From NCBI GenBank assembly GCA_003141715.1, contig PLNF01000078.1:7011-62955 (forward strand): a stretch of 55,945 nt of DNA, in the 5' to 3' direction. This document shows, piece after piece, positions 1 to 55,945 of this stretch. Made by a program: the position numbers and the translations under genes. The DNA is from Bacteroidales bacterium. Its GTDB lineage: Bacteria; Bacteroidota; Bacteroidia; Bacteroidales; VadinHA17. Positions within the stretch are counted from its first letter, which is position 1. Each line of letters opens with the position of its first letter. The notes beneath the pieces were generated by a model. It had not been told where the DNA came from. It made no database searches and saw nothing but the letters and a program-made list of their open reading frames with translations.

Positions 1-3000
1 TAGCACAGACAGCGACCTATACGATAACACCAACATCAGGGAGCTGTACGGGAGGAACCTTTATAGTAACAGTAACAGTAAGTCCGGCACCGGCAATAAC
101 AACGATGACCACTTCAATATGCAGTGGAGTTGGATTTACGGTAACGCCTGTTAATAACACAAATGGTATAGTACCCGTAGGGACGACCTATGATTGGGCA
201 GCTCCGACAATTACAGGAGGCATAACAGGAGGAGCATCAGGTTCAGCAGCAGCGAATATCAGTGGTACACTCACCAATCCTACGAATATAGCACAGACAG
301 CGACCTATACGGTTACACCATTATCAGGAGGTTGTACAGGTACCCCGTTTAACCTTGTAGTTACAGTTAATCCTACAGCAGTACTTACGAGTGCAGCGGT
401 TACCGTTCCTATTGATTGTTTTGGAGGTACAGCTACAGTAACCCTGGCAGCCACAGGAGGAACAGCTCCTATTTCATATACATTTAATGGAGTCACTAAT
501 ACTACTGGTGTGTTTACAGGGGTATTGGCAGGTACAGCCAAGGTTTACAGCATAACTGATGCACATGGTTGTGGACCTTTAACAGGTACGATAGATGTGA
601 CCCAACCTGTCGTTTTAGACGCAGCAGGATCTGTAATTAGTCAAAGCTGCAATAGTTGTAATGATGCAAAAATTAATCTCACGGTTTCCGGCGGAACTTT
701 ACCATATTCCTTTGCCTGGACCGCCCCTGGGGGCTATAGTTCCACTACTCAAAACATTACTTCATTAAAACCTAATTCTTATAGCGGCGTGGTTATGGAT
801 GCACATGGCTGTTCAAAGACAGTTTATACTGAAGTAATCAATCCTTTCGTTGTGACTAACAACGGTGATGCAAATGAAATTGGAACTCTTCGGTATGCTA
901 TTAATTATGCAAATAGCCATAATAACACCACTACTGATCTGATAACTTTTAATATACCGTTGGGACTTCAATCTACTGTTCAACCGGTTGGTCCGTTACC
1001 AGATATAACAGGGTCGTTGGTTATCGATGGCTATACCCAGCCGGGAGCTTCCTTTAATGATTTAATTTTAAGCATCGAAATTGAAGGAACAAATGCAGGT
1101 GCCGGATCTAACGGTCTGACAATTAAATCAAGTGGTTGCACTATAAAAGGACTTGTTATAGATGGATTTTCCGGAAACGGCATTCAGGTTTTCAGCGGTA
1201 CGGGAAATCTGATCAGCGCTAATTCAATTTTTAATAATGGCACACTTGGCATTGATCTGGGAACCAATGGTGCAGTAACTCCAAATGATGTGGGTGATGG
1301 TGATTCAGGTCCTAATAATCTGCAGAACTTCCCTGTTCTGACATCTGTCAATTTTAGCCCGGGAAATGTTACTGTGAATGGATCCTTAAATAGTACTAAA
1401 TCTGTTCTTTACAAACTAGAATTTTTCGCCAATAAGGTAGCTGATAATACTGGTTATGGTGAAGGACAGACTTATCTTGGTTCCACAACAGTAACAACCA
1501 ATAGTGCCGGTAACGCAACATTTGCTGTCACACTTCCGACCTTGGCCAAGTATGGCGACGTGATTACGGCTACTGCAACCAATCCTTCAGGTAACACTTC
1601 TGAATTTTCAGAAGCAATCGGAGGTTTGCAGAACCAGATACTTGCCAGTAGTAATATTCCTTTCCATTATCAAGTCAACGGACAAGGAGTAAAGATTATT
1701 CCAAGTACAGCTGTTGTCAATGAAGTAATAAAGGCATTTGGCAACTGGAGTGGAATTGCAACATCAAGCATGAGTTTCACATATGATAATAAACCAACAC
1801 CTCCACAATATGCTTCTGCTTCCGACAAGATCAATCTGGTATCTTTCACGGATAATAAATTTCCATTCAGCCCGGGAATTCTTGCTGTTACCGCCAAAAC
1901 GCTGAAGATAGGAGCAACTGATGCCGAGGCTCAGATCATTGATGCTGATATTATCTTTAATCCTTATTATGTGAATAACTCAACTTACGACTTTGGGATC
2001 GCTGACAATCCATTATATACTGGATTTTTCGATATACAGAGTGTTGCAACGCATGAAATAGGACATGTTCTGGGATTATTACATTCCGGAGTGTATAGTG
2101 CAACCATGTGGTTTGAAGTCGGGCCGGGTACTACTGATAGAAGTCTTGAGCAGGATGATAAATCGTGGTTAAGCTATCGCTATCCCAATGGTGCAAATTA
2201 TAAGGCTGCTTTCGGATCAATATCCGGGAATATTAGATATGGTTATATTGGGGACGCGACAAAAGGTTATCCTGAACCAGTAGCCGGAGCCATTGTTTTG
2301 GCCGTCGATCCCACAACTGATCTGCCAGTGGTACATGCCTACAGCGATGCGAACGGAAATTATTTAATACCCGGAGTTCCTCCCGGGACATACCGCGTTT
2401 ACATAATGCCACTAAACGGCGATGTATACGGCCGTGACCTGACACCAGCTAATATAAGCCCGTATATTTATGCCAATACTATCTATACCGATTATCCGGG
2501 AGAATTCTATAATTATCCTGATCTCGCGTATGAGCCAGGCATTCCACCAACAAATGTTAATGTTTTAGCCGGGAAAGAAACCAGTGGTATAAACTTTATC
2601 ACTAATATAGACAAAACGCCCCCAACGGTTAAATCAGTTGTTCCTGCCGTCGGTACTTCAAACGCCTCGGTACTCCCGGATATTTTGATCACATTTTCAG
2701 AACCCGTGGATATGAACACCGTGACAGGTCAGTCCTGTTATTTGACCAAGGCAGGAAGTAGTACTGCAATCAGTGGAAATTATCAGCCTGCCGGATTTGA
2801 AGAAAACTCTGATAAAATTCTGTTTACCCTTCCGGAGAATGCTCTTGATTACGAATCTGATTATACTCTTCATATTACATCAGGTGTTACTGATCTGAAA
2901 GCAAATCATTTAGTGTCAGAATATAAAAGTGCCTTCCATACAGTGGCTAAAGATGTAGAACCTCCAACTATAAAGAGTACCATACCTGAAAATAACGCTG

Positions 3001-5549
3001 TTAATATATTCCTGACAGATAAGATCATGGTATTTTTCTCCGAACCGATGATCAAGAGTACGGTAGAAAGCAGCTTTGTGTTGACTACTGATAATGGTAC
3101 AGTAAAAGTAGATTGTACACCCGGCTGGGATGAATATACGACTTTTACTCTTTCACCAAAGAGCCCTCTGATTGAAGGGAAGAATTATTTTCTTGCCTGG
3201 ACAAATATGGCTACTGATTTATCCGGAAACGGACTCACTGCCGGATCAATCAATTTCTGGACTATTCCTGTTGCTGCGCCAACAGTTACTTATCTGGAAC
3301 CTGGTTCAAGTCTGACGACAAATGTTGCGGCAGAAACTGCTTTAGTTGTTGATTTTTCAGAACCTATTAATACAACTACCATAAATTCAACAACATTCAA
3401 ATTACTTGTGGGTACGACCACACAGCAGGTTTCCGGTTCTTTTGAATTTCTTAATGATAATTCAAGAGTGGTTTTCAGACCTGCTGCAAATCTAAGCTTC
3501 GGCCAGAAATACACAATTAATCTGACCACTGGGATTCAGGATGTTTCTAAGGCAATAGGGAGCTTTGCAGGAAAGACTACAACATTTACAACTGGAACAA
3601 AACCTTCAAAACCCCATATTGATTATATTGATCCACCGTCAGGTGAAACAGGTTCGAAAGTCCTAATAGGCGGATCTGGTTTTGATCCTAATCCTTTAAA
3701 TAATAAAGTTACATTTGCTGGTTTTGCTTCATCCAGTGTGAATGCTTTTGCTGTAAGTGCATCGCTTACCAGCCTCACGGTTATAGTTCCTTACGGAGCT
3801 GTCTCAGGTAATGTGAGGGTTACCACGAATGGGGTCCTGGACGATCAGGATGCTAGCAATTTATCAATATATTTTTATATTGTTTCGAATACGGATCCTT
3901 GCAACACTGCCTATGGGAGTACTAATACAGGATCCAATCCACATGGTGGTGCATTGAGTTATGATGGCGCAACTGCTTATGTGACCAATTACGGAGATAA
4001 TACAGTTTCAGTTATTGCAAATTTGGATAAAAGTGATCCAACACAAGGACCCTACGAACTAACCCGTATTCAGGTTGGGACTTCACCAATGGAGATTGCT
4101 ATTGATCCTACCGGAACAAAAGCCTATGTGACAAATTTTAATTCGCGCAACGTTTCGGTAATAGATTTGACTGATGCAAACGGAACAAAGAATCAGGTTA
4201 TTCAAACAATTAATGTAGGCGTAAATCCTTATGGAATTGTCGTAAATGGTGATAAAGTATATGTAGCTAATTATGGCTCCAATAATATTACTATTATTAA
4301 TGTAGATCCGGCCAGCGGTGGATTCGACCACGCTGTTGCCAATATAAATACGGGAACCCAGAACAGGGATATTGGCATTACTCCAGATGGTGGACTTCTT
4401 GTAGTTACCGGTAACAATGGCCTTACATTAATTAAAATAATGCAGACGACGCTTGGCTTTGACTATGCAGTTTCTAATTCAAATTCAGGATCATCGACCA
4501 GAAATGAGTCGCTCACTACTGATGCCGGAACTGCAATTGTGACTACAATGGCCGGGGATATCTTCTTTGTTGACATAGCACCAGGAGATAATTTTGGCGC
4601 AGCTTATGGCAATTATAATGGCGGTTCCCCGTCTGGCGGTGGAAAAACATCTTATGATGGCCTGTACTATTATGTAACCAATCCTGATGATAATCAGGTT
4701 ACCGTTTATAAAATTACTTATGAAGGAAGTGGTTCAGGTTCAGGTACAGTTTCATCGTCTTCAGGATTAGCGCTTAAATATTATGCAATCATTCCTGTTG
4801 GAGATTCACCGGAAAATATAGCAATAGATCCGGCTAATGACAGGCTAATTGTAGTTAATTCCGGAAGCAACAATATCACTGAGGTCTCAATTTGTTGCCC
4901 TGCCAGTGAAACCGCTCTTGATTTAATTAAAGATATGGTTTTCCCAATAACTCAAATGATGAATGGCAATGCTATTCAGAGATTATTGGGGAGAATGCTT
5001 ATAGGGAGACTGAATGATGCAACCAAAAATATTATACTAGGTAAACCAAAGACTGCAATCATTAACCTTAATACTTTTATCCTCATAGTTAAAGTTGGTA
5101 GTATATTCCCTTTTGATGAACCTTATATTGCAGATGATCTGATAAAAACTGCACAAAGAATCATTTCCATGCTTCAAAATCCGGTCACCACCAAGTCTGT
5201 GCTGTCAGAGCCTTCTCTTGCTGATACTGAACAAGTAAATCAGGATTTGATACCGGTATCTAAGCTTGGGGTCATTTATCCAAACCCCTTCAGTCAATCA
5301 ATTACAATAAATTACCAGGTGGCTGAAGATAAAGAGACCCCGACTAAAGTGCAGATTATGGTCTATGATATTAATGGACGGATAGTATGCACTCTTGTCG
5401 ATAAAATGATGCAACAAGGCATTTATACTGATTCGTGGAAAGGGACTTATGATGATGGAACCCATGCGCCCTACGGTACCTATTTTGTACTTTTCAGGGC
5501 GGGTGGCGTAGAAGAGGTAAGCAAAGTTATACTAATCAAACCACGATAG
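1..5549 (+). CDS. Large secreted multidomain T9SS cargo protein, 5' truncated by the window edge: PKD/SprB-like repeats, matrixin-like metalloprotease motif, carboxypeptidase-regulatory-like domain, three Big_5 Ig-like domains, IPT/TIG, YVTN beta-propeller repeats, C-terminal type A sorting domain
   Basis: Frame is open upstream of the listed ATG at 105 (codons from nt 3 read AQTATYTITPTSGSCTGGTF). HEIGHVLGLLHS zinc motif followed by SATMW. Repeated 'PPTVKSVVPA..FSEPVD' units. YVTNYGDNTVSVI repeats. C-terminal 'GVIYPNPFSQSITINYQV...YGTYFVLFRAGG...KVILIK'. Confidence 0.85.
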   Translation, partial: AQTATYTITPTSGSCTGGTFIVTVTVSPAPAITTMTTSICSGVGFTVTPVNNTNGIVPVGTTYDWAAPTITGGITGGASGSAAANISGTLTNPTNIAQTATYTVTPLSGGCTGTPFNLVVTVNPTAVLTSAAVTVPIDCFGGTATVTLAATGGTAPISYTFNGVTNTTGVFTGVLAGTAKVYSITDAHGCGPLTGTIDVTQPVVLDAAGSVISQSCNSCNDAKINLTVSGGTLPYSFAWTAPGGYSSTTQNITSLKPNSYSGVVMDAHGCSKTVYTEVINPFVVTNNGDANEIGTLRYAINYANSHNNTTTDLITFNIPLGLQSTVQPVGPLPDITGSLVIDGYTQPGASFNDLILSIEIEGTNAGAGSNGLTIKSSGCTIKGLVIDGFSGNGIQVFSGTGNLISANSIFNNGTLGIDLGTNGAVTPNDVGDGDSGPNNLQNFPVLTSVNFSPGNVTVNGSLNSTKSVLYKLEFFANKVADNTGYGEGQTYLGSTTVTTNSAGNATFAVTLPTLAKYGDVITATATNPSGNTSEFSEAIGGLQNQILASSNIPFHYQVNGQGVKIIPSTAVVNEVIKAFGNWSGIATSSMSFTYDNKPTPPQYASASDKINLVSFTDNKFPFSPGILAVTAKTLKIGATDAEAQIIDADIIFNPYYVNNSTYDFGIADNPLYTGFFDIQSVATHEIGHVLGLLHSGVYSATMWFEVGPGTTDRSLEQDDKSWLSYRYPNGANYKAAFGSISGNIRYGYIGDATKGYPEPVAGAIVLAVDPTTDLPVVHAYSDANGNYLIPGVPPGTYRVYIMPLNGDVYGRDLTPANISPYIYANTIYTDYPGEFYNYPDLAYEPGIPPTNVNVLAGKETSGINFITNIDKTPPTVKSVVPAVGTSNASVLPDILITFSEPVDMNTVTGQSCYLTKAGSSTAISGNYQPAGFEENSDKILFTLPENALDYESDYTLHITSGVTDLKANHLVSEYKSAFHTVAKDVEPPTIKSTIPENNAVNIFLTDKIMVFFSEPMIKSTVESSFVLTTDNGTVKVDCTPGWDEYTTFTLSPKSPLIEGKNYFLAWTNMATDLSGNGLTAGSINFWTIPVAAPTVTYLEPGSSLTTNVAAETALVVDFSEPINTTTINSTTFKLLVGTTTQQVSGSFEFLNDNSRVVFRPAANLSFGQKYTINLTTGIQDVSKAIGSFAGKTTTFTTGTKPSKPHIDYIDPPSGETGSKVLIGGSGFDPNPLNNKVTFAGFASSSVNAFAVSASLTSLTVIVPYGAVSGNVRVTTNGVLDDQDASNLSIYFYIVSNTDPCNTAYGSTNTGSNPHGGALSYDGATAYVTNYGDNTVSVIANLDKSDPTQGPYELTRIQVGTSPMEIAIDPTGTKAYVTNFNSRNVSVIDLTDANGTKNQVIQTINVGVNPYGIVVNGDKVYVANYGSNNITIINVDPASGGFDHAVANINTGTQNRDIGITPDGGLLVVTGNNGLTLIKIMQTTLGFDYAVSNSNSGSSTRNESLTTDAGTAIVTTMAGDIFFVDIAPGDNFGAAYGNYNGGSPSGGGKTSYDGLYYYVTNPDDNQVTVYKITYEGSGSGSGTVSSSSGLALKYYAIIPVGDSPENIAIDPANDRLIVVNSGSNNITEVSICCPASETALDLIKDMVFPITQMMNGNAIQRLLGRMLIGRLNDATKNIILGKPKTAIINLNTFILIVKVGSIFPFDEPYIADDLIKTAQRIISMLQNPVTTKSVLSEPSLADTEQVNQDLIPVSKLGVIYPNPFSQSITINYQVAEDKETPTKVQIMVYDINGRIVCTLVDKMMQQGIYTDSWKGTYDDGTHAPYGTYFVLFRAGGVEEVSKVILIKPR

Positions 5550-5568
5550 AAGAACGTAAAATTGATTA

Positions 5569-5600
5569 AAAGCGGAGGTATTAACTTCCGCTTTTTTTTT
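5569..5600 (+). terminator. Rho-independent terminator after the T9SS cargo gene
   Basis: agcggaggt-atta-acttccgct stem followed by a run of T. Confidence 0.7.
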
Positions 5601-5629
5601 CGAAATATGATATTCAAGTTATTCTTTAT

Positions 5630-5734
5630 CAATTACCGTCGGTTTTTAACCTACGGTTTTGCAAACCAAAAACGTACGGGCTTTAGCCCAAAAGGATTTA
5701 TTGGTCTAAAGCTCTGGAAGAAAGTGACTCTGAA
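5630..5734. repeat. REP-like palindromic element, copy A (3' flank of TIR-TPR copy 1)
   Basis: accgtcggttttTAacctacggt plus gggctttagccca...tggtctaaagctct. Near-identical to 53923-54026. Confidence 0.7.
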
Positions 5735-5750
5735 TGAACATCAGCGAATA

Positions 5751-7355
5751 TTATTTCATTATCTCCTGAAGGTGCTTGATTGTAACTTCCTTTAAATGCC
5801 TTTTTGCTTCATTAATCTTTACGGAATCTGTCTCTAAATCAATGTAATTCTGCCAAAGATCTATGCTCCTGGTTATCTTTCCGGCAGCTTCGTATGCTTT
5901 TGCCAGGTACAGGTTTGTTTCAGGTTCCTCAGGCTTGATTTTATTTGAAAGTTCAAGATATTTCAGGGCCGAATCAGGTTGTTCCTGCATTAAATAGGCG
6001 TTGCCAAGATTTCGATACACAAGGTAAATATACTTCGATCCAGGATATTGCTCCCTGGCCTTATTCAGGATTAATATTGCTTCAATTGGCTGATCCATTG
6101 AATTATATAAATTACCCAGTGCACTACATGAGCGAACATAAACCGTATCGGTGTGGAATGTGGAATCTATCTTAATTGCTTCCTTGTACCAGTGAATTGC
6201 CTGTTTATAGTCTTTCTTGTCATGCAGGGCAAAAGCCATGTTATATGCTGCCCCGCTATTTTTGGGATCATATCCTATAGCCTTAATGGTTTGCATCAGC
6301 GCCTGATTTAAATCGCCCTGTTTATAACTTAATACAGCCAAAGAACTCCACGCATACGAGTATTTTGGATCGCTTGAAAATGCAAGGTCCAGTTCTGCTT
6401 TTGCAGCCTCAAACTCTTTATTATCGATATAAACTATTGATTTTTTGACATGAGATCTTGCAACTTCTCTTTTAGAGTTACCAGCACCTAAAAAGCCGAA
6501 CGGGCCTTTCCTGCCAAATGCTAAGACAACCATTAAAGCGATAAACAAAATTGAAAAGATGTACTTATAATTGTTTTTAATCCAATAACCGCCCTGTTTT
6601 TGTAGCCAACCGGTGTCTTTTTTCTGAATTTTCCCCTTAGTTTGTGGTTGAAGACCCGATGGATTATGACTTTCATCCCCAATAAGAATGTCTGTATTTT
6701 TTTGGTCCATGGATTCAATTAATGACCAGTTTTCTACATGAGATGTTTTCCGGATACTTTTTAAGCTTCCTATAAGCTCATCAATGGCATTTGCTACTTT
6801 GTTGATCTGGTCGCGATAGTAAACTTTATTCAGATTATCGAGAGGACGGTCTTCGCTGGCTCTTAATGGTCTGTTGACGCCGACAGATTTATAAATAAAA
6901 TCAACTCCGCGAAGTGCTCCTCCCAGTACCATTTCAAACAACTTAATATCAGAAATATCCGGCTCGTGAATCCGAACAGGAAGTACACGGCTAGCCACAT
7001 TCCCATTTGGTAATGGTATCTTCAATCCAAACTGATCATGGGAGCTTTGTCCAATAAATGCTTTAAACTCATGTTCCCATGCAAATGATTTTGGATCACA
7101 ATAGGTTCGTGAAATAACCGGAATAAAAATAAGACATTTAAGCTTCTCTTTCAGGGAGGCATCAACATCGTGTGTCTCTAAAAGTCCATCATGATGGTCA
7201 ATGTCAAAATAGACACTGATCTCTTCTTTAAAAGTTGCCCCCAGTTCCCGCTTCAGATTGTCAACAAATTCAGTTACCCAACCATCATATTTATTGTCCT
7301 TCTGGCGGTAGCTTATGAAGATGTCGTATTCATAACCCGGAATTATACTTGCCAT
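5751..7355 (-). CDS. TIR domain protein with transmembrane segment and C-terminal TPR repeats (copy 1)
   Basis: N-term YDIFISYRQKDNKYDGWVTEFVDNLKREL...VYFD...FIPVISRTYCDPKSFAWEHEFKAF (TIR). TM 'YIFSILFIALMVVLAFG'. Repeated TPR-like units (AYNMAFALHDKKDYKQAIHWYKEAIKID). Confidence 0.9.
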   Translation of the reverse strand: MASIIPGYEYDIFISYRQKDNKYDGWVTEFVDNLKRELGATFKEEISVYFDIDHHDGLLETHDVDASLKEKLKCLIFIPVISRTYCDPKSFAWEHEFKAFIGQSSHDQFGLKIPLPNGNVASRVLPVRIHEPDISDIKLFEMVLGGALRGVDFIYKSVGVNRPLRASEDRPLDNLNKVYYRDQINKVANAIDELIGSLKSIRKTSHVENWSLIESMDQKNTDILIGDESHNPSGLQPQTKGKIQKKDTGWLQKQGGYWIKNNYKYIFSILFIALMVVLAFGRKGPFGFLGAGNSKREVARSHVKKSIVYIDNKEFEAAKAELDLAFSSDPKYSYAWSSLAVLSYKQGDLNQALMQTIKAIGYDPKNSGAAYNMAFALHDKKDYKQAIHWYKEAIKIDSTFHTDTVYVRSCSALGNLYNSMDQPIEAILILNKAREQYPGSKYIYLVYRNLGNAYLMQEQPDSALKYLELSNKIKPEEPETNLYLAKAYEAAGKITRSIDLWQNYIDLETDSVKINEAKRHLKEVTIKHLQEIMK

Positions 7356-7405
7356 AGTGCAAGAAAATTTTACATAGTTTTTCGTAATTAGCTATCCGTC
7401 GCTCC

Positions 7406-9298
7406 TTATATCCTGATTCCAATAACCAGAATATCATCGGTCTGCTCTTCATTATTTTCTTCTCTCCACTGCTCGATCTCTTCGTATAACCTGTCACTTT
7501 GTTCAAGCATAGAACATTCCCGGAGATTAAGTAGAAAATTCATTAATCTTTTTCTCTGATATTTCTTATGATGCTTCCCGCCAAATTGATCGGCATAACC
7601 ATCTGAACATAAATAAATTATATCGCCTGAATTTAGCTGTATTTTCTCCGATGCGAACATACATTCCTCATCTTCACTGGAATCCTCAGGAAGGCTTTTA
7701 GACTGATATTCAATCAGTTCACCTTTTGTAATTCGGTATAACGAATTCTTAACTCCGGAGTATGAAAGGACATTATTCCTCGTATCCAGAATACAAAGAA
7801 CGATGTCCATATCATCCGAAATACCTGTTCCATCCGAATCATTTCGCATAAACCGGTGTATTTTGGAGTATAAATTATGTAAAATATAAGATGGTTCAGT
7901 CAGTCTTATTTCATTCACAGCCTGGTCAAGAATACCATAACCTAATATACTCAGCAGTGCCCCGGGAATCCCATGTCCGGTAGAATCCGCCACAGCAAAT
8001 ATTATCAGATGCTCCCGTTTACTGAAAAAATAGAAATCACCGCTTACAATGTCTTTTGGTTTAAACAGGACAAAACTGTCAGGGAAACATTCCCTGATAT
8101 AAAGATCATCAGGTAAAAAAGTCTCCTGGATATGCTGTGCATAATTATAGCTGCCCTCTACCTCATTGATAGCCTCTTCAATCTTATTATTCCTGATCCT
8201 TATCATTTCCTCTATCTCAGGAGTCCACGTAGCCAGTTTTCTGATCTGATCATTTAATTCCCTGGTTTCATCTAATATTTTGTGTATGCTGCTCTGAGGT
8301 TTTATTGCGTATGATAATTTTTTAATCCTGTTGGGTGAAACAGGAAAGGCTTCATAGTCAATATCCTGTAGGAAAGAGGGGATTAGTTTCACAAGTTCGC
8401 GGTCCTTTTCTTTCTCTGATTCACTCAACTCTTCATATGATATTAAGCTTGGGTGTGTTTTCTTAATATCATCTTTTATACTACCGAAAGTCCAGCCATT
8501 TAATCTCTTCTCCCAACTCCACCTGATATGTTCTACTCTGGCCATGGTTTCAATTTCTTCCTGGTTCAGATGAAGAGCAAAAGGTTTAAAGCCTTTTTTA
8601 ACCTGCCTGATCTTATATCCGATTGATAATAATTTTGTTGGAATATGTGCTGCATTGTCTATGTTAGAGTATTTTATATCGTCAGGCAGATCATCAAAAC
8701 CGGAGGTATATTGATTTCCAGAATTATAAAAAATGTAATTATTTGCCTTTATGTTTTGGTTTCTAATCTCATGCAAATACATGGAGTGAATAGCCCTGGC
8801 AAGTTTTTTAATCATTAACATGTTAATCTCAACAACCTCCTCTTGCCGGATAACTTCATACCCTATCTTTTTAAGCTCGACAGGGATTAAATAATTAAGT
8901 TCCATGCAGAATTTCTGCTGGTCTTTAATTGTACTTTGAAAGGATTTATGAGAAATGATATTGTCATGATCCCTTTGTGCAAGTTTTGTAACCTCATCGT
9001 CGGTTATAATACATGTCCTGCAAAAATCTTCAAAAGGACGTATGAAAAGATTTAAGGTTCTGAATTTATCCGGTATTTCTGCTGTATAGTCATACCAGAA
9101 TGATTTTTCAGCTTTTGTGAGGTTTTTAAATTCTTTATTGAGAGTAGAAGAAAATGTCATTGGAGAACCTGATTCCTTAATATCCTGATAAAGACTTTCT
9201 GCAATCGGGTAAACAAAAAGTTTCTTATACATTTTCTTATCAGGAAACATGTTCTGAGATAACTGATTATCGGTATTATATGTAATTTTTGAACACAT
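7406..9298 (-). CDS. RyR-domain protein fused to SpoIIE/PP2C-type serine phosphatase
   Basis: MARVEHIRWSWEKRLNGWTFG is RyR-like. C-terminal SpoIIE motifs VSGDFYFF, VADSTGHGIPGALLSILG, LCSDGYADQFGG, TDDILVIGI. Confidence 0.85.
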   Translation of the reverse strand: MCSKITYNTDNQLSQNMFPDKKMYKKLFVYPIAESLYQDIKESGSPMTFSSTLNKEFKNLTKAEKSFWYDYTAEIPDKFRTLNLFIRPFEDFCRTCIITDDEVTKLAQRDHDNIISHKSFQSTIKDQQKFCMELNYLIPVELKKIGYEVIRQEEVVEINMLMIKKLARAIHSMYLHEIRNQNIKANNYIFYNSGNQYTSGFDDLPDDIKYSNIDNAAHIPTKLLSIGYKIRQVKKGFKPFALHLNQEEIETMARVEHIRWSWEKRLNGWTFGSIKDDIKKTHPSLISYEELSESEKEKDRELVKLIPSFLQDIDYEAFPVSPNRIKKLSYAIKPQSSIHKILDETRELNDQIRKLATWTPEIEEMIRIRNNKIEEAINEVEGSYNYAQHIQETFLPDDLYIRECFPDSFVLFKPKDIVSGDFYFFSKREHLIIFAVADSTGHGIPGALLSILGYGILDQAVNEIRLTEPSYILHNLYSKIHRFMRNDSDGTGISDDMDIVLCILDTRNNVLSYSGVKNSLYRITKGELIEYQSKSLPEDSSEDEECMFASEKIQLNSGDIIYLCSDGYADQFGGKHHKKYQRKRLMNFLLNLRECSMLEQSDRLYEEIEQWREENNEEQTDDILVIGIRI

Positions 9299-9367
9299 TT
9301 GGATACCTGTTTTTCTACCTGATTATTTAAGTACCATAACAAATTACATAAGATGCTTGTAGAGATA

Positions 9368-10279
9368 TTAATTTATCTCTGACTCTACATATTCAAAAGG
9401 AAATTTTACAATACTCGACATCTCTTTCCCGACCTCCAGCATATCTCCATCTTCTTTTTCATAATACCATTTTACTATTATATTAATTCCCTTTAAACGT
9501 AAACCGGCTAAAACCTTGCAAATATCAAGAATTAACTTACCCGAGGATGAATTAAAATATTCAAAATCAAAGTTAAACTCAACCGGATCTTTTTTATCGT
9601 CCGATTTGATAAGATATAAGCTGAATTCTGCCAGCCATGAGAGAATCTGGTCGTAAAACTCCCTGACATCAGGAGGCCTTGATTCACCTGAAATCAGGTA
9701 AATTTTTTTTTCAGGATCAAGAATGACCTTTGGTGAAAAGGATGTTTGGTCAATTATCAACTTTCTCATGATATATTTATTTAAAGAAATTTTTATTTCA
9801 AAATTTGAATAGCCATTAATCAGAGGTTGAAAGCTGTAACCAATTTTATTCCCTGATTTCATAGCCATATAAATAAAACCGAGCCCGGCTCCATTTTCAC
9901 CCCGAACAGATTCTCTGTTAATTTTATGTTCGTACAAAGTTTTCAGAGCTGCTTCATTGAGGTTATTTAAGTGGTCAAGCCTTCTTGTTAAGTTCTCTTT
10001 TGCACTATCCGGTACCGGATTACCGGCAACAATATATATCTTGTCATTTTCCGTCCTGACTGAAATATGGGAATTCATTCCCGGATCAGCCGATGATAGC
10101 ACTATCTGGTTTTTATAAATATTTTCAAGACACTCAACAACAATAGCATAAACCCTTTTACAGGTTATCTTATTCAAAAATGTAAACTCCTTTGTTTTCC
10201 TGAGTCTTTTTAAAAGTAGTTCTATTACCTTTAAATCAACCGGGCCATGATAATCCAGAAGAATTTCTGATTCGGACAT
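9368..10279 (-). CDS. SiaB-like (DUF6272, GHKL-like kinase) fused to SiaC-like (DUF1987) regulatory phosphoprotein domain
   Basis: N-term with CLENIYKN and ENGAGLGFIYMAM (GHKL-like). C-term 'ISGESRPPDVREFYDQILSWL...FNFDFEYFNSSSGKLILDI' (DUF1987). Start placed at MSESEILLDYHG (CAT at 10277-10279) rather than the ORF-track start at 10330. Confidence 0.75.
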   Translation of the reverse strand: MSESEILLDYHGPVDLKVIELLLKRLRKTKEFTFLNKITCKRVYAIVVECLENIYKNQIVLSSADPGMNSHISVRTENDKIYIVAGNPVPDSAKENLTRRLDHLNNLNEAALKTLYEHKINRESVRGENGAGLGFIYMAMKSGNKIGYSFQPLINGYSNFEIKISLNKYIMRKLIIDQTSFSPKVILDPEKKIYLISGESRPPDVREFYDQILSWLAEFSLYLIKSDDKKDPVEFNFDFEYFNSSSGKLILDICKVLAGLRLKGINIIVKWYYEKEDGDMLEVGKEMSSIVKFPFEYVESEIN

Positions 10280-10455
10280 ATAATAAATCTTAATCCTGTG
10301 CACAGAGAATAGACAATTCCCGGTAAACAAACCGAGACATTAAAATTCTTCAATACGATGAAAATGTTTTTCTATATGCGTTATTATTACTAACTTGAAT
10401 TGCTTTAAGCAAAGATATATTTTATTCATTAAAGATTATTAACAATTTTAATGCT

Positions 10456-13400
10456 ATGATTGAGACAATTTTAAAAGCACTAGTACAATTATTTGCGTTA
10501 ATAAGCGACGTTCACGATATTTCTGAGATCTCAAGCAAGGAGAAGGATATCGTAAGGATATTTCTGTCACGTCAGCTGAATAATGAACTGGTAAACAGAT
10601 ACATGGAAATGTTCGATGAGTATTTAATACAGTACAATTCGGAAAAAATTGACAGGGGAAGTATTAAAGACATGAAACGTACATCCCTCACTGCTGTCAA
10701 AATTTTAGGGATATGCGAAAAGATAAATGAAGAGTTACAGCAAAAACAGAAGTTGTACGTAATAGTCCAGCTTATGGATTTTATATTATTCGGTGCTGAA
10801 ATAACCGAAAATGAGCTGGAGTTTCTTGAAACTGTATCAATAGCCTTTAATATACCACAGACAGAGTTTCAGAACATAAGAAGTTTCATATTGAAATCTG
10901 TGAATGATATCCCTGAGAAAAACAGGGTAATGATCATAAACAGCACTTATGAAAATGAGTACATAGGGATGAAACATTTGTTCAGGGAAAATCTCAAAGA
11001 CAGTATTTTACTGCTTCATATTGAAAGCACCAATACATTTATTTTAAAATACTCAGGTAAAGAAGATCTCTTCCTGAACGGGCAGAATATATTTTCCGGG
11101 CAGACTTATACTTTTGATCACGGCTCGACAATCCGGGGCTCAGGTACGAATACAATCTATTACAATGATATTTCAAGCATTTTCACTGATGAAACATTTA
11201 AACTTAAAATATCGATTGATGCCATTGATGTTTACCTGAGGTTTAAGAACAGTGAATATGGAATTCAGAAGTTCAATTTTCATGAAGAATCAGGTAACCT
11301 TGTAGGAATTTTAGGTGGGAGCGGTGTTGGTAAGACAACCCTTTTAAATGTTTTAAGCGGTATTACTCAGCCCCAGAGCGGTGAAGTGCTGATAAACGGG
11401 TATAATCTCTATTCCGAAGAAGAAAAGATCCACTTGAAAGGGTTCATTGGTTTTGTCCCGCAGGATGATCTGCTGATTGAAGAACTTACCGTCTGGCAGA
11501 ATCTTTATTACAGTGCAAGAATGTGTCTCGATAACCTTCCTGAAGCTAAACTGGTGGATGTTGTGAATAAGACTCTTTCAGAACTGGACCTTGATGAGAT
11601 CAGAAATCTGAAAGTTGGCAACAGCCTTAATAAAGTAATAAGTGGCGGACAAAGAAAAAGATTAAACATTGCTCTGGAATTAATCCGCGAACCGACAATA
11701 CTCTTTGTTGATGAACCCACATCAGGACTTTCTTCTGTTGACTCTGAAATTGTAATGAATTTACTTAAAGAACAGACAGACAGGGGGAAACTGGTAATTA
11801 TTAATATACATCAGCCTGGTTCCGACCTTTACAAAATGTTTGATAAGATTATGATCATCGACAAAGGAGGATATCAGATATTTTATGGCAATCCTTCAGA
11901 AGCAATTGTATATTTTAAAACAAGGGCCAGTTATGCGAATGCGCATGAAGACCAATGTATTACATGTGGAAATATAAACTCTGATCAGTTACTTCAGATT
12001 ATAGAAGCCAAAGTCATCAACGAGAATGGAAAACATACTCACTTAAGAAAAGTTTCCCCTCAGGAATGGGCTAAAATGTTTATGGGAGATGCTGATAAAG
12101 CAAACCAAAAAACCTTTAACAAGTACAGTACTCTCCCTGAAAATTATTACAGCATTCCCGGTCTTATAAAACAGTCAAAGATTTTTTTTATCCGTGATTT
12201 TTTATCCAAATTGACGAATAGGCAATATGTCATGATTAGCCTGCTTGGAGCGCCTCTGCTGGCTTTTCTGCTGGCATATTTTACTAAATATACCATTGGT
12301 GGAGAATACATTTTCAGCGAAAATGAAAATCTGCCGGCATATCTTTTTATGTGTGTAATTACCTCTCTCTTCCTGGGATTAATAATCAGTGCTGAAGAGA
12401 TTGTCAAAGACAGGAAGATATTGAAAAGGGAGTCATTTCTGAATCTCAGCTGGTTCAGCTACCTGAATTCGAAGGTTATGATAATGTTTTTAATATCAGC
12501 AATTCAGACAATCTCATTCATTCTGATTGGCAATTTCATTCTGGAGATTAAAGGCATGACTATTCCATACTGGATTGTACTATTTACAACATCCTGTTTT
12601 GCGAATATGCTTGGGTTGAACATTTCATCGGCATTCACCTCAGTAATAACAATTTATATACTGATACCGTTCATTCTTATACCCCAGTTATTATTCAGCG
12701 GTGTTATTGTAAAATTCGACAGGCTGCATAAAAACAATCTCTCTTCTTACGAATATGTTCCCATTATCGGGGAAATGATGACTGCACGCTGGTCGTTTGA
12801 AGCCCTGGCAGTCGAACAATTTAAAAACAATAAATATGAAAGGAATTTTTTCAAATACAATTTGGAAATAAGCCAGAATGACTGGTACTCAGTATTCCTT
12901 ATAAATGCCCTTAAAGTTGACCTGAGGGTGTGTACGGTGCTTAAGGATAGTTTACCATACAGACAAACAGTAAATAATGATTTTTATAAACTTAATTATT
13001 ATATCGAAAAGCTGAATGGATTAGCAGGTTTTGGATTAATCCGCGGAAACTGGAAAGAATCTCTTAAAGCTGAAAATTTTAATCCTGAGGCAGCGAAAGA
13101 AGCAGGAAAATATCTTGACAGTTTAACCAGACAGTTCCGGCAGGTTCGAAAAACATACAAGGACAGAAAAGATTCGGTTTCCAGATTTATTGAGGCAAAA
13201 ATCGGGGAAGATGAGTTTATAAAACTAAAAAACAATTATTATAATAAACAATTGGAGATTGTTGTTTTGGACAGATTAAGAGTTGAACAATTTATAGAAA
13301 CAGATAAGAGAATAATTCAGAAATGTGAGCCAGGCTATATGAAACCTCTTTCAAAATATGGTCGGGCACAGTTTTATGCGCCATATAAACAGATCGGGAA

Positions 13401-13542
13401 TACTAAAATTGACACATTCTGGTTCAATCTGATGGTTTTATGGATTGTAACTTTAATTTTATATATTGCCCTGTATTATAATCTTTTACAAAAGTTGGTA
13501 ACCATTTTTGAGAATTTTAAGCTAAAGGAATCAGTTAAGTAA
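10456..13542 (+). CDS. ABCG-type ABC transporter (fused ATPase and membrane domain) with N-terminal TerB-like and FHA-like region
   Basis: Walker A GGSGVGKTTLLNVLSG, signature VISGGQRKRLNIALELI, Walker B ILFVDEPTSGLSS, ABC2-type TM helices. N-terminal ~150 aa helical TerB-like. 'DLFLNGQNIFSGQTYTFDHGSTIRG' FHA-like. Confidence 0.85.
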   Translation: MIETILKALVQLFALISDVHDISEISSKEKDIVRIFLSRQLNNELVNRYMEMFDEYLIQYNSEKIDRGSIKDMKRTSLTAVKILGICEKINEELQQKQKLYVIVQLMDFILFGAEITENELEFLETVSIAFNIPQTEFQNIRSFILKSVNDIPEKNRVMIINSTYENEYIGMKHLFRENLKDSILLLHIESTNTFILKYSGKEDLFLNGQNIFSGQTYTFDHGSTIRGSGTNTIYYNDISSIFTDETFKLKISIDAIDVYLRFKNSEYGIQKFNFHEESGNLVGILGGSGVGKTTLLNVLSGITQPQSGEVLINGYNLYSEEEKIHLKGFIGFVPQDDLLIEELTVWQNLYYSARMCLDNLPEAKLVDVVNKTLSELDLDEIRNLKVGNSLNKVISGGQRKRLNIALELIREPTILFVDEPTSGLSSVDSEIVMNLLKEQTDRGKLVIINIHQPGSDLYKMFDKIMIIDKGGYQIFYGNPSEAIVYFKTRASYANAHEDQCITCGNINSDQLLQIIEAKVINENGKHTHLRKVSPQEWAKMFMGDADKANQKTFNKYSTLPENYYSIPGLIKQSKIFFIRDFLSKLTNRQYVMISLLGAPLLAFLLAYFTKYTIGGEYIFSENENLPAYLFMCVITSLFLGLIISAEEIVKDRKILKRESFLNLSWFSYLNSKVMIMFLISAIQTISFILIGNFILEIKGMTIPYWIVLFTTSCFANMLGLNISSAFTSVITIYILIPFILIPQLLFSGVIVKFDRLHKNNLSSYEYVPIIGEMMTARWSFEALAVEQFKNNKYERNFFKYNLEISQNDWYSVFLINALKVDLRVCTVLKDSLPYRQTVNNDFYKLNYYIEKLNGLAGFGLIRGNWKESLKAENFNPEAAKEAGKYLDSLTRQFRQVRKTYKDRKDSVSRFIEAKIGEDEFIKLKNNYYNKQLEIVVLDRLRVEQFIETDKRIIQKCEPGYMKPLSKYGRAQFYAPYKQIGNTKIDTFWFNLMVLWIVTLILYIALYYNLLQKLVTIFENFKLKESVK

Positions 13543-13547
13543 TCATT

Positions 13548-15278
13548 TTATTTCAGCCATTCCTCAACAGCCTGCGGACTTAATCCCGATAAACCGAGTT
13601 TATTTTTCTTGTTAAAACCATTCAGATCATTAGCAAGTTTCCCGGCTTTCTCAACTTCTTTAAGTTTAGAAACGGTGGTAAAACCCAGCTTCTGTAACGG
13701 GGCAATCCATTCCTCCGGGATACCAAGCTCCATGTATTCTTCCTTTGAACTTTGAACTTTAAACTTTGAACTTACAGGCTTCATCTGAGGAAATAACAAC
13801 ACATCCTGTATTGACGACTGATTTGTAAGAAGCATTGTCAGCCTGTCGATGCCCATTCCCATACCAGACGTAGGAGGCATGCCATACTCCAGTGCTCTGA
13901 CAAAATCCATATCGATAAACATTGCTTCATCATCTCCTTTTTCTGAAAGCTTTAGTTGATCCTGGAATCTATCTATCTGATCAATCGGATCGTTCAATTC
14001 AGAATATGCATTGGCAATCTCTTTGGAATTAATAAAAAGTTCAAACCTTTCCGTGAGTCCTGATTTGCTCCTGTGCATCTTGGTAAGGGGAGAGGTCTCG
14101 GTAGGGTAATCAATAATGAATGTAGGCTGAATAAGGCTATGTTCACATTTTTCACTGAATATAGCATCTATGAGTTTCCCCTTCCCCATAGTCTTGTCAT
14201 GTTCAACCTTTAGATTATCACATACTTTTATCAATTCAGCTTCGTCCATCCCCGATATATCAATTCCAGTGTTTTCTTTAATCGAATCAAGCATGCTTAT
14301 CCTTTTAAAAGGAGTTTTTAGATTTATAGTCTTATCCCCGTAAATGATCTCGGTCTTTCCATGAAGATCAAGAGCCGCTTTTTTCACAATCTCTTCGGTG
14401 AAAGTCATCATCCAGTTATAATCTTTATAGGCTATATAAATCTCCATTACAGTGAACTCCGGATTATGGGTACGATCCATTCCTTCATTGCGGAAATCTT
14501 TGGCGAATTCATATACACCTTCGAAGCCGCCAACAATTAATCGTTTCAGATACAGCTCATTGGCAATCCTTAAATAGAGAGGGATATCGAGTGCATTGTG
14601 ATGTGTAATAAAGGGTCTGGCGGTTGCTCCACCGGGTATAGGCTGAAGGATTGGTGTTTCAACCTCAAGATAACCCTTTGAGTTAAACAACTCGCGCATC
14701 GACTGAATTATTTGCGTCCTTTTTCTGAACACATCACGTACCTGGGGATTAACAATAAGGTCTACATATCTTTGGCGATAACGCATCTCAGGGTCAGTAA
14801 CTGCATCATACAAAATTCCATCTTTCTCCTTGACTATCGGAAGCGGTCGAATAGATTTACTGAGAACCGTAAATTCATCGACATGAACAGTTGTTTCTCC
14901 CATCTGGGTTTTAAAAATATGACCTTTCACTCCGATAATATCACCTATGTCGAGAAGACGTTTAAACACAGTGTTGTACATAGTTTTATCTTCGCCGGGG
15001 CAGATATCATCTCGACGTAAATATATCTGTATCCTGCCTGAAGAGTCCATCAACTCTGCAAATGAAGCATTGCCCATTATGCGTCTGCTCATTATCCGTC
15101 CCGCAAGACAAACCTCCTGGAAATTGTTTTTTTCAGGGCTGTAATTATCGAGAATATCCCGTGCAAAAACGCTGGTTTTATATTCAGCAGCAGGATAGGG
15201 ATTTATACCAAGTTTTCTGAGTTCATCGACAGATGTCCTTCTGATCTGCTCCTGTTCGCTTAAATTCATATTGCTCAT
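13548..15278 (-). CDS. lysS: Lysyl-tRNA synthetase with C-terminal extension
   Basis: Class II motifs: RYVDLIVNP, FRNEGMDRTHNPEFTVMEIY, GMPPTSGMGMGIDRLTMLLT. 576 aa. Confidence 0.95.
   Translation of the reverse strand: MSNMNLSEQEQIRRTSVDELRKLGINPYPAAEYKTSVFARDILDNYSPEKNNFQEVCLAGRIMSRRIMGNASFAELMDSSGRIQIYLRRDDICPGEDKTMYNTVFKRLLDIGDIIGVKGHIFKTQMGETTVHVDEFTVLSKSIRPLPIVKEKDGILYDAVTDPEMRYRQRYVDLIVNPQVRDVFRKRTQIIQSMRELFNSKGYLEVETPILQPIPGGATARPFITHHNALDIPLYLRIANELYLKRLIVGGFEGVYEFAKDFRNEGMDRTHNPEFTVMEIYIAYKDYNWMMTFTEEIVKKAALDLHGKTEIIYGDKTINLKTPFKRISMLDSIKENTGIDISGMDEAELIKVCDNLKVEHDKTMGKGKLIDAIFSEKCEHSLIQPTFIIDYPTETSPLTKMHRSKSGLTERFELFINSKEIANAYSELNDPIDQIDRFQDQLKLSEKGDDEAMFIDMDFVRALEYGMPPTSGMGMGIDRLTMLLTNQSSIQDVLLFPQMKPVSSKFKVQSSKEEYMELGIPEEWIAPLQKLGFTTVSKLKEVEKAGKLANDLNGFNKKNKLGLSGLSPQAVEEWLK
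13744..13771. repeat. Heptamer tandem repeat (tttgaac x4, one variant tttaaac) inside lysS
   Basis: tttgaac tttgaac tttaaac tttgaac. Read in frame as SSKFKVQSSK on the minus strand. Confidence 0.9.
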
Positions 15279-15297
15279 TCTGATTTGAAAATTTGTG

Positions 15298-15305
15298 CAA
15301 AGATA
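15298..15305 (-). promoter_or_regulatory. Bacteroidota -7-like element (TATCTTTG) upstream of lysS
   Basis: caaagata on + strand = TATCTTTG on -, matching TAnnTTTG. No clear -33 TTG seen. Confidence 0.4.
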
Positions 15306-15336
15306 AAAAAATCATGCATTCGTGATAGAAAGATAT

Positions 15337-16188
15337 TCAGCCTTTTAATGCTTTTATCTCATTATCGAATTTATCGCGGATGAATCTGGTCACCGGTCCA
15401 GGAACTCCCTCACCAAGAGTGTTTCCACCGAGTTCTGTTACAGGGGTAACTTCTGCTGAAGTATTTGTAATAAAGACCTCCTGGATTAATCTGATCCTGT
15501 TTTCCTGTAAAGCTTCCTCCCTGATTTTAATTCCTGAGTCCTCTGCAATCCTTATAATATTTTTCCGTGTAATTCCTGAAAGAACATGATTCGATTCAGG
15601 ATGTGTAAAAAGAGTACCATCAATCACGAAGAAGATATTTGAATGAGATCCTTCTGTAATAAACCCGTTTCTAACGAAAATACATTCTTTCAACCCATTT
15701 TCATGGGCTTCCTGAAAACTCATTGTATTGGGAAGAAGAGCCACCGATTTGATGTCGCACCTGCTCCACCTTATATCCTCTTTTAACATGACTTTAATAC
15801 CTGTTTCTTTTAACTGGCTATCAGGTACAAAACCCCAGGCACAAGCGTAGACTGTTGGTGGAACTTCAGGTGATGGGAAAGAATGACTGCGTCTGGCTGC
15901 ACCTCTTGTTACCTGAAGATATACCATTGCCGGTTGGTTTTCAAGCTTATTTAGTTTTATTAGATCATAAGCAAAAATTGGAAAGGAATCTGCTTCGGGC
16001 CAGTTAATTCTCAATTCTCTCAGACTTCTTTTCAGCCTTGTCATATGGCTGCTCATATCATAAAAAAATCCTTCATACCATCTCACAACTTCATAAATGC
16101 CATCAGCAAAGAGAAATCCCCGGTCATCCGGACTGATCTTAATTTCATCTTTCGGGAGAAGTTTCCCGTTGAAATATGCTGTTCCCAT
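15337..16188 (-). CDS. Class IV (branched-chain/D-amino-acid) aminotransferase
   Basis: MGTAYFNGKLLPKDEIKISPDDRGFLFADGIYEVVRWYEG...TEGSHSNIFFV...LSGITRKNIIRIAED. Start set at CAT 16186-16188; the track ORF extends spuriously to 16362. Confidence 0.85.
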   Translation of the reverse strand: MGTAYFNGKLLPKDEIKISPDDRGFLFADGIYEVVRWYEGFFYDMSSHMTRLKRSLRELRINWPEADSFPIFAYDLIKLNKLENQPAMVYLQVTRGAARRSHSFPSPEVPPTVYACAWGFVPDSQLKETGIKVMLKEDIRWSRCDIKSVALLPNTMSFQEAHENGLKECIFVRNGFITEGSHSNIFFVIDGTLFTHPESNHVLSGITRKNIIRIAEDSGIKIREEALQENRIRLIQEVFITNTSAEVTPVTELGGNTLGEGVPGPVTRFIRDKFDNEIKALKG

Positions 16189-16198
16189 CTTTTGAATT

Positions 16199-17635
16199 TT
16201 AAATAGCTGATATTTCTTGATTTGGTTCAATAATTTCTGTTCTGTAATTAATTGCCGATCTTGCTTCCTCCGGCGATTCAGCATTACCGCAAGCTGCCTG
16301 AACGAATAATGAAGCACCGAGTACCGTAGTTTCTTTTTGATCAATAATCTTAAGAGGAACACCCGTATAATCAGCTCTTAGCTGATTCCATAGCCTGTTT
16401 TTAGATCCGCCGCCAACACAAAGGATACTTTCAGTTTTAAAACCACCTGCATTTTCGAGAGCCCTCTTCCCTTCGGCGAGTCTTGCAGATAGTGACTCAA
16501 GAATTGCCCGGAATATTTCATCACGGGTCGATTCCATTGTAAGACCAAGTATCTGGCCTCCGGGTATGCCCTTGAGCTCTTCATAGAATTTTGGAATGAC
16601 TTTTACTCCATTACAACCTGAGGGTATCTTTTCTGCACCTGAAACCATATAATCATAAACACCATCCTTGATTTCACTGTACAAATTCCGTCTGGCCCAC
16701 TCAAGAATTCCGGATGCAATCCACTGGTTACCTATATTATACAAACCAGGTCTGGAGTCAAGTTCGGTGGTAATACCCAAATCCAGCTGCTCTTTACCTG
16801 ACCTGAATGCTTCTGATCGCACCATCAGAATTTCCCAGGTTCCTGAACTCAGGACAGGCTGTTTTTTTTCAGCGCCTGATCCGAAAATTGCAAATTGAGT
16901 GTCATGACCTGTTGCTACAACCGGTGTTCCCTTCGGAAGACCTGTCTCAGCAGAAGCTTTAGAATTGATCTTTCCGGTAACAGTTCCAGCTTCAACGGGA
17001 GACACAATTTTTTCGAAGGGGAATTTGATTTTATTTATGATATCTTCTGAGAAACCCCTGGTCTGAAGATTGGTCAACATTGATGTACCTGCCATGGTTG
17101 TATCATTAATCATTTCGCCTGTAAGCAGAAATGAGAATATTGATGGCATGAAAAGAAAAGAGGAGCTCTTTTCAACTATTTCAGGCTTTTGTTCGACAAA
17201 CCATATGAGTTTATTTATGGTATTGAATGAGAACGGAAGAACTCCGCTCTCACAATATAACTCATTAAGAGGCAAATATTTGTCTATATTTTCCATTATT
17301 GATTTTGTCCGTTCACACTGCCATGATATTACAGGGTAAAGCATTTTCCCTGATTTATCAAAGAGTGTTCCGTCAACACCAAAAGTAGTTACTGTGACCC
17401 CGGCAATGCGGTTAACATTAATCTGACTGACCACTTTTTGTGATGCCCCGCACATTTTACCCCAGATCTCTTTTATATCCCAAATCCTGTATTGAGGGTA
17501 ATCCGGATCTGGCCATGTATTGTTAGGGAATGATTCAGAGGCCAGAATTTCACCTTTACTGTCGATTGCTATAACTCTTACGTTTGTTGCACCGCAGTCG
17601 AAAACAATTACAGTATCACCTTTTGGCATTTGCAA
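16199..17635 (-). CDS. FGGY-family carbohydrate kinase, likely L-fuculokinase/rhamnulokinase type
   Basis: VIVFDCGATNVRVIAID, GHDTQFAIFGSG, CVGGGSKNRLWNQLRADYTG. Adjacent to fucI. Confidence 0.85.
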   Translation of the reverse strand: MQMPKGDTVIVFDCGATNVRVIAIDSKGEILASESFPNNTWPDPDYPQYRIWDIKEIWGKMCGASQKVVSQINVNRIAGVTVTTFGVDGTLFDKSGKMLYPVISWQCERTKSIMENIDKYLPLNELYCESGVLPFSFNTINKLIWFVEQKPEIVEKSSSFLFMPSIFSFLLTGEMINDTTMAGTSMLTNLQTRGFSEDIINKIKFPFEKIVSPVEAGTVTGKINSKASAETGLPKGTPVVATGHDTQFAIFGSGAEKKQPVLSSGTWEILMVRSEAFRSGKEQLDLGITTELDSRPGLYNIGNQWIASGILEWARRNLYSEIKDGVYDYMVSGAEKIPSGCNGVKVIPKFYEELKGIPGGQILGLTMESTRDEIFRAILESLSARLAEGKRALENAGGFKTESILCVGGGSKNRLWNQLRADYTGVPLKIIDQKETTVLGASLFVQAACGNAESPEEARSAINYRTEIIEPNQEISAI

Positions 17636-17720
17636 AGAGTTAATCTAGATTGAATTAAAGATATCCTGTTTATATTTTTACATGAAAAAAGGGATCACCG
17701 ATTAAGAAACTATCGGATTA

Positions 17721-18167
17721 TCAGAGCCCTTTTAAAAAAGCCATTGAAGATCCCGCAACAATCAGTACGACAATATAAAGTGAAAGAATAATAATTATCA
17801 GGACCCCGATATAGACAAAACAAGATTTTAGATTCTTTATAGCTTTGTGAAATTCCAGTTTATCAAGGGTTTGTATGGCATGTGAAGTGTGCTTTGAAAA
17901 ACGGAACAGGAAAAGGACCGGGAAAAAATAAATTACTGCCAGAAGCAGAATAGGCACAAACATAAGTGATTCAGGAATTCCCAGGTCTTTTCCCCCGGAA
18001 TTAAAAGCTGTAAGAAAAGTTCCAGCGATAAGGCCGATTATAACAATCAGGCCCAGGATGATAAAACCTATAATTGCAAGGAACATAGCCCATTTTCTTG
18101 TAGTATTCAGATGTTTAAGAGTTTCCTGTTCTATTTCTATTTTCCTGTTTTCAAGAGGTGTTTCCAT
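17721..18167 (-). CDS. Small membrane protein, DUF5362-like
   Basis: 148 aa, N-term TLKHLNTTRKWAMFLAIIGFIILGLIVIIGLIAG and further TM segments. Confidence 0.6.
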   Translation of the reverse strand: METPLENRKIEIEQETLKHLNTTRKWAMFLAIIGFIILGLIVIIGLIAGTFLTAFNSGGKDLGIPESLMFVPILLLAVIYFFPVLFLFRFSKHTSHAIQTLDKLEFHKAIKNLKSCFVYIGVLIIIILSLYIVVLIVAGSSMAFLKGL

Positions 18168-18201
18168 ATATTAATTTGTTTTTCTTGTTTCGCGTTTCGT
18201 C

Positions 18202-20004
18202 TTATTTATAAAGCGCTCCGTAAGTCTGGCAAGCCCTGTAATCAGATCCTTCCTTATCCATCCCGAAGGCATTCCATGAACTTGGACGGAACACTTTATC
18301 CTCAACAACATTATGCATACAAACAGGTATTCTGAGGATTGAGGCGAGAGTGATCAGATCGGCTCCGATATGGCCATAGCTCGATGCGCTATGATTAGCG
18401 CCCCAGTTTGACATTACTGAGTAGACATCAGTGAATGGTCCTTTGCCTGTCAGTCTTGGAGCAAACCATGTTGTAGGCCATGTAGGATCCGTCCTGTCAG
18501 TGAGAATTTTATTCATTTTTTCAGGAAGTTCAACTGACCAGCCTTCTGCCAGTTGAAGGACCGGTCCCAGCCCTTTTACCAGGTTGACTCTCGAAATAGT
18601 GATCGGCATGACGCCTTTTGTATCAAATTGTGATGAGAAGCCTCCACCCCTGAAATATCCGGTATTGGCTGGTGGCCAATGTGTTGCTTCAAGACAGGCT
18701 GCAGCATCTTTTCCTGTAATTTCCCAAAATGGTTTAATGCATGACTCTTTCTTACTGGTTTGTCTGCCAGAAAAATCAAGAGCAGATGCTCCTGAATTGA
18801 TGAGGTGAATGACTCCGTTTGATGCAAGACTCTCGGGCTTTATCTTTGTTACTCTTTTAATTGCCTCAGGGCTCCAGTAGGTTCGGATATCTGAAAACAT
18901 TTGTGCTGTATTTGTAAGAAGATATCCAAAAAGCATTGGTACACCATTCATTGCATCATTCTCTGTGGCAACCAGATATGGAGGTCTGATTCCGTTCCAG
19001 TCAAATGAGGAACAGAGAATTGCCTCAAGAAAATCTCCGTTTGGCATATGATCGGTCCATTGCCGCTGACCCTGGAAACCTGAAAGTATAGCATTATGAC
19101 CCAGTGCCTCTTCACCAAAGCCAAGTTTCTTGAGCTTCGGATTGCCGACCATCAGATCGCGGGCAATGAGTGTCATTTTAACAACAGTCTCCCATTCCTT
19201 ATCTTTCTGTTTTCTTGACTTTTGAGCTGTATTCAGATCTTTTCCTTCCTTGCAGTTTTTCTTTGTCCATTCAAGTGCTTTTATGAATTCCTTTTTATCA
19301 AAAATCTCTTCGTTTAATCTCCGGTTGAATTCACTCATATCAACATACTCATTTCGCATTCCAAGATATTCCTGGAAAAAATCTTCACGTACAATTGATC
19401 CGGCTATCCCCATCGAAACCGATCCCATTGAAAGATATGATTTACCTTTCATTAATGATACTGCCAGTCCTGCACGTACAAACCTCAGAATTTTTTCACT
19501 GACATCTTCAGGTATTGACTGGTCGCCAGAATCCTGCACATCATGTCCGTAAATACCGAAAGCAGGCAGTCCCTTCATTGCATGTCCGGCCAGAGCTGCA
19601 GCAAGGTAAACCGCACCAGGTCTTTCCGTTCCGTTAAATCCCCAGATAGCTTTTGGAATATCACTATTCATGTCAATTGTTTCGCTTCCATAGCACCAGC
19701 ATGGAGTAACAGTTAAGCTGACACCAACCCCGTACTTACTGAATTTCTCAGCACACATTGCTGCTTCAGCAACACCTCCGATACAGGTATCGGCAATAAC
19801 AGACTCAACAGGTTTGCCATTCGGATATTTCAGATTTGATGAAATAAGTTTTGCGGCATTCTTTGCCATATTCATAGTCTGGTCTTCGAGTGACTCCCTG
19901 ACTCCACGCATCCTGCCGTCGATTACAGGACGTACTCCGACTTTTGGGTAATCACCAATAACTGTCTGATAGTTGTGATTTACCTTTAACTCATTATTAG
20001 CCAT
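18202..20004 (-). CDS. fucI: L-fucose isomerase
   Basis: [74 protein letters not shown]. Start at MANNELKV (CAT 20002-20004). Confidence 0.9.
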
Positions 20005-20076
20005 TTGATCTAATGTTTTATAAATTTTAAATTCAAATTGAAGATTAACAAATATAAGTTTTTTTAATTCATTTAA

Positions 20077-20125
20077 CCACAAAGGATCACAAAGTAAAAC
20101 TCAAAGTATCACAAAGGGAAAAGCC
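20077..20125. repeat. CACAAAG-type intergenic repeat array
   Basis: accacaaaggatcacaaagtaaaactcaaagtatcacaaaggg. Related arrays at ~25560-25665 and ~31045-31092. Confidence 0.65.
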
Positions 20126-20146
20126 AAAAAAACTGGTTCTTTTTTG

Positions 20147-20154
20147 TAACTTTG
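20147..20154 (+). promoter_or_regulatory. -7-like element TAACTTTG upstream of lipA
   Basis: Matches TAnnTTTG, 27 bp before the lipA ATG. No obvious -33. Confidence 0.4.
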
Positions 20155-20180
20155 ACACATCCAAAGTAAAAAACTTTCAG

Positions 20181-21041
20181 ATGCAAAAAAGAAGACATTT
20201 ACCCGGCTGGCTGAAAATGCAGAGAGCCAGCGGAGAAACCTATTCAATGGTTAAGCATATAGTCGTCGAAAATCATCTTCATACAATCTGCACCAGCGGG
20301 AACTGTCCGAATATTGGTGAATGCTGGAACAGGGGTACTGCCACATTTATGATACTAGGTGATATCTGCACAAGAGCATGTAAATTCTGTGCGACAAAAA
20401 CCGGAAGACCTCTTCCTCCCGATCCAAATGAACCTGACCGTCTGGCTGAATCGATTAAAGCCATGAGGTTAAAGCATTGTGTTATCACCTCTGTCGACCG
20501 TGATGATCTGCCTGATGGCGGAGCATCAGTCTGGGCAGAGACTATAAGGCGGATTAAAGAGGTGAATTCTGATACTACTATGGAAACTTTAATTCCAGAT
20601 TTTGACGCTAATCCTGAATATATTCAAAAGATTATTGATGCAGGACCTGATGTGATATCTCATAACGTTGAGACCGTAAAACGGCTTACTCCTGTCATCC
20701 GTACAAAAGCAAAATATGAAAGGAGTCTTGATGTTATAAAATATATCTCAGGAAAAGGGAAAACTGCGAAATCAGGATTTATGTTAGGACTTGGAGAAAG
20801 TGAAGATGAAACCTTTCAGACAATCAGTGATCTTTATGCCTCAGGCTGTAGAATTCTGACTATAGGGCAATACCTTCAGCCCGGGAAAGAATATATGGAA
20901 GTGGCAGAATATATTCGTCCGGAAAAATTTGAAGAATACAGAATTAAGGCTCTCGGACTTGGCTTTTCTTTTGTGGAGAGCAGTCCCCTGGTGCGTTCAT
21001 CTTTTCATGCAGAAAATCATATAAAGGCTCAATATATATAG
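20181..21041 (+). CDS. lipA: Lipoyl synthase
   Basis: CNSGxCPNIGECW-like motif (SGNCPNIGECWNRGTATFMILGDICTRACKFC), radical SAM CxxxCxxC, C-term SSPLVRSSFHAE. Confidence 0.95.
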   Translation: MQKRRHLPGWLKMQRASGETYSMVKHIVVENHLHTICTSGNCPNIGECWNRGTATFMILGDICTRACKFCATKTGRPLPPDPNEPDRLAESIKAMRLKHCVITSVDRDDLPDGGASVWAETIRRIKEVNSDTTMETLIPDFDANPEYIQKIIDAGPDVISHNVETVKRLTPVIRTKAKYERSLDVIKYISGKGKTAKSGFMLGLGESEDETFQTISDLYASGCRILTIGQYLQPGKEYMEVAEYIRPEKFEEYRIKALGLGFSFVESSPLVRSSFHAENHIKAQYI

Positions 21042-21075
21042 TTATATTAGCATCAATTATTGAGAAAATTAAAAA

Positions 21076-21786
21076 TTGAGCTATAGCGTTATATACAAGG
21101 ATATTGGGCAAAAAGATTATAAAGAGACCTGGGATTATCAGGCTGATATCTTTAACAGACTCGTCGACAGTAAAAAACCGGGAACCAAGGCTGGCGAATC
21201 TTACCAAAATATTCTGCCTGGGACACTTATTTTTGTAGAGCACCCTCATGTTTATACACTTGGGAAAAGCGGCTCGGAGAATAATCTGCTGCTCGACTTC
21301 ATTCAGCTTCAGGCAAAGAATGCCTCATTCTACAGGATTGACCGCGGGGGAGATATAACTTATCATGGTCCCGGCCAAATTGTAGGTTATCCCATTTTTG
21401 ATCTTGAGTTAATTAAGATTGGCCTTAAAGAGTATATTTACAGGCTCGAAGAGGCAATCATAAGAACATTAAATGAATTTGGTTTAACTGCTTCAAGACT
21501 TGAGGGAGGTACCGGTGTGTGGCTAGATCCGGAGACTGCCGGGAAAGCCAGAAAAATTTGTGCAATCGGAGTCAAGGCAAGCAGATATGTAACAATGCAT
21601 GGTTTTGCCTTCAATGTTAATACCGACCTGACATACTTTAATAATATCAACCCTTGCGGATTTACTGATAAGGGAGTTACTTCACTTCAAAAAGAGTTGG
21701 GAGTCAGACAGGATTTTGAATCTGTAAAAAGCAAAGTGAAAGAAAATCTGCAGGAAGTATTTGATTTAAATTGGATTAAGGAGTAA
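21076..21786 (+). CDS. lipB: Octanoyltransferase (TTG start)
   Basis: EHPHVYTLGKSG, DRGGDITYHGPGQIVGYPI, KICAIGVKASRYVTMHGFAFNV. The ORF starts at TTG 21076. Confidence 0.9.
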   Translation: MSYSVIYKDIGQKDYKETWDYQADIFNRLVDSKKPGTKAGESYQNILPGTLIFVEHPHVYTLGKSGSENNLLLDFIQLQAKNASFYRIDRGGDITYHGPGQIVGYPIFDLELIKIGLKEYIYRLEEAIIRTLNEFGLTASRLEGGTGVWLDPETAGKARKICAIGVKASRYVTMHGFAFNVNTDLTYFNNINPCGFTDKGVTSLQKELGVRQDFESVKSKVKENLQEVFDLNWIKE

Positions 21787-21790
21787 AAAG

Positions 21791-23512
21791 ATGGAAAAAA
21801 GATGGGTTGTGAAAGAAAAAGGAGATACTGCAGTTGTAAAACAGCTTGCAGGGGCTCTGGGTGTTTCGGAATCTCTGGCGAATCTGATGGCCCAGCGTAA
21901 TATTTCCTCTGCTGATGAAGCAACCGCTTTCTTTAACCCAAGTCTCGATTATCTTCACGATCCTTTTCTTATGAAAGACATGAATATTGCTGTTGACAGG
22001 ATCTCTTCTGCTGTAAAAAAGAATGAAAGAATACTTGTGTACGGTGATTATGATGTTGATGGAACCACTGCCGTCGCTCTTATGTACTCATTTCTGAAAG
22101 ATCAGTATTCAAATGTAGAATATTATATACCCGACAGATACAAAGAGGGTTATGGTGTGTCATTTCAGGGGCTTGATTTTGCTTATCAGAATAACTGTAA
22201 GGTGGTAATCACGCTCGACTGTGGTATCAAAGCAGTTGAAAAAGTAAAATATGCACGCACCAAAGGACTCGATGTTATCATCTGCGATCATCATTACCCT
22301 GGAGATGAAATACCTAAAGCATTAGCTGTTCTTGATCCAAAACAGCCGTCGTGCAGTTACCCCTATAAAGAATTATCGGGATGTGGTGTAGGATTCAAGT
22401 TGGTTCATGCTTATTCAAGGGTACATGGCATTCCATTCAGTAAAATAGCCCACTATCTTGATCTTGTTGCTGTCAGCATAGCATCGGACATTGTTCCCCT
22501 TACAGGAGAAAACAGGATAATGGCATATTTTGGCCTTAAAAGATTAAATGAATCTCCCCGTACCGGACTGAAAGAGATAATCCGCGAATCGGAAGTAACA
22601 AAAGCACTCACAATTGAGGATGTGGTTTTTAAAATTGGTCCCAGAATAAATGCAGCCGGAAGAATGGAGACAGGAAGTAAGGCTGTTGACCTGCTTGTTT
22701 CAAGTGATACCCGGCTAGCTACAGAAATAAGCAAGGAGATCAATAATTTCAATATAGAACGACGGAGTGTTGATCGTATAATAACAACAGAGGCAATGCG
22801 AATGATTGCCGAAGATCAGAGAACCGTAAATTCGAGAACGACTGTACTTTATAACCCAACCTGGAAAAAAGGAGTGATCGGAATTGTTGCTTCAAGATTA
22901 ATTGAGACATATTACCGGCCAACAGTTATTCTTACTGAATCAAACGGTTTTGCAACAGGTTCCGCCAGGTCAGTTCAGGGTTACGATCTGTACCAGGCAA
23001 TTGAAGCATGCAGCGATCTGCTTGAGAGTTTCGGGGGACATATGTTTGCGGCTGGTCTGACTTTGAAAAAAGAGAATATCCGGCCATTTATGGAAAGATT
23101 TGAACGATATGTAAACAGCACAATAACTGAGGAACAACTGGTCCCACGTATTTTTATTGATGCAGAACTCTTATTTTCTGAAATTAATGAAGAATTTTTT
23201 AAAACAATGAGCCAGTTTCAGCCTTTTGGACCTGAAAACATGTCCCCGGTTTTCGTTTCACGGAATGTATTTGATACAGGATCAGGTCGTATGGTTGGAT
23301 CGAGCGGTGAACATCTTAAACTTGATCTTTGTCAGGAATCTACAGGTCAGAAAAGTTTCTCCGCTATTGCATTCAGTCAGGCTAACCATTTTGAGTACAT
23401 AAAATGGGGGAATCCTTTTGATATTTGTTATTCATTGGAGATGAATGAGTTCAGAGGAAACAGGAACCTTCAGCTTAATGTAAGGGATATAAAAACACCA
23501 GAGCCCAAATAG
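21791..23512 (+). CDS. recJ: Single-stranded-DNA exonuclease RecJ
   Basis: VYGDYDVDGTTAVALM, ICDHHYPGDEIP, GPRINAAGRMETG, SFGGHMFAAGLTL. Confidence 0.95.
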   Translation: MEKRWVVKEKGDTAVVKQLAGALGVSESLANLMAQRNISSADEATAFFNPSLDYLHDPFLMKDMNIAVDRISSAVKKNERILVYGDYDVDGTTAVALMYSFLKDQYSNVEYYIPDRYKEGYGVSFQGLDFAYQNNCKVVITLDCGIKAVEKVKYARTKGLDVIICDHHYPGDEIPKALAVLDPKQPSCSYPYKELSGCGVGFKLVHAYSRVHGIPFSKIAHYLDLVAVSIASDIVPLTGENRIMAYFGLKRLNESPRTGLKEIIRESEVTKALTIEDVVFKIGPRINAAGRMETGSKAVDLLVSSDTRLATEISKEINNFNIERRSVDRIITTEAMRMIAEDQRTVNSRTTVLYNPTWKKGVIGIVASRLIETYYRPTVILTESNGFATGSARSVQGYDLYQAIEACSDLLESFGGHMFAAGLTLKKENIRPFMERFERYVNSTITEEQLVPRIFIDAELLFSEINEEFFKTMSQFQPFGPENMSPVFVSRNVFDTGSGRMVGSSGEHLKLDLCQESTGQKSFSAIAFSQANHFEYIKWGNPFDICYSLEMNEFRGNRNLQLNVRDIKTPEPK

Positions 23513-23575
23513 GCTAGAGGCTGCAGTCAACAGGCGACAGTGCAAGACCCCAAGACAGCAGACTGCATGACTATT

Positions 23576-25609
23576 TTAAAACCAAACTCTGAATTGCATT
23601 TTAATTTCATCGGCATTTTCACCTGACTTTCCATTCGTGACTTTTGTAGTTATCCCATATTTGATTCTCAACTCTGCAAAATCCCTTATCTTCCATTTTG
23701 CCATAATATAGCTTCTGCTGCCTTCTCCATATAATGCAGGAATACTGTAACTATAAAGAAGATCATTTTCGTAGGTATAAATTCTGGAATCCCAGTCGTC
23801 AGTATTGAAAAGGCAATATCTGGCCCAAAGTGTAACAGGTATCTTCCTGAAGCTGTAACTTATTTCCTGAAAAAGAATCATTCCCGTACTTCCGGAAGGA
23901 TTAACTATTTTAAAATCGACACGTGTCCCTAACGTCAGATTATTTTGAACTGAATAATGTGCAGACGCCTTAAAACTTCTTGTAATAAGCTTTTCCTGAT
24001 CGGGTATCCCTTGATTTTCAGCATTATCTGCAATTGATAACCGGTAATTATATGATGCATCAACGGAAAATTTTTCTGAAGGCAAAAATCTGACCTTTAT
24101 CTCCTGCCTCACTCCCCAGGAAGGAGCGCTGCAACGGTACTTTAGCCATGGGGAATGCTGAATATCAAATCCTCCGCTTATAAAGAGATGCCTGGCTGCT
24201 TCGAATGTGAAATTTTCCAGAACCCCATTTTCATTCGTAGTTTTTGAACCGGTTCCGGGTCCCTGTCCGTAGAAAGTTGTATAACCCGGGTTATAGTTTC
24301 TGAATAAGAAATTGATGGTTAACCGGTCAGACGGTCTGAATGAAATTCCTTGCACAAATGCATGCTTATTATTATCATCGACTGTCAACTCCCCGAAGAG
24401 CAAAATTTTCTTAACAAGGCTATTGTAATAAATAGTATAAAGACAATTTTTGTCACCTGTAAAATCATAGATCTTCACAGGATCATTCCCTGTAATTTTT
24501 ACGGGAAGCGAAAGCCTGTTTTCCGACCAGACAAGTCCAACTTTCAGGTTATCAATGTTGTATGAAAGTGATATTCCGTATGCCAAATTGGAAACAGCAT
24601 CTTTCTTGTTCAGAAGGGAAGGAGTATTGTGTATTCCTGCCAGATAGAAATTTTCGATGTAATTATTCTCAGAGCCTGATGATGAGGCAATAGTGGCATC
24701 TGAATAGTTTTTTGAAAAAAACATTGACAATTCAAGATTTTTGGCCGAAAACTGAGCAGCCACACCTCTGAAAAATTTATTCTCTTCTGTTGATGTGTAC
24801 GGCTTAATCTCATCACTGGCTGACATATAACCTGGTGTCGTAAGAGAAATGCCTCTGCGGATACCGGTATTAATATTTGTACCCTGACCAAACCGGGCTG
24901 AATAGTCGCCGACAATAATTCTCCTGATCAGTCCGCTTCCACTAAAAGCGAGGTGAGCTGAAAGAAAATCGGGAAGAGGAGGATCCCCACTGATTAGTTT
25001 CTCCCCGGGATCTTTCTCCATCGTAAATCCGCCGGAAAATCCACCGGAAGTAAATTTGTATTTTGTCAGGATTTCCCATGCTGAACCTAAGTATGATGTA
25101 TCGTCATTCCCTGATTTCAGAGAGAGATTTGATATCATTGAGTTTCTCCATCTGGCAGAATCTGAATTATTTACCAATTTATTTTCAAGAGTAATGAAAG
25201 GGATAATCATTTCGGCGGTTTCTCTATCAAATCCGGGGATATTTGCCAACTCGTATACAGAAACTATTTGTCCGGAGTTATGAACATATTCTGCCAATGC
25301 TTTTACCTGGAAATCAGAAAGAAAAAATAATCTTGAAATTTCCTCTTCAATTGAAAAATTGATCTTTACCGGGTTTTCGGCAAGTTCCTGAAGCCTTTCA
25401 ATAAAGGTTGAAACAGCTTCCGGATCTGAGTCATCAGCTGCAAGTTCTTCAGCAACTTCAGTGATTGTTTCAGATAGTTTTTCTGATTGCCCATTTACAA
25501 AAAGAGGAGTTGTGATAAATAATAATAAAAGAATAGAATTGATACTAAATCCTTTTTTAACCGCAAAGGGCACAAAGGTTTGCACATTTGATATTTCATT
25601 CTCATTCAT
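23576..25609 (-). CDS. Helix-hairpin-helix (ComEA-like) domain outer-membrane beta-barrel-like protein; true start uncertain
   Basis: Signal-like ILLLLFITTPLFVNGQ; FLSDFQVKALAEYVHNSGQIVSVYELANIPGFDRETAEMIIPFI (HhH); long beta-rich C-term ending in aromatic F. Confidence 0.7.
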   Translation of the reverse strand: MNENEISNVQTFVPFAVKKGFSINSILLLLFITTPLFVNGQSEKLSETITEVAEELAADDSDPEAVSTFIERLQELAENPVKINFSIEEEISRLFFLSDFQVKALAEYVHNSGQIVSVYELANIPGFDRETAEMIIPFITLENKLVNNSDSARWRNSMISNLSLKSGNDDTSYLGSAWEILTKYKFTSGGFSGGFTMEKDPGEKLISGDPPLPDFLSAHLAFSGSGLIRRIIVGDYSARFGQGTNINTGIRRGISLTTPGYMSASDEIKPYTSTEENKFFRGVAAQFSAKNLELSMFFSKNYSDATIASSSGSENNYIENFYLAGIHNTPSLLNKKDAVSNLAYGISLSYNIDNLKVGLVWSENRLSLPVKITGNDPVKIYDFTGDKNCLYTIYYNSLVKKILLFGELTVDDNNKHAFVQGISFRPSDRLTINFLFRNYNPGYTTFYGQGPGTGSKTTNENGVLENFTFEAARHLFISGGFDIQHSPWLKYRCSAPSWGVRQEIKVRFLPSEKFSVDASYNYRLSIADNAENQGIPDQEKLITRSFKASAHYSVQNNLTLGTRVDFKIVNPSGSTGMILFQEISYSFRKIPVTLWARYCLFNTDDWDSRIYTYENDLLYSYSIPALYGEGSRSYIMAKWKIRDFAELRIKYGITTKVTNGKSGENADEIKMQFRVWF

Positions 25610-25665
25610 TTTTTCATGTCTTTTCTTTGCGTCCTTTGAGCCTTCTTTGTGAGCTTTGTGGTTAA
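25560..25665. repeat. Inverted pair of CACAAAG-type repeat arrays
   Basis: aaccgcaaagggcacaaagg on + strand and ctttgcgtcctttgagccttctttgtgagctttgtggtta (its opposite orientation) ~60 bp away. Confidence 0.6.
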
Positions 25666-25677
25666 TGAATTTAAATA

Positions 25678-26505
25678 TTAACGGATTTTAAATATCAATG
25701 ATACAGAGGAAGTTACACCTAGTCTTTCATGAGTCACGAAACCTATATCCATCTGCACAATCTTTACCAGCCATCCTAATCCGAAACTAAAAGAATTATT
25801 GTCCGTACTAAATCCCCCTCTCAGCCAAAATTTCTTTGCTGCCTCATACTCAAAACCAGTTCTCACAATCAATCTACTTCCTGAACTCATTTCAGCTTCG
25901 ACCCCGGCAAAAAGTGATTTGTTAAGATAAGTTCCCGCACCAACCCTCACCGACATTGGCAGGAAAGTTTTTCTTAATGAATTAGGGACAGGATTAAAAA
26001 TATGAATACCAATCCTGGTGTTTTCGGAGGGAGTTATCAGCAGACCTGCTTCGCATGTAAGAGATTGAATATTATCATATTCCCCTGAAGTTCTTTCTGA
26101 AAAATAATCCACCTGTAACCCGGCAGATATTTTATTGGAAAGTTTCATTCCACAAGCCAGACCCGTCATATCCCTCTTAAAATCGGTATATCCGAAATGT
26201 GAATAGACGGCTCCAAGAGAGGCTTTTCCAGCCGGGATAATCAATCCAAGAGAACGTGTTCCAAGTTCACTTATATTGAATCTGTTTTGGTAGTTGAATC
26301 CAAATGAGAATGAGTTATTATAAGCCAGAGTTGCCTGATTATGGAATGAAGACCAGAAACCGTTCTTCATGATGCAGACATATCCTGTTCCTGCTTCACC
26401 TGCTCCTGCAGAAGGACGATACGGATCTCCTCCTGAAGCGGTTAAAGAGAAAAAAATAAATAAAACAGAAACAGATATTTTCAGCAGCGAGCTCAACTGT
26501 TTCAA
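25678..26505 (-). CDS. PorV/PorQ-like outer-membrane beta-barrel protein
   Basis: Signal peptide, 'AGAGEAGTGYVCIMKNGFWSSFHNQATLA' N-term, repeated beta-barrel strands, C-term SVSLIFKIR. Confidence 0.6.
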   Translation of the reverse strand: MKQLSSLLKISVSVLFIFFSLTASGGDPYRPSAGAGEAGTGYVCIMKNGFWSSFHNQATLAYNNSFSFGFNYQNRFNISELGTRSLGLIIPAGKASLGAVYSHFGYTDFKRDMTGLACGMKLSNKISAGLQVDYFSERTSGEYDNIQSLTCEAGLLITPSENTRIGIHIFNPVPNSLRKTFLPMSVRVGAGTYLNKSLFAGVEAEMSSGSRLIVRTGFEYEAAKKFWLRGGFSTDNNSFSFGLGWLVKIVQMDIGFVTHERLGVTSSVSLIFKIR

Positions 26506-26526
26506 AAATTGTTACCATAAATATAC

Positions 26527-26563
26527 GAAAAAGTTCAATCCGGGTAACAGGATGGAACTTTTT
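26527..26563 (-). terminator. Possible terminator downstream of purE
   Basis: Minus strand: aaagttccatcc-tgttaccc-ggattgaactttttcg (one mismatch in the stem), T-rich tail. Confidence 0.5.
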
Positions 26564-27070
26564 TTAGTTTGTTTTGTATTGATATTTTACACCCTTTAAT
26601 TCTTCATTTGCCTGAACGATCTTCTTTTTGAGGGATTCCTTATACTTTATAACCTCTGACATTATTGCCTTATCACCGGTAGCGATAATCTGAGCTGCAA
26701 GGATCCCGGCATTCTGGGCGGCATTTACTCCTACGGTAGCTACAGGTATCCCGGGAGGCATCTGGAGAATAGAAAAAATTGAATCCAATCCTTCGAGCGA
26801 AGCCTTGATAGGTACACCAATAACAGGGAGCGGTGTCATTGCAGCAATCACACCCGGAAGATGGGCTGCCATTCCCGCCGCAGCTATAATCACTTTTATT
26901 CCCCGCGCTTCAGCATTTTTAGCAAATTTTTCAACCTCTTCGGGTGTTCTGTGTGCTGACAGTGCATTCATCTCAAAAGGTATCCTGAAATTATTTAATA
27001 TCTCTGCTGCTTTCTCCATAACAGGCAGGTCAGATGTGCTGCCCATTATGATGCTGACGATCGGTTCCAT
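26564..27070 (-). CDS. purE: N5-carboxyaminoimidazole ribonucleotide mutase
   Basis: VSIIMGSTSDLPVMEKAAEIL, SAHRTPE, AAGMAAHLPGVIAAMTPLPVIGVP. Confidence 0.95.
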   Translation of the reverse strand: MEPIVSIIMGSTSDLPVMEKAAEILNNFRIPFEMNALSAHRTPEEVEKFAKNAEARGIKVIIAAAGMAAHLPGVIAAMTPLPVIGVPIKASLEGLDSIFSILQMPPGIPVATVGVNAAQNAGILAAQIIATGDKAIMSEVIKYKESLKKKIVQANEELKGVKYQYKTN

Positions 27071-27162
27071 TTAAAATAATTTAATTTAACTTGCTGATGA
27101 GGACAAAAATAAGGTATTATTTTCATATTTTCGCACCGGCAAACAGTTCAAATATTGTCTTC

Positions 27163-27699
27163 ATGAAAGAAATCCGTATACTTGATAAAAAGTTCAGAGA
27201 ATTTTTAACTGAAAAGGCTATACAGCAGAGGATTGAAGAACTTGCCAGGCAGATGAATAACGATCTTGCAGAAAAGGAGGTGGTCTTTCTTGGTATTCTG
27301 AACGGAGCATTTCTTTTTGCCGCTGATCTTTTCAGACGTATCGACTTTCCGGCGAGGATATCATTTGTGAAACTTGCTTCATATCAGGGAACAAGCTCTT
27401 CGGGATTAATAAAAGAGCTTATCGGTTGGAATGAAGATATCAAAAACAAAACGATTGTCGTGGTGGAAGATATCGTTGATACAGGAAATACTTTGGAACG
27501 AATTGTGGATGAGCTTGTTATAAGAAAAGCTGCTGAAGTGAGAATTGCAGCTATGCTTTATAAACCTGCAGCATATACTAAGGATATCGCTCTTGATTAT
27601 ATAGGATTCGAAATACCGAATGATTTTGTGGTTGGATATGGCCTTGACTATGATGGTTTCGGACGTAATCTGCCATCCGTTTATACATTAATTAAATAA
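27163..27699 (+). CDS. hpt: Hypoxanthine phosphoribosyltransferase
   Basis: FLGILNGAFLFAADLFR, VVVEDIVDTGNTLERI (PRPP loop), VVGYGLDYDGFGRNLP. Start at ATG 27163 (MKEIRIL). Confidence 0.9.
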   Translation: MKEIRILDKKFREFLTEKAIQQRIEELARQMNNDLAEKEVVFLGILNGAFLFAADLFRRIDFPARISFVKLASYQGTSSSGLIKELIGWNEDIKNKTIVVVEDIVDTGNTLERIVDELVIRKAAEVRIAAMLYKPAAYTKDIALDYIGFEIPNDFVVGYGLDYDGFGRNLPSVYTLIK

Positions 27700-27724
27700 T
27701 TCATAATTCGTAATTCATAATTTA
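27696..27724. repeat. Short 'aattcataattcgtaattcataattta' tandem repeat between hpt and adk
   Basis: Direct reading of sequence. Confidence 0.7.
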
Positions 27725-27733
27725 ATTTATCCT

Positions 27734-28309
27734 ATGGTTAATTTTTTGATTTTTGGCCCTCCCGGTTCAGGTAAGGGAACGCAGTCAGTCAGACTGGCTG
27801 AGAAATTCAATCTTATTCATTTTTCAACAGGCGACATGCTTCGGGCCGAGATTACTGCCGGTACTGAACTTGGTAAAAAAATGAGCCTAATTATGTCGAA
27901 AGGTGAATTAGTCCCCGATGAGGTGGTGATTGAAATGATTGCTCATAAGATAGATACAAGTAAAGGGTCGGCTGGATTTCTCTTTGACGGATTTCCACGT
28001 ACTGTTGCTCAGACAGTTTCTCTCGAAAAAATGTTAAATGACCGTGGTATGAAGATTGATCAGATGCTGGTTCTGGATGTTGATCATGATGAGCTCGTTA
28101 AGAGATTAATAGCCAGAGCTGAATTGTCAGGAAGACCTGATGACAAGGATCCTGCAGTTATCGAAAACAGGATTGATGTTTATAAGGAGAAAACAGAACC
28201 AATAATTAATTACTGTAATCAGAAAGGACTATATCAGCCTGTAAATGGTATGGGTACGATTGATGATATATTCAAGAGACTCTCTGATTATATGAAAAAG
28301 CTGGTTTAG
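27734..28309 (+). CDS. adk: Adenylate kinase
   Basis: FGPPGSGKGTQSVRLAEKF, HFSTGDMLRAEI, GFLFDGFPRTVAQ. Confidence 0.95.
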   Translation: MVNFLIFGPPGSGKGTQSVRLAEKFNLIHFSTGDMLRAEITAGTELGKKMSLIMSKGELVPDEVVIEMIAHKIDTSKGSAGFLFDGFPRTVAQTVSLEKMLNDRGMKIDQMLVLDVDHDELVKRLIARAELSGRPDDKDPAVIENRIDVYKEKTEPIINYCNQKGLYQPVNGMGTIDDIFKRLSDYMKKLV

Positions 28310-28326
28310 CCCCATGTCCCTATTGA

Positions 28327-28408
28327 CCCCCTAAATCCCCCCAAGGGGGGACTTTGAAATCCTTCTCTGTTTTCAGCCCCCCTTGGGGGGTTTGGGGGTA
28401 GGGGAAAG
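28327..28408. repeat. G/C-run palindromic intergenic element 1
   Basis: ccccctaaatccccccaaggggggactttgaaa ... ttttcagccccccttggggggtttggggg: long inverted arms. Confidence 0.85.
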
Positions 28409-28430
28409 GACTATTACTATTTTATTAAAA

Positions 28431-28460
28431 TTGATTTAATATCATTTACTTATAGTTTTG
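28431..28460 (+). promoter_or_regulatory. Putative sigmaA-type promoter of obg (TTG-N19-TAGTTTTG)
   Basis: TTG at 28431-28433, TAGTTTTG at 28453-28460, ATG at 28474. Confidence 0.5.
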
Positions 28461-28473
28461 AAAAATAAAGGAT

Positions 28474-29466
28474 ATGTCCGGATCAAATTTTGTCGATTAT
28501 GTAAAAATTTATTGCCGCTCAGGTAACGGAGGCGCCGGATCAGCTCATTTCCGCAGGGAAAAATTTGAACCCAAAGGCGGACCTGACGGAGGTGATGGCG
28601 GAAGAGGAGGACACATAATATTGAGAGGTAATGATCAGATGTGGACTCTTCTGCATTTAAAATATCAGCGTCATATATTTGCAGAGAATGGTGTCGGGGG
28701 TAGCAGGCAACAGTCAACCGGAGCTGAAGGAAAAGATGTGATTGTCCAGGTTCCTCTTGGTACAATTGCAAAAAACAGTGAAACAGGAGAGTCAATTTTT
28801 GAAATAACAAAGAATGGTGAAGAAAAGATCCTTGCAAAAGGAGGAAGGGGAGGACAGGGAAATGTCCATTTCAAATCACCAACCAACCAGACCCCGAGAT
28901 ATGCCCAGCCCGGAGAACCCGGGATTGAGGAAGAATTTATTCTTGAGCTTAAAATACTGGCTGATGTAGGACTCGTAGGATTTCCGAATGCAGGCAAATC
29001 AACTCTGCTGTCGGTAGTTTCTGCTGCCAAGCCTAAGATTGCCGATTATGCTTTTACTACGCTTGTCCCCAACCTCGGAATCGTAAGTTACAGGGACGAA
29101 AAGTCTTTCGTCATGGCAGATATTCCGGGTATTATCGAAGGAGCTCATGAAGGCAAGGGTTTGGGAATTAGGTTCCTAAGGCATATTGAAAGAAATTCGA
29201 TGCTTCTTTTCCTGGTGCCTGCCGACAGCAAAAACATTAAAGAGGAATATGAAATCCTTATTAATGAACTAAAAATGTACAACCCTGAACTTCTTGATAA
29301 GAAACGTGTTCTAGCTATTTCAAAGACAGATATGCTTGATGAAGAACTGATAAATGAGATAAGAAATGATCTGCCTGATATTCCAAGGGTGTTTATCTCC
29401 TCTCTTACAGGTCAGGGCATAGTTACATTAAAGGATATGATTTGGAAAGTACTTAACTTCGACTGA
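28474..29466 (+). CDS. obg: Obg/CgtA GTPase
   Basis: [70 protein letters not shown]. Confidence 0.95.
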
Positions 29467-29475
29467 TATTAATAA

Positions 29476-30072
29476 ATGCTTGAACGATTTGACCAACAGC
29501 TTTTTTTGTTTATTAATTCATCAAATTCGCCATTCTTCGACCAGGTGATGTATGCAATTAGCGGGAGATTAATCTGGGTTCCGTTATACCTTACCATTCT
29601 TATTTTTTTGGGTGTTAAATACAAAAGGAAATTCCTTATTATACTCATTTTTATAATTCTGGCTGCCACACTGTCTGACCAGACATCTGTTATTCTTAAA
29701 AATATTATTCATCGTTTACGTCCCTGTCATGAGCCATCTCTTATAAGCGTTGTCCATCTGGTAAACGGTGAATGCGGAGGGATATACGGTTTTGTTTCTT
29801 CACACGCTACAAACACCTTTGATGTTGCTCTGCTCAGTCTGTCATTTATAAAAAAAAGATGGTACTCAATAAGTATTATTTTATGGGCAGGAATTATTAG
29901 TTATAGCAGGGTCTACCTTGGCGTTCACTATCCGGGTGATGTGTTATGCGGCTCACTTCTCGGTGCGTTTATAGGCTGGAGCATCTATAAACTTTATGTA
30001 CTGACTGACAATAGGATACTAAAGTACAATCCTTATTTTGATTCGCCCCAAAGTCTCCCATCAACTCATTAA
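29476..30072 (+). CDS. PAP2-superfamily membrane phosphatase
   Basis: KNIIHRLRPC, GFVSSHATN, SRVYLGVHYPGDVLCGSLLG. Confidence 0.85.
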   Translation: MLERFDQQLFLFINSSNSPFFDQVMYAISGRLIWVPLYLTILIFLGVKYKRKFLIILIFIILAATLSDQTSVILKNIIHRLRPCHEPSLISVVHLVNGECGGIYGFVSSHATNTFDVALLSLSFIKKRWYSISIILWAGIISYSRVYLGVHYPGDVLCGSLLGAFIGWSIYKLYVLTDNRILKYNPYFDSPQSLPSTH

Positions 30073-30083
30073 GCTATACATTC

Positions 30084-31034
30084 ATGTATTGCATAAATCT
30101 GGAATCGTTCGACCCATTCTTCAATCTTGCAATTGAAGAGTCACTTTTTAAAAACAGCAAAGAGGAATATCTGATACTTGGTGTCAATGATCTCTCTGTA
30201 ATTATAGGTAAACATCAGTCGGGGCACATGGAGGTAAATACAAAGTTTGTCAATGAAAATCATATCCCGGTAATAAGAAGAATTTCAGGCGGAGGAACAG
30301 TTTTTCATGATCATGGAAACCTGAATTTCAGTTTTATCAGGCAAAGTGAAAGTGGCAAACAGGTCGACTTCCGGAAGTACACCCAACCGGTCATAGATTT
30401 TTTAAAATCCGTTGGAGTTGAAGCGAGATTTGAAGGGAAAAATGATCTGAAAGTTGATGGTTTAAAGATATCGGGGAATGCAGAGCATATTCACGGTAAC
30501 CGGGTACTTCATCATGGAACATTACTATTCAGCACCTCACTGGAAATGCTTCGGAATTCCATTCGGAAAGATACTTCATGCTATACATCTAGAGGAGTTG
30601 CCTCGAACTCATCATCTGTTGTAAATCTGAATGAGAAAATTGACTGTTTTCAGGATATTAATGAATTCAGATCAGAAATGATGAATTATTTCCTGAAAAA
30701 CTATTCTGATAATTTTCCTTATAACCTTACTCAGGCAGAAATACAGCAATCGCAATCTATAGCTGATTCAAAATATAAAACATGGGAGTGGAACTGGGCG
30801 TACGGCCCGGAGTACACTTTTAATAATAATTTTGAAATAAATAAATCACATCATTCGTGCAGTCTGTTTATAAAGGACGGGATTATCCGGAACTGTACTA
30901 TTGAAGGGAGCGATCAGATGAAGAGCGCTTCAAAAAAGCTTATTGGGCGCAGGCACATGATCAGCGATTTATCAGAAGTTTTCCGGAATGGAAATATTTT
31001 TTTAACTGAAGAGGAAATCTTTAATTTCTTTTAA
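30084..31034 (+). CDS. Lipoate--protein ligase-like protein
   Basis: LILGVNDLSVIIGKHQSGHMEVN, VIRRISGGGTVFHDHGNLNFSFI, GLKISGNAEHIHGNRVLHHGTLLF. Confidence 0.85.
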   Translation: MYCINLESFDPFFNLAIEESLFKNSKEEYLILGVNDLSVIIGKHQSGHMEVNTKFVNENHIPVIRRISGGGTVFHDHGNLNFSFIRQSESGKQVDFRKYTQPVIDFLKSVGVEARFEGKNDLKVDGLKISGNAEHIHGNRVLHHGTLLFSTSLEMLRNSIRKDTSCYTSRGVASNSSSVVNLNEKIDCFQDINEFRSEMMNYFLKNYSDNFPYNLTQAEIQQSQSIADSKYKTWEWNWAYGPEYTFNNNFEINKSHHSCSLFIKDGIIRNCTIEGSDQMKSASKKLIGRRHMISDLSEVFRNGNIFLTEEEIFNFF

Positions 31035-31044
31035 ATTTTTTATT

Positions 31045-31092
31045 ACACAAAGATGCACAGAGGATTCACAGAGGAACACAGAGAAAAAGAGA
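31045..31092. repeat. CACAAAG/CACAGAG intergenic repeat array
   Basis: acacaaagatgcacagaggattcacagaggaacacagagaaaaagaga. Confidence 0.65.
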
Positions 31093-31098
31093 CAATAA

Positions 31099-31845
31099 AT
31101 GGATATCTTTAAATCATTAATTGTTTGGTTCATAGGCATTTGCTTTGTCATTGTGACATTTCCTGTAAACCTGATAATATGGGTGCTGGCTCTGCCATTT
31201 GACAGGAATAGAGCACTTATTCACTGGTTCCTGATGCACGAAAGTCTCTTTCTTTCATTTTTAATACCAATCTGGACAATCCACATTGAGGGTAGAGAAA
31301 AAGCAATGAAAGGGACTATTTATGTTATCATTTCAAACCATCAGTCGGTTCTCGATATTCTTCTGGTAAATTGCCTCAGGTACAAATTCAAATGGATATC
31401 GAAAATTGAAAATTTTAATGTTCCTGTTATTGGCTGGTACTTAAAAATGGCTCAATATATTGTTGTTGACCGCGGAAATGAGGAGAGCAAGATCGAAATG
31501 CTTGAAAAGTCATATAATTGTCTTAAAAAGGGAATTTCAATTTTGATGTTTCCCGAGGGTACCCGCTCTCTGAACAATGAGATTGGTTTTTTTAAAAGAG
31601 GAGCTTTTCAGCTTGCATTACAGGCGGGTGTTCCAATCCTTCCTGTTCTGATTGACGGTACAGGAGGGATTCTTCCAAAACATGGTCTGGTTTTCGGAAG
31701 TGGTCATCAGATCAGGATAAAGGTACTGGATCAAGTTAATCCTGCTGATTTTGGGACAGATAATCCGGACGATCTTGCAAAGCAATTCAGTTCATTGATG
31801 ACAACCAGGTTAGTGGAATTAAGAGCTCAAAACAGTCCCCGATGA
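31099..31845 (+). CDS. plsC: 1-acyl-sn-glycerol-3-phosphate acyltransferase
   Basis: ISNHQSVLDILL, MFPEGTRSLNNEIGFFKRGAF. Confidence 0.85.
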   Translation: MDIFKSLIVWFIGICFVIVTFPVNLIIWVLALPFDRNRALIHWFLMHESLFLSFLIPIWTIHIEGREKAMKGTIYVIISNHQSVLDILLVNCLRYKFKWISKIENFNVPVIGWYLKMAQYIVVDRGNEESKIEMLEKSYNCLKKGISILMFPEGTRSLNNEIGFFKRGAFQLALQAGVPILPVLIDGTGGILPKHGLVFGSGHQIRIKVLDQVNPADFGTDNPDDLAKQFSSLMTTRLVELRAQNSPR

Positions 31846-32618
31846 CGCAAAGTTTGTCATATCGAAGAATGCTCAGTAAGATGCATTACTATAACTATCA
31901 GAATGGACTGATAATTCATCATGTGAACCAGGAAGGCGGATGGGAAAGTCACCAGGAGCACTGCAGGAGTTTTATAATCAAAGCATTGGAATTATACAAG
32001 CCTGAAAAGATAACCGTTCTTGGCAGCGGATGGCTTCTTGATCTGCCCTTTGCAGAGTTGATTGAGAGAACCGGCAGAGTCTGCCTGATAGATATAATTC
32101 ATCCACCGGATGTTATAAACCAGGCTGGAAGTTTTAATAATGTTGAGTTAATAGAACAGGATATCACCGGAGGATTAATTGAAGAAGTATGGCAACTGAC
32201 AGAAAAATACTCGTTTTTTAAAAAGTTGAAATCGCTTGAGAATATAATTATACCTGAATTTAAACCGGATGGTGATCCCGGAATGGTTATTTCACTTAAT
32301 ATCCTTACCCAGCTCGAGTCACTATTGATAGATTTTTTAAAAAAGAGGGCAAAAATTAAGGAAGAAGAATTTGACTTTTTCAGAACTGAGATACAGAGGA
32401 AGCATATTGATTTTCTTAAGAAGCACAGGTCAGTTCTAATTACAGATTATGCTGAGGTTATTACGAACAGGTCCGGAAGTGTTAAGTCTATTCCAACTTT
32501 GTTAACTGATCTTCCGCAATCTCAGTTTACTGAAGAATGGACATGGAATTTTGATCAGACAGGAGCTGATCTGTACAACAGCAGAAGTCAATTCAAAGTT
32601 GTAGCCTTAATAACCTGA
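31842..32618 (+). CDS. Conserved-looking protein of unknown function, Rossmann/methyltransferase-like centre
   Basis: ATGA overlap with plsC stop. ITVLGSGWLLDLPFAEL...VCLIDIIHPP...VELIEQDITGG resembles SAM/NAD-binding Rossmann loops. Confidence 0.5.
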   Translation: MTQSLSYRRMLSKMHYYNYQNGLIIHHVNQEGGWESHQEHCRSFIIKALELYKPEKITVLGSGWLLDLPFAELIERTGRVCLIDIIHPPDVINQAGSFNNVELIEQDITGGLIEEVWQLTEKYSFFKKLKSLENIIIPEFKPDGDPGMVISLNILTQLESLLIDFLKKRAKIKEEEFDFFRTEIQRKHIDFLKKHRSVLITDYAEVITNRSGSVKSIPTLLTDLPQSQFTEEWTWNFDQTGADLYNSRSQFKVVALIT

Positions 32619-32759
32619 TGAAATTAAGAAAGGCAAGGTCAAATTGTGTTAAATTCCGAAATAAGAAGGTCCAAGCTAAATATTTGTTAGTTTCAAAGTT
32701 TTAAAAACTAATTGGATATCTCTAATTATGAATAAAACAATAATTGCTTTATTTGTCTT

Positions 32760-32900
32760 TACCCCCTTCCCAACCTTCCCCCATCCCCCACGGGGGGGAC
32801 CGAGCGTTAAGAACTTGCCCGGTGGGCAAGTTTAGCGAAGGTGCCAGACTGCTGGGGTGGCCTTTTCCCCCTTGGGGGAAACAGGAAAGGGGGTTTTTCA
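32760..32900. repeat. G/C-run palindromic intergenic element 2 (with internal hairpin insert)
   Basis: acccccttcccaacc...ccccatcccccacggggggga...cttgcccggtgggcaag...tcccccttgggggaaacaggaaagggggttt. Confidence 0.75.
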
Positions 32901-32970
32901 AAGGAAAAGTTTAAACATTAACATCAAGAATAATTTTACTTCTTTTTGAAGATTAATAAATTGAAACTTT

Positions 32971-34362
32971 ATGAATAATATCAAATTTGAAAATAATTCA
33001 GGCAATATAGAATTAAAAAGAGAATTAGGTCTTGCTGCCGCAGTAGCTATTGTAGTTGGTAATTGTATCGGTTCGGGCATCTTTACTTCGGCAGCTTCCC
33101 TGGCTGCTGCATCAAATCCGAAAACCGCAATAATTGCATGGATAATTACATCGGCCGGGTCTTTGTTGATTGCGTTAAGTTTTGCAAGCCTTGGTACTGC
33201 CATGCCAAGAACAGGTGGTCCCATTGTTTATACAAGGGCTGCATTCGGTGATTTTGCAGGCTTCTTAATTGCCTGGACATACTGGATAGGAGCCTGGGTA
33301 GGGAATGCAGCTATCATTACAGCTTTTATGCTTTATTTCACTTATTTTGTTCCTGGTGCAACGACACCCATATTGGCATTCTTAATTACTTCTGGTGTAT
33401 TGTGGTTTTTTACTATAATAAATATTCTTGGTGTTAAAGGAGCAGGCCGGGTTAGCATAGTAACCACGATATTGAAAGTAGGTGCCCTGGTGGTATTTGT
33501 AATAATTGCTGCATTGCATTTTAATCCGGCGATGCTTAGAACTGTGTCAAGTGTAAAGGTCTCAGGAATGAGTACGTTGCCGGCAGCAATTGCAATCGCA
33601 CTCTGGGCTTTTGTAGGAATAGAAAGTGCAACAGTTCCTGCAGGGGAAATTAAAAATCCACAAAAAAATATCAGAAAAAGCACAATATATGGTACTTTAA
33701 TTGCAGCTGCAGTGTACATTATCGTTTCGGTAGTGGGTATGGGTGTCCTGGATCAGTCAACACTGGCCGGATCCAATGCACCTCTTGCAGATATTATAAA
33801 CAAAGCAACAGGTGGCAACTGGGGTGGAAACTTTATTGCATTGGGAGCTATAGTATCTACTCTTGGTGCCTCCTCAGGCTGGATATTAACCACTGCAAGG
33901 AGTGCATTTGGCGCTTCTCAGGATAAGCTTTTTCCGGCGATGTTCGGGAAAATACATCCAAAGTATCTGACACCGGTTACTTCTCTTATAATAAGTGGTC
34001 TGGCAGCTAATATCCTTCTTATTTTGAACTATATGGGTACATTAAGTTCAGCTTTTAATTTTATGCTGTTACTCGCTACCCTGGCATTTTTACCGGCTTA
34101 TGCTTTTTCGGCAGCAGCTGATATTGTGCTCCTGAAGAATCATTCATCAGATTTTAATCTTTTCAGTTTTCTGAAAAATTCCTTCTTTGCCTTGCTTGCT
34201 TTTGGATATTCTATATATGCAATCTATGGCACAGGAGCCAAAGTTGTAATGTATGGGTTTATACTTATGTTAGCAGGTATTCCGGTCTATCTGTTTATGA
34301 TGCTCCAGAATAATAAAAAAGATAAGGCGGTTGATAATTTGAGAAAAGATGCAGGGGTATAG
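32971..34362 (+). CDS. APC-superfamily amino acid permease
   Basis: VVGNCIGSGIFTSAASLA, multiple TM helices, GTAMPRTGGPIVYTRAAFGDFAGFLIAWTYWIG, AFVGIESATVPAGEIKNPQKNI. Confidence 0.9.
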   Translation: MNNIKFENNSGNIELKRELGLAAAVAIVVGNCIGSGIFTSAASLAAASNPKTAIIAWIITSAGSLLIALSFASLGTAMPRTGGPIVYTRAAFGDFAGFLIAWTYWIGAWVGNAAIITAFMLYFTYFVPGATTPILAFLITSGVLWFFTIINILGVKGAGRVSIVTTILKVGALVVFVIIAALHFNPAMLRTVSSVKVSGMSTLPAAIAIALWAFVGIESATVPAGEIKNPQKNIRKSTIYGTLIAAAVYIIVSVVGMGVLDQSTLAGSNAPLADIINKATGGNWGGNFIALGAIVSTLGASSGWILTTARSAFGASQDKLFPAMFGKIHPKYLTPVTSLIISGLAANILLILNYMGTLSSAFNFMLLLATLAFLPAYAFSAAADIVLLKNHSSDFNLFSFLKNSFFALLAFGYSIYAIYGTGAKVVMYGFILMLAGIPVYLFMMLQNNKKDKAVDNLRKDAGV

Positions 34363-34383
34363 CCACTTCGTGGCTAATTTTTT
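34360..34383 (+). terminator. Rho-independent terminator overlapping the permease stop codon
   Basis: tagccac-ttc-gtggcta-atttttt. Confidence 0.75.
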
Positions 34384-34550
34384 AAGAAAAAGAAAAGTGT
34401 GGGTGTAGTCATTTATCAACATTTTTTCTGAAATCGTAATTATCATTTAATCAGCTAAATATTTTAGATACTGCCTGATTACATTTTTTTCATTGTTAAA
34501 AATCACTCCGATTGTTGAAAAATTGACAAAAAACGCCTGTTCTAAATCGT

Positions 34551-34558
34551 TATATTTG
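34551..34558 (+). promoter_or_regulatory. -7-like element TATATTTG upstream of parE
   Basis: TAnnTTTG match 18 bp before the ATG. The nearest TTG is 25 nt upstream, longer than ideal. Confidence 0.4.
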
Positions 34559-34575
34559 CGCAAAATTTCTGCAAA

Positions 34576-36420
34576 ATGTCAGTTGGTTATTCGGAAGAGC
34601 ATATAAAAACACTTGAGTGGAGAGAACATATCCGCCTGAGGCCCGGTATGTATATCGGGAAGCTTGGTGATGGGTCTTCCCAGGATGATGGGGTTTATGT
34701 CCTTCTCAAAGAGGTTATGGATAATGCCCTCGACGAGTACATGATGGGATACGGCAAAAAAATAGATGTCTCAATCAATGGAAAGGAGGTCAGAGTTCGC
34801 GACTGGGGTCGTGGAATACCTCTCGGTAAAGTACTTGACGCTGTCTCCAAAATGAACACAGGGGCAAAATACGATTCTAAAGCATTCAAAAAATCAGTGG
34901 GCCTAAACGGAGTCGGAGTGAAAGCTGTGAATGCCCTATCAAGTAAATTTGTAATAAGATCCATCCGTGACGGACAGGTTAAAGTAAGTGAATTTGAGCA
35001 TGGAAGAACAGTCATAGATCGTCCTCTTGAATCCACAACGGAGGAGAATGGAGTTGAAGTGATATTCCAGCCTGATGAAGAAATGTTCGGCAACTACTAT
35101 TACATTTCGGAATATGTAGATACAATGCTGAAAAACAATGTATATCTTAACTCCGGACTGGTAATCAATTTCAACGGGAATAAGTTTTTCTCACGAAACG
35201 GTCTTGTTGATCTGCTCAACGAGAATATGAGCAAGGAAGGTCTCTATCCGATCATTCATCTTACCGGTGAGGATATCGAGATAGCATTCACTCACGGATT
35301 GCAGTACGGAGAAGATTATTACAGTTTTGTCAATGGTCAGAATACAGCACAGGGCGGAACACATCTTATTACCTTCAGGGAAGCGATTGTTAAGACTATC
35401 AGGGATTTCTATAAAAAAGATTATGACCCCTCCGACATACGATCATCGATAATTGCAGCTATCAGCATAAAAGTTGAAGAGCCAATCTTTGAATCTCAGA
35501 CAAAGACAAAACTGGGATCGAAAGATATGGGGCCCGAGGGACCATCAGTCAGGAATTTTATCAGCGAGTTCATAAAGAAGCAGTTAGACGATTTCCTACA
35601 TAAAAACCCTGAAACAGCAAGAGCTATTCTAAAAAAAATACAGGACTCAGAGAAAGAGAGAAAAGCTATTTCATCAATTCAGAAACTCGCACGAGACAGG
35701 GCAAAGAAAGTGAGTTTACATAATAAGAAGCTGAGAGATTGCCGTGCACATTATAATACTAATGATGCAAATAAACTGGATTCAACTATCTTCATAACGG
35801 AAGGAGATTCAGCAAGCGGCTCAATTACTAAATCGAGAAATGTGGAAACACAAGCCGTCTTCAGCCTTCGCGGCAAACCTCTTAACTCTTTTGGTCTGAC
35901 TAAGAAGATTGTATATGAGAATGAAGAGTTTAACCTGCTTCAGGCTGCACTCAATATAGAAGACGGTATCGAAAACCTGAGGTATAATAATGTTGTGGTT
36001 GCTACTGACGCTGATGTCGATGGTATGCATATAAGGCTCCTCCTGCTCACATTCTTCCTTCAGTTCTTTCCCGATCTTGTAAGAAAGGGGCATGTTTATA
36101 TTCTTCAGACACCTCTTTTCCGGGTCAGGAATAAAAAAGAAACAAGATATTGCTATTCTCCCGATGAGAAAGCTAAAGCATTGAAAGCCCTTGGACCAAC
36201 TCCGGAGATAACACGTTTTAAAGGGCTCGGGGAGATTTCTCCTGACGAGTTCAAGAACTTCATCGGGAAAGATATGAGGCTCGAACCGGTGAGGATGAAG
36301 AAAAACGACTCTGTTAACGGATTCCTTGAATTTTTTATGGGGAAAAATACCCCTGACCGTCAGGATTTCATCATTGAAAACCTGAGAATTGAAGAGGATA
36401 TTATCGAGGAGGAAAAATAG
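34576..36420 (+). CDS. parE: DNA topoisomerase IV subunit B
   Basis: GHKL ATPase [11 protein letters not shown]...[33 protein letters not shown] and [17 protein letters not shown]. Confidence 0.85.
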
Positions 36421-36452
36421 TAGAAATATTTTAATGAAGTGTGAGTTAATTT

Positions 36453-39065
36453 ATGGAAGAAGAGGATCTTGAAATTGGCAAAGCAGACGGAAAAGAAATA
36501 GTTCCGCCGGGACCTGTAGCTCTTCATTCCGTAACAGCATTATCGGGCATGTATCAGGACTGGTTCCTTGATTATGCATCGTATGTTATTCTCGAAAGAG
36601 CTGTGCCGCACCTTCATGATGGACTCAAGCCTGTGCAGCGCCGTATACTTCATTCAATGAAGAGGATGGATGACGGGCGTTACAATAAAGTGGCAAATAT
36701 AATCGGGCATACAATGCAGTTCCATCCTCATGGTGATGCCTCAATTGGAGATGCACTTGTTCAGCTCGGGCAAAAGGACCTCCTGGTTGATGCACAGGGC
36801 AACTGGGGGAACTTACTGACAGGCGATGGTGCCGCTGCGCCAAGATATATCGAATCCAGGCTATCAAAATTTGCTCTTGAAGTAGTATTTAACCATAAAA
36901 CAACAGAATGGAAATTATCATACGACGGGCGAAATAAAGAACCTGTTACGCTTCCGGTGAAATTTCCTTTGCTTCTCGCACATGGTGTGGAAGGTATCGC
37001 TGTCGGTCTTGCTTCAAAAATTCTTCCTCATAATTTTAATGAGCTTATTGATGCCACTATAGATTATCTGCAAGGGAACGATTTTGTTATTTATCCTGAT
37101 TTCCCCACGGGAGGAATGGTCGATGTTTCAAAGTATAACGACGGACAACGTGGAGGAGTAATTAAAGTAAGAGCAAAGATCGAGAAGGTTGATAAAAAAG
37201 CTCTTATTATAACAGAAATACCATTTGGGAAAACAACTACTACCCTCATTGAATCAATTATAAAGGCAAACGAAAAAGGGAAGATCAAGATCAGAAAGAT
37301 CGATGATAATACATCGGCAAATGTCGAAATAGTAGTTCATTTAGTCCCTGGCGTATCTCCCGATAAAACAATTGATGCACTTTATGCGCTTACCGATTGT
37401 GAATATTCAATCTCGCCAAATACCTGCGTAATTGTCGATGATAAACCCTCATTTATGGGGGTTAGTTCCATACTTAAACATTCTGCTGACAGAACAGTTG
37501 AGCTTCTGAAAAATGAACTTAAGATAAGGCTTGGCGAGTTGCGGGAAGAATGGCATATGTCATCTCTCGAGAAGATATTCATCGAGGAAAGGATTTACCA
37601 CGATATTGAAGAGTGTGAGACATGGGAAGCCGTTATTGTTGCAATTGACAAAGGGCTTGATCCGTTCAGGAAACTTTTACTGAGGGAAGTTACCAGGGAG
37701 GATATAATCCAGCTTACCGAAATAAAGATCAAGAGAATCTCAAGATTCGATGTAAAAAAAGCCGACGAACATATAAAGGGAATTGAAACCGAGCTTGAAG
37801 AGGTCAAAAATCATCTTAATAATATCGTTCCGTTCGCGATCAATTATTTCAGACAGATAAAGAAAAAGTACGGCAAGGGAAAGGAACGGAAAACCGAACT
37901 TAGAAGTTTTGATACAATTGAAGCCACGAAAGTGGTAGCCAATAATGCAAAACTCTATATAAATTATAAGGAGGGATTTATCGGCACCGGTCTGAAAAAA
38001 GATGAATTCATCTGCGATTGCTCTGATATTGATGATGTTATCGTTATCAGAAAGGATGGAGTGTATCTTATAACAAAGGTAGCCGATAAGGTGTTTGTTG
38101 GTAATGATATACTCTATGCACAGATCTTTCTTAAAAATGACGAACGTACTATTTATAATATTGTTTATCAGGATGGTAAGGACGGGTCTTTACTTGCAAA
38201 ACGGTGTGCCATTTCAGGCCTGACACGCGACAAAGAATATAATCTGACCAGGGGGACCCCAGGTTCGAAAATAGTATATTTAAGTGCGAATCCGAATGGT
38301 GAGGCAGAAGTAATTAAAGTCCATCATAAACCAAAGGCAAGGCTTAAAAAACTTATGTTCGAATTTGATTTCGGCCAGATGAACATAAAGGGAAAATCCT
38401 CAATGGGTAACATCCTTACAAAGAATGCGGTTCATAAAATAAGTCTGAAAGAGAAGGGACTCTCAACCCTCGGAGGAAGAAAAATCTGGTTTGATGATGC
38501 GGTTTTCAGGCTTAATGTTGATGGCAGGGGACCTTTCCTTGGCGAATTCAGCGCTGATGATAAAATTCTCGTGATTACAAAAAATGGCTATTTCAGAATC
38601 GCAGGGTTTGATCTGTCAAACCATTTTGAAGACAACATCCTCATAATTGAGAAATTCAGACCCGGGAAGGTCTATTCAGTCATTTACTGGGACGCTGAGC
38701 AGAAGTTTTATTATGTGAAACGGTTCACAATTGAAGAGTCCGAAAAACCACAGTGTTTCATAAATGAAGATCCTGAATCAAAACTTATAAGTCTCACAGA
38801 AGTAGAATATCCCCGTTTTGAAATATATTTCGGAGGCAAGCATAAGGGCAGGGATAATGAGATTATTGAAGTTGCTGAATTTATTGGAGTGAAGAGCTAC
38901 AAAGCAAAAGGGAAGAGAATGACCAGTTATATGGTGGAAAATATCCAGGAAATTGAGCCCGTTATTAAAAAGGAGGTTGAGATACCAAAGGAAGAAAAAC
39001 CAGATGAAGACCCTCAGCAACCTGTTATCCATGATGATCCTGCACAGATGAAGCTTGAGTTATGA
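36453..39065 (+). CDS. parC: DNA topoisomerase IV subunit A
   Basis: DYASYVILERAVPHLHDGLKPVQRRILHSM, HPHGDASIGDALVQLGQK, AAPRYIESRLS. Confidence 0.9.
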   Translation: MEEEDLEIGKADGKEIVPPGPVALHSVTALSGMYQDWFLDYASYVILERAVPHLHDGLKPVQRRILHSMKRMDDGRYNKVANIIGHTMQFHPHGDASIGDALVQLGQKDLLVDAQGNWGNLLTGDGAAAPRYIESRLSKFALEVVFNHKTTEWKLSYDGRNKEPVTLPVKFPLLLAHGVEGIAVGLASKILPHNFNELIDATIDYLQGNDFVIYPDFPTGGMVDVSKYNDGQRGGVIKVRAKIEKVDKKALIITEIPFGKTTTTLIESIIKANEKGKIKIRKIDDNTSANVEIVVHLVPGVSPDKTIDALYALTDCEYSISPNTCVIVDDKPSFMGVSSILKHSADRTVELLKNELKIRLGELREEWHMSSLEKIFIEERIYHDIEECETWEAVIVAIDKGLDPFRKLLLREVTREDIIQLTEIKIKRISRFDVKKADEHIKGIETELEEVKNHLNNIVPFAINYFRQIKKKYGKGKERKTELRSFDTIEATKVVANNAKLYINYKEGFIGTGLKKDEFICDCSDIDDVIVIRKDGVYLITKVADKVFVGNDILYAQIFLKNDERTIYNIVYQDGKDGSLLAKRCAISGLTRDKEYNLTRGTPGSKIVYLSANPNGEAEVIKVHHKPKARLKKLMFEFDFGQMNIKGKSSMGNILTKNAVHKISLKEKGLSTLGGRKIWFDDAVFRLNVDGRGPFLGEFSADDKILVITKNGYFRIAGFDLSNHFEDNILIIEKFRPGKVYSVIYWDAEQKFYYVKRFTIEESEKPQCFINEDPESKLISLTEVEYPRFEIYFGGKHKGRDNEIIEVAEFIGVKSYKAKGKRMTSYMVENIQEIEPVIKKEVEIPKEEKPDEDPQQPVIHDDPAQMKLEL

Positions 39066-39589
39066 TGGCCAAAAACCATATTATCTATATAATTGGTTTC
39101 ATGGGAAGCGGTAAAACAACCGCAGGAAAAAAACTGGCATCACTTCTTGGCTGGTTATTTATCGACCTCGATAAAAAGATTGAAGAACATACCGGGAAAA
39201 CTATTCCTGAGATTTTTTCACAAAATGGAGAAAACTATTTCCGTGATATTGAAACTCAGCTTCTTAGAAACCTTAAGTCTTGTACAAACACTATAATCTC
39301 GACTGGCGGCGGAACACCCTGCTATAGTGATAACATGGATTTTATGATTGAAACCGGGCTGACTCTTTATCTGAAACTAACGCCGGCAGAGTTGAAAAGC
39401 CGACTTTCTGAATCTAAAGGAAAAAGGCCTTTGATAAAAGATTTAGATCAGGAGAAACTACAGTCTTTTATTGAGGAAAAACTTGCAGTTCGTGAAAAAT
39501 GTTATAACAGGTCTGACATAACTGTCGAGGGAATTAATCTTGATATCAATCTGGTACTATCCCTTCTTAAATCAAGACTGAACATCTGA
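39062..39589 (+). CDS. aroK: Shikimate kinase
   Basis: IIGFMGSGKTTAGKKLA, FIDLDKKIEEHTGKTIPEIF, FRDIETQLLR, ISTGGGTPC. ATGA overlap with parC. Confidence 0.9.
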   Translation: MMAKNHIIYIIGFMGSGKTTAGKKLASLLGWLFIDLDKKIEEHTGKTIPEIFSQNGENYFRDIETQLLRNLKSCTNTIISTGGGTPCYSDNMDFMIETGLTLYLKLTPAELKSRLSESKGKRPLIKDLDQEKLQSFIEEKLAVREKCYNRSDITVEGINLDINLVLSLLKSRLNI

Positions 39590-39740
39590 TTTTCTGCTGA
39601 CTCAATCTGGAAATGAGGTGGCTGTTTCAGCGGCACACCTTATTAAATTCTATAAATTATGGTTCAAAAAGTAATGGATTGACTAATCTTTTAATTTAAA
39701 TTGTTAATTTAGTGTGTTATAATTTGTAAAGGGGCAATTT

Positions 39741-42700
39741 ATGAGAGATAAGTTACGTACTCTCCTTCAAATTGAATCAGGAGAGGAGTCAATGGTATCA
39801 ATGCTTCTGACACAATCGGTCTTTCTGGGGATTTTTATCGGAGCATTTGATATTGCTGCACATTCCCTTTTACTCTCGACTTTTGACGAAAAAATGATGG
39901 CACGGGGATATGTTTTTTCCGGGATTGCCGGCATTATCCTTACATCACTTTATTCACGGTTCCTTACAAGATTACAATTCAAAAACTTCGCAATCATTAA
40001 CCTTATTGTTGTTACAGTACTGACACTTTTCCTTTGGTCTGCAATGATTTTTTCACCGGCAAAATGGATAATATTCATGGTGTTCATGATGTTTGGACCT
40101 CTGAATATTCTGGCACTGTTCGGCTTTTGGGGAACTGCAGAACGGTTGTTTACAGGTAAACAGGGAAAAAGATTGTTCCGGCTCGCCGATACAGGACTGA
40201 TCGTCGGAATAATTATTATTTCTTTCGCCATTCCGGTAATAATGTCTTTTAAATTTCATTCACACACCATTTTATTTGTAAGTGCATCTTCCGTATTTAT
40301 TGCGACCATTATCCAGAGTGTGATCGGGAAACAGTTAAGTCTGGCTGCTATTGACGGGGAGCAATATGCTGAAAAACCTGAAAAGAGAAAATCTCTTTTT
40401 GTTGTTTTACGTGAAGACCCTTATATCAGAACTATAGCCATTTTTGCATCTCTTTCGGTTTTAACTGCATTTTTCATACAGTATTCATTCATGGCAATTA
40501 CAAGAGAACAATATCCTGTAGCAGAAGATATGGCCGGTTTTCTGGGCCTTTTCACCGGCAGCATGATGATCTTCATCCTGTTTGTTAAACTGGTTGTCTT
40601 TCCATATGTTCTTCGTAACTACGGACTTCGAACCTGTCTTATAACTTCACCGGTACTTATTGCTGTTTTTACAGCAATAGTAATACTCACTGGTTTGTTC
40701 ATGGGTTATAGCCCTGAAGCATCAGGCGGATTTATGTTATTCTTCCTTCTTCTTGCATTTAGCAGGCTCATTTCAAAATCTCTGAAAGACTCAGTAGAAT
40801 TTTCTTCTTTTAGAGTCATTTATCAATCAATTGATAAAAAAGTAAAATCAGGGATCCAGTCTGGAATGGTTGGTACCGTGAATGAAATGGCGGTATTCTT
40901 TTCGGGACTTATCCTGACGGGCCTTGGTCTTTTTAGCTTTATTAAGCTTATTCACTTTTCATTGTTCCAGTTTATTATTGTCTTAATATGGCTTTTTGTT
41001 GCTCTCAGGTTATTTAGGGAGTACAGAAAATCAATTGTAAAAGCAACGGAAATAACGGCTATGGAAGGATCAGTAGCCAATATTTCAAATAAACAGGATA
41101 CTTTAAAAAACAGATTTTCTGCTTATATAAACTTCAGAACAGATTATTTTAGTCTTTTATCGGGTGATTTTTCAGTTTTGAACAGAATCAGGAATAGTTG
41201 GTATTTTGAAGAAATAATTGATTACGCCTACTCGAAAAAGGATATAAATCTTTTACCGGTTCTGAAAAAAACTGCAATTAATACCGACCTTGATGAAGGA
41301 GTCAGACAGCACTCCGCTGAGGTAGTCGAGATTCTGCAACAGCATTCGACTTTTCTTGAGTCTGATAATGAAAAGATTAGCAAAGCAAAAAAAGTCCTTT
41401 CGGGTTCCAGGATGCCTGAAACAACAGAAATTCTCAGACTTTTAAGAGATAACTCTATTGAATCCAAAAAACTGGCAATTTACATGATTGGTAAATTCAG
41501 GTTAACTGACTTAATATCAGAAGTATGTGGATGTCTGAGTATCCCCGATTTGAAAAATGATGCTTATGAAGTTCTAAAGACCTTTGGCTCGGGTGCAAAG
41601 GATGAATTAGTAAGGTTTTATCTACTCACATCAGGAAATACAAAGTTAAGCAAAACAATATTGCATCTTTTAGGTAAAACATGTACAAAGGAGACTGTAG
41701 CATTCCTGTTTTCCCGACTCTGGTCAAATTCAAGACAGCTAAAGGAGATTGCCGTTAAATGTCTTATTGACTGTAAGTTCAGCCCATCTGAAGAGGAGAA
41801 GCAACGCCTTCATCAACTAATTTCTGAAGTTATTGGTTTAATTACCTGGAATCTTTCAGCAAAAGTCTCTCTTGAAAGAGATAATGATAATTTCCTTCTC
41901 GATAAAATTAACCGGGAAATAGACAGGTGGAATACGTTTCTTTTTAATCTGCTTTCAATAACTTATGATTCAGGTTCTATAGCCAGGATCAGGGAAAATT
42001 TTGGTATTGAAACCATGGAGAGTGTCACTTACGCGCTTGAAATGACAGATATAGTAGTTTCTGATTTAATAAAACCAAAGTTGATTTCTCTTCTTGATGT
42101 TGTTCCGGATGAGGATAAAGTAATAAATCTATTTCAATTCTTTCCTGGAGAAATTCTACCACGTAAAAAACTTCTTGAAGACATAATTAATTGCGATTAT
42201 AATCTCATAAGTCTATGGACTAAGGCATGTGCGTTGAGGATTATTAAAAATATTGAAGGTGATGATATGGCTGAATCTGTGACCGCTCTTCTTTTCAGTC
42301 CGGAAGAATTGATTCAGGAAGAGTCCGCGAACCTGATTGCACGGTCAAAGCCTGAGCTCTACATCTCAGTTTCTCAGAGAATACCTGGTTCAATAAAAAC
42401 GCGACTGGATAAAATAATAAATGGGACCACAGCTAAAGAAGAATTCCTTTATGAGAAGGTTCAATTCCTCTCAAAGTATTTTGGAGTAATTACAGAAGAT
42501 GAGTTGTTGTCATTAGCCTGTGATATGAAGTATATTAAAAACTTTGATAGCATCTCCATCCAATCTTCCGGAGGTTGCATCATTTGGCCTATAAACGGCG
42601 ACAATGGGAGTAATGAAGTTCATGTGGTTTACAGCGGAGAGATAGAAAGACTGACCCGGAAATATCAAAGTCGGTACAATCTCTCTTTTTACTTTTTACC

Positions 42701-42785
42701 TCTAAGTGCAGTTGAAGAATATCATTTTCAGTTCCCCGACCATTCATTTGAGATTTTAAAATATATAGATAATAACGAGGAATAA
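39741..42785 (+). CDS. NTT/MFS-like multi-TM protein with HEAT-like helical region and degenerate cNMP-binding-like C-terminus
   Basis: N-terminal ~430 aa about 12 hydrophobic segments (SVFLGIFIGAFDIAAHSLLLSTF...). C-terminal ~550 aa soluble alpha-helical repeats. End 'FYFLPLSAVEEYHFQFPDHSFEILKYI' resembles a cNMP-domain tail. Confidence 0.55.
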   Translation: MRDKLRTLLQIESGEESMVSMLLTQSVFLGIFIGAFDIAAHSLLLSTFDEKMMARGYVFSGIAGIILTSLYSRFLTRLQFKNFAIINLIVVTVLTLFLWSAMIFSPAKWIIFMVFMMFGPLNILALFGFWGTAERLFTGKQGKRLFRLADTGLIVGIIIISFAIPVIMSFKFHSHTILFVSASSVFIATIIQSVIGKQLSLAAIDGEQYAEKPEKRKSLFVVLREDPYIRTIAIFASLSVLTAFFIQYSFMAITREQYPVAEDMAGFLGLFTGSMMIFILFVKLVVFPYVLRNYGLRTCLITSPVLIAVFTAIVILTGLFMGYSPEASGGFMLFFLLLAFSRLISKSLKDSVEFSSFRVIYQSIDKKVKSGIQSGMVGTVNEMAVFFSGLILTGLGLFSFIKLIHFSLFQFIIVLIWLFVALRLFREYRKSIVKATEITAMEGSVANISNKQDTLKNRFSAYINFRTDYFSLLSGDFSVLNRIRNSWYFEEIIDYAYSKKDINLLPVLKKTAINTDLDEGVRQHSAEVVEILQQHSTFLESDNEKISKAKKVLSGSRMPETTEILRLLRDNSIESKKLAIYMIGKFRLTDLISEVCGCLSIPDLKNDAYEVLKTFGSGAKDELVRFYLLTSGNTKLSKTILHLLGKTCTKETVAFLFSRLWSNSRQLKEIAVKCLIDCKFSPSEEEKQRLHQLISEVIGLITWNLSAKVSLERDNDNFLLDKINREIDRWNTFLFNLLSITYDSGSIARIRENFGIETMESVTYALEMTDIVVSDLIKPKLISLLDVVPDEDKVINLFQFFPGEILPRKKLLEDIINCDYNLISLWTKACALRIIKNIEGDDMAESVTALLFSPEELIQEESANLIARSKPELYISVSQRIPGSIKTRLDKIINGTTAKEEFLYEKVQFLSKYFGVITEDELLSLACDMKYIKNFDSISIQSSGGCIIWPINGDNGSNEVHVVYSGEIERLTRKYQSRYNLSFYFLPLSAVEEYHFQFPDHSFEILKYIDNNEE

Positions 42786-45700
42786 TGCGAACTCAAACGA
42801 TCAAAGATTGCAATCCCTTCCCCGGACTAAGACCCTTTACTACTGAAGATAGCGATCTGTTCTTCGGACGGGAAGCTGAATGTGATGAGGTAATCTTAAG
42901 ATTACTTAAAAACAGGTATATAACTGTTATTGGTGCTTCAGGAAGCGGCAAATCATCACTTATCTATGCCGGAGTCCTTCCAAAAATCATGAATTTAAAA
43001 ATCAGGGAATCCTCCATCTGGAAGATTATTTCTTTCAGACCCGGGAACGACCCGTTCGGAAATCTGGCTGGAGCATTATCAAATGGGATTATTGACTCAG
43101 GGCAGACAAGAATTGAACGAGAGATAATTCTTTCTGATTTTCTCGATAACCCTGGTAGTTTTTCTGATGTCCTAAGGAAACACATGATTAGACATGATGA
43201 CAATGTCCTTCTGGTTATTGATCAGCTTGAAGAACTTTTCAGATACTTTTCACCCGGAAAATCTGAAATTTCTCATGCAACTGCAATAAAATTTGTTGAT
43301 TTTCTGGTAAACTCCATCATAAAGTCTGACGAAAATGTTTTTATAATTGTTACGATGCGTTCTGAATACCTGGGAGAATGTTCACATTACAAGAGTCTCA
43401 CCAGGCTGGTCAACAACAGCAATTATCTTGTTCCTGAGATGGGGAAGGAAAGTTGGAGAAAAGTTATTGAGGGGCCTGTAAATTTTGCCGGAGCAAAAAT
43501 TGACCCGGAACTTATCGAAACACTTCTAAATGACATCAAAGACCGGACTGATCAGCTTCCTGTTTTGCAACACGCCATGATGAGGACATGGGAACACTGG
43601 CAGGAGCTTGATCAACCTGACAAACCAATTACCATAGCAGATTATGACTTAGTTGGTACAGTTAATAATGCTGTTTCACTCCATGCGGATGAGGTTTATG
43701 AAGAACTAAGCCAGCACGGAAAAGAGATCTGCGCGATATTATTTAAAACTATTACGAGGAAAGGTTCAGATAATAAAGGTTTACGGCATCCTTCAGATAT
43801 TGAAACGATAAAGTCAATTGCCGGGTGTTCAGATGAAGAATTATTTGATATTATTGAAAAGTTCAGGAGCGCATCACGATCCTTTGTCACACCACGGGAG
43901 GATATCATTCTGAGTAATAGCTCTGTAATAGACCTTCAGAACGAATGTACTATCCGTTTGTGGGATCGCCTGAAGGATTGGATAGATAATGAAGATTATT
44001 CAATGCAGATGTATTTACGGATATCAGAAGCATCTGCTCTTTATCATCAAGGGAAGACCAGTTTATACAGACCCCCTGACCTGCAACTCGCAATAAACTG
44101 GCGCGATCAGTATAATCCAACGCTCTCATGGGCAGTTCAATACAATCCTGCTTTTGAAAGGGCAATGGTTTACCTTCGGACCAGCGAAAAAGCATATCTC
44201 GAAGAGGAACAAAATAAAATCAGACAGCAGAAAAGGAAAGTGAAGAGGACCAGGTTTATTACAAGGGTTCTTGGAATTGCCTTTTTATTATCTGTAGGAT
44301 TCATGCTCTTTGAATATGTTCAGAAGTCAACTGTTGAAAGGCAGTCCATTCTTGCAGAAAAACAAAGGATCCAGGCTGTCAAGGAAAAAGCGATAGCTGA
44401 TTCGTTTGCTATTATTGTTATTAAACATAAGATTATTTCAGATTCAACTGCCTCTGCTGCCATAAAGAATGCTGAAGAGGCAAAGGAGCAGAAAATTGTT
44501 GCAGACCTTCAGAAATCTTTTGCTGAAAGAAATGCTAAAGAGGCATTGCGTCAAAAAAATCTTGCCGTTGAACAAAAAAATGGAGCCCAGCGCCTGAGGA
44601 TGCTGTCTATTGGTAAGTCAATGTCACTTAAATCGTTGCAGATGACAGGCCAAAAAGACCTGCAGACACTTCTGGCTTATCAGGCCTATCTGTTTAATAA
44701 AAGGAATAACGGACCTGATAATGATGCCGATATTTATGCCGGTTTGTACAATGTTGCTCTCCAGTATGGTAGTATTAACTTTAAGTCCTTCAAAGGGCAT
44801 AATGGAGAAATTAAGAGTATAGCATTTGTACCCGGAAAAAACGAATTTTTTACTTCGGGGAATGATGGAAAGGTACTGAAATGGTCACTTGAGAAAAAAG
44901 ATCAGACACTTCAGGTCATTTATTCAGGAAGCGATATTATCGAGGTTTTGGCCGTCAGTCCTGATGCTTCCTGGCTTGCATGTGGGAGTTCAAACTCCTC
45001 TATAAAGATGATCCCATTAAAAGGGAACGATCCTGGATATGAGATGACGGGTCACAAGGGAGGAATTAAATCACTTATCTTTTCATATGACGGGAAATAC
45101 CTCTATTCAGCGGCGCTCGATGGGAAGGTGCTCAAATGGGACATTGCTGCGAGGACAAGTGTTAATGTTTCTACAGGCTTGATGGAGATAACTTCAATTG
45201 ATATCTCCTCAAAAGGGAATTATCTTGCCGGTATCAGTGCCGATGGTAATGTTGTTGTTTGGAATCCCGGACAAAACTCAGATAATTTCAGAATCGAGAC
45301 GGCCGAGAAAAATATTAAAGTGGTTAAGTTCAATCCCGAAAACAACCTTCTCGCAATAGGTGATGCTGATGGCACTGTCGAACTATGGGATATTGACCTT
45401 CATAAAAAACTTTCAGAGGTGAAAGCCCATAGTGGACAGGTTAATGATATTCAGTTTAATACATCCCTGAAGCAGATGGCGACAGCAGGTAATGACAAAA
45501 AACTGAAAATATTTAATATTGAAGATCCAACCGACCTGACAGAACCACCGGTTACATTATCCGATAATGAAGGATTTGTCCTGGTAATGCAATTCAGTCC
45601 CGACGGCCAGATGATCGTATCCGGAGAATCAGGTGGAGGGAATAACCTTATCAGAAGACCTTCGCATGTTGACTATCTGGTTCATGATATATGCAATATG

Positions 45701-45844
45701 GTCTCAAGGAACATGACTCAGGAAGAGTGGAATGTATATGTTGGAAAGGATATACCTCTGGAAAAGACCTGCCAGAATAAGAATTTTAATATTAAAGTAG
45801 AACCGATAACATCGATAAACAAATATAGAAACATTAACAGATAA
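42785..45844 (+). CDS. nSTAND1-like NTPase with TM segment, coiled coil and WD40 repeats
   Basis: NPFPGLRPFTTEDSDLFFGREAECDEVILRLL, Walker A GASGSGKSSLIYAG, Walker B VLLVIDQLEELF; TM 'VLGIAFLLSVGFMLF'; WD40 units (GHNGEIKSIAFVPGKNEFFTSGNDGKVLKWS etc.). Confidence 0.9.
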   Translation: MRTQTIKDCNPFPGLRPFTTEDSDLFFGREAECDEVILRLLKNRYITVIGASGSGKSSLIYAGVLPKIMNLKIRESSIWKIISFRPGNDPFGNLAGALSNGIIDSGQTRIEREIILSDFLDNPGSFSDVLRKHMIRHDDNVLLVIDQLEELFRYFSPGKSEISHATAIKFVDFLVNSIIKSDENVFIIVTMRSEYLGECSHYKSLTRLVNNSNYLVPEMGKESWRKVIEGPVNFAGAKIDPELIETLLNDIKDRTDQLPVLQHAMMRTWEHWQELDQPDKPITIADYDLVGTVNNAVSLHADEVYEELSQHGKEICAILFKTITRKGSDNKGLRHPSDIETIKSIAGCSDEELFDIIEKFRSASRSFVTPREDIILSNSSVIDLQNECTIRLWDRLKDWIDNEDYSMQMYLRISEASALYHQGKTSLYRPPDLQLAINWRDQYNPTLSWAVQYNPAFERAMVYLRTSEKAYLEEEQNKIRQQKRKVKRTRFITRVLGIAFLLSVGFMLFEYVQKSTVERQSILAEKQRIQAVKEKAIADSFAIIVIKHKIISDSTASAAIKNAEEAKEQKIVADLQKSFAERNAKEALRQKNLAVEQKNGAQRLRMLSIGKSMSLKSLQMTGQKDLQTLLAYQAYLFNKRNNGPDNDADIYAGLYNVALQYGSINFKSFKGHNGEIKSIAFVPGKNEFFTSGNDGKVLKWSLEKKDQTLQVIYSGSDIIEVLAVSPDASWLACGSSNSSIKMIPLKGNDPGYEMTGHKGGIKSLIFSYDGKYLYSAALDGKVLKWDIAARTSVNVSTGLMEITSIDISSKGNYLAGISADGNVVVWNPGQNSDNFRIETAEKNIKVVKFNPENNLLAIGDADGTVELWDIDLHKKLSEVKAHSGQVNDIQFNTSLKQMATAGNDKKLKIFNIEDPTDLTEPPVTLSDNEGFVLVMQFSPDGQMIVSGESGGGNNLIRRPSHVDYLVHDICNMVSRNMTQEEWNVYVGKDIPLEKTCQNKNFNIKVEPITSINKYRNINR

Positions 45845-45860
45845 GGTCGCTAAGGTTTTT

Positions 45861-45978
45861 TGCCCCCCACCCCCCCCTATAGGGGGGCTAAATTCGTTAT
45901 TCAAGAGTAATTCAGGTAAATCCACAAAATTAATCCCCCTTCTAGGGGGATGTCCCGCTTCGGCGGGACAGGGGGTCT
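45861..45978. repeat. G/C-run palindromic intergenic element 3
   Basis: cccccacccccccctataggggggctaaa...ttaatcccccttctagggggatgtcccgcttcggcgggacaggggg. Confidence 0.85.
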
Positions 45979-46122
45979 TACTTCCAAAACAAAATTCCTT
46001 TAGGGTGAAGTTCTGTGTCAGCCAGCCAGGGGTTGTGCTTACCTGGCACCCTCTATGGTTAAAAAGGTCTTTTTAAACGACCTATATAGGGGTTTCCCAA
46101 TTTTAATTAAATTTGCCCCCGG

Positions 46123-46155
46123 TTTGGTACCCTGAACAAGGGTACTTTATTTTTG
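46123..46155 (+). promoter_or_regulatory. Putative promoter of gpmI (TTTG-N21-TATTTTTG) with dyad in the spacer
   Basis: TTTG at 46123-46126, TATTTTTG at 46148-46155, ATG at 46182. Spacer contains GTACCC-TGAACAA-GGGTAC. Confidence 0.65.
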
Positions 46156-46181
46156 TTTAGTGTTTATTTAGATTTAAGATA

Positions 46182-47702
46182 ATGAAGAACAGAAAGACTT
46201 TACTTATGATACTTGATGGCTGGGGAATCGGCGATGGTTCGAAAGCAGATGTAATTAGTCAGGTTCCAACACCTAATCTTACTTATTACAAAAATAATTA
46301 TCCGAATTCCAGGCTTCATGCATCAGGGGAGGATGTCGGATTGCCCGACGGGCAAATGGGAAATTCTGAAGTAGGTCATCTGAATATCGGAGCCGGAAGA
46401 GTTATTTATCAGGATCTTGTTAAGATAAATAAGGAATGCAAGACAGGTGATATCAGGAAGAACAAAGTTTTGACAGATGCATTCTCTCATGCCCGTGATA
46501 ATAACAAACAGGTTCATTTTATGGGATTGTTGTCCGATGGAGGTGTTCACTCCCTTGATAAACACCTTTATTATCTGTGCGATATGACAATGGATTATGG
46601 ATTAAAAAATGTGTTCATTCATGGTTTTGGCGACGGTAGGGATACGGACCCCCGCAGTGGGATTGGCTATATGAAGAATCTTCTGGATCATCTCAAAAAG
46701 TCTAATGGGAAAGTCGCTTCATTCATTGGAAGATTCTATGCAATGGACCGTGATAAGAGATGGGAAAGAGTTAAAGAGGCATACGACCTTATCGTAAGTG
46801 GAACAGGTGCTCCAACCGGTAATATAATAGATGGTATGCAGGAATCATATAATGCCGGAGTTACTGATGAATTCATGAAACCGATTGTTGTTACTGATAA
46901 TTATGGCAATCCTGTTGGCCTGGTGAAAGAGGGTGATGTTATAATTTTTTTCAATTTCAGGAATGACAGGGCAAAGGAACTGACAATTGCACTTACTCAA
47001 AAAGATATGCCTGAGAATGGGATGAAGACCATTCCATTGTACTATTGCACTATGACCCCCTATGATGCTACCTTTAAAGGTCTGCATATCATTTATCCGA
47101 AAGATAATGCTGATAATACTATAGGAGAAGTACTTGCAGCAGCAGGGAAACATCAGCTAAGAATTGCGGAAACCGAAAAATATGCCCATGTTACCTTTTT
47201 CTTCTCCGGGGGACGCGAGGAGAAATTCAATAACGAAGAAAGGATTATGATACCTTCCCCAAAAGTTGCAACATACGATCTGCAACCGGAAATGAGTGCT
47301 TACGCTGTTACTGAAGCCGTTATTAATGCAATTGAATCAGAAAAGTACGATTTCATCTGTCTGAATTTCGCAAATGGCGACATGGTTGGCCATACCGGGG
47401 TTTATGAAGCAATTAAAAAAGCTGTCGCAACTGTTGACGAGTGTGCAGGGTCTGTAATTAAATCAGCCCGCAAGTTTGGTTATGATGTTCTGGTTATTGC
47501 TGATCATGGTAATGCCGACAAGGCATTAAATGAAGACGGATCACCTAATACAGCTCACTCGCTAAATCCTGTTCCCTGTGTACTTATAAGTGATGACTAT
47601 AAAAAGATCAATGAGGGAATACTTGCAGATGTAGCACCTACATTACTGAAAATAATGGGTATTCCCATACCAAAAGATATGACTGGGAAAGTGCTTGTCT
47701 AA
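46182..47702 (+). CDS. gpmI: 2,3-bisphosphoglycerate-independent phosphoglycerate mutase
   Basis: [66 protein letters not shown]. Confidence 0.95.
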
Positions 47703-47725
47703 AACATTTGTCTCAACTATGTAAA

Positions 47726-47826
47726 CCCCCCAACCCCCCTGAAGGGGGGCTAAAGCTCGGATACAATGATAATTTTGCTTAAAAAACGAGAATTAACCCC
47801 CCTATAGGGGGGCAGGGGGGGCAAAA
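47726..47826. repeat. G/C-run palindromic intergenic element 4
   Basis: ccccccaacccccctgaaggggggctaaagctcg ... gagaattaacccccctataggggggcaggggggg. Confidence 0.85.
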
Positions 47827-47853
47827 AATGATTGACAGATAAGTAATCTTCTT

Positions 47854-48438
47854 ATGCTCCATATTAACAATACCATATTCAGTTTCGACATTCTCGAAAA
47901 AAAATTCAGATGTGACCTGCCTTTATGTCTTGGTAATTGTTGCAGATATGGGGATTCAGGTGCACCATTAAGTGTCGCCGAGACACTTATTCTGGATGAC
48001 ATCTGGACTGTTGTTAAACCCTATCTCAGGCCAGAAGGGATTGCTGCAATACAAGAGAAAGGCAGAAGTGTAAGAGATTTTGAAAACGAGAGAGTTACAC
48101 CCCTTATTGGCAATGAGGAATGTGCATATACAAATATGGAGGGAAATATTTTCAAGTGTGGAATTGAACAGGCATGGTCAGATGGTAAAACCTCATTCAG
48201 AAAACCATTGTCATGCCACCTTTTTCCTGTTCGTATTAAAGATTATTCTGATTTCAGAGCAGTCAATTATGAAGAGTTGGCAATTTGCTCGCCGGCGCGC
48301 AAGACAGGCATGGAAGAGGGTATTTATGTATATGAATTTCTAAAAGAGCCATTAATCAGGGCTTTAGGAGAAGACCTGTACAAAGAGTTGTGCATTGCTG
48401 CAGAAGAATTAAGGAAGAATAAAACTTTGAAGAAGTGA
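47854..48438 (+). CDS. DUF3109-family Cys-rich protein
   Basis: FRCDLPLCLGNCCRYGDSGAPLSVAE, EECAYTNMEGNIFKCGIEQAW, FRKPLSCHLFPVRI, ICSPA. Confidence 0.85.
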   Translation: MLHINNTIFSFDILEKKFRCDLPLCLGNCCRYGDSGAPLSVAETLILDDIWTVVKPYLRPEGIAAIQEKGRSVRDFENERVTPLIGNEECAYTNMEGNIFKCGIEQAWSDGKTSFRKPLSCHLFPVRIKDYSDFRAVNYEELAICSPARKTGMEEGIYVYEFLKEPLIRALGEDLYKELCIAAEELRKNKTLKK

Positions 48439-48671
48439 TTCCCTGTTGTTTAATATGTATTCAACAAAAATCCATTACGTTATAACTCGAAAGAGTATTT
48501 TGTTATTAAAAAATAAAGGGATCAGTAATTAAACTATTTATGTCAGAATTTAGGAGAAACTTCCAAATTTGAGCATCTTTATTTATCATATCATAATTCA
48601 CATTTTTCTTAATTAATGTGACTATATGAAATGATGTATCTAAGATCCAAAATCTCTTGAAAATCAATTTA

Positions 48672-48814
48672 TTTACCCCAACCCCAACCTTGCTTTGCCG
48701 AAGCGGCTACGCGAAGGCGAGGGGGGTTTAAATTGATTTTGACTGCGTCGAGCTCGTCCCGATAAATCGGGACTCGGTTCTTCGCTCTCCGCCGACTGAC
48801 GGAGCCGGGGTAAA
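48672..48814. repeat. MITE-like element with terminal inverted repeats TTTACCCC/GGGGTAAA
   Basis: TTTACCCC at 48672-48679 and GGGGTAAA at 48807-48814; 10-bp GAAAATCAAT direct repeats at 48659-48668 and 48819-48828; internal hairpin gtcccgataaatcgggac. Confidence 0.6.
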
Positions 48815-48877
48815 AGAAGAAAATCAATGAATTTTTATGGAGTATACCAAGTACTCACATAAAATAAAATTGTTTAG

Positions 48878-48909
48878 TTTGGAAATTTAAAAAAGTTCCC
48901 ATATATTTG
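48878..48909 (+). promoter_or_regulatory. Putative promoter of susC-like gene (TTTG-N20-TATATTTG)
   Basis: TTTG at 48878-48881, TATATTTG at 48902-48909, ATG at 48944. Confidence 0.7.
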
Positions 48910-48943
48910 GTTGTTGACTTAAACCTATTAAACCTAAATTCGT

Positions 48944-51900
48944 ATGAAGAAACTATTTCTGCTGATTGTTTTGTTTGTGTTTATAAGTGGCTACACTTTA
49001 TTGGCACAAACAATAGTCATTACAGGTTCGGTTACCTCTTCAGTCCAGGGGGAAGGTGTAATTCCTGGTGTGACTATAACTGTTAAAGGTACCACTTTGG
49101 GTGCAATAACAGGTGTGAATGGAGGATATTCAATTACAGCTCCACAGAAAGCCACCACACTCGTTTTCTCCTATATCGGGATGAAAACACAGGAGATTGA
49201 AATCGGAGGCCGTAAAGTAATTGATGTTGTGATGGAACCCGCTCTTCTGGGTTTGAATGAAGTTGTTGTTACTGCCTTGGGTATTTCAAGAGAGAGAAAA
49301 GCTCTTGGATATTCAGTTTCAGATGTTAAATCTGATGAAATCGCTTATTCGAAAAATACAAACGTTATGAATTCCCTCGAGGGGAAAGTTGCGGGTGTTC
49401 GTATCACCAGCTCAACCGGGGCTGTTGGTGCTTCATCCTTTATTGAGATTCGTGGTTCGGCTTCCTTAACCCGTAATAATCAGCCACTTTATGTTATTGA
49501 TGGAGTCCCAATAATTTCTGGCGGCGTTGCTGATGGAGTTGACGGTGTTGCTCATAAGGATGCTCTTGCTGACCTTAACCCCGATGATATTGACAACATC
49601 TCTGTATTAAAAGGTGGTGCAGCTACGGCTTTGTATGGTTTGAGAGCTGCTACTGGTGCAGTAGTTATTACGACTAAAAAAGGAACAGCTGGCAAAACTG
49701 TGGTTAATTTCGGTTCCAGTGTTTCAATTGAAAAAATAACCCAGGTACCCGCGCTTCAGAATACATATTCAGAGGGATCTAATGGAGCATTTGCCAAGTT
49801 CGCCAGCGGATCATGGGGAGGACGAATAGATACACTCCGGTATACGCAAAACCCTGCTGCTCTCCCGGCAGATGCTGCCCACTATAGCAGTATGGCTGAT
49901 TATATGGCTAAATGGGATCCCAACGGATTTATTGTTAATCAACACAGCCCATACGCTGACCCTAATGCCACTATTAAAACATATAATCCATACGATTTTT
50001 TTCAGACCGGGATTACATATAATAATAATTTTAGTGTTTCGGGCGGTGATGCGAATTCAACCTACTTCTTTTCTTTGGGAAACACTTCACAATCAGGTAT
50101 TATTCCCCATAATACATTTGATAAAACCAATATCAAGGTATCTGCTGATCACAAATTCAACAAGCAAGTATCAGTAGGCACAAATATTAACTATGTATAT
50201 GATCAGGGAAATAAAATTCAGCAAGGATCAAACACCTCCGGTGTTATGCTTGGCCTGGTGAGAACACCACCAACATTTGATGATGCATTCGGATATATTT
50301 TCCCTAATGGAAAACAGCGCAGTTACCGTGGTGGAACAGGTTATGACAATCCATACTGGACAGCAAATAAAAACTCGTATAAGGATAAAACCAATCGCAT
50401 GTTTGGCGACGTTCATGCAAGCTATATTCCGACAGATTGGCTTAACTTTAGCTATCGTCTTGGTGTAGACTGGTTTAATTCTTATTACAAAGACTATTTT
50501 GCAATTTTTTCAAATAGTACGCCTGCAGGAAAAGTTACCGTGGCTAATTCACTAAACCGCGATATCAACTCCGACTTGTTAATGACTCTTCATAAGGCTT
50601 TTGGCGATTTTGATGCTAGCTTAACAATTGGCGACAATTTGTATTCATCATATTATGAATCAACAACAAGCCAGGCTAATGGGCTGATATTGATTGATTT
50701 CCCCGACATGAATAACACAACTAATAACCGGGGATATGAATTAACAAACCAAAAACGTACCAGTGCAGTATTTGGCGATCTTTCCTTAAATTATAAGAGC
50801 ATGATTTTCTTAGATGGGACGCTTCGTGACGAAAAATCAACAACTCTTCCGGCAGCCAATAATTCATTTGCCTATCCTTCCGGGAGTTTTGGTTTTATTT
50901 TCACCGAATTGGGCGGACTTAAAGGTAATAAGATTCTGCCTTATGGGAAAATCAGAGTTTCTTATGCTGTTACTGCTCAGGATGCTCAATTATATTCAAC
51001 AGATAATTATTTTTATGCACCTGATTTCGTTGATGGATGGACCAGCCCTGATGGTATGCTATATCCCTATAATAGTACTCTGGCATATACGTATACTGAC
51101 CAACTCGGGAACAATACCCTGAAACCGGAAAAGATGAAAACATTTGAGGTTGGTACAGAATTAAAGTTCCTTGATAATCGGGTTGATCTGGATCTTTCTT
51201 ATTTTGTTAATCATAACCAGGATCTTCTGATGCAGGTGCCTATTGCGTCTTCAACTGGATTTAGTACAAAATATATGAACGCTGGTAAAATGTCGACCAA
51301 AGGCATAGAACTCCAATTGGGCGGAGACATAGTGAAAGGTAATGGTTTTAACTGGAATCTTACCGTTAACTGGTCAAATCCAAGGACTATGGTTGATGAA
51401 CTTGCCCCTGGAGTTAGTAATCTTTTCCTCGGTGGATTTACAGGTTCACAAATCCGTGCGGTTGCAGGGCAAGCATACCGTTCAATATATGCAACAGTAT
51501 GGGCTCATGATGACCAGGGAAATATTTTAATCAATCCGACCGGAACATTTAAAGGTTATCCAGTTGCTTTGGGAGATATGAAGTACATTGCAGATGTTCA
51601 GGAAAAATGGAGAATGGGTATTACAAACACTTTTTCATACAAGGGCATTCGGCTCTCTGCAACGCTTGAGATCAAAAGAGGAGGACATATGTGGAATGGA
51701 ACACGCGGAGCACTTGATTACTTTGGAACCTCTGCAGGTACTGCAAATCGCGCTGCCACTGACGTAGTAAATTTTGGCGGAGTTTATGGATATGTGGATA
51801 GCAAAACTGGTGCAATAATTCACACGGATGCAGCAGGGAACGATTTAACCAGCACAGATGCTCCTGTCACAAATTCTCTTCCTGTACAGGAAAACGCACA

Positions 51901-52204
51901 GAATTGGCGCCAGGGTAATGGAAGTGGTTTCCAGGGTCCATCAGAATTCTACGTTGAAAAAACCGATTGGACAAGACTAAGAGAAGTCACACTTTCTTAT
52001 GATTTACCAAAGAGCCTTCTTGACAGGATTAAATTACAGAAACTTGGCGTATACTTCACCGGAAGGAATCTCTGGTTAAAGACTCCATATACCGGAATTG
52101 ATCCTGAAACTAGTTTGGTGGGAGCATCTAATGCACAAGGGATGGATTACTTTAATATGCCGGGGACAAAATCCTATACCGTTGGACTTAAGGTCACTTT
52201 TTAA
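48944..52204 (+). CDS. SusC/RagA-family TonB-dependent outer-membrane receptor
   Basis: Signal peptide, carboxypeptidase-D-like N-domain (GVIPGVTITVKGTTLGAITGVNGGYSI), plug ALGISRERKALGYSVSDVKSDEI...NNQPLYVIDGVPI, C-term SYTVGLKVTF. Confidence 0.95.
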   Translation: MKKLFLLIVLFVFISGYTLLAQTIVITGSVTSSVQGEGVIPGVTITVKGTTLGAITGVNGGYSITAPQKATTLVFSYIGMKTQEIEIGGRKVIDVVMEPALLGLNEVVVTALGISRERKALGYSVSDVKSDEIAYSKNTNVMNSLEGKVAGVRITSSTGAVGASSFIEIRGSASLTRNNQPLYVIDGVPIISGGVADGVDGVAHKDALADLNPDDIDNISVLKGGAATALYGLRAATGAVVITTKKGTAGKTVVNFGSSVSIEKITQVPALQNTYSEGSNGAFAKFASGSWGGRIDTLRYTQNPAALPADAAHYSSMADYMAKWDPNGFIVNQHSPYADPNATIKTYNPYDFFQTGITYNNNFSVSGGDANSTYFFSLGNTSQSGIIPHNTFDKTNIKVSADHKFNKQVSVGTNINYVYDQGNKIQQGSNTSGVMLGLVRTPPTFDDAFGYIFPNGKQRSYRGGTGYDNPYWTANKNSYKDKTNRMFGDVHASYIPTDWLNFSYRLGVDWFNSYYKDYFAIFSNSTPAGKVTVANSLNRDINSDLLMTLHKAFGDFDASLTIGDNLYSSYYESTTSQANGLILIDFPDMNNTTNNRGYELTNQKRTSAVFGDLSLNYKSMIFLDGTLRDEKSTTLPAANNSFAYPSGSFGFIFTELGGLKGNKILPYGKIRVSYAVTAQDAQLYSTDNYFYAPDFVDGWTSPDGMLYPYNSTLAYTYTDQLGNNTLKPEKMKTFEVGTELKFLDNRVDLDLSYFVNHNQDLLMQVPIASSTGFSTKYMNAGKMSTKGIELQLGGDIVKGNGFNWNLTVNWSNPRTMVDELAPGVSNLFLGGFTGSQIRAVAGQAYRSIYATVWAHDDQGNILINPTGTFKGYPVALGDMKYIADVQEKWRMGITNTFSYKGIRLSATLEIKRGGHMWNGTRGALDYFGTSAGTANRAATDVVNFGGVYGYVDSKTGAIIHTDAAGNDLTSTDAPVTNSLPVQENAQNWRQGNGSGFQGPSEFYVEKTDWTRLREVTLSYDLPKSLLDRIKLQKLGVYFTGRNLWLKTPYTGIDPETSLVGASNAQGMDYFNMPGTKSYTVGLKVTF

Positions 52205-52276
52205 ATTACGGTTTGTATAAAAATTCATCTTGTAAAAATTGCGATTTGATTATATCAACACATTAATTTTAAAAAT

Positions 52277-53650
52277 ATGAAAAACAGACACTTAAGATAT
52301 TTAACGAATATTTTGCTAATGGTAGTTATTCTCACTACCTCATGTAAAAAATGGGTCGATCCTAGTCTAAACATTGATCCGGATAATCCAAGGGATGTTT
52401 ATTCCGCTCTTATAGTACCAAGTGCCGAAGGAAGCCTGGCATTCACTATGCAGGGTTTTGATTATGTTGGAGTCACAGGCATGTGGCTGCAATATTTCGA
52501 AGGACTTGATCGCCAGGCTTATGGTATGTACAATTATTCTTTTACTTCCGATGACTGCGACAACCTATATACTTCATTGTATGCAAGTACAATGGAGGAT
52601 TGTCAGAAAATAATTGATAAGACCTCAGTAGCTGATGCTGCCAGCCCACACATGAAGGGAATGGCAGAAGTTCTAAAGGCAACTGCCCTGGGTACAGCGG
52701 TTGGTTTATGGGGAAGCATCCCCAATAGCACGGCATTTCAGGGGAATACTCAGCTTAAACCTACTTTTGATGATGAACAAACAGTATATGCCGCAATTCA
52801 AACCATGTTGACCGATGCTATTGCTAACTTGTCTGTTGCTGGAACCGATTATGAAGAGCAATATATGAAAGTTGCCGGGCAGGATTTAATATATTCCGGT
52901 AATCTTTCCAAATGGATTAAAGCAGCTTACTCTTTAAAAGCCAGGTATGAATTGAGACTATCAAGACAATCAGGGTTTAGTGCCGATGATATACTTAATA
53001 ATCTTGCTCTGGGTATTAATAACAAAAATAATGATTTCCAGCTGAACTTCGTTGGAAGTGAAGCTTTTGTTGATGACAATCCTCTGTGGGAATTCACTGA
53101 AGACCGTTATGGATATGCCGGTAATAATGGTAATTTTCTTAACCTCTTGAATAGCAATAGTGATCCACGTATAGCTGCTTTTGATGATGGGGACCTCTTC
53201 ATTGGAGGACCTGCTCTTGGATATCCCAGTTCTCCGGGATTATTTATGTCTTATTTTGAAGGATTGTTTATCAAGGCAGAATGTCTATTTAGTAAAGGAG
53301 ATCTGCCTGGTGCAGCCACTGCTTACAACGCTGCTGTTACTGCATCTCTTGATAAATGGGATGTTACTGATGCCGGATGGCTTGCAACTAATGCAGCAGA
53401 AACCGCAGGTACAATAACCCTTGCAAAAATTATGAATGCAAAATATATTGCAATGTATGCAGAGGGCGAATCATGGTGTGACTATCGCAGATACCAATTT
53501 GCTTATCCTGCACTTGTACCTCCGGTCAACAATGCGACATCTGGTGTTCAGCCTTCTTCATACCCCTATCCTACTAATGAGAAAGTTTCGAATGCAGCTA
53601 ACGTACCTACAAGGGGTGGAATTACAGCGAAACTTTGGGCTTTTCAATAA
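52277..53650 (+). CDS. SusD/RagB-family outer-membrane lipoprotein
   Basis: Lipobox ILTTSCKKW, IDPDNPRDV, C-terminal YPTNEKVSNAANV; directly downstream of the SusC homologue. Confidence 0.9.
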   Translation: MKNRHLRYLTNILLMVVILTTSCKKWVDPSLNIDPDNPRDVYSALIVPSAEGSLAFTMQGFDYVGVTGMWLQYFEGLDRQAYGMYNYSFTSDDCDNLYTSLYASTMEDCQKIIDKTSVADAASPHMKGMAEVLKATALGTAVGLWGSIPNSTAFQGNTQLKPTFDDEQTVYAAIQTMLTDAIANLSVAGTDYEEQYMKVAGQDLIYSGNLSKWIKAAYSLKARYELRLSRQSGFSADDILNNLALGINNKNNDFQLNFVGSEAFVDDNPLWEFTEDRYGYAGNNGNFLNLLNSNSDPRIAAFDDGDLFIGGPALGYPSSPGLFMSYFEGLFIKAECLFSKGDLPGAATAYNAAVTASLDKWDVTDAGWLATNAAETAGTITLAKIMNAKYIAMYAEGESWCDYRRYQFAYPALVPPVNNATSGVQPSSYPYPTNEKVSNAANVPTRGGITAKLWAFQ

Positions 53651-53710
53651 AAGAAATTCTGCCTGATCAAGGTAAGGCAAATAAATTAGTATAAATAGCA
53701 TTTAAAATTA

Positions 53711-53744
53711 GAGGCTGACTTTATTGAGTCAGCCTCTTTTTTTT
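53711..53744 (+). terminator. Rho-independent terminator after susD-like gene
   Basis: gaggctgact-ttattg-agtcagcctc-tttttttt, perfect 10-bp stem. Confidence 0.9.
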
Positions 53745-53922
53745 ATCGTCTATAAAGGGACACTCTAGTAACTTATTACAAAACACTATCCGATCAAATC
53801 GTTGCAGTACTTTACAAGCCTTAGCAGATCTTCCTGTTTCTTTATATTGATGTCAGATTTATTAATGAATTGTTTTATCTCCTGACTTAGACACTGGGAC
53901 ACTTAAATTATTATTGTGAGTT

Positions 53923-54026
53923 CAATTACCGTCGGTTTTAACCGACGGTTTTACAAACCAAAAACGTACGGGCTTTAGTCCAACAGGATTTTTTGGGCTG
54001 AAGCCCTGAAAGAGAGTGACTCTGAA
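53923..54026. repeat. REP-like palindromic element, copy B (3' flank of TIR-TPR copy 2)
   Basis: accgtcggtt-tt-aaccgacggt perfect palindrome plus gggctttagtccaacaggattttttgggctgaagccct. Matches 5630-5734. Confidence 0.75.
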
Positions 54027-54039
54027 GACATATCACACA

Positions 54040-55644
54040 TTATTTCACTATCTCCTGAAGATGCCTGATTGTAATTTCCTTTAAATGCTTCTTAGCTTCG
54101 TTAATCTTTACTGTATCAGTCTCTAAATCAATATAATTCTCCCAAAGATCAATGCTCCTGGTGATCTTTCCGGAAGCTTCATAAGCTTTTGCCAGGTATA
54201 GGTTTGTCTCAGGTTCACGAGGTTTTATATTATTTGAAAGTTCAAGATATTTCAGGGCTGAATCAGGTTGTTCCTGCATTAAATAGGCGTTGCCAAGGTT
54301 TTTATACACAAGGTAAATATACTTCGATCCAGGATATTGCTCCCTGGCCTTATTCAGAATTAATATTGCTTCAATTGGCTGATCCATTGAATTATATAAA
54401 TTACCCAGTGCACTACATGCACGAACATAAACCGTATCGCTGTGGAACGTGGAATCTATCTTAATTGCTTCCTTGTACCAGTGAATTGCCTGTTTATAGT
54501 CTTTTTTGTCATGCAGGGCGAAAGCCATGTTATATGCTGCCCCACTATTCTTGGGATCATATCCTATGGCCTTAATGGTTTGCATAAGTGCCTGATTTAA
54601 ATCACCCTGTTTATAACTTAATGCAGCCAGGGAACTCCACGCATAGGAGTATTTGGGATCGCTTGAAAATGCAAGATTAAGTTCTGCTTTTGCAGCCTCA
54701 AGCTCTTTGTTATCGATATATGTTACTGCTTTTTTGACGTGTGATCTTGCAACTTCTCTTTTAGAGTTACCAGCACCTAAAAAGCTGAACGGCCACTTCC
54801 TGCCAAATGCTAAAACAACCATTAAAGCGATGAACAAAATTGAAAAGATGTACTTATAATTGTTTTTAATCCAATAACCGCCCTGTTTATGTAGCCAGCC
54901 GGTGTCTTTTTTCTGAATTTTTCCATTAGTTTGAAATTGAAGGCCTGAGGTTTTATGACTTTCATCCCCAAGAATAATGGCTCTGTTTTTTTGTTCCCCG
55001 GGTTCAATTAATGACCAGCTTTCTGAATGTGAGGTGTTCTGGATTTTTTTTAAGCTTCCTATAAGCTCATCAATGGCATTTGCTACTTTGTTGATCTGGT
55101 CGCGATAGTAAACTTTATTCAGATTATCGAGGGGGCGGTCTTCACTGGCTCTCAATGGTCTGTTGACACCCGCAGATCTATAAATAAAATCAATTCCGCG
55201 AAGTGCTCCTCCAAGAACTGATTCACACAATTTAATATCTGAAATATCCGGCTCATGAATTCGGACAGGAAGTACACGGCTGGCCACATTCCCGTTTGGT
55301 AATGGGATCCTCAATCCAAACTGATCATTGGAGACTTGTTCAATAAATGCTTTAAACTCGTGTTCCCATGCAAAAGATTTGGGATCGCAATAGGTTCTTG
55401 AAATAACCGGAATAAAAACAAGACATTTAAGTTTCTCTTTCAGCGAGGCATCAACATCGTGTGTCTCTAACAGTCCGTCATGCGGGTTGTTATCAAAATA
55501 TACACTTATCTCTTCCTTGAAAGTTGCTTCGAGCTCCCGCTTCAGATTGTCAACAAATTCAGTTACCCAGCCATCATATTTATTGTCCTTCTGACGGTAG
55601 CTGATAAAAATGTCATATGTGTAACCCGGAATAATGCCTGACAT
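54040..55644 (-). CDS. TIR domain protein with transmembrane segment and TPR repeats (copy 2)
   Basis: Same length (534 aa) as the 5751-7355 product and aligns without gaps by eye; same TIR, TM and TPR segments. Confidence 0.9.
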   Translation of the reverse strand: MSGIIPGYTYDIFISYRQKDNKYDGWVTEFVDNLKRELEATFKEEISVYFDNNPHDGLLETHDVDASLKEKLKCLVFIPVISRTYCDPKSFAWEHEFKAFIEQVSNDQFGLRIPLPNGNVASRVLPVRIHEPDISDIKLCESVLGGALRGIDFIYRSAGVNRPLRASEDRPLDNLNKVYYRDQINKVANAIDELIGSLKKIQNTSHSESWSLIEPGEQKNRAIILGDESHKTSGLQFQTNGKIQKKDTGWLHKQGGYWIKNNYKYIFSILFIALMVVLAFGRKWPFSFLGAGNSKREVARSHVKKAVTYIDNKELEAAKAELNLAFSSDPKYSYAWSSLAALSYKQGDLNQALMQTIKAIGYDPKNSGAAYNMAFALHDKKDYKQAIHWYKEAIKIDSTFHSDTVYVRACSALGNLYNSMDQPIEAILILNKAREQYPGSKYIYLVYKNLGNAYLMQEQPDSALKYLELSNNIKPREPETNLYLAKAYEASGKITRSIDLWENYIDLETDTVKINEAKKHLKEITIRHLQEIVK

Positions 55645-55695
55645 CGCACTAAAAAATTTTCAAAACGCCTCCAAGAGTTCTAAATACTTCTTTAT

Positions 55696-55726
55696 CAAAA
55701 TTAAACCATAGTTATATTAAAAGCAA
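55696..55726 (-). promoter_or_regulatory. Putative promoter of TIR-TPR copy 2 (TTG-N20-TAATTTTG on minus strand)
   Basis: CAA at 55724-55726 and caaaatta at 55696-55703 on the + strand. Confidence 0.5.
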
Positions 55727-55834
55727 TTATATTCCCATAGAAACTATGAATTCAAATTTATTTATTAAATTTACTTGTAACAATATAAAGGAAATCAGAT
55801 AGTAGTCGTACTTTAACTCATATTTTCAATTAAT

Positions 55835-55945
55835 ATGAAAAAACAGATTTTCTTTCAGGTAGCAATAATTGCTTTTATCGTTTCATTATTCTCCGGCAGA
55901 AATGATTGCTTGCAGGCTCAAACTGCGATTCCTGATTCATCAAAA
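55835..55945 (+). CDS. N-terminus of a secreted protein (signal peptide), truncated by window end
   Basis: MKKQIFFQVAIIAFIVSLFSGRNDCLQAQTAIPDSSK, open to the window edge. Confidence 0.6.
   Translation, partial: MKKQIFFQVAIIAFIVSLFSGRNDCLQAQTAIPDSSK

What the first reader, a model, noticed from the sequence alone, without database searches (positions are those of the whole stretch)
5751..13542. Candidate undescribed signalling/conflict module: SiaB-SiaC fusion, RyR-SpoIIE phosphatase and TIR-TM-TPR, divergent from a TerB/FHA-ABCG transporter
Three minus-strand genes are closely spaced (gaps of about 69 and 50 nt) and pair a partner-switch kinase/phosphoprotein (SiaB/SiaC-like) with its expected antagonist class (SpoIIE/PP2C phosphatase). 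The phosphatase carries an RyR domain, and the operon ends in a membrane-anchored TIR protein. An ABCG-like transporter with a TerB/FHA-like N-terminus starts divergently 126-176 nt away. Established: many TIR domains are NADases or make ADP-ribose-type signals; SiaABC in Pseudomonas is a phosphatase/kinase/phosphoprotein switch; prokaryotic RyR domains have been proposed as sensors of nucleotide-derived ligands. Inference: TIR product sensed by RyR, relayed by PP2C/SiaB/SiaC dephosphorylation, output on the ABCG protein or TIR-TPR assembly. No diguanylate cyclase (SiaD) is present, so the output would differ from the known Sia pathway.
Basis: partly seen in the sequence, partly recalled or inferred. 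Interest (0 to 1): 0.75.

Follow-up and report, generated by a model that had tools for sequence, protein, structure and literature searches.

The report
TIR–ryanodine-domain phosphatase signalling module
A group of uncultured peat-bog Bacteroidales carries many membrane TIR immune-type proteins alongside one phosphatase that wears the same nucleotide-binding domain as animal ryanodine receptors, and the two kinds of gene are kept and lost together, which suggests that the phosphatase reads a chemical signal made by the TIR proteins and switches a transporter.

Summary
The four genes are real. The TIR domain is below the Pfam cut-off but folds as a TIR; the ABCG protein's FHA part is not supported. 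The phosphatase's N-terminus is a tandem RyR unit matching human RyR3 Repeat12. It keeps all four residues (H257, W260, H282, D299) with which the phage RyR protein RyDEP binds and cleaves the TIR signals 2'/3'cADPR; they are invariant in 17 orthologues.

SpoIIE–SiaB–SiaC–ABCG is an older Bacteroidota module with HAMP/GAF/PAS sensors elsewhere; here the sensor is RyR. In the window's genus (62 genomes) all 19 genomes with RyR-SpoIIE carry this TIR family (1 to dozens of copies), against 9 of 43 without (p=1.6e-9). At the same SiaBC–ABCG locus RyR-SpoIIE is missing or truncated in six genomes, at least five independently; none has an intact TIR detected. TIR genes lie within 10 kb of RyR-SpoIIE in 13 of 18 genomes (0.7 expected).

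Best reading: TIR-made cADPR-type signal → RyR → PP2C → SiaC dephosphorylation → ABCG. The TIR–RyR link is well supported; ligand, switching and output are inferred. No experiment was possible, and the whole module is confined to one genus.

The parts
5751..7355 (-). TIR-TM-TPR protein, 534 aa
   Evidence: one of 11 TIR copies (E<=1e-30) in this genome
6756..7355 (-). TIR domain (aa 1-200) with invariant E96 (SxTYCD..W93xxE96), the candidate catalytic glutamate
   Evidence: alignment of 20; AlphaFold2 pLDDT 85, Foldseek TIR hits
6513..6569 (-). single predicted transmembrane helix (aa 263-281)
   Evidence: hydropathy maximum 2.08
5751..6458 (-). TPR region (about aa 300-534); family-wide the part after the TIR is hypervariable
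   Evidence: median identity 25% after the TIR against 66% in the TIR
7406..9298 (-). tandem RyR-SpoIIE/PP2C phosphatase, 630 aa
8834..9247 (-). degenerate first RyR repeat (about aa 18-155) with invariant CRTC motif (C93, C96)
   Evidence: (two Pfam RyR stretches in the G001 orthologue)
8339..8821 (-). second RyR repeat (aa 160-320) with H257, W260, H282, D299, at the spacing of RyDEP H75, W78, H100, D117
   Evidence: invariant in 17; PMC13232231
7409..8209 (-). SpoIIE/PP2C phosphatase domain, closest solved relative SiaA (6k4e)
9368..10279 (-). SiaB-SiaC fusion, 303 aa
9770..10279 (-). SiaB-like GHKL kinase part (E49, N53, GAGLG)
9371..9769 (-). SiaC part; Ser244 at the place of SiaC phospho-Thr68
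10456..13542 (+). ABCG-type ABC transporter, 1028 aa, with an about 245-aa N-terminal domain (weak TerB similarity, FHA not supported)
   Evidence: the gene also sits with SpoIIE-SiaB-SiaC or SiaB-SiaC in other families
54040..55644 (-). second TIR-TM-TPR copy (90% identical over its length)

Best explanation
A second-messenger partner switch. One or, usually, many membrane-anchored TIR proteins with variable C-terminal sensor parts detect a stress (phage infection is the leading candidate) and use NAD+ to make a cADPR-type nucleotide. The tandem RyR unit of the soluble phosphatase binds that nucleotide and activates its PP2C domain. The phosphatase removes the phosphate that the SiaB part puts on Ser244 of the SiaC part. 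Dephosphorylated SiaC then controls the neighbouring ABCG transporter, as dephospho-SiaC activates SiaD in Pseudomonas. Shown here: domains, motifs, linkage, co-retention of TIR and RyR-SpoIIE, and recurrence of the Sia-ABCG core. Inferred: TIR catalysis, the ligand, the direction of phosphatase control, SiaC acting on ABCG, and the defence role.
For: RyR-SpoIIE in 19 of 62 genus genomes, all with strong TIRs; 9 of 43 without it have TIRs (Fisher 1.6e-9). At the shared SiaBC-ABCG locus six genomes lack RyR-SpoIIE (G012 keeps a truncated 243-aa gene); five have no detected TIR and G029 has one broken TIR. The tree puts these on at least 5 independent lineages and TIR presence goes the same way in 5 of 5 pairs. 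TIR within 10 kb in 13 of 18 against 0.72 expected. RyDEP-type pocket residues invariant, and RyDEP homologues bind 2'/3'cADPR tightly, most without cleaving it (PMC13232231). The fold matches RyR3 Repeat12, solved with ATP, ADP and AMP-PCP. Other RyR designs (TrkA/RCK-RyR, RelA/SpoT-RyR) also neighbour TIR genes. PP2C, SiaB and SiaC motifs retained. SpoIIE-SiaB-SiaC-ABCG adjacent in G108, G206, G244 with a HAMP-GAF-PAS sensor in the one scanned (G108); SiaB-SiaC-ABCG in G104 and in a window-genome paralogue.
Against: Full module in one genus only. Nine TIR-bearing genomes lack RyR-SpoIIE; four of them have another candidate receptor (SLOG-like membrane protein) and five have neither. In G456 and G478 SiaBC-ABCG is not beside RyR-SpoIIE, and only SiaC was found in G469 and G473. 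SiaBC-ABCG persists without TIR or RyR, so the output can have other inputs. Genomes are incomplete MAGs, and the phylogenetically controlled test has only 5-6 pairs (sign test p 0.06). TIR catalytic geometry was not testable. No PADLOC model matches the module's RyR-SpoIIE or SiaBC proteins or the TIR domain.
Confidence: 0.5

Rival explanations
1. The RyR unit is an eraser or sponge rather than an activating receptor: it binds or hydrolyses the TIR signal (dyad H257/D299) and so ends or buffers the response, with the phosphatase domain resetting the switch.
For: Both residues of the RyDEP catalytic dyad are invariant at identical spacing; RyDEP is a glycosidase and other tested phage homologues behave as sponges.
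Against: The dyad residues are also present in animal RyRs, and phage homologues with high sequence conservation are not enzymes. Fusion to a PP2C domain at the usual sensor position of SiaA-like proteins fits a receptor better.
Confidence: 0.17
2. The RyR unit senses a general adenine nucleotide (ATP, ADP, NAD+), making this an energy-responsive partner switch; TIR proteins signal through assembly or NAD+ depletion and share only the same input.
For: RyR Repeat12 domains have been solved with ATP, ADP and AMP-PCP (titles). Pseudomonas Sia signalling responds to carbon availability (PMC7647112).
Against: Does not by itself explain why RyR-SpoIIE is lost in lineages where TIR is missing while SiaBC-ABCG stays, unless TIR-driven NAD+ loss is the only relevant input.
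Confidence: 0.18
3. Ordinary Sia-type partner switch; the TIR genes are frequent neighbours in a shared genomic island without functional coupling.
For: TIR copies are numerous (up to dozens) and travel with unrelated genes (DUF4956, CotH-like, metallophosphoesterase) that also stay at the locus when RyR and TIR are lost.
Against: Genus-wide association p=1.6e-9, at least 5 paired losses, genomes with only 1-2 TIR genes that sit at the RyR locus (G024, G469, G473), and RyR-TIR pairs of other architectures in other families.
Confidence: 0.12

Closest known systems
Thoeris antiphage systems (ThsB TIR + ThsA effector with SLOG or Macro domain)
   Same: TIR protein paired with a protein bearing a domain that can bind cADPR-type nucleotides; a SLOG-like membrane protein also accompanies these TIRs
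   Different: The receptor domain is RyR, and the receptor is a protein phosphatase feeding a kinase/phosphoprotein switch; TIRs are membrane-anchored; no ThsA homologue was identified
SiaABCD of Pseudomonas aeruginosa (PMC7647112, PMC8457831)
   Same: PP2C phosphatase, SiaB GHKL kinase and SiaC phosphoprotein, with motifs retained
   Different: RyR sensor in place of the SiaA sensor region; SiaB and SiaC usually fused; Ser for Thr68; no SiaD; ABCG transporter instead
RyDEP phage anti-Thoeris RyR-domain proteins (PMC13232231)
   Same: PF02026 domain with H/W/H/D pocket at identical spacing
   Different: Cellular, tandem, fused to a phosphatase and genetically linked with TIRs; proposed receptor, not evasion protein
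Animal ryanodine receptor Repeat12 domain
   Same: Tandem two-repeat fold and pocket residues
   Different: No channel; first repeat degenerate in most orthologues
Predicted prokaryotic nucleotide-centred conflict systems with RyR, TIR and SLOG domains (Burroughs and Aravind, NAR 2015; from memory, paper not held)
   Same: RyR proposed there as a sensor of nucleotide-derived signals, in neighbourhoods with TIR/SLOG
   Different: Whether that survey described an RyR-SpoIIE/SiaBC/ABCG arrangement could not be checked; none was found in the papers searched

Membership tests
Thoeris | TIR-fold protein | tested here: met
Thoeris | TIR produces a cADPR isomer | not testable with these tools
   E96 invariant, activity unknown
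Thoeris | ThsA-type effector (SIR2-SLOG, Macro-TM or other described type) in the operon | tested here: not met
   no such domain in the four proteins; PADLOC gives no Thoeris hit
Thoeris | antiphage activity | not testable with these tools
   needs phage challenge
SiaABC partner switch | PP2C of SiaA type with metal-site residues | tested here: met
SiaABC partner switch | SiaB GHKL kinase motifs | tested here: met
SiaABC partner switch | SiaC with phosphorylatable residue at position 68 | tested here: met
   Ser instead of Thr, conserved
SiaABC partner switch | SiaD diguanylate cyclase as output | tested here: not met
   no GGDEF hit among the locus proteins; ABCG gene in its place
RyR/R12 cADPR-binding domain (RyDEP type) | H75, W78, H100, D117 equivalents | tested here: met
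   H257, W260, H282, D299 invariant in 17
RyR/R12 cADPR-binding domain (RyDEP type) | binding or hydrolysis of 2'/3'cADPR | not testable with these tools
   biochemistry needed

The most novel reading that the evidence does not exclude
A cellular receptor for TIR-made cyclic ADP-ribose signals built on a ryanodine-receptor domain, which many membrane TIR sensors feed and which converts the nucleotide into protein dephosphorylation and transporter control: a new signalling route that would also bear on how cADPR relates to animal ryanodine receptors.
Probability: 0.42. Interest if true: 0.88.

Novelty: new variant of a known kind. Interest (0 to 1): 0.72.

Why it matters
RyR domains were shown only in 2026 (a preprint) to bind TIR-made cADPR isomers, in phage evasion proteins; what they do in cells is open. 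This locus pairs such a domain with TIR genes that are retained and lost with it, and gives it an enzymatic read-out (PP2C on phospho-SiaC) that can be assayed in vitro. If right, it links immune-type nucleotide signalling to partner-switch phosphorylation, and offers a simple system for asking whether RyR Repeat12 domains are cADPR receptors.

Tried and rejected
1) Genome-contig scan with the phosphatase found only two close relatives, so breadth came from the genome search. 2) Phylum search for RyR: only other architectures outside the genus, plus a stop-broken RyR copy in G057, another family. 3) FHA/TerB reading of the ABCG N-terminus: profile search against PDB gave nothing; FHA dropped. 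4) Strict 'TIR implies RyR' rule rejected: nine TIR+ genomes lack RyR-SpoIIE. 'TIR implies RyR or SLOG-like protein' is closer but fails in G029, G460, G461, G471 and G476. 6) Plasmid and phage searches: no RyR-SpoIIE. 7) PADLOC: no known defence system for the four proteins beyond generic ABC and TPR matches. 8) The promoter/terminator scan gave promoter-like hits near the shuffled level and was not used.

Full report
OBSERVATION. The four ORFs are as described: TIR-TM-TPR 5751-7355(-), RyR-SpoIIE 7406-9298(-), SiaB-SiaC 9368-10279(-, ATG) and ABCG 10456-13542(+). Pfam and NCBIfam support RyR, SpoIIE, SiaB, SiaC and the ABC domains strongly. The TIR is below the Pfam cut-off, but an AlphaFold2 model (pLDDT 85) retrieves solved TIR domains first (TcpB, RPP1, MyD88, SARM1, BtTir). 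TerB is a weak hit and FHA is unsupported.

THE SENSOR IS A TANDEM RyR UNIT. The first-stage reader saw one RyR domain. Pfam finds two RyR stretches in the G001 orthologue. The AlphaFold2 model of residues 1-343 (pLDDT 81) shows the same helix-strand series twice and matches human RyR3 Repeat12 crystal structures over about 190-200 columns. The first repeat is degenerate in most orthologues but holds an invariant CRTC motif. In the second repeat H257, W260, H282 and D299 are invariant in 17 orthologues and have exactly the spacing (+3, +25, +42) of RyDEP H75, W78, H100 and D117. Those residues bind the nucleotide, and H75/D117 catalyse cleavage of 2'/3'cADPR (PMC13232231). The preprint also reports that six of eight tested homologues bind these signals, while homologues other than the founding one did not cleave them, so the residues argue for binding, not necessarily for catalysis.

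THE SWITCH. SpoIIE metal-site residues (D421, D438-xTGHG, D566, D621/D622) are invariant, and the domain's closest solved relative is SiaA. SiaB keeps its N-box (E49, N53) and GAGLG. SiaC has Ser244 where Pseudomonas SiaC is phosphorylated on Thr68; all RyR-type loci have Ser, the SpoIIE/ABCG-linked canonical ones Thr. In Pseudomonas, dephospho-SiaC binds and activates SiaD, and phosphorylation prevents it (PMC7647112, PMC8457831).

THE CORE IS OLDER AND WIDER. In G108, G206 and G244 (another family, outside the window's order), a long sensor-SpoIIE (HAMP-GAF-PAS in G108), SiaB, SiaC and ABCG are consecutive genes. In G104 and at a paralogous locus of the window's own genome SiaB-SiaC sits next to ABCG. 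ABCG homologues without SiaBC also exist. So the ABCG gene belongs to the module, and the RyR unit is an exchanged sensor.

TIR AND RyR TRAVEL TOGETHER. Among 62 genomes of the genus, RyR-SpoIIE is in 19 and TIR copies (E<=1e-30) in 28; all 19 are TIR+, against 9 of 43 others (p=1.6e-9). TIR genes lie within 10 kb of RyR-SpoIIE in 13 of 18 genomes, 0.72 expected (the flank lengths in that estimate were read by hand from contig ends, and the genomes are related). They sit on either strand and as different paralogues, sometimes five in a row. The best control is the SiaBC-ABCG locus: 25 genomes have this type. In six of them RyR-SpoIIE is missing (G008, G010, G018, G026, G029) or truncated to 243 aa (G012). 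Five of the six have no detected TIR and G029 has one broken TIR. On a tree of SiaBC+ABCG these are scattered, at least 5 changes, and TIR presence goes the same way in 5 of 5 independent pairs (4 of 5 if the broken G029 gene is counted as present; sign test p 0.06-0.13). This tree is of the locus, not of the genomes, and the test is small.

MANY SENSORS. TIR copy number runs from 1 to dozens per genome (37 at E<=1e-30 in G032). Between proteins the TIR part is 66% identical at the median, the rest 25%. This is what one would expect of a shared signal with variable sensors, though relaxed constraint on repeats would look similar.

A SECOND CANDIDATE RECEPTOR. A 555-aa protein with a Rossmann-like N-terminus (SLOG-like by eye, no Pfam hit) and several transmembrane helices is in 9 genomes, all TIR+, and is often next to a TIR gene. 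It is present in four of the nine TIR+ genomes that lack RyR-SpoIIE. Five TIR+ genomes have neither, so the rule is not complete.

RyR AND TIR ELSEWHERE. RyR proteins of other designs sit next to TIR-type genes: TrkA/RCK-like RyR proteins (G274, G061, G072, G057, G022) and RelA/SpoT-RyR (G005) (Pfam run on the G057 and G005 examples, the rest read by eye). RyR-TIR linkage is therefore not peculiar to this locus and fits the earlier proposal of nucleotide-sensing RyR domains (Burroughs and Aravind 2015, from memory).

JUDGEMENT. The TIR-RyR functional link is likely (about 0.8). The full chain from TIR product to RyR, phosphatase, SiaC and ABCG is plausible at 0.5. A defence role is the leading guess only. 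The complete module is known from one genus of uncultured Bacteroidales assembled from metagenomes, and nothing was measured.

Noticed in passing
window 54040-55644 (-): Second TIR-TM-TPR gene, 91% identical to the first over the TIR and 89% after it; the two lie about 47 kb apart.
   Followed up: partly
window 39741-45844 (+): Two adjacent ORFs of 1014 and 1019 aa with the start of the second overlapping the end of the first; the second is nSTAND1-WD40, the first has no Pfam match at 1e-10. Looks like a separate conflict-type system.
   Followed up: no
L063:698-2365, L066:4012-5676, L207:1331-2995, L252:8388-10055: 555-aa SLOG-like multi-TM protein found only in TIR-bearing genomes of the genus; candidate alternative receptor/effector of the TIR signal.
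   Followed up: partly
L064:6783-8479, L240:5301-6777, L252:10089-11807, L256:11968-13650: DUF4956 protein and a 355-aa protein (CotH-like by eye) recur as a pair, often with a metallophosphoesterase, near TIR or RyR loci, and remain in G026 and G008, which have no strong TIR or RyR-SpoIIE.
   Followed up: partly
window 9011-9022 (aa 93-96 of RyR-SpoIIE): Invariant CRTC motif in the degenerate first RyR repeat; possible redox or metal site.
   Followed up: no
L202:10032-12596 and L202:7354-9975 (G005): RelA/SpoT-RyR fusion beside a second RyR protein and a large TIR-type protein with weak ThsB similarity: another possible TIR-RyR system with a nucleotide-synthase output.
   Followed up: partly
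L198 (G057:C180:13415-13743): Stop-broken RyR copy 65-71% identical to the window's in another family of the order, whose genome also has TIRs 69-70% identical; suggests past transfer between families.
   Followed up: partly
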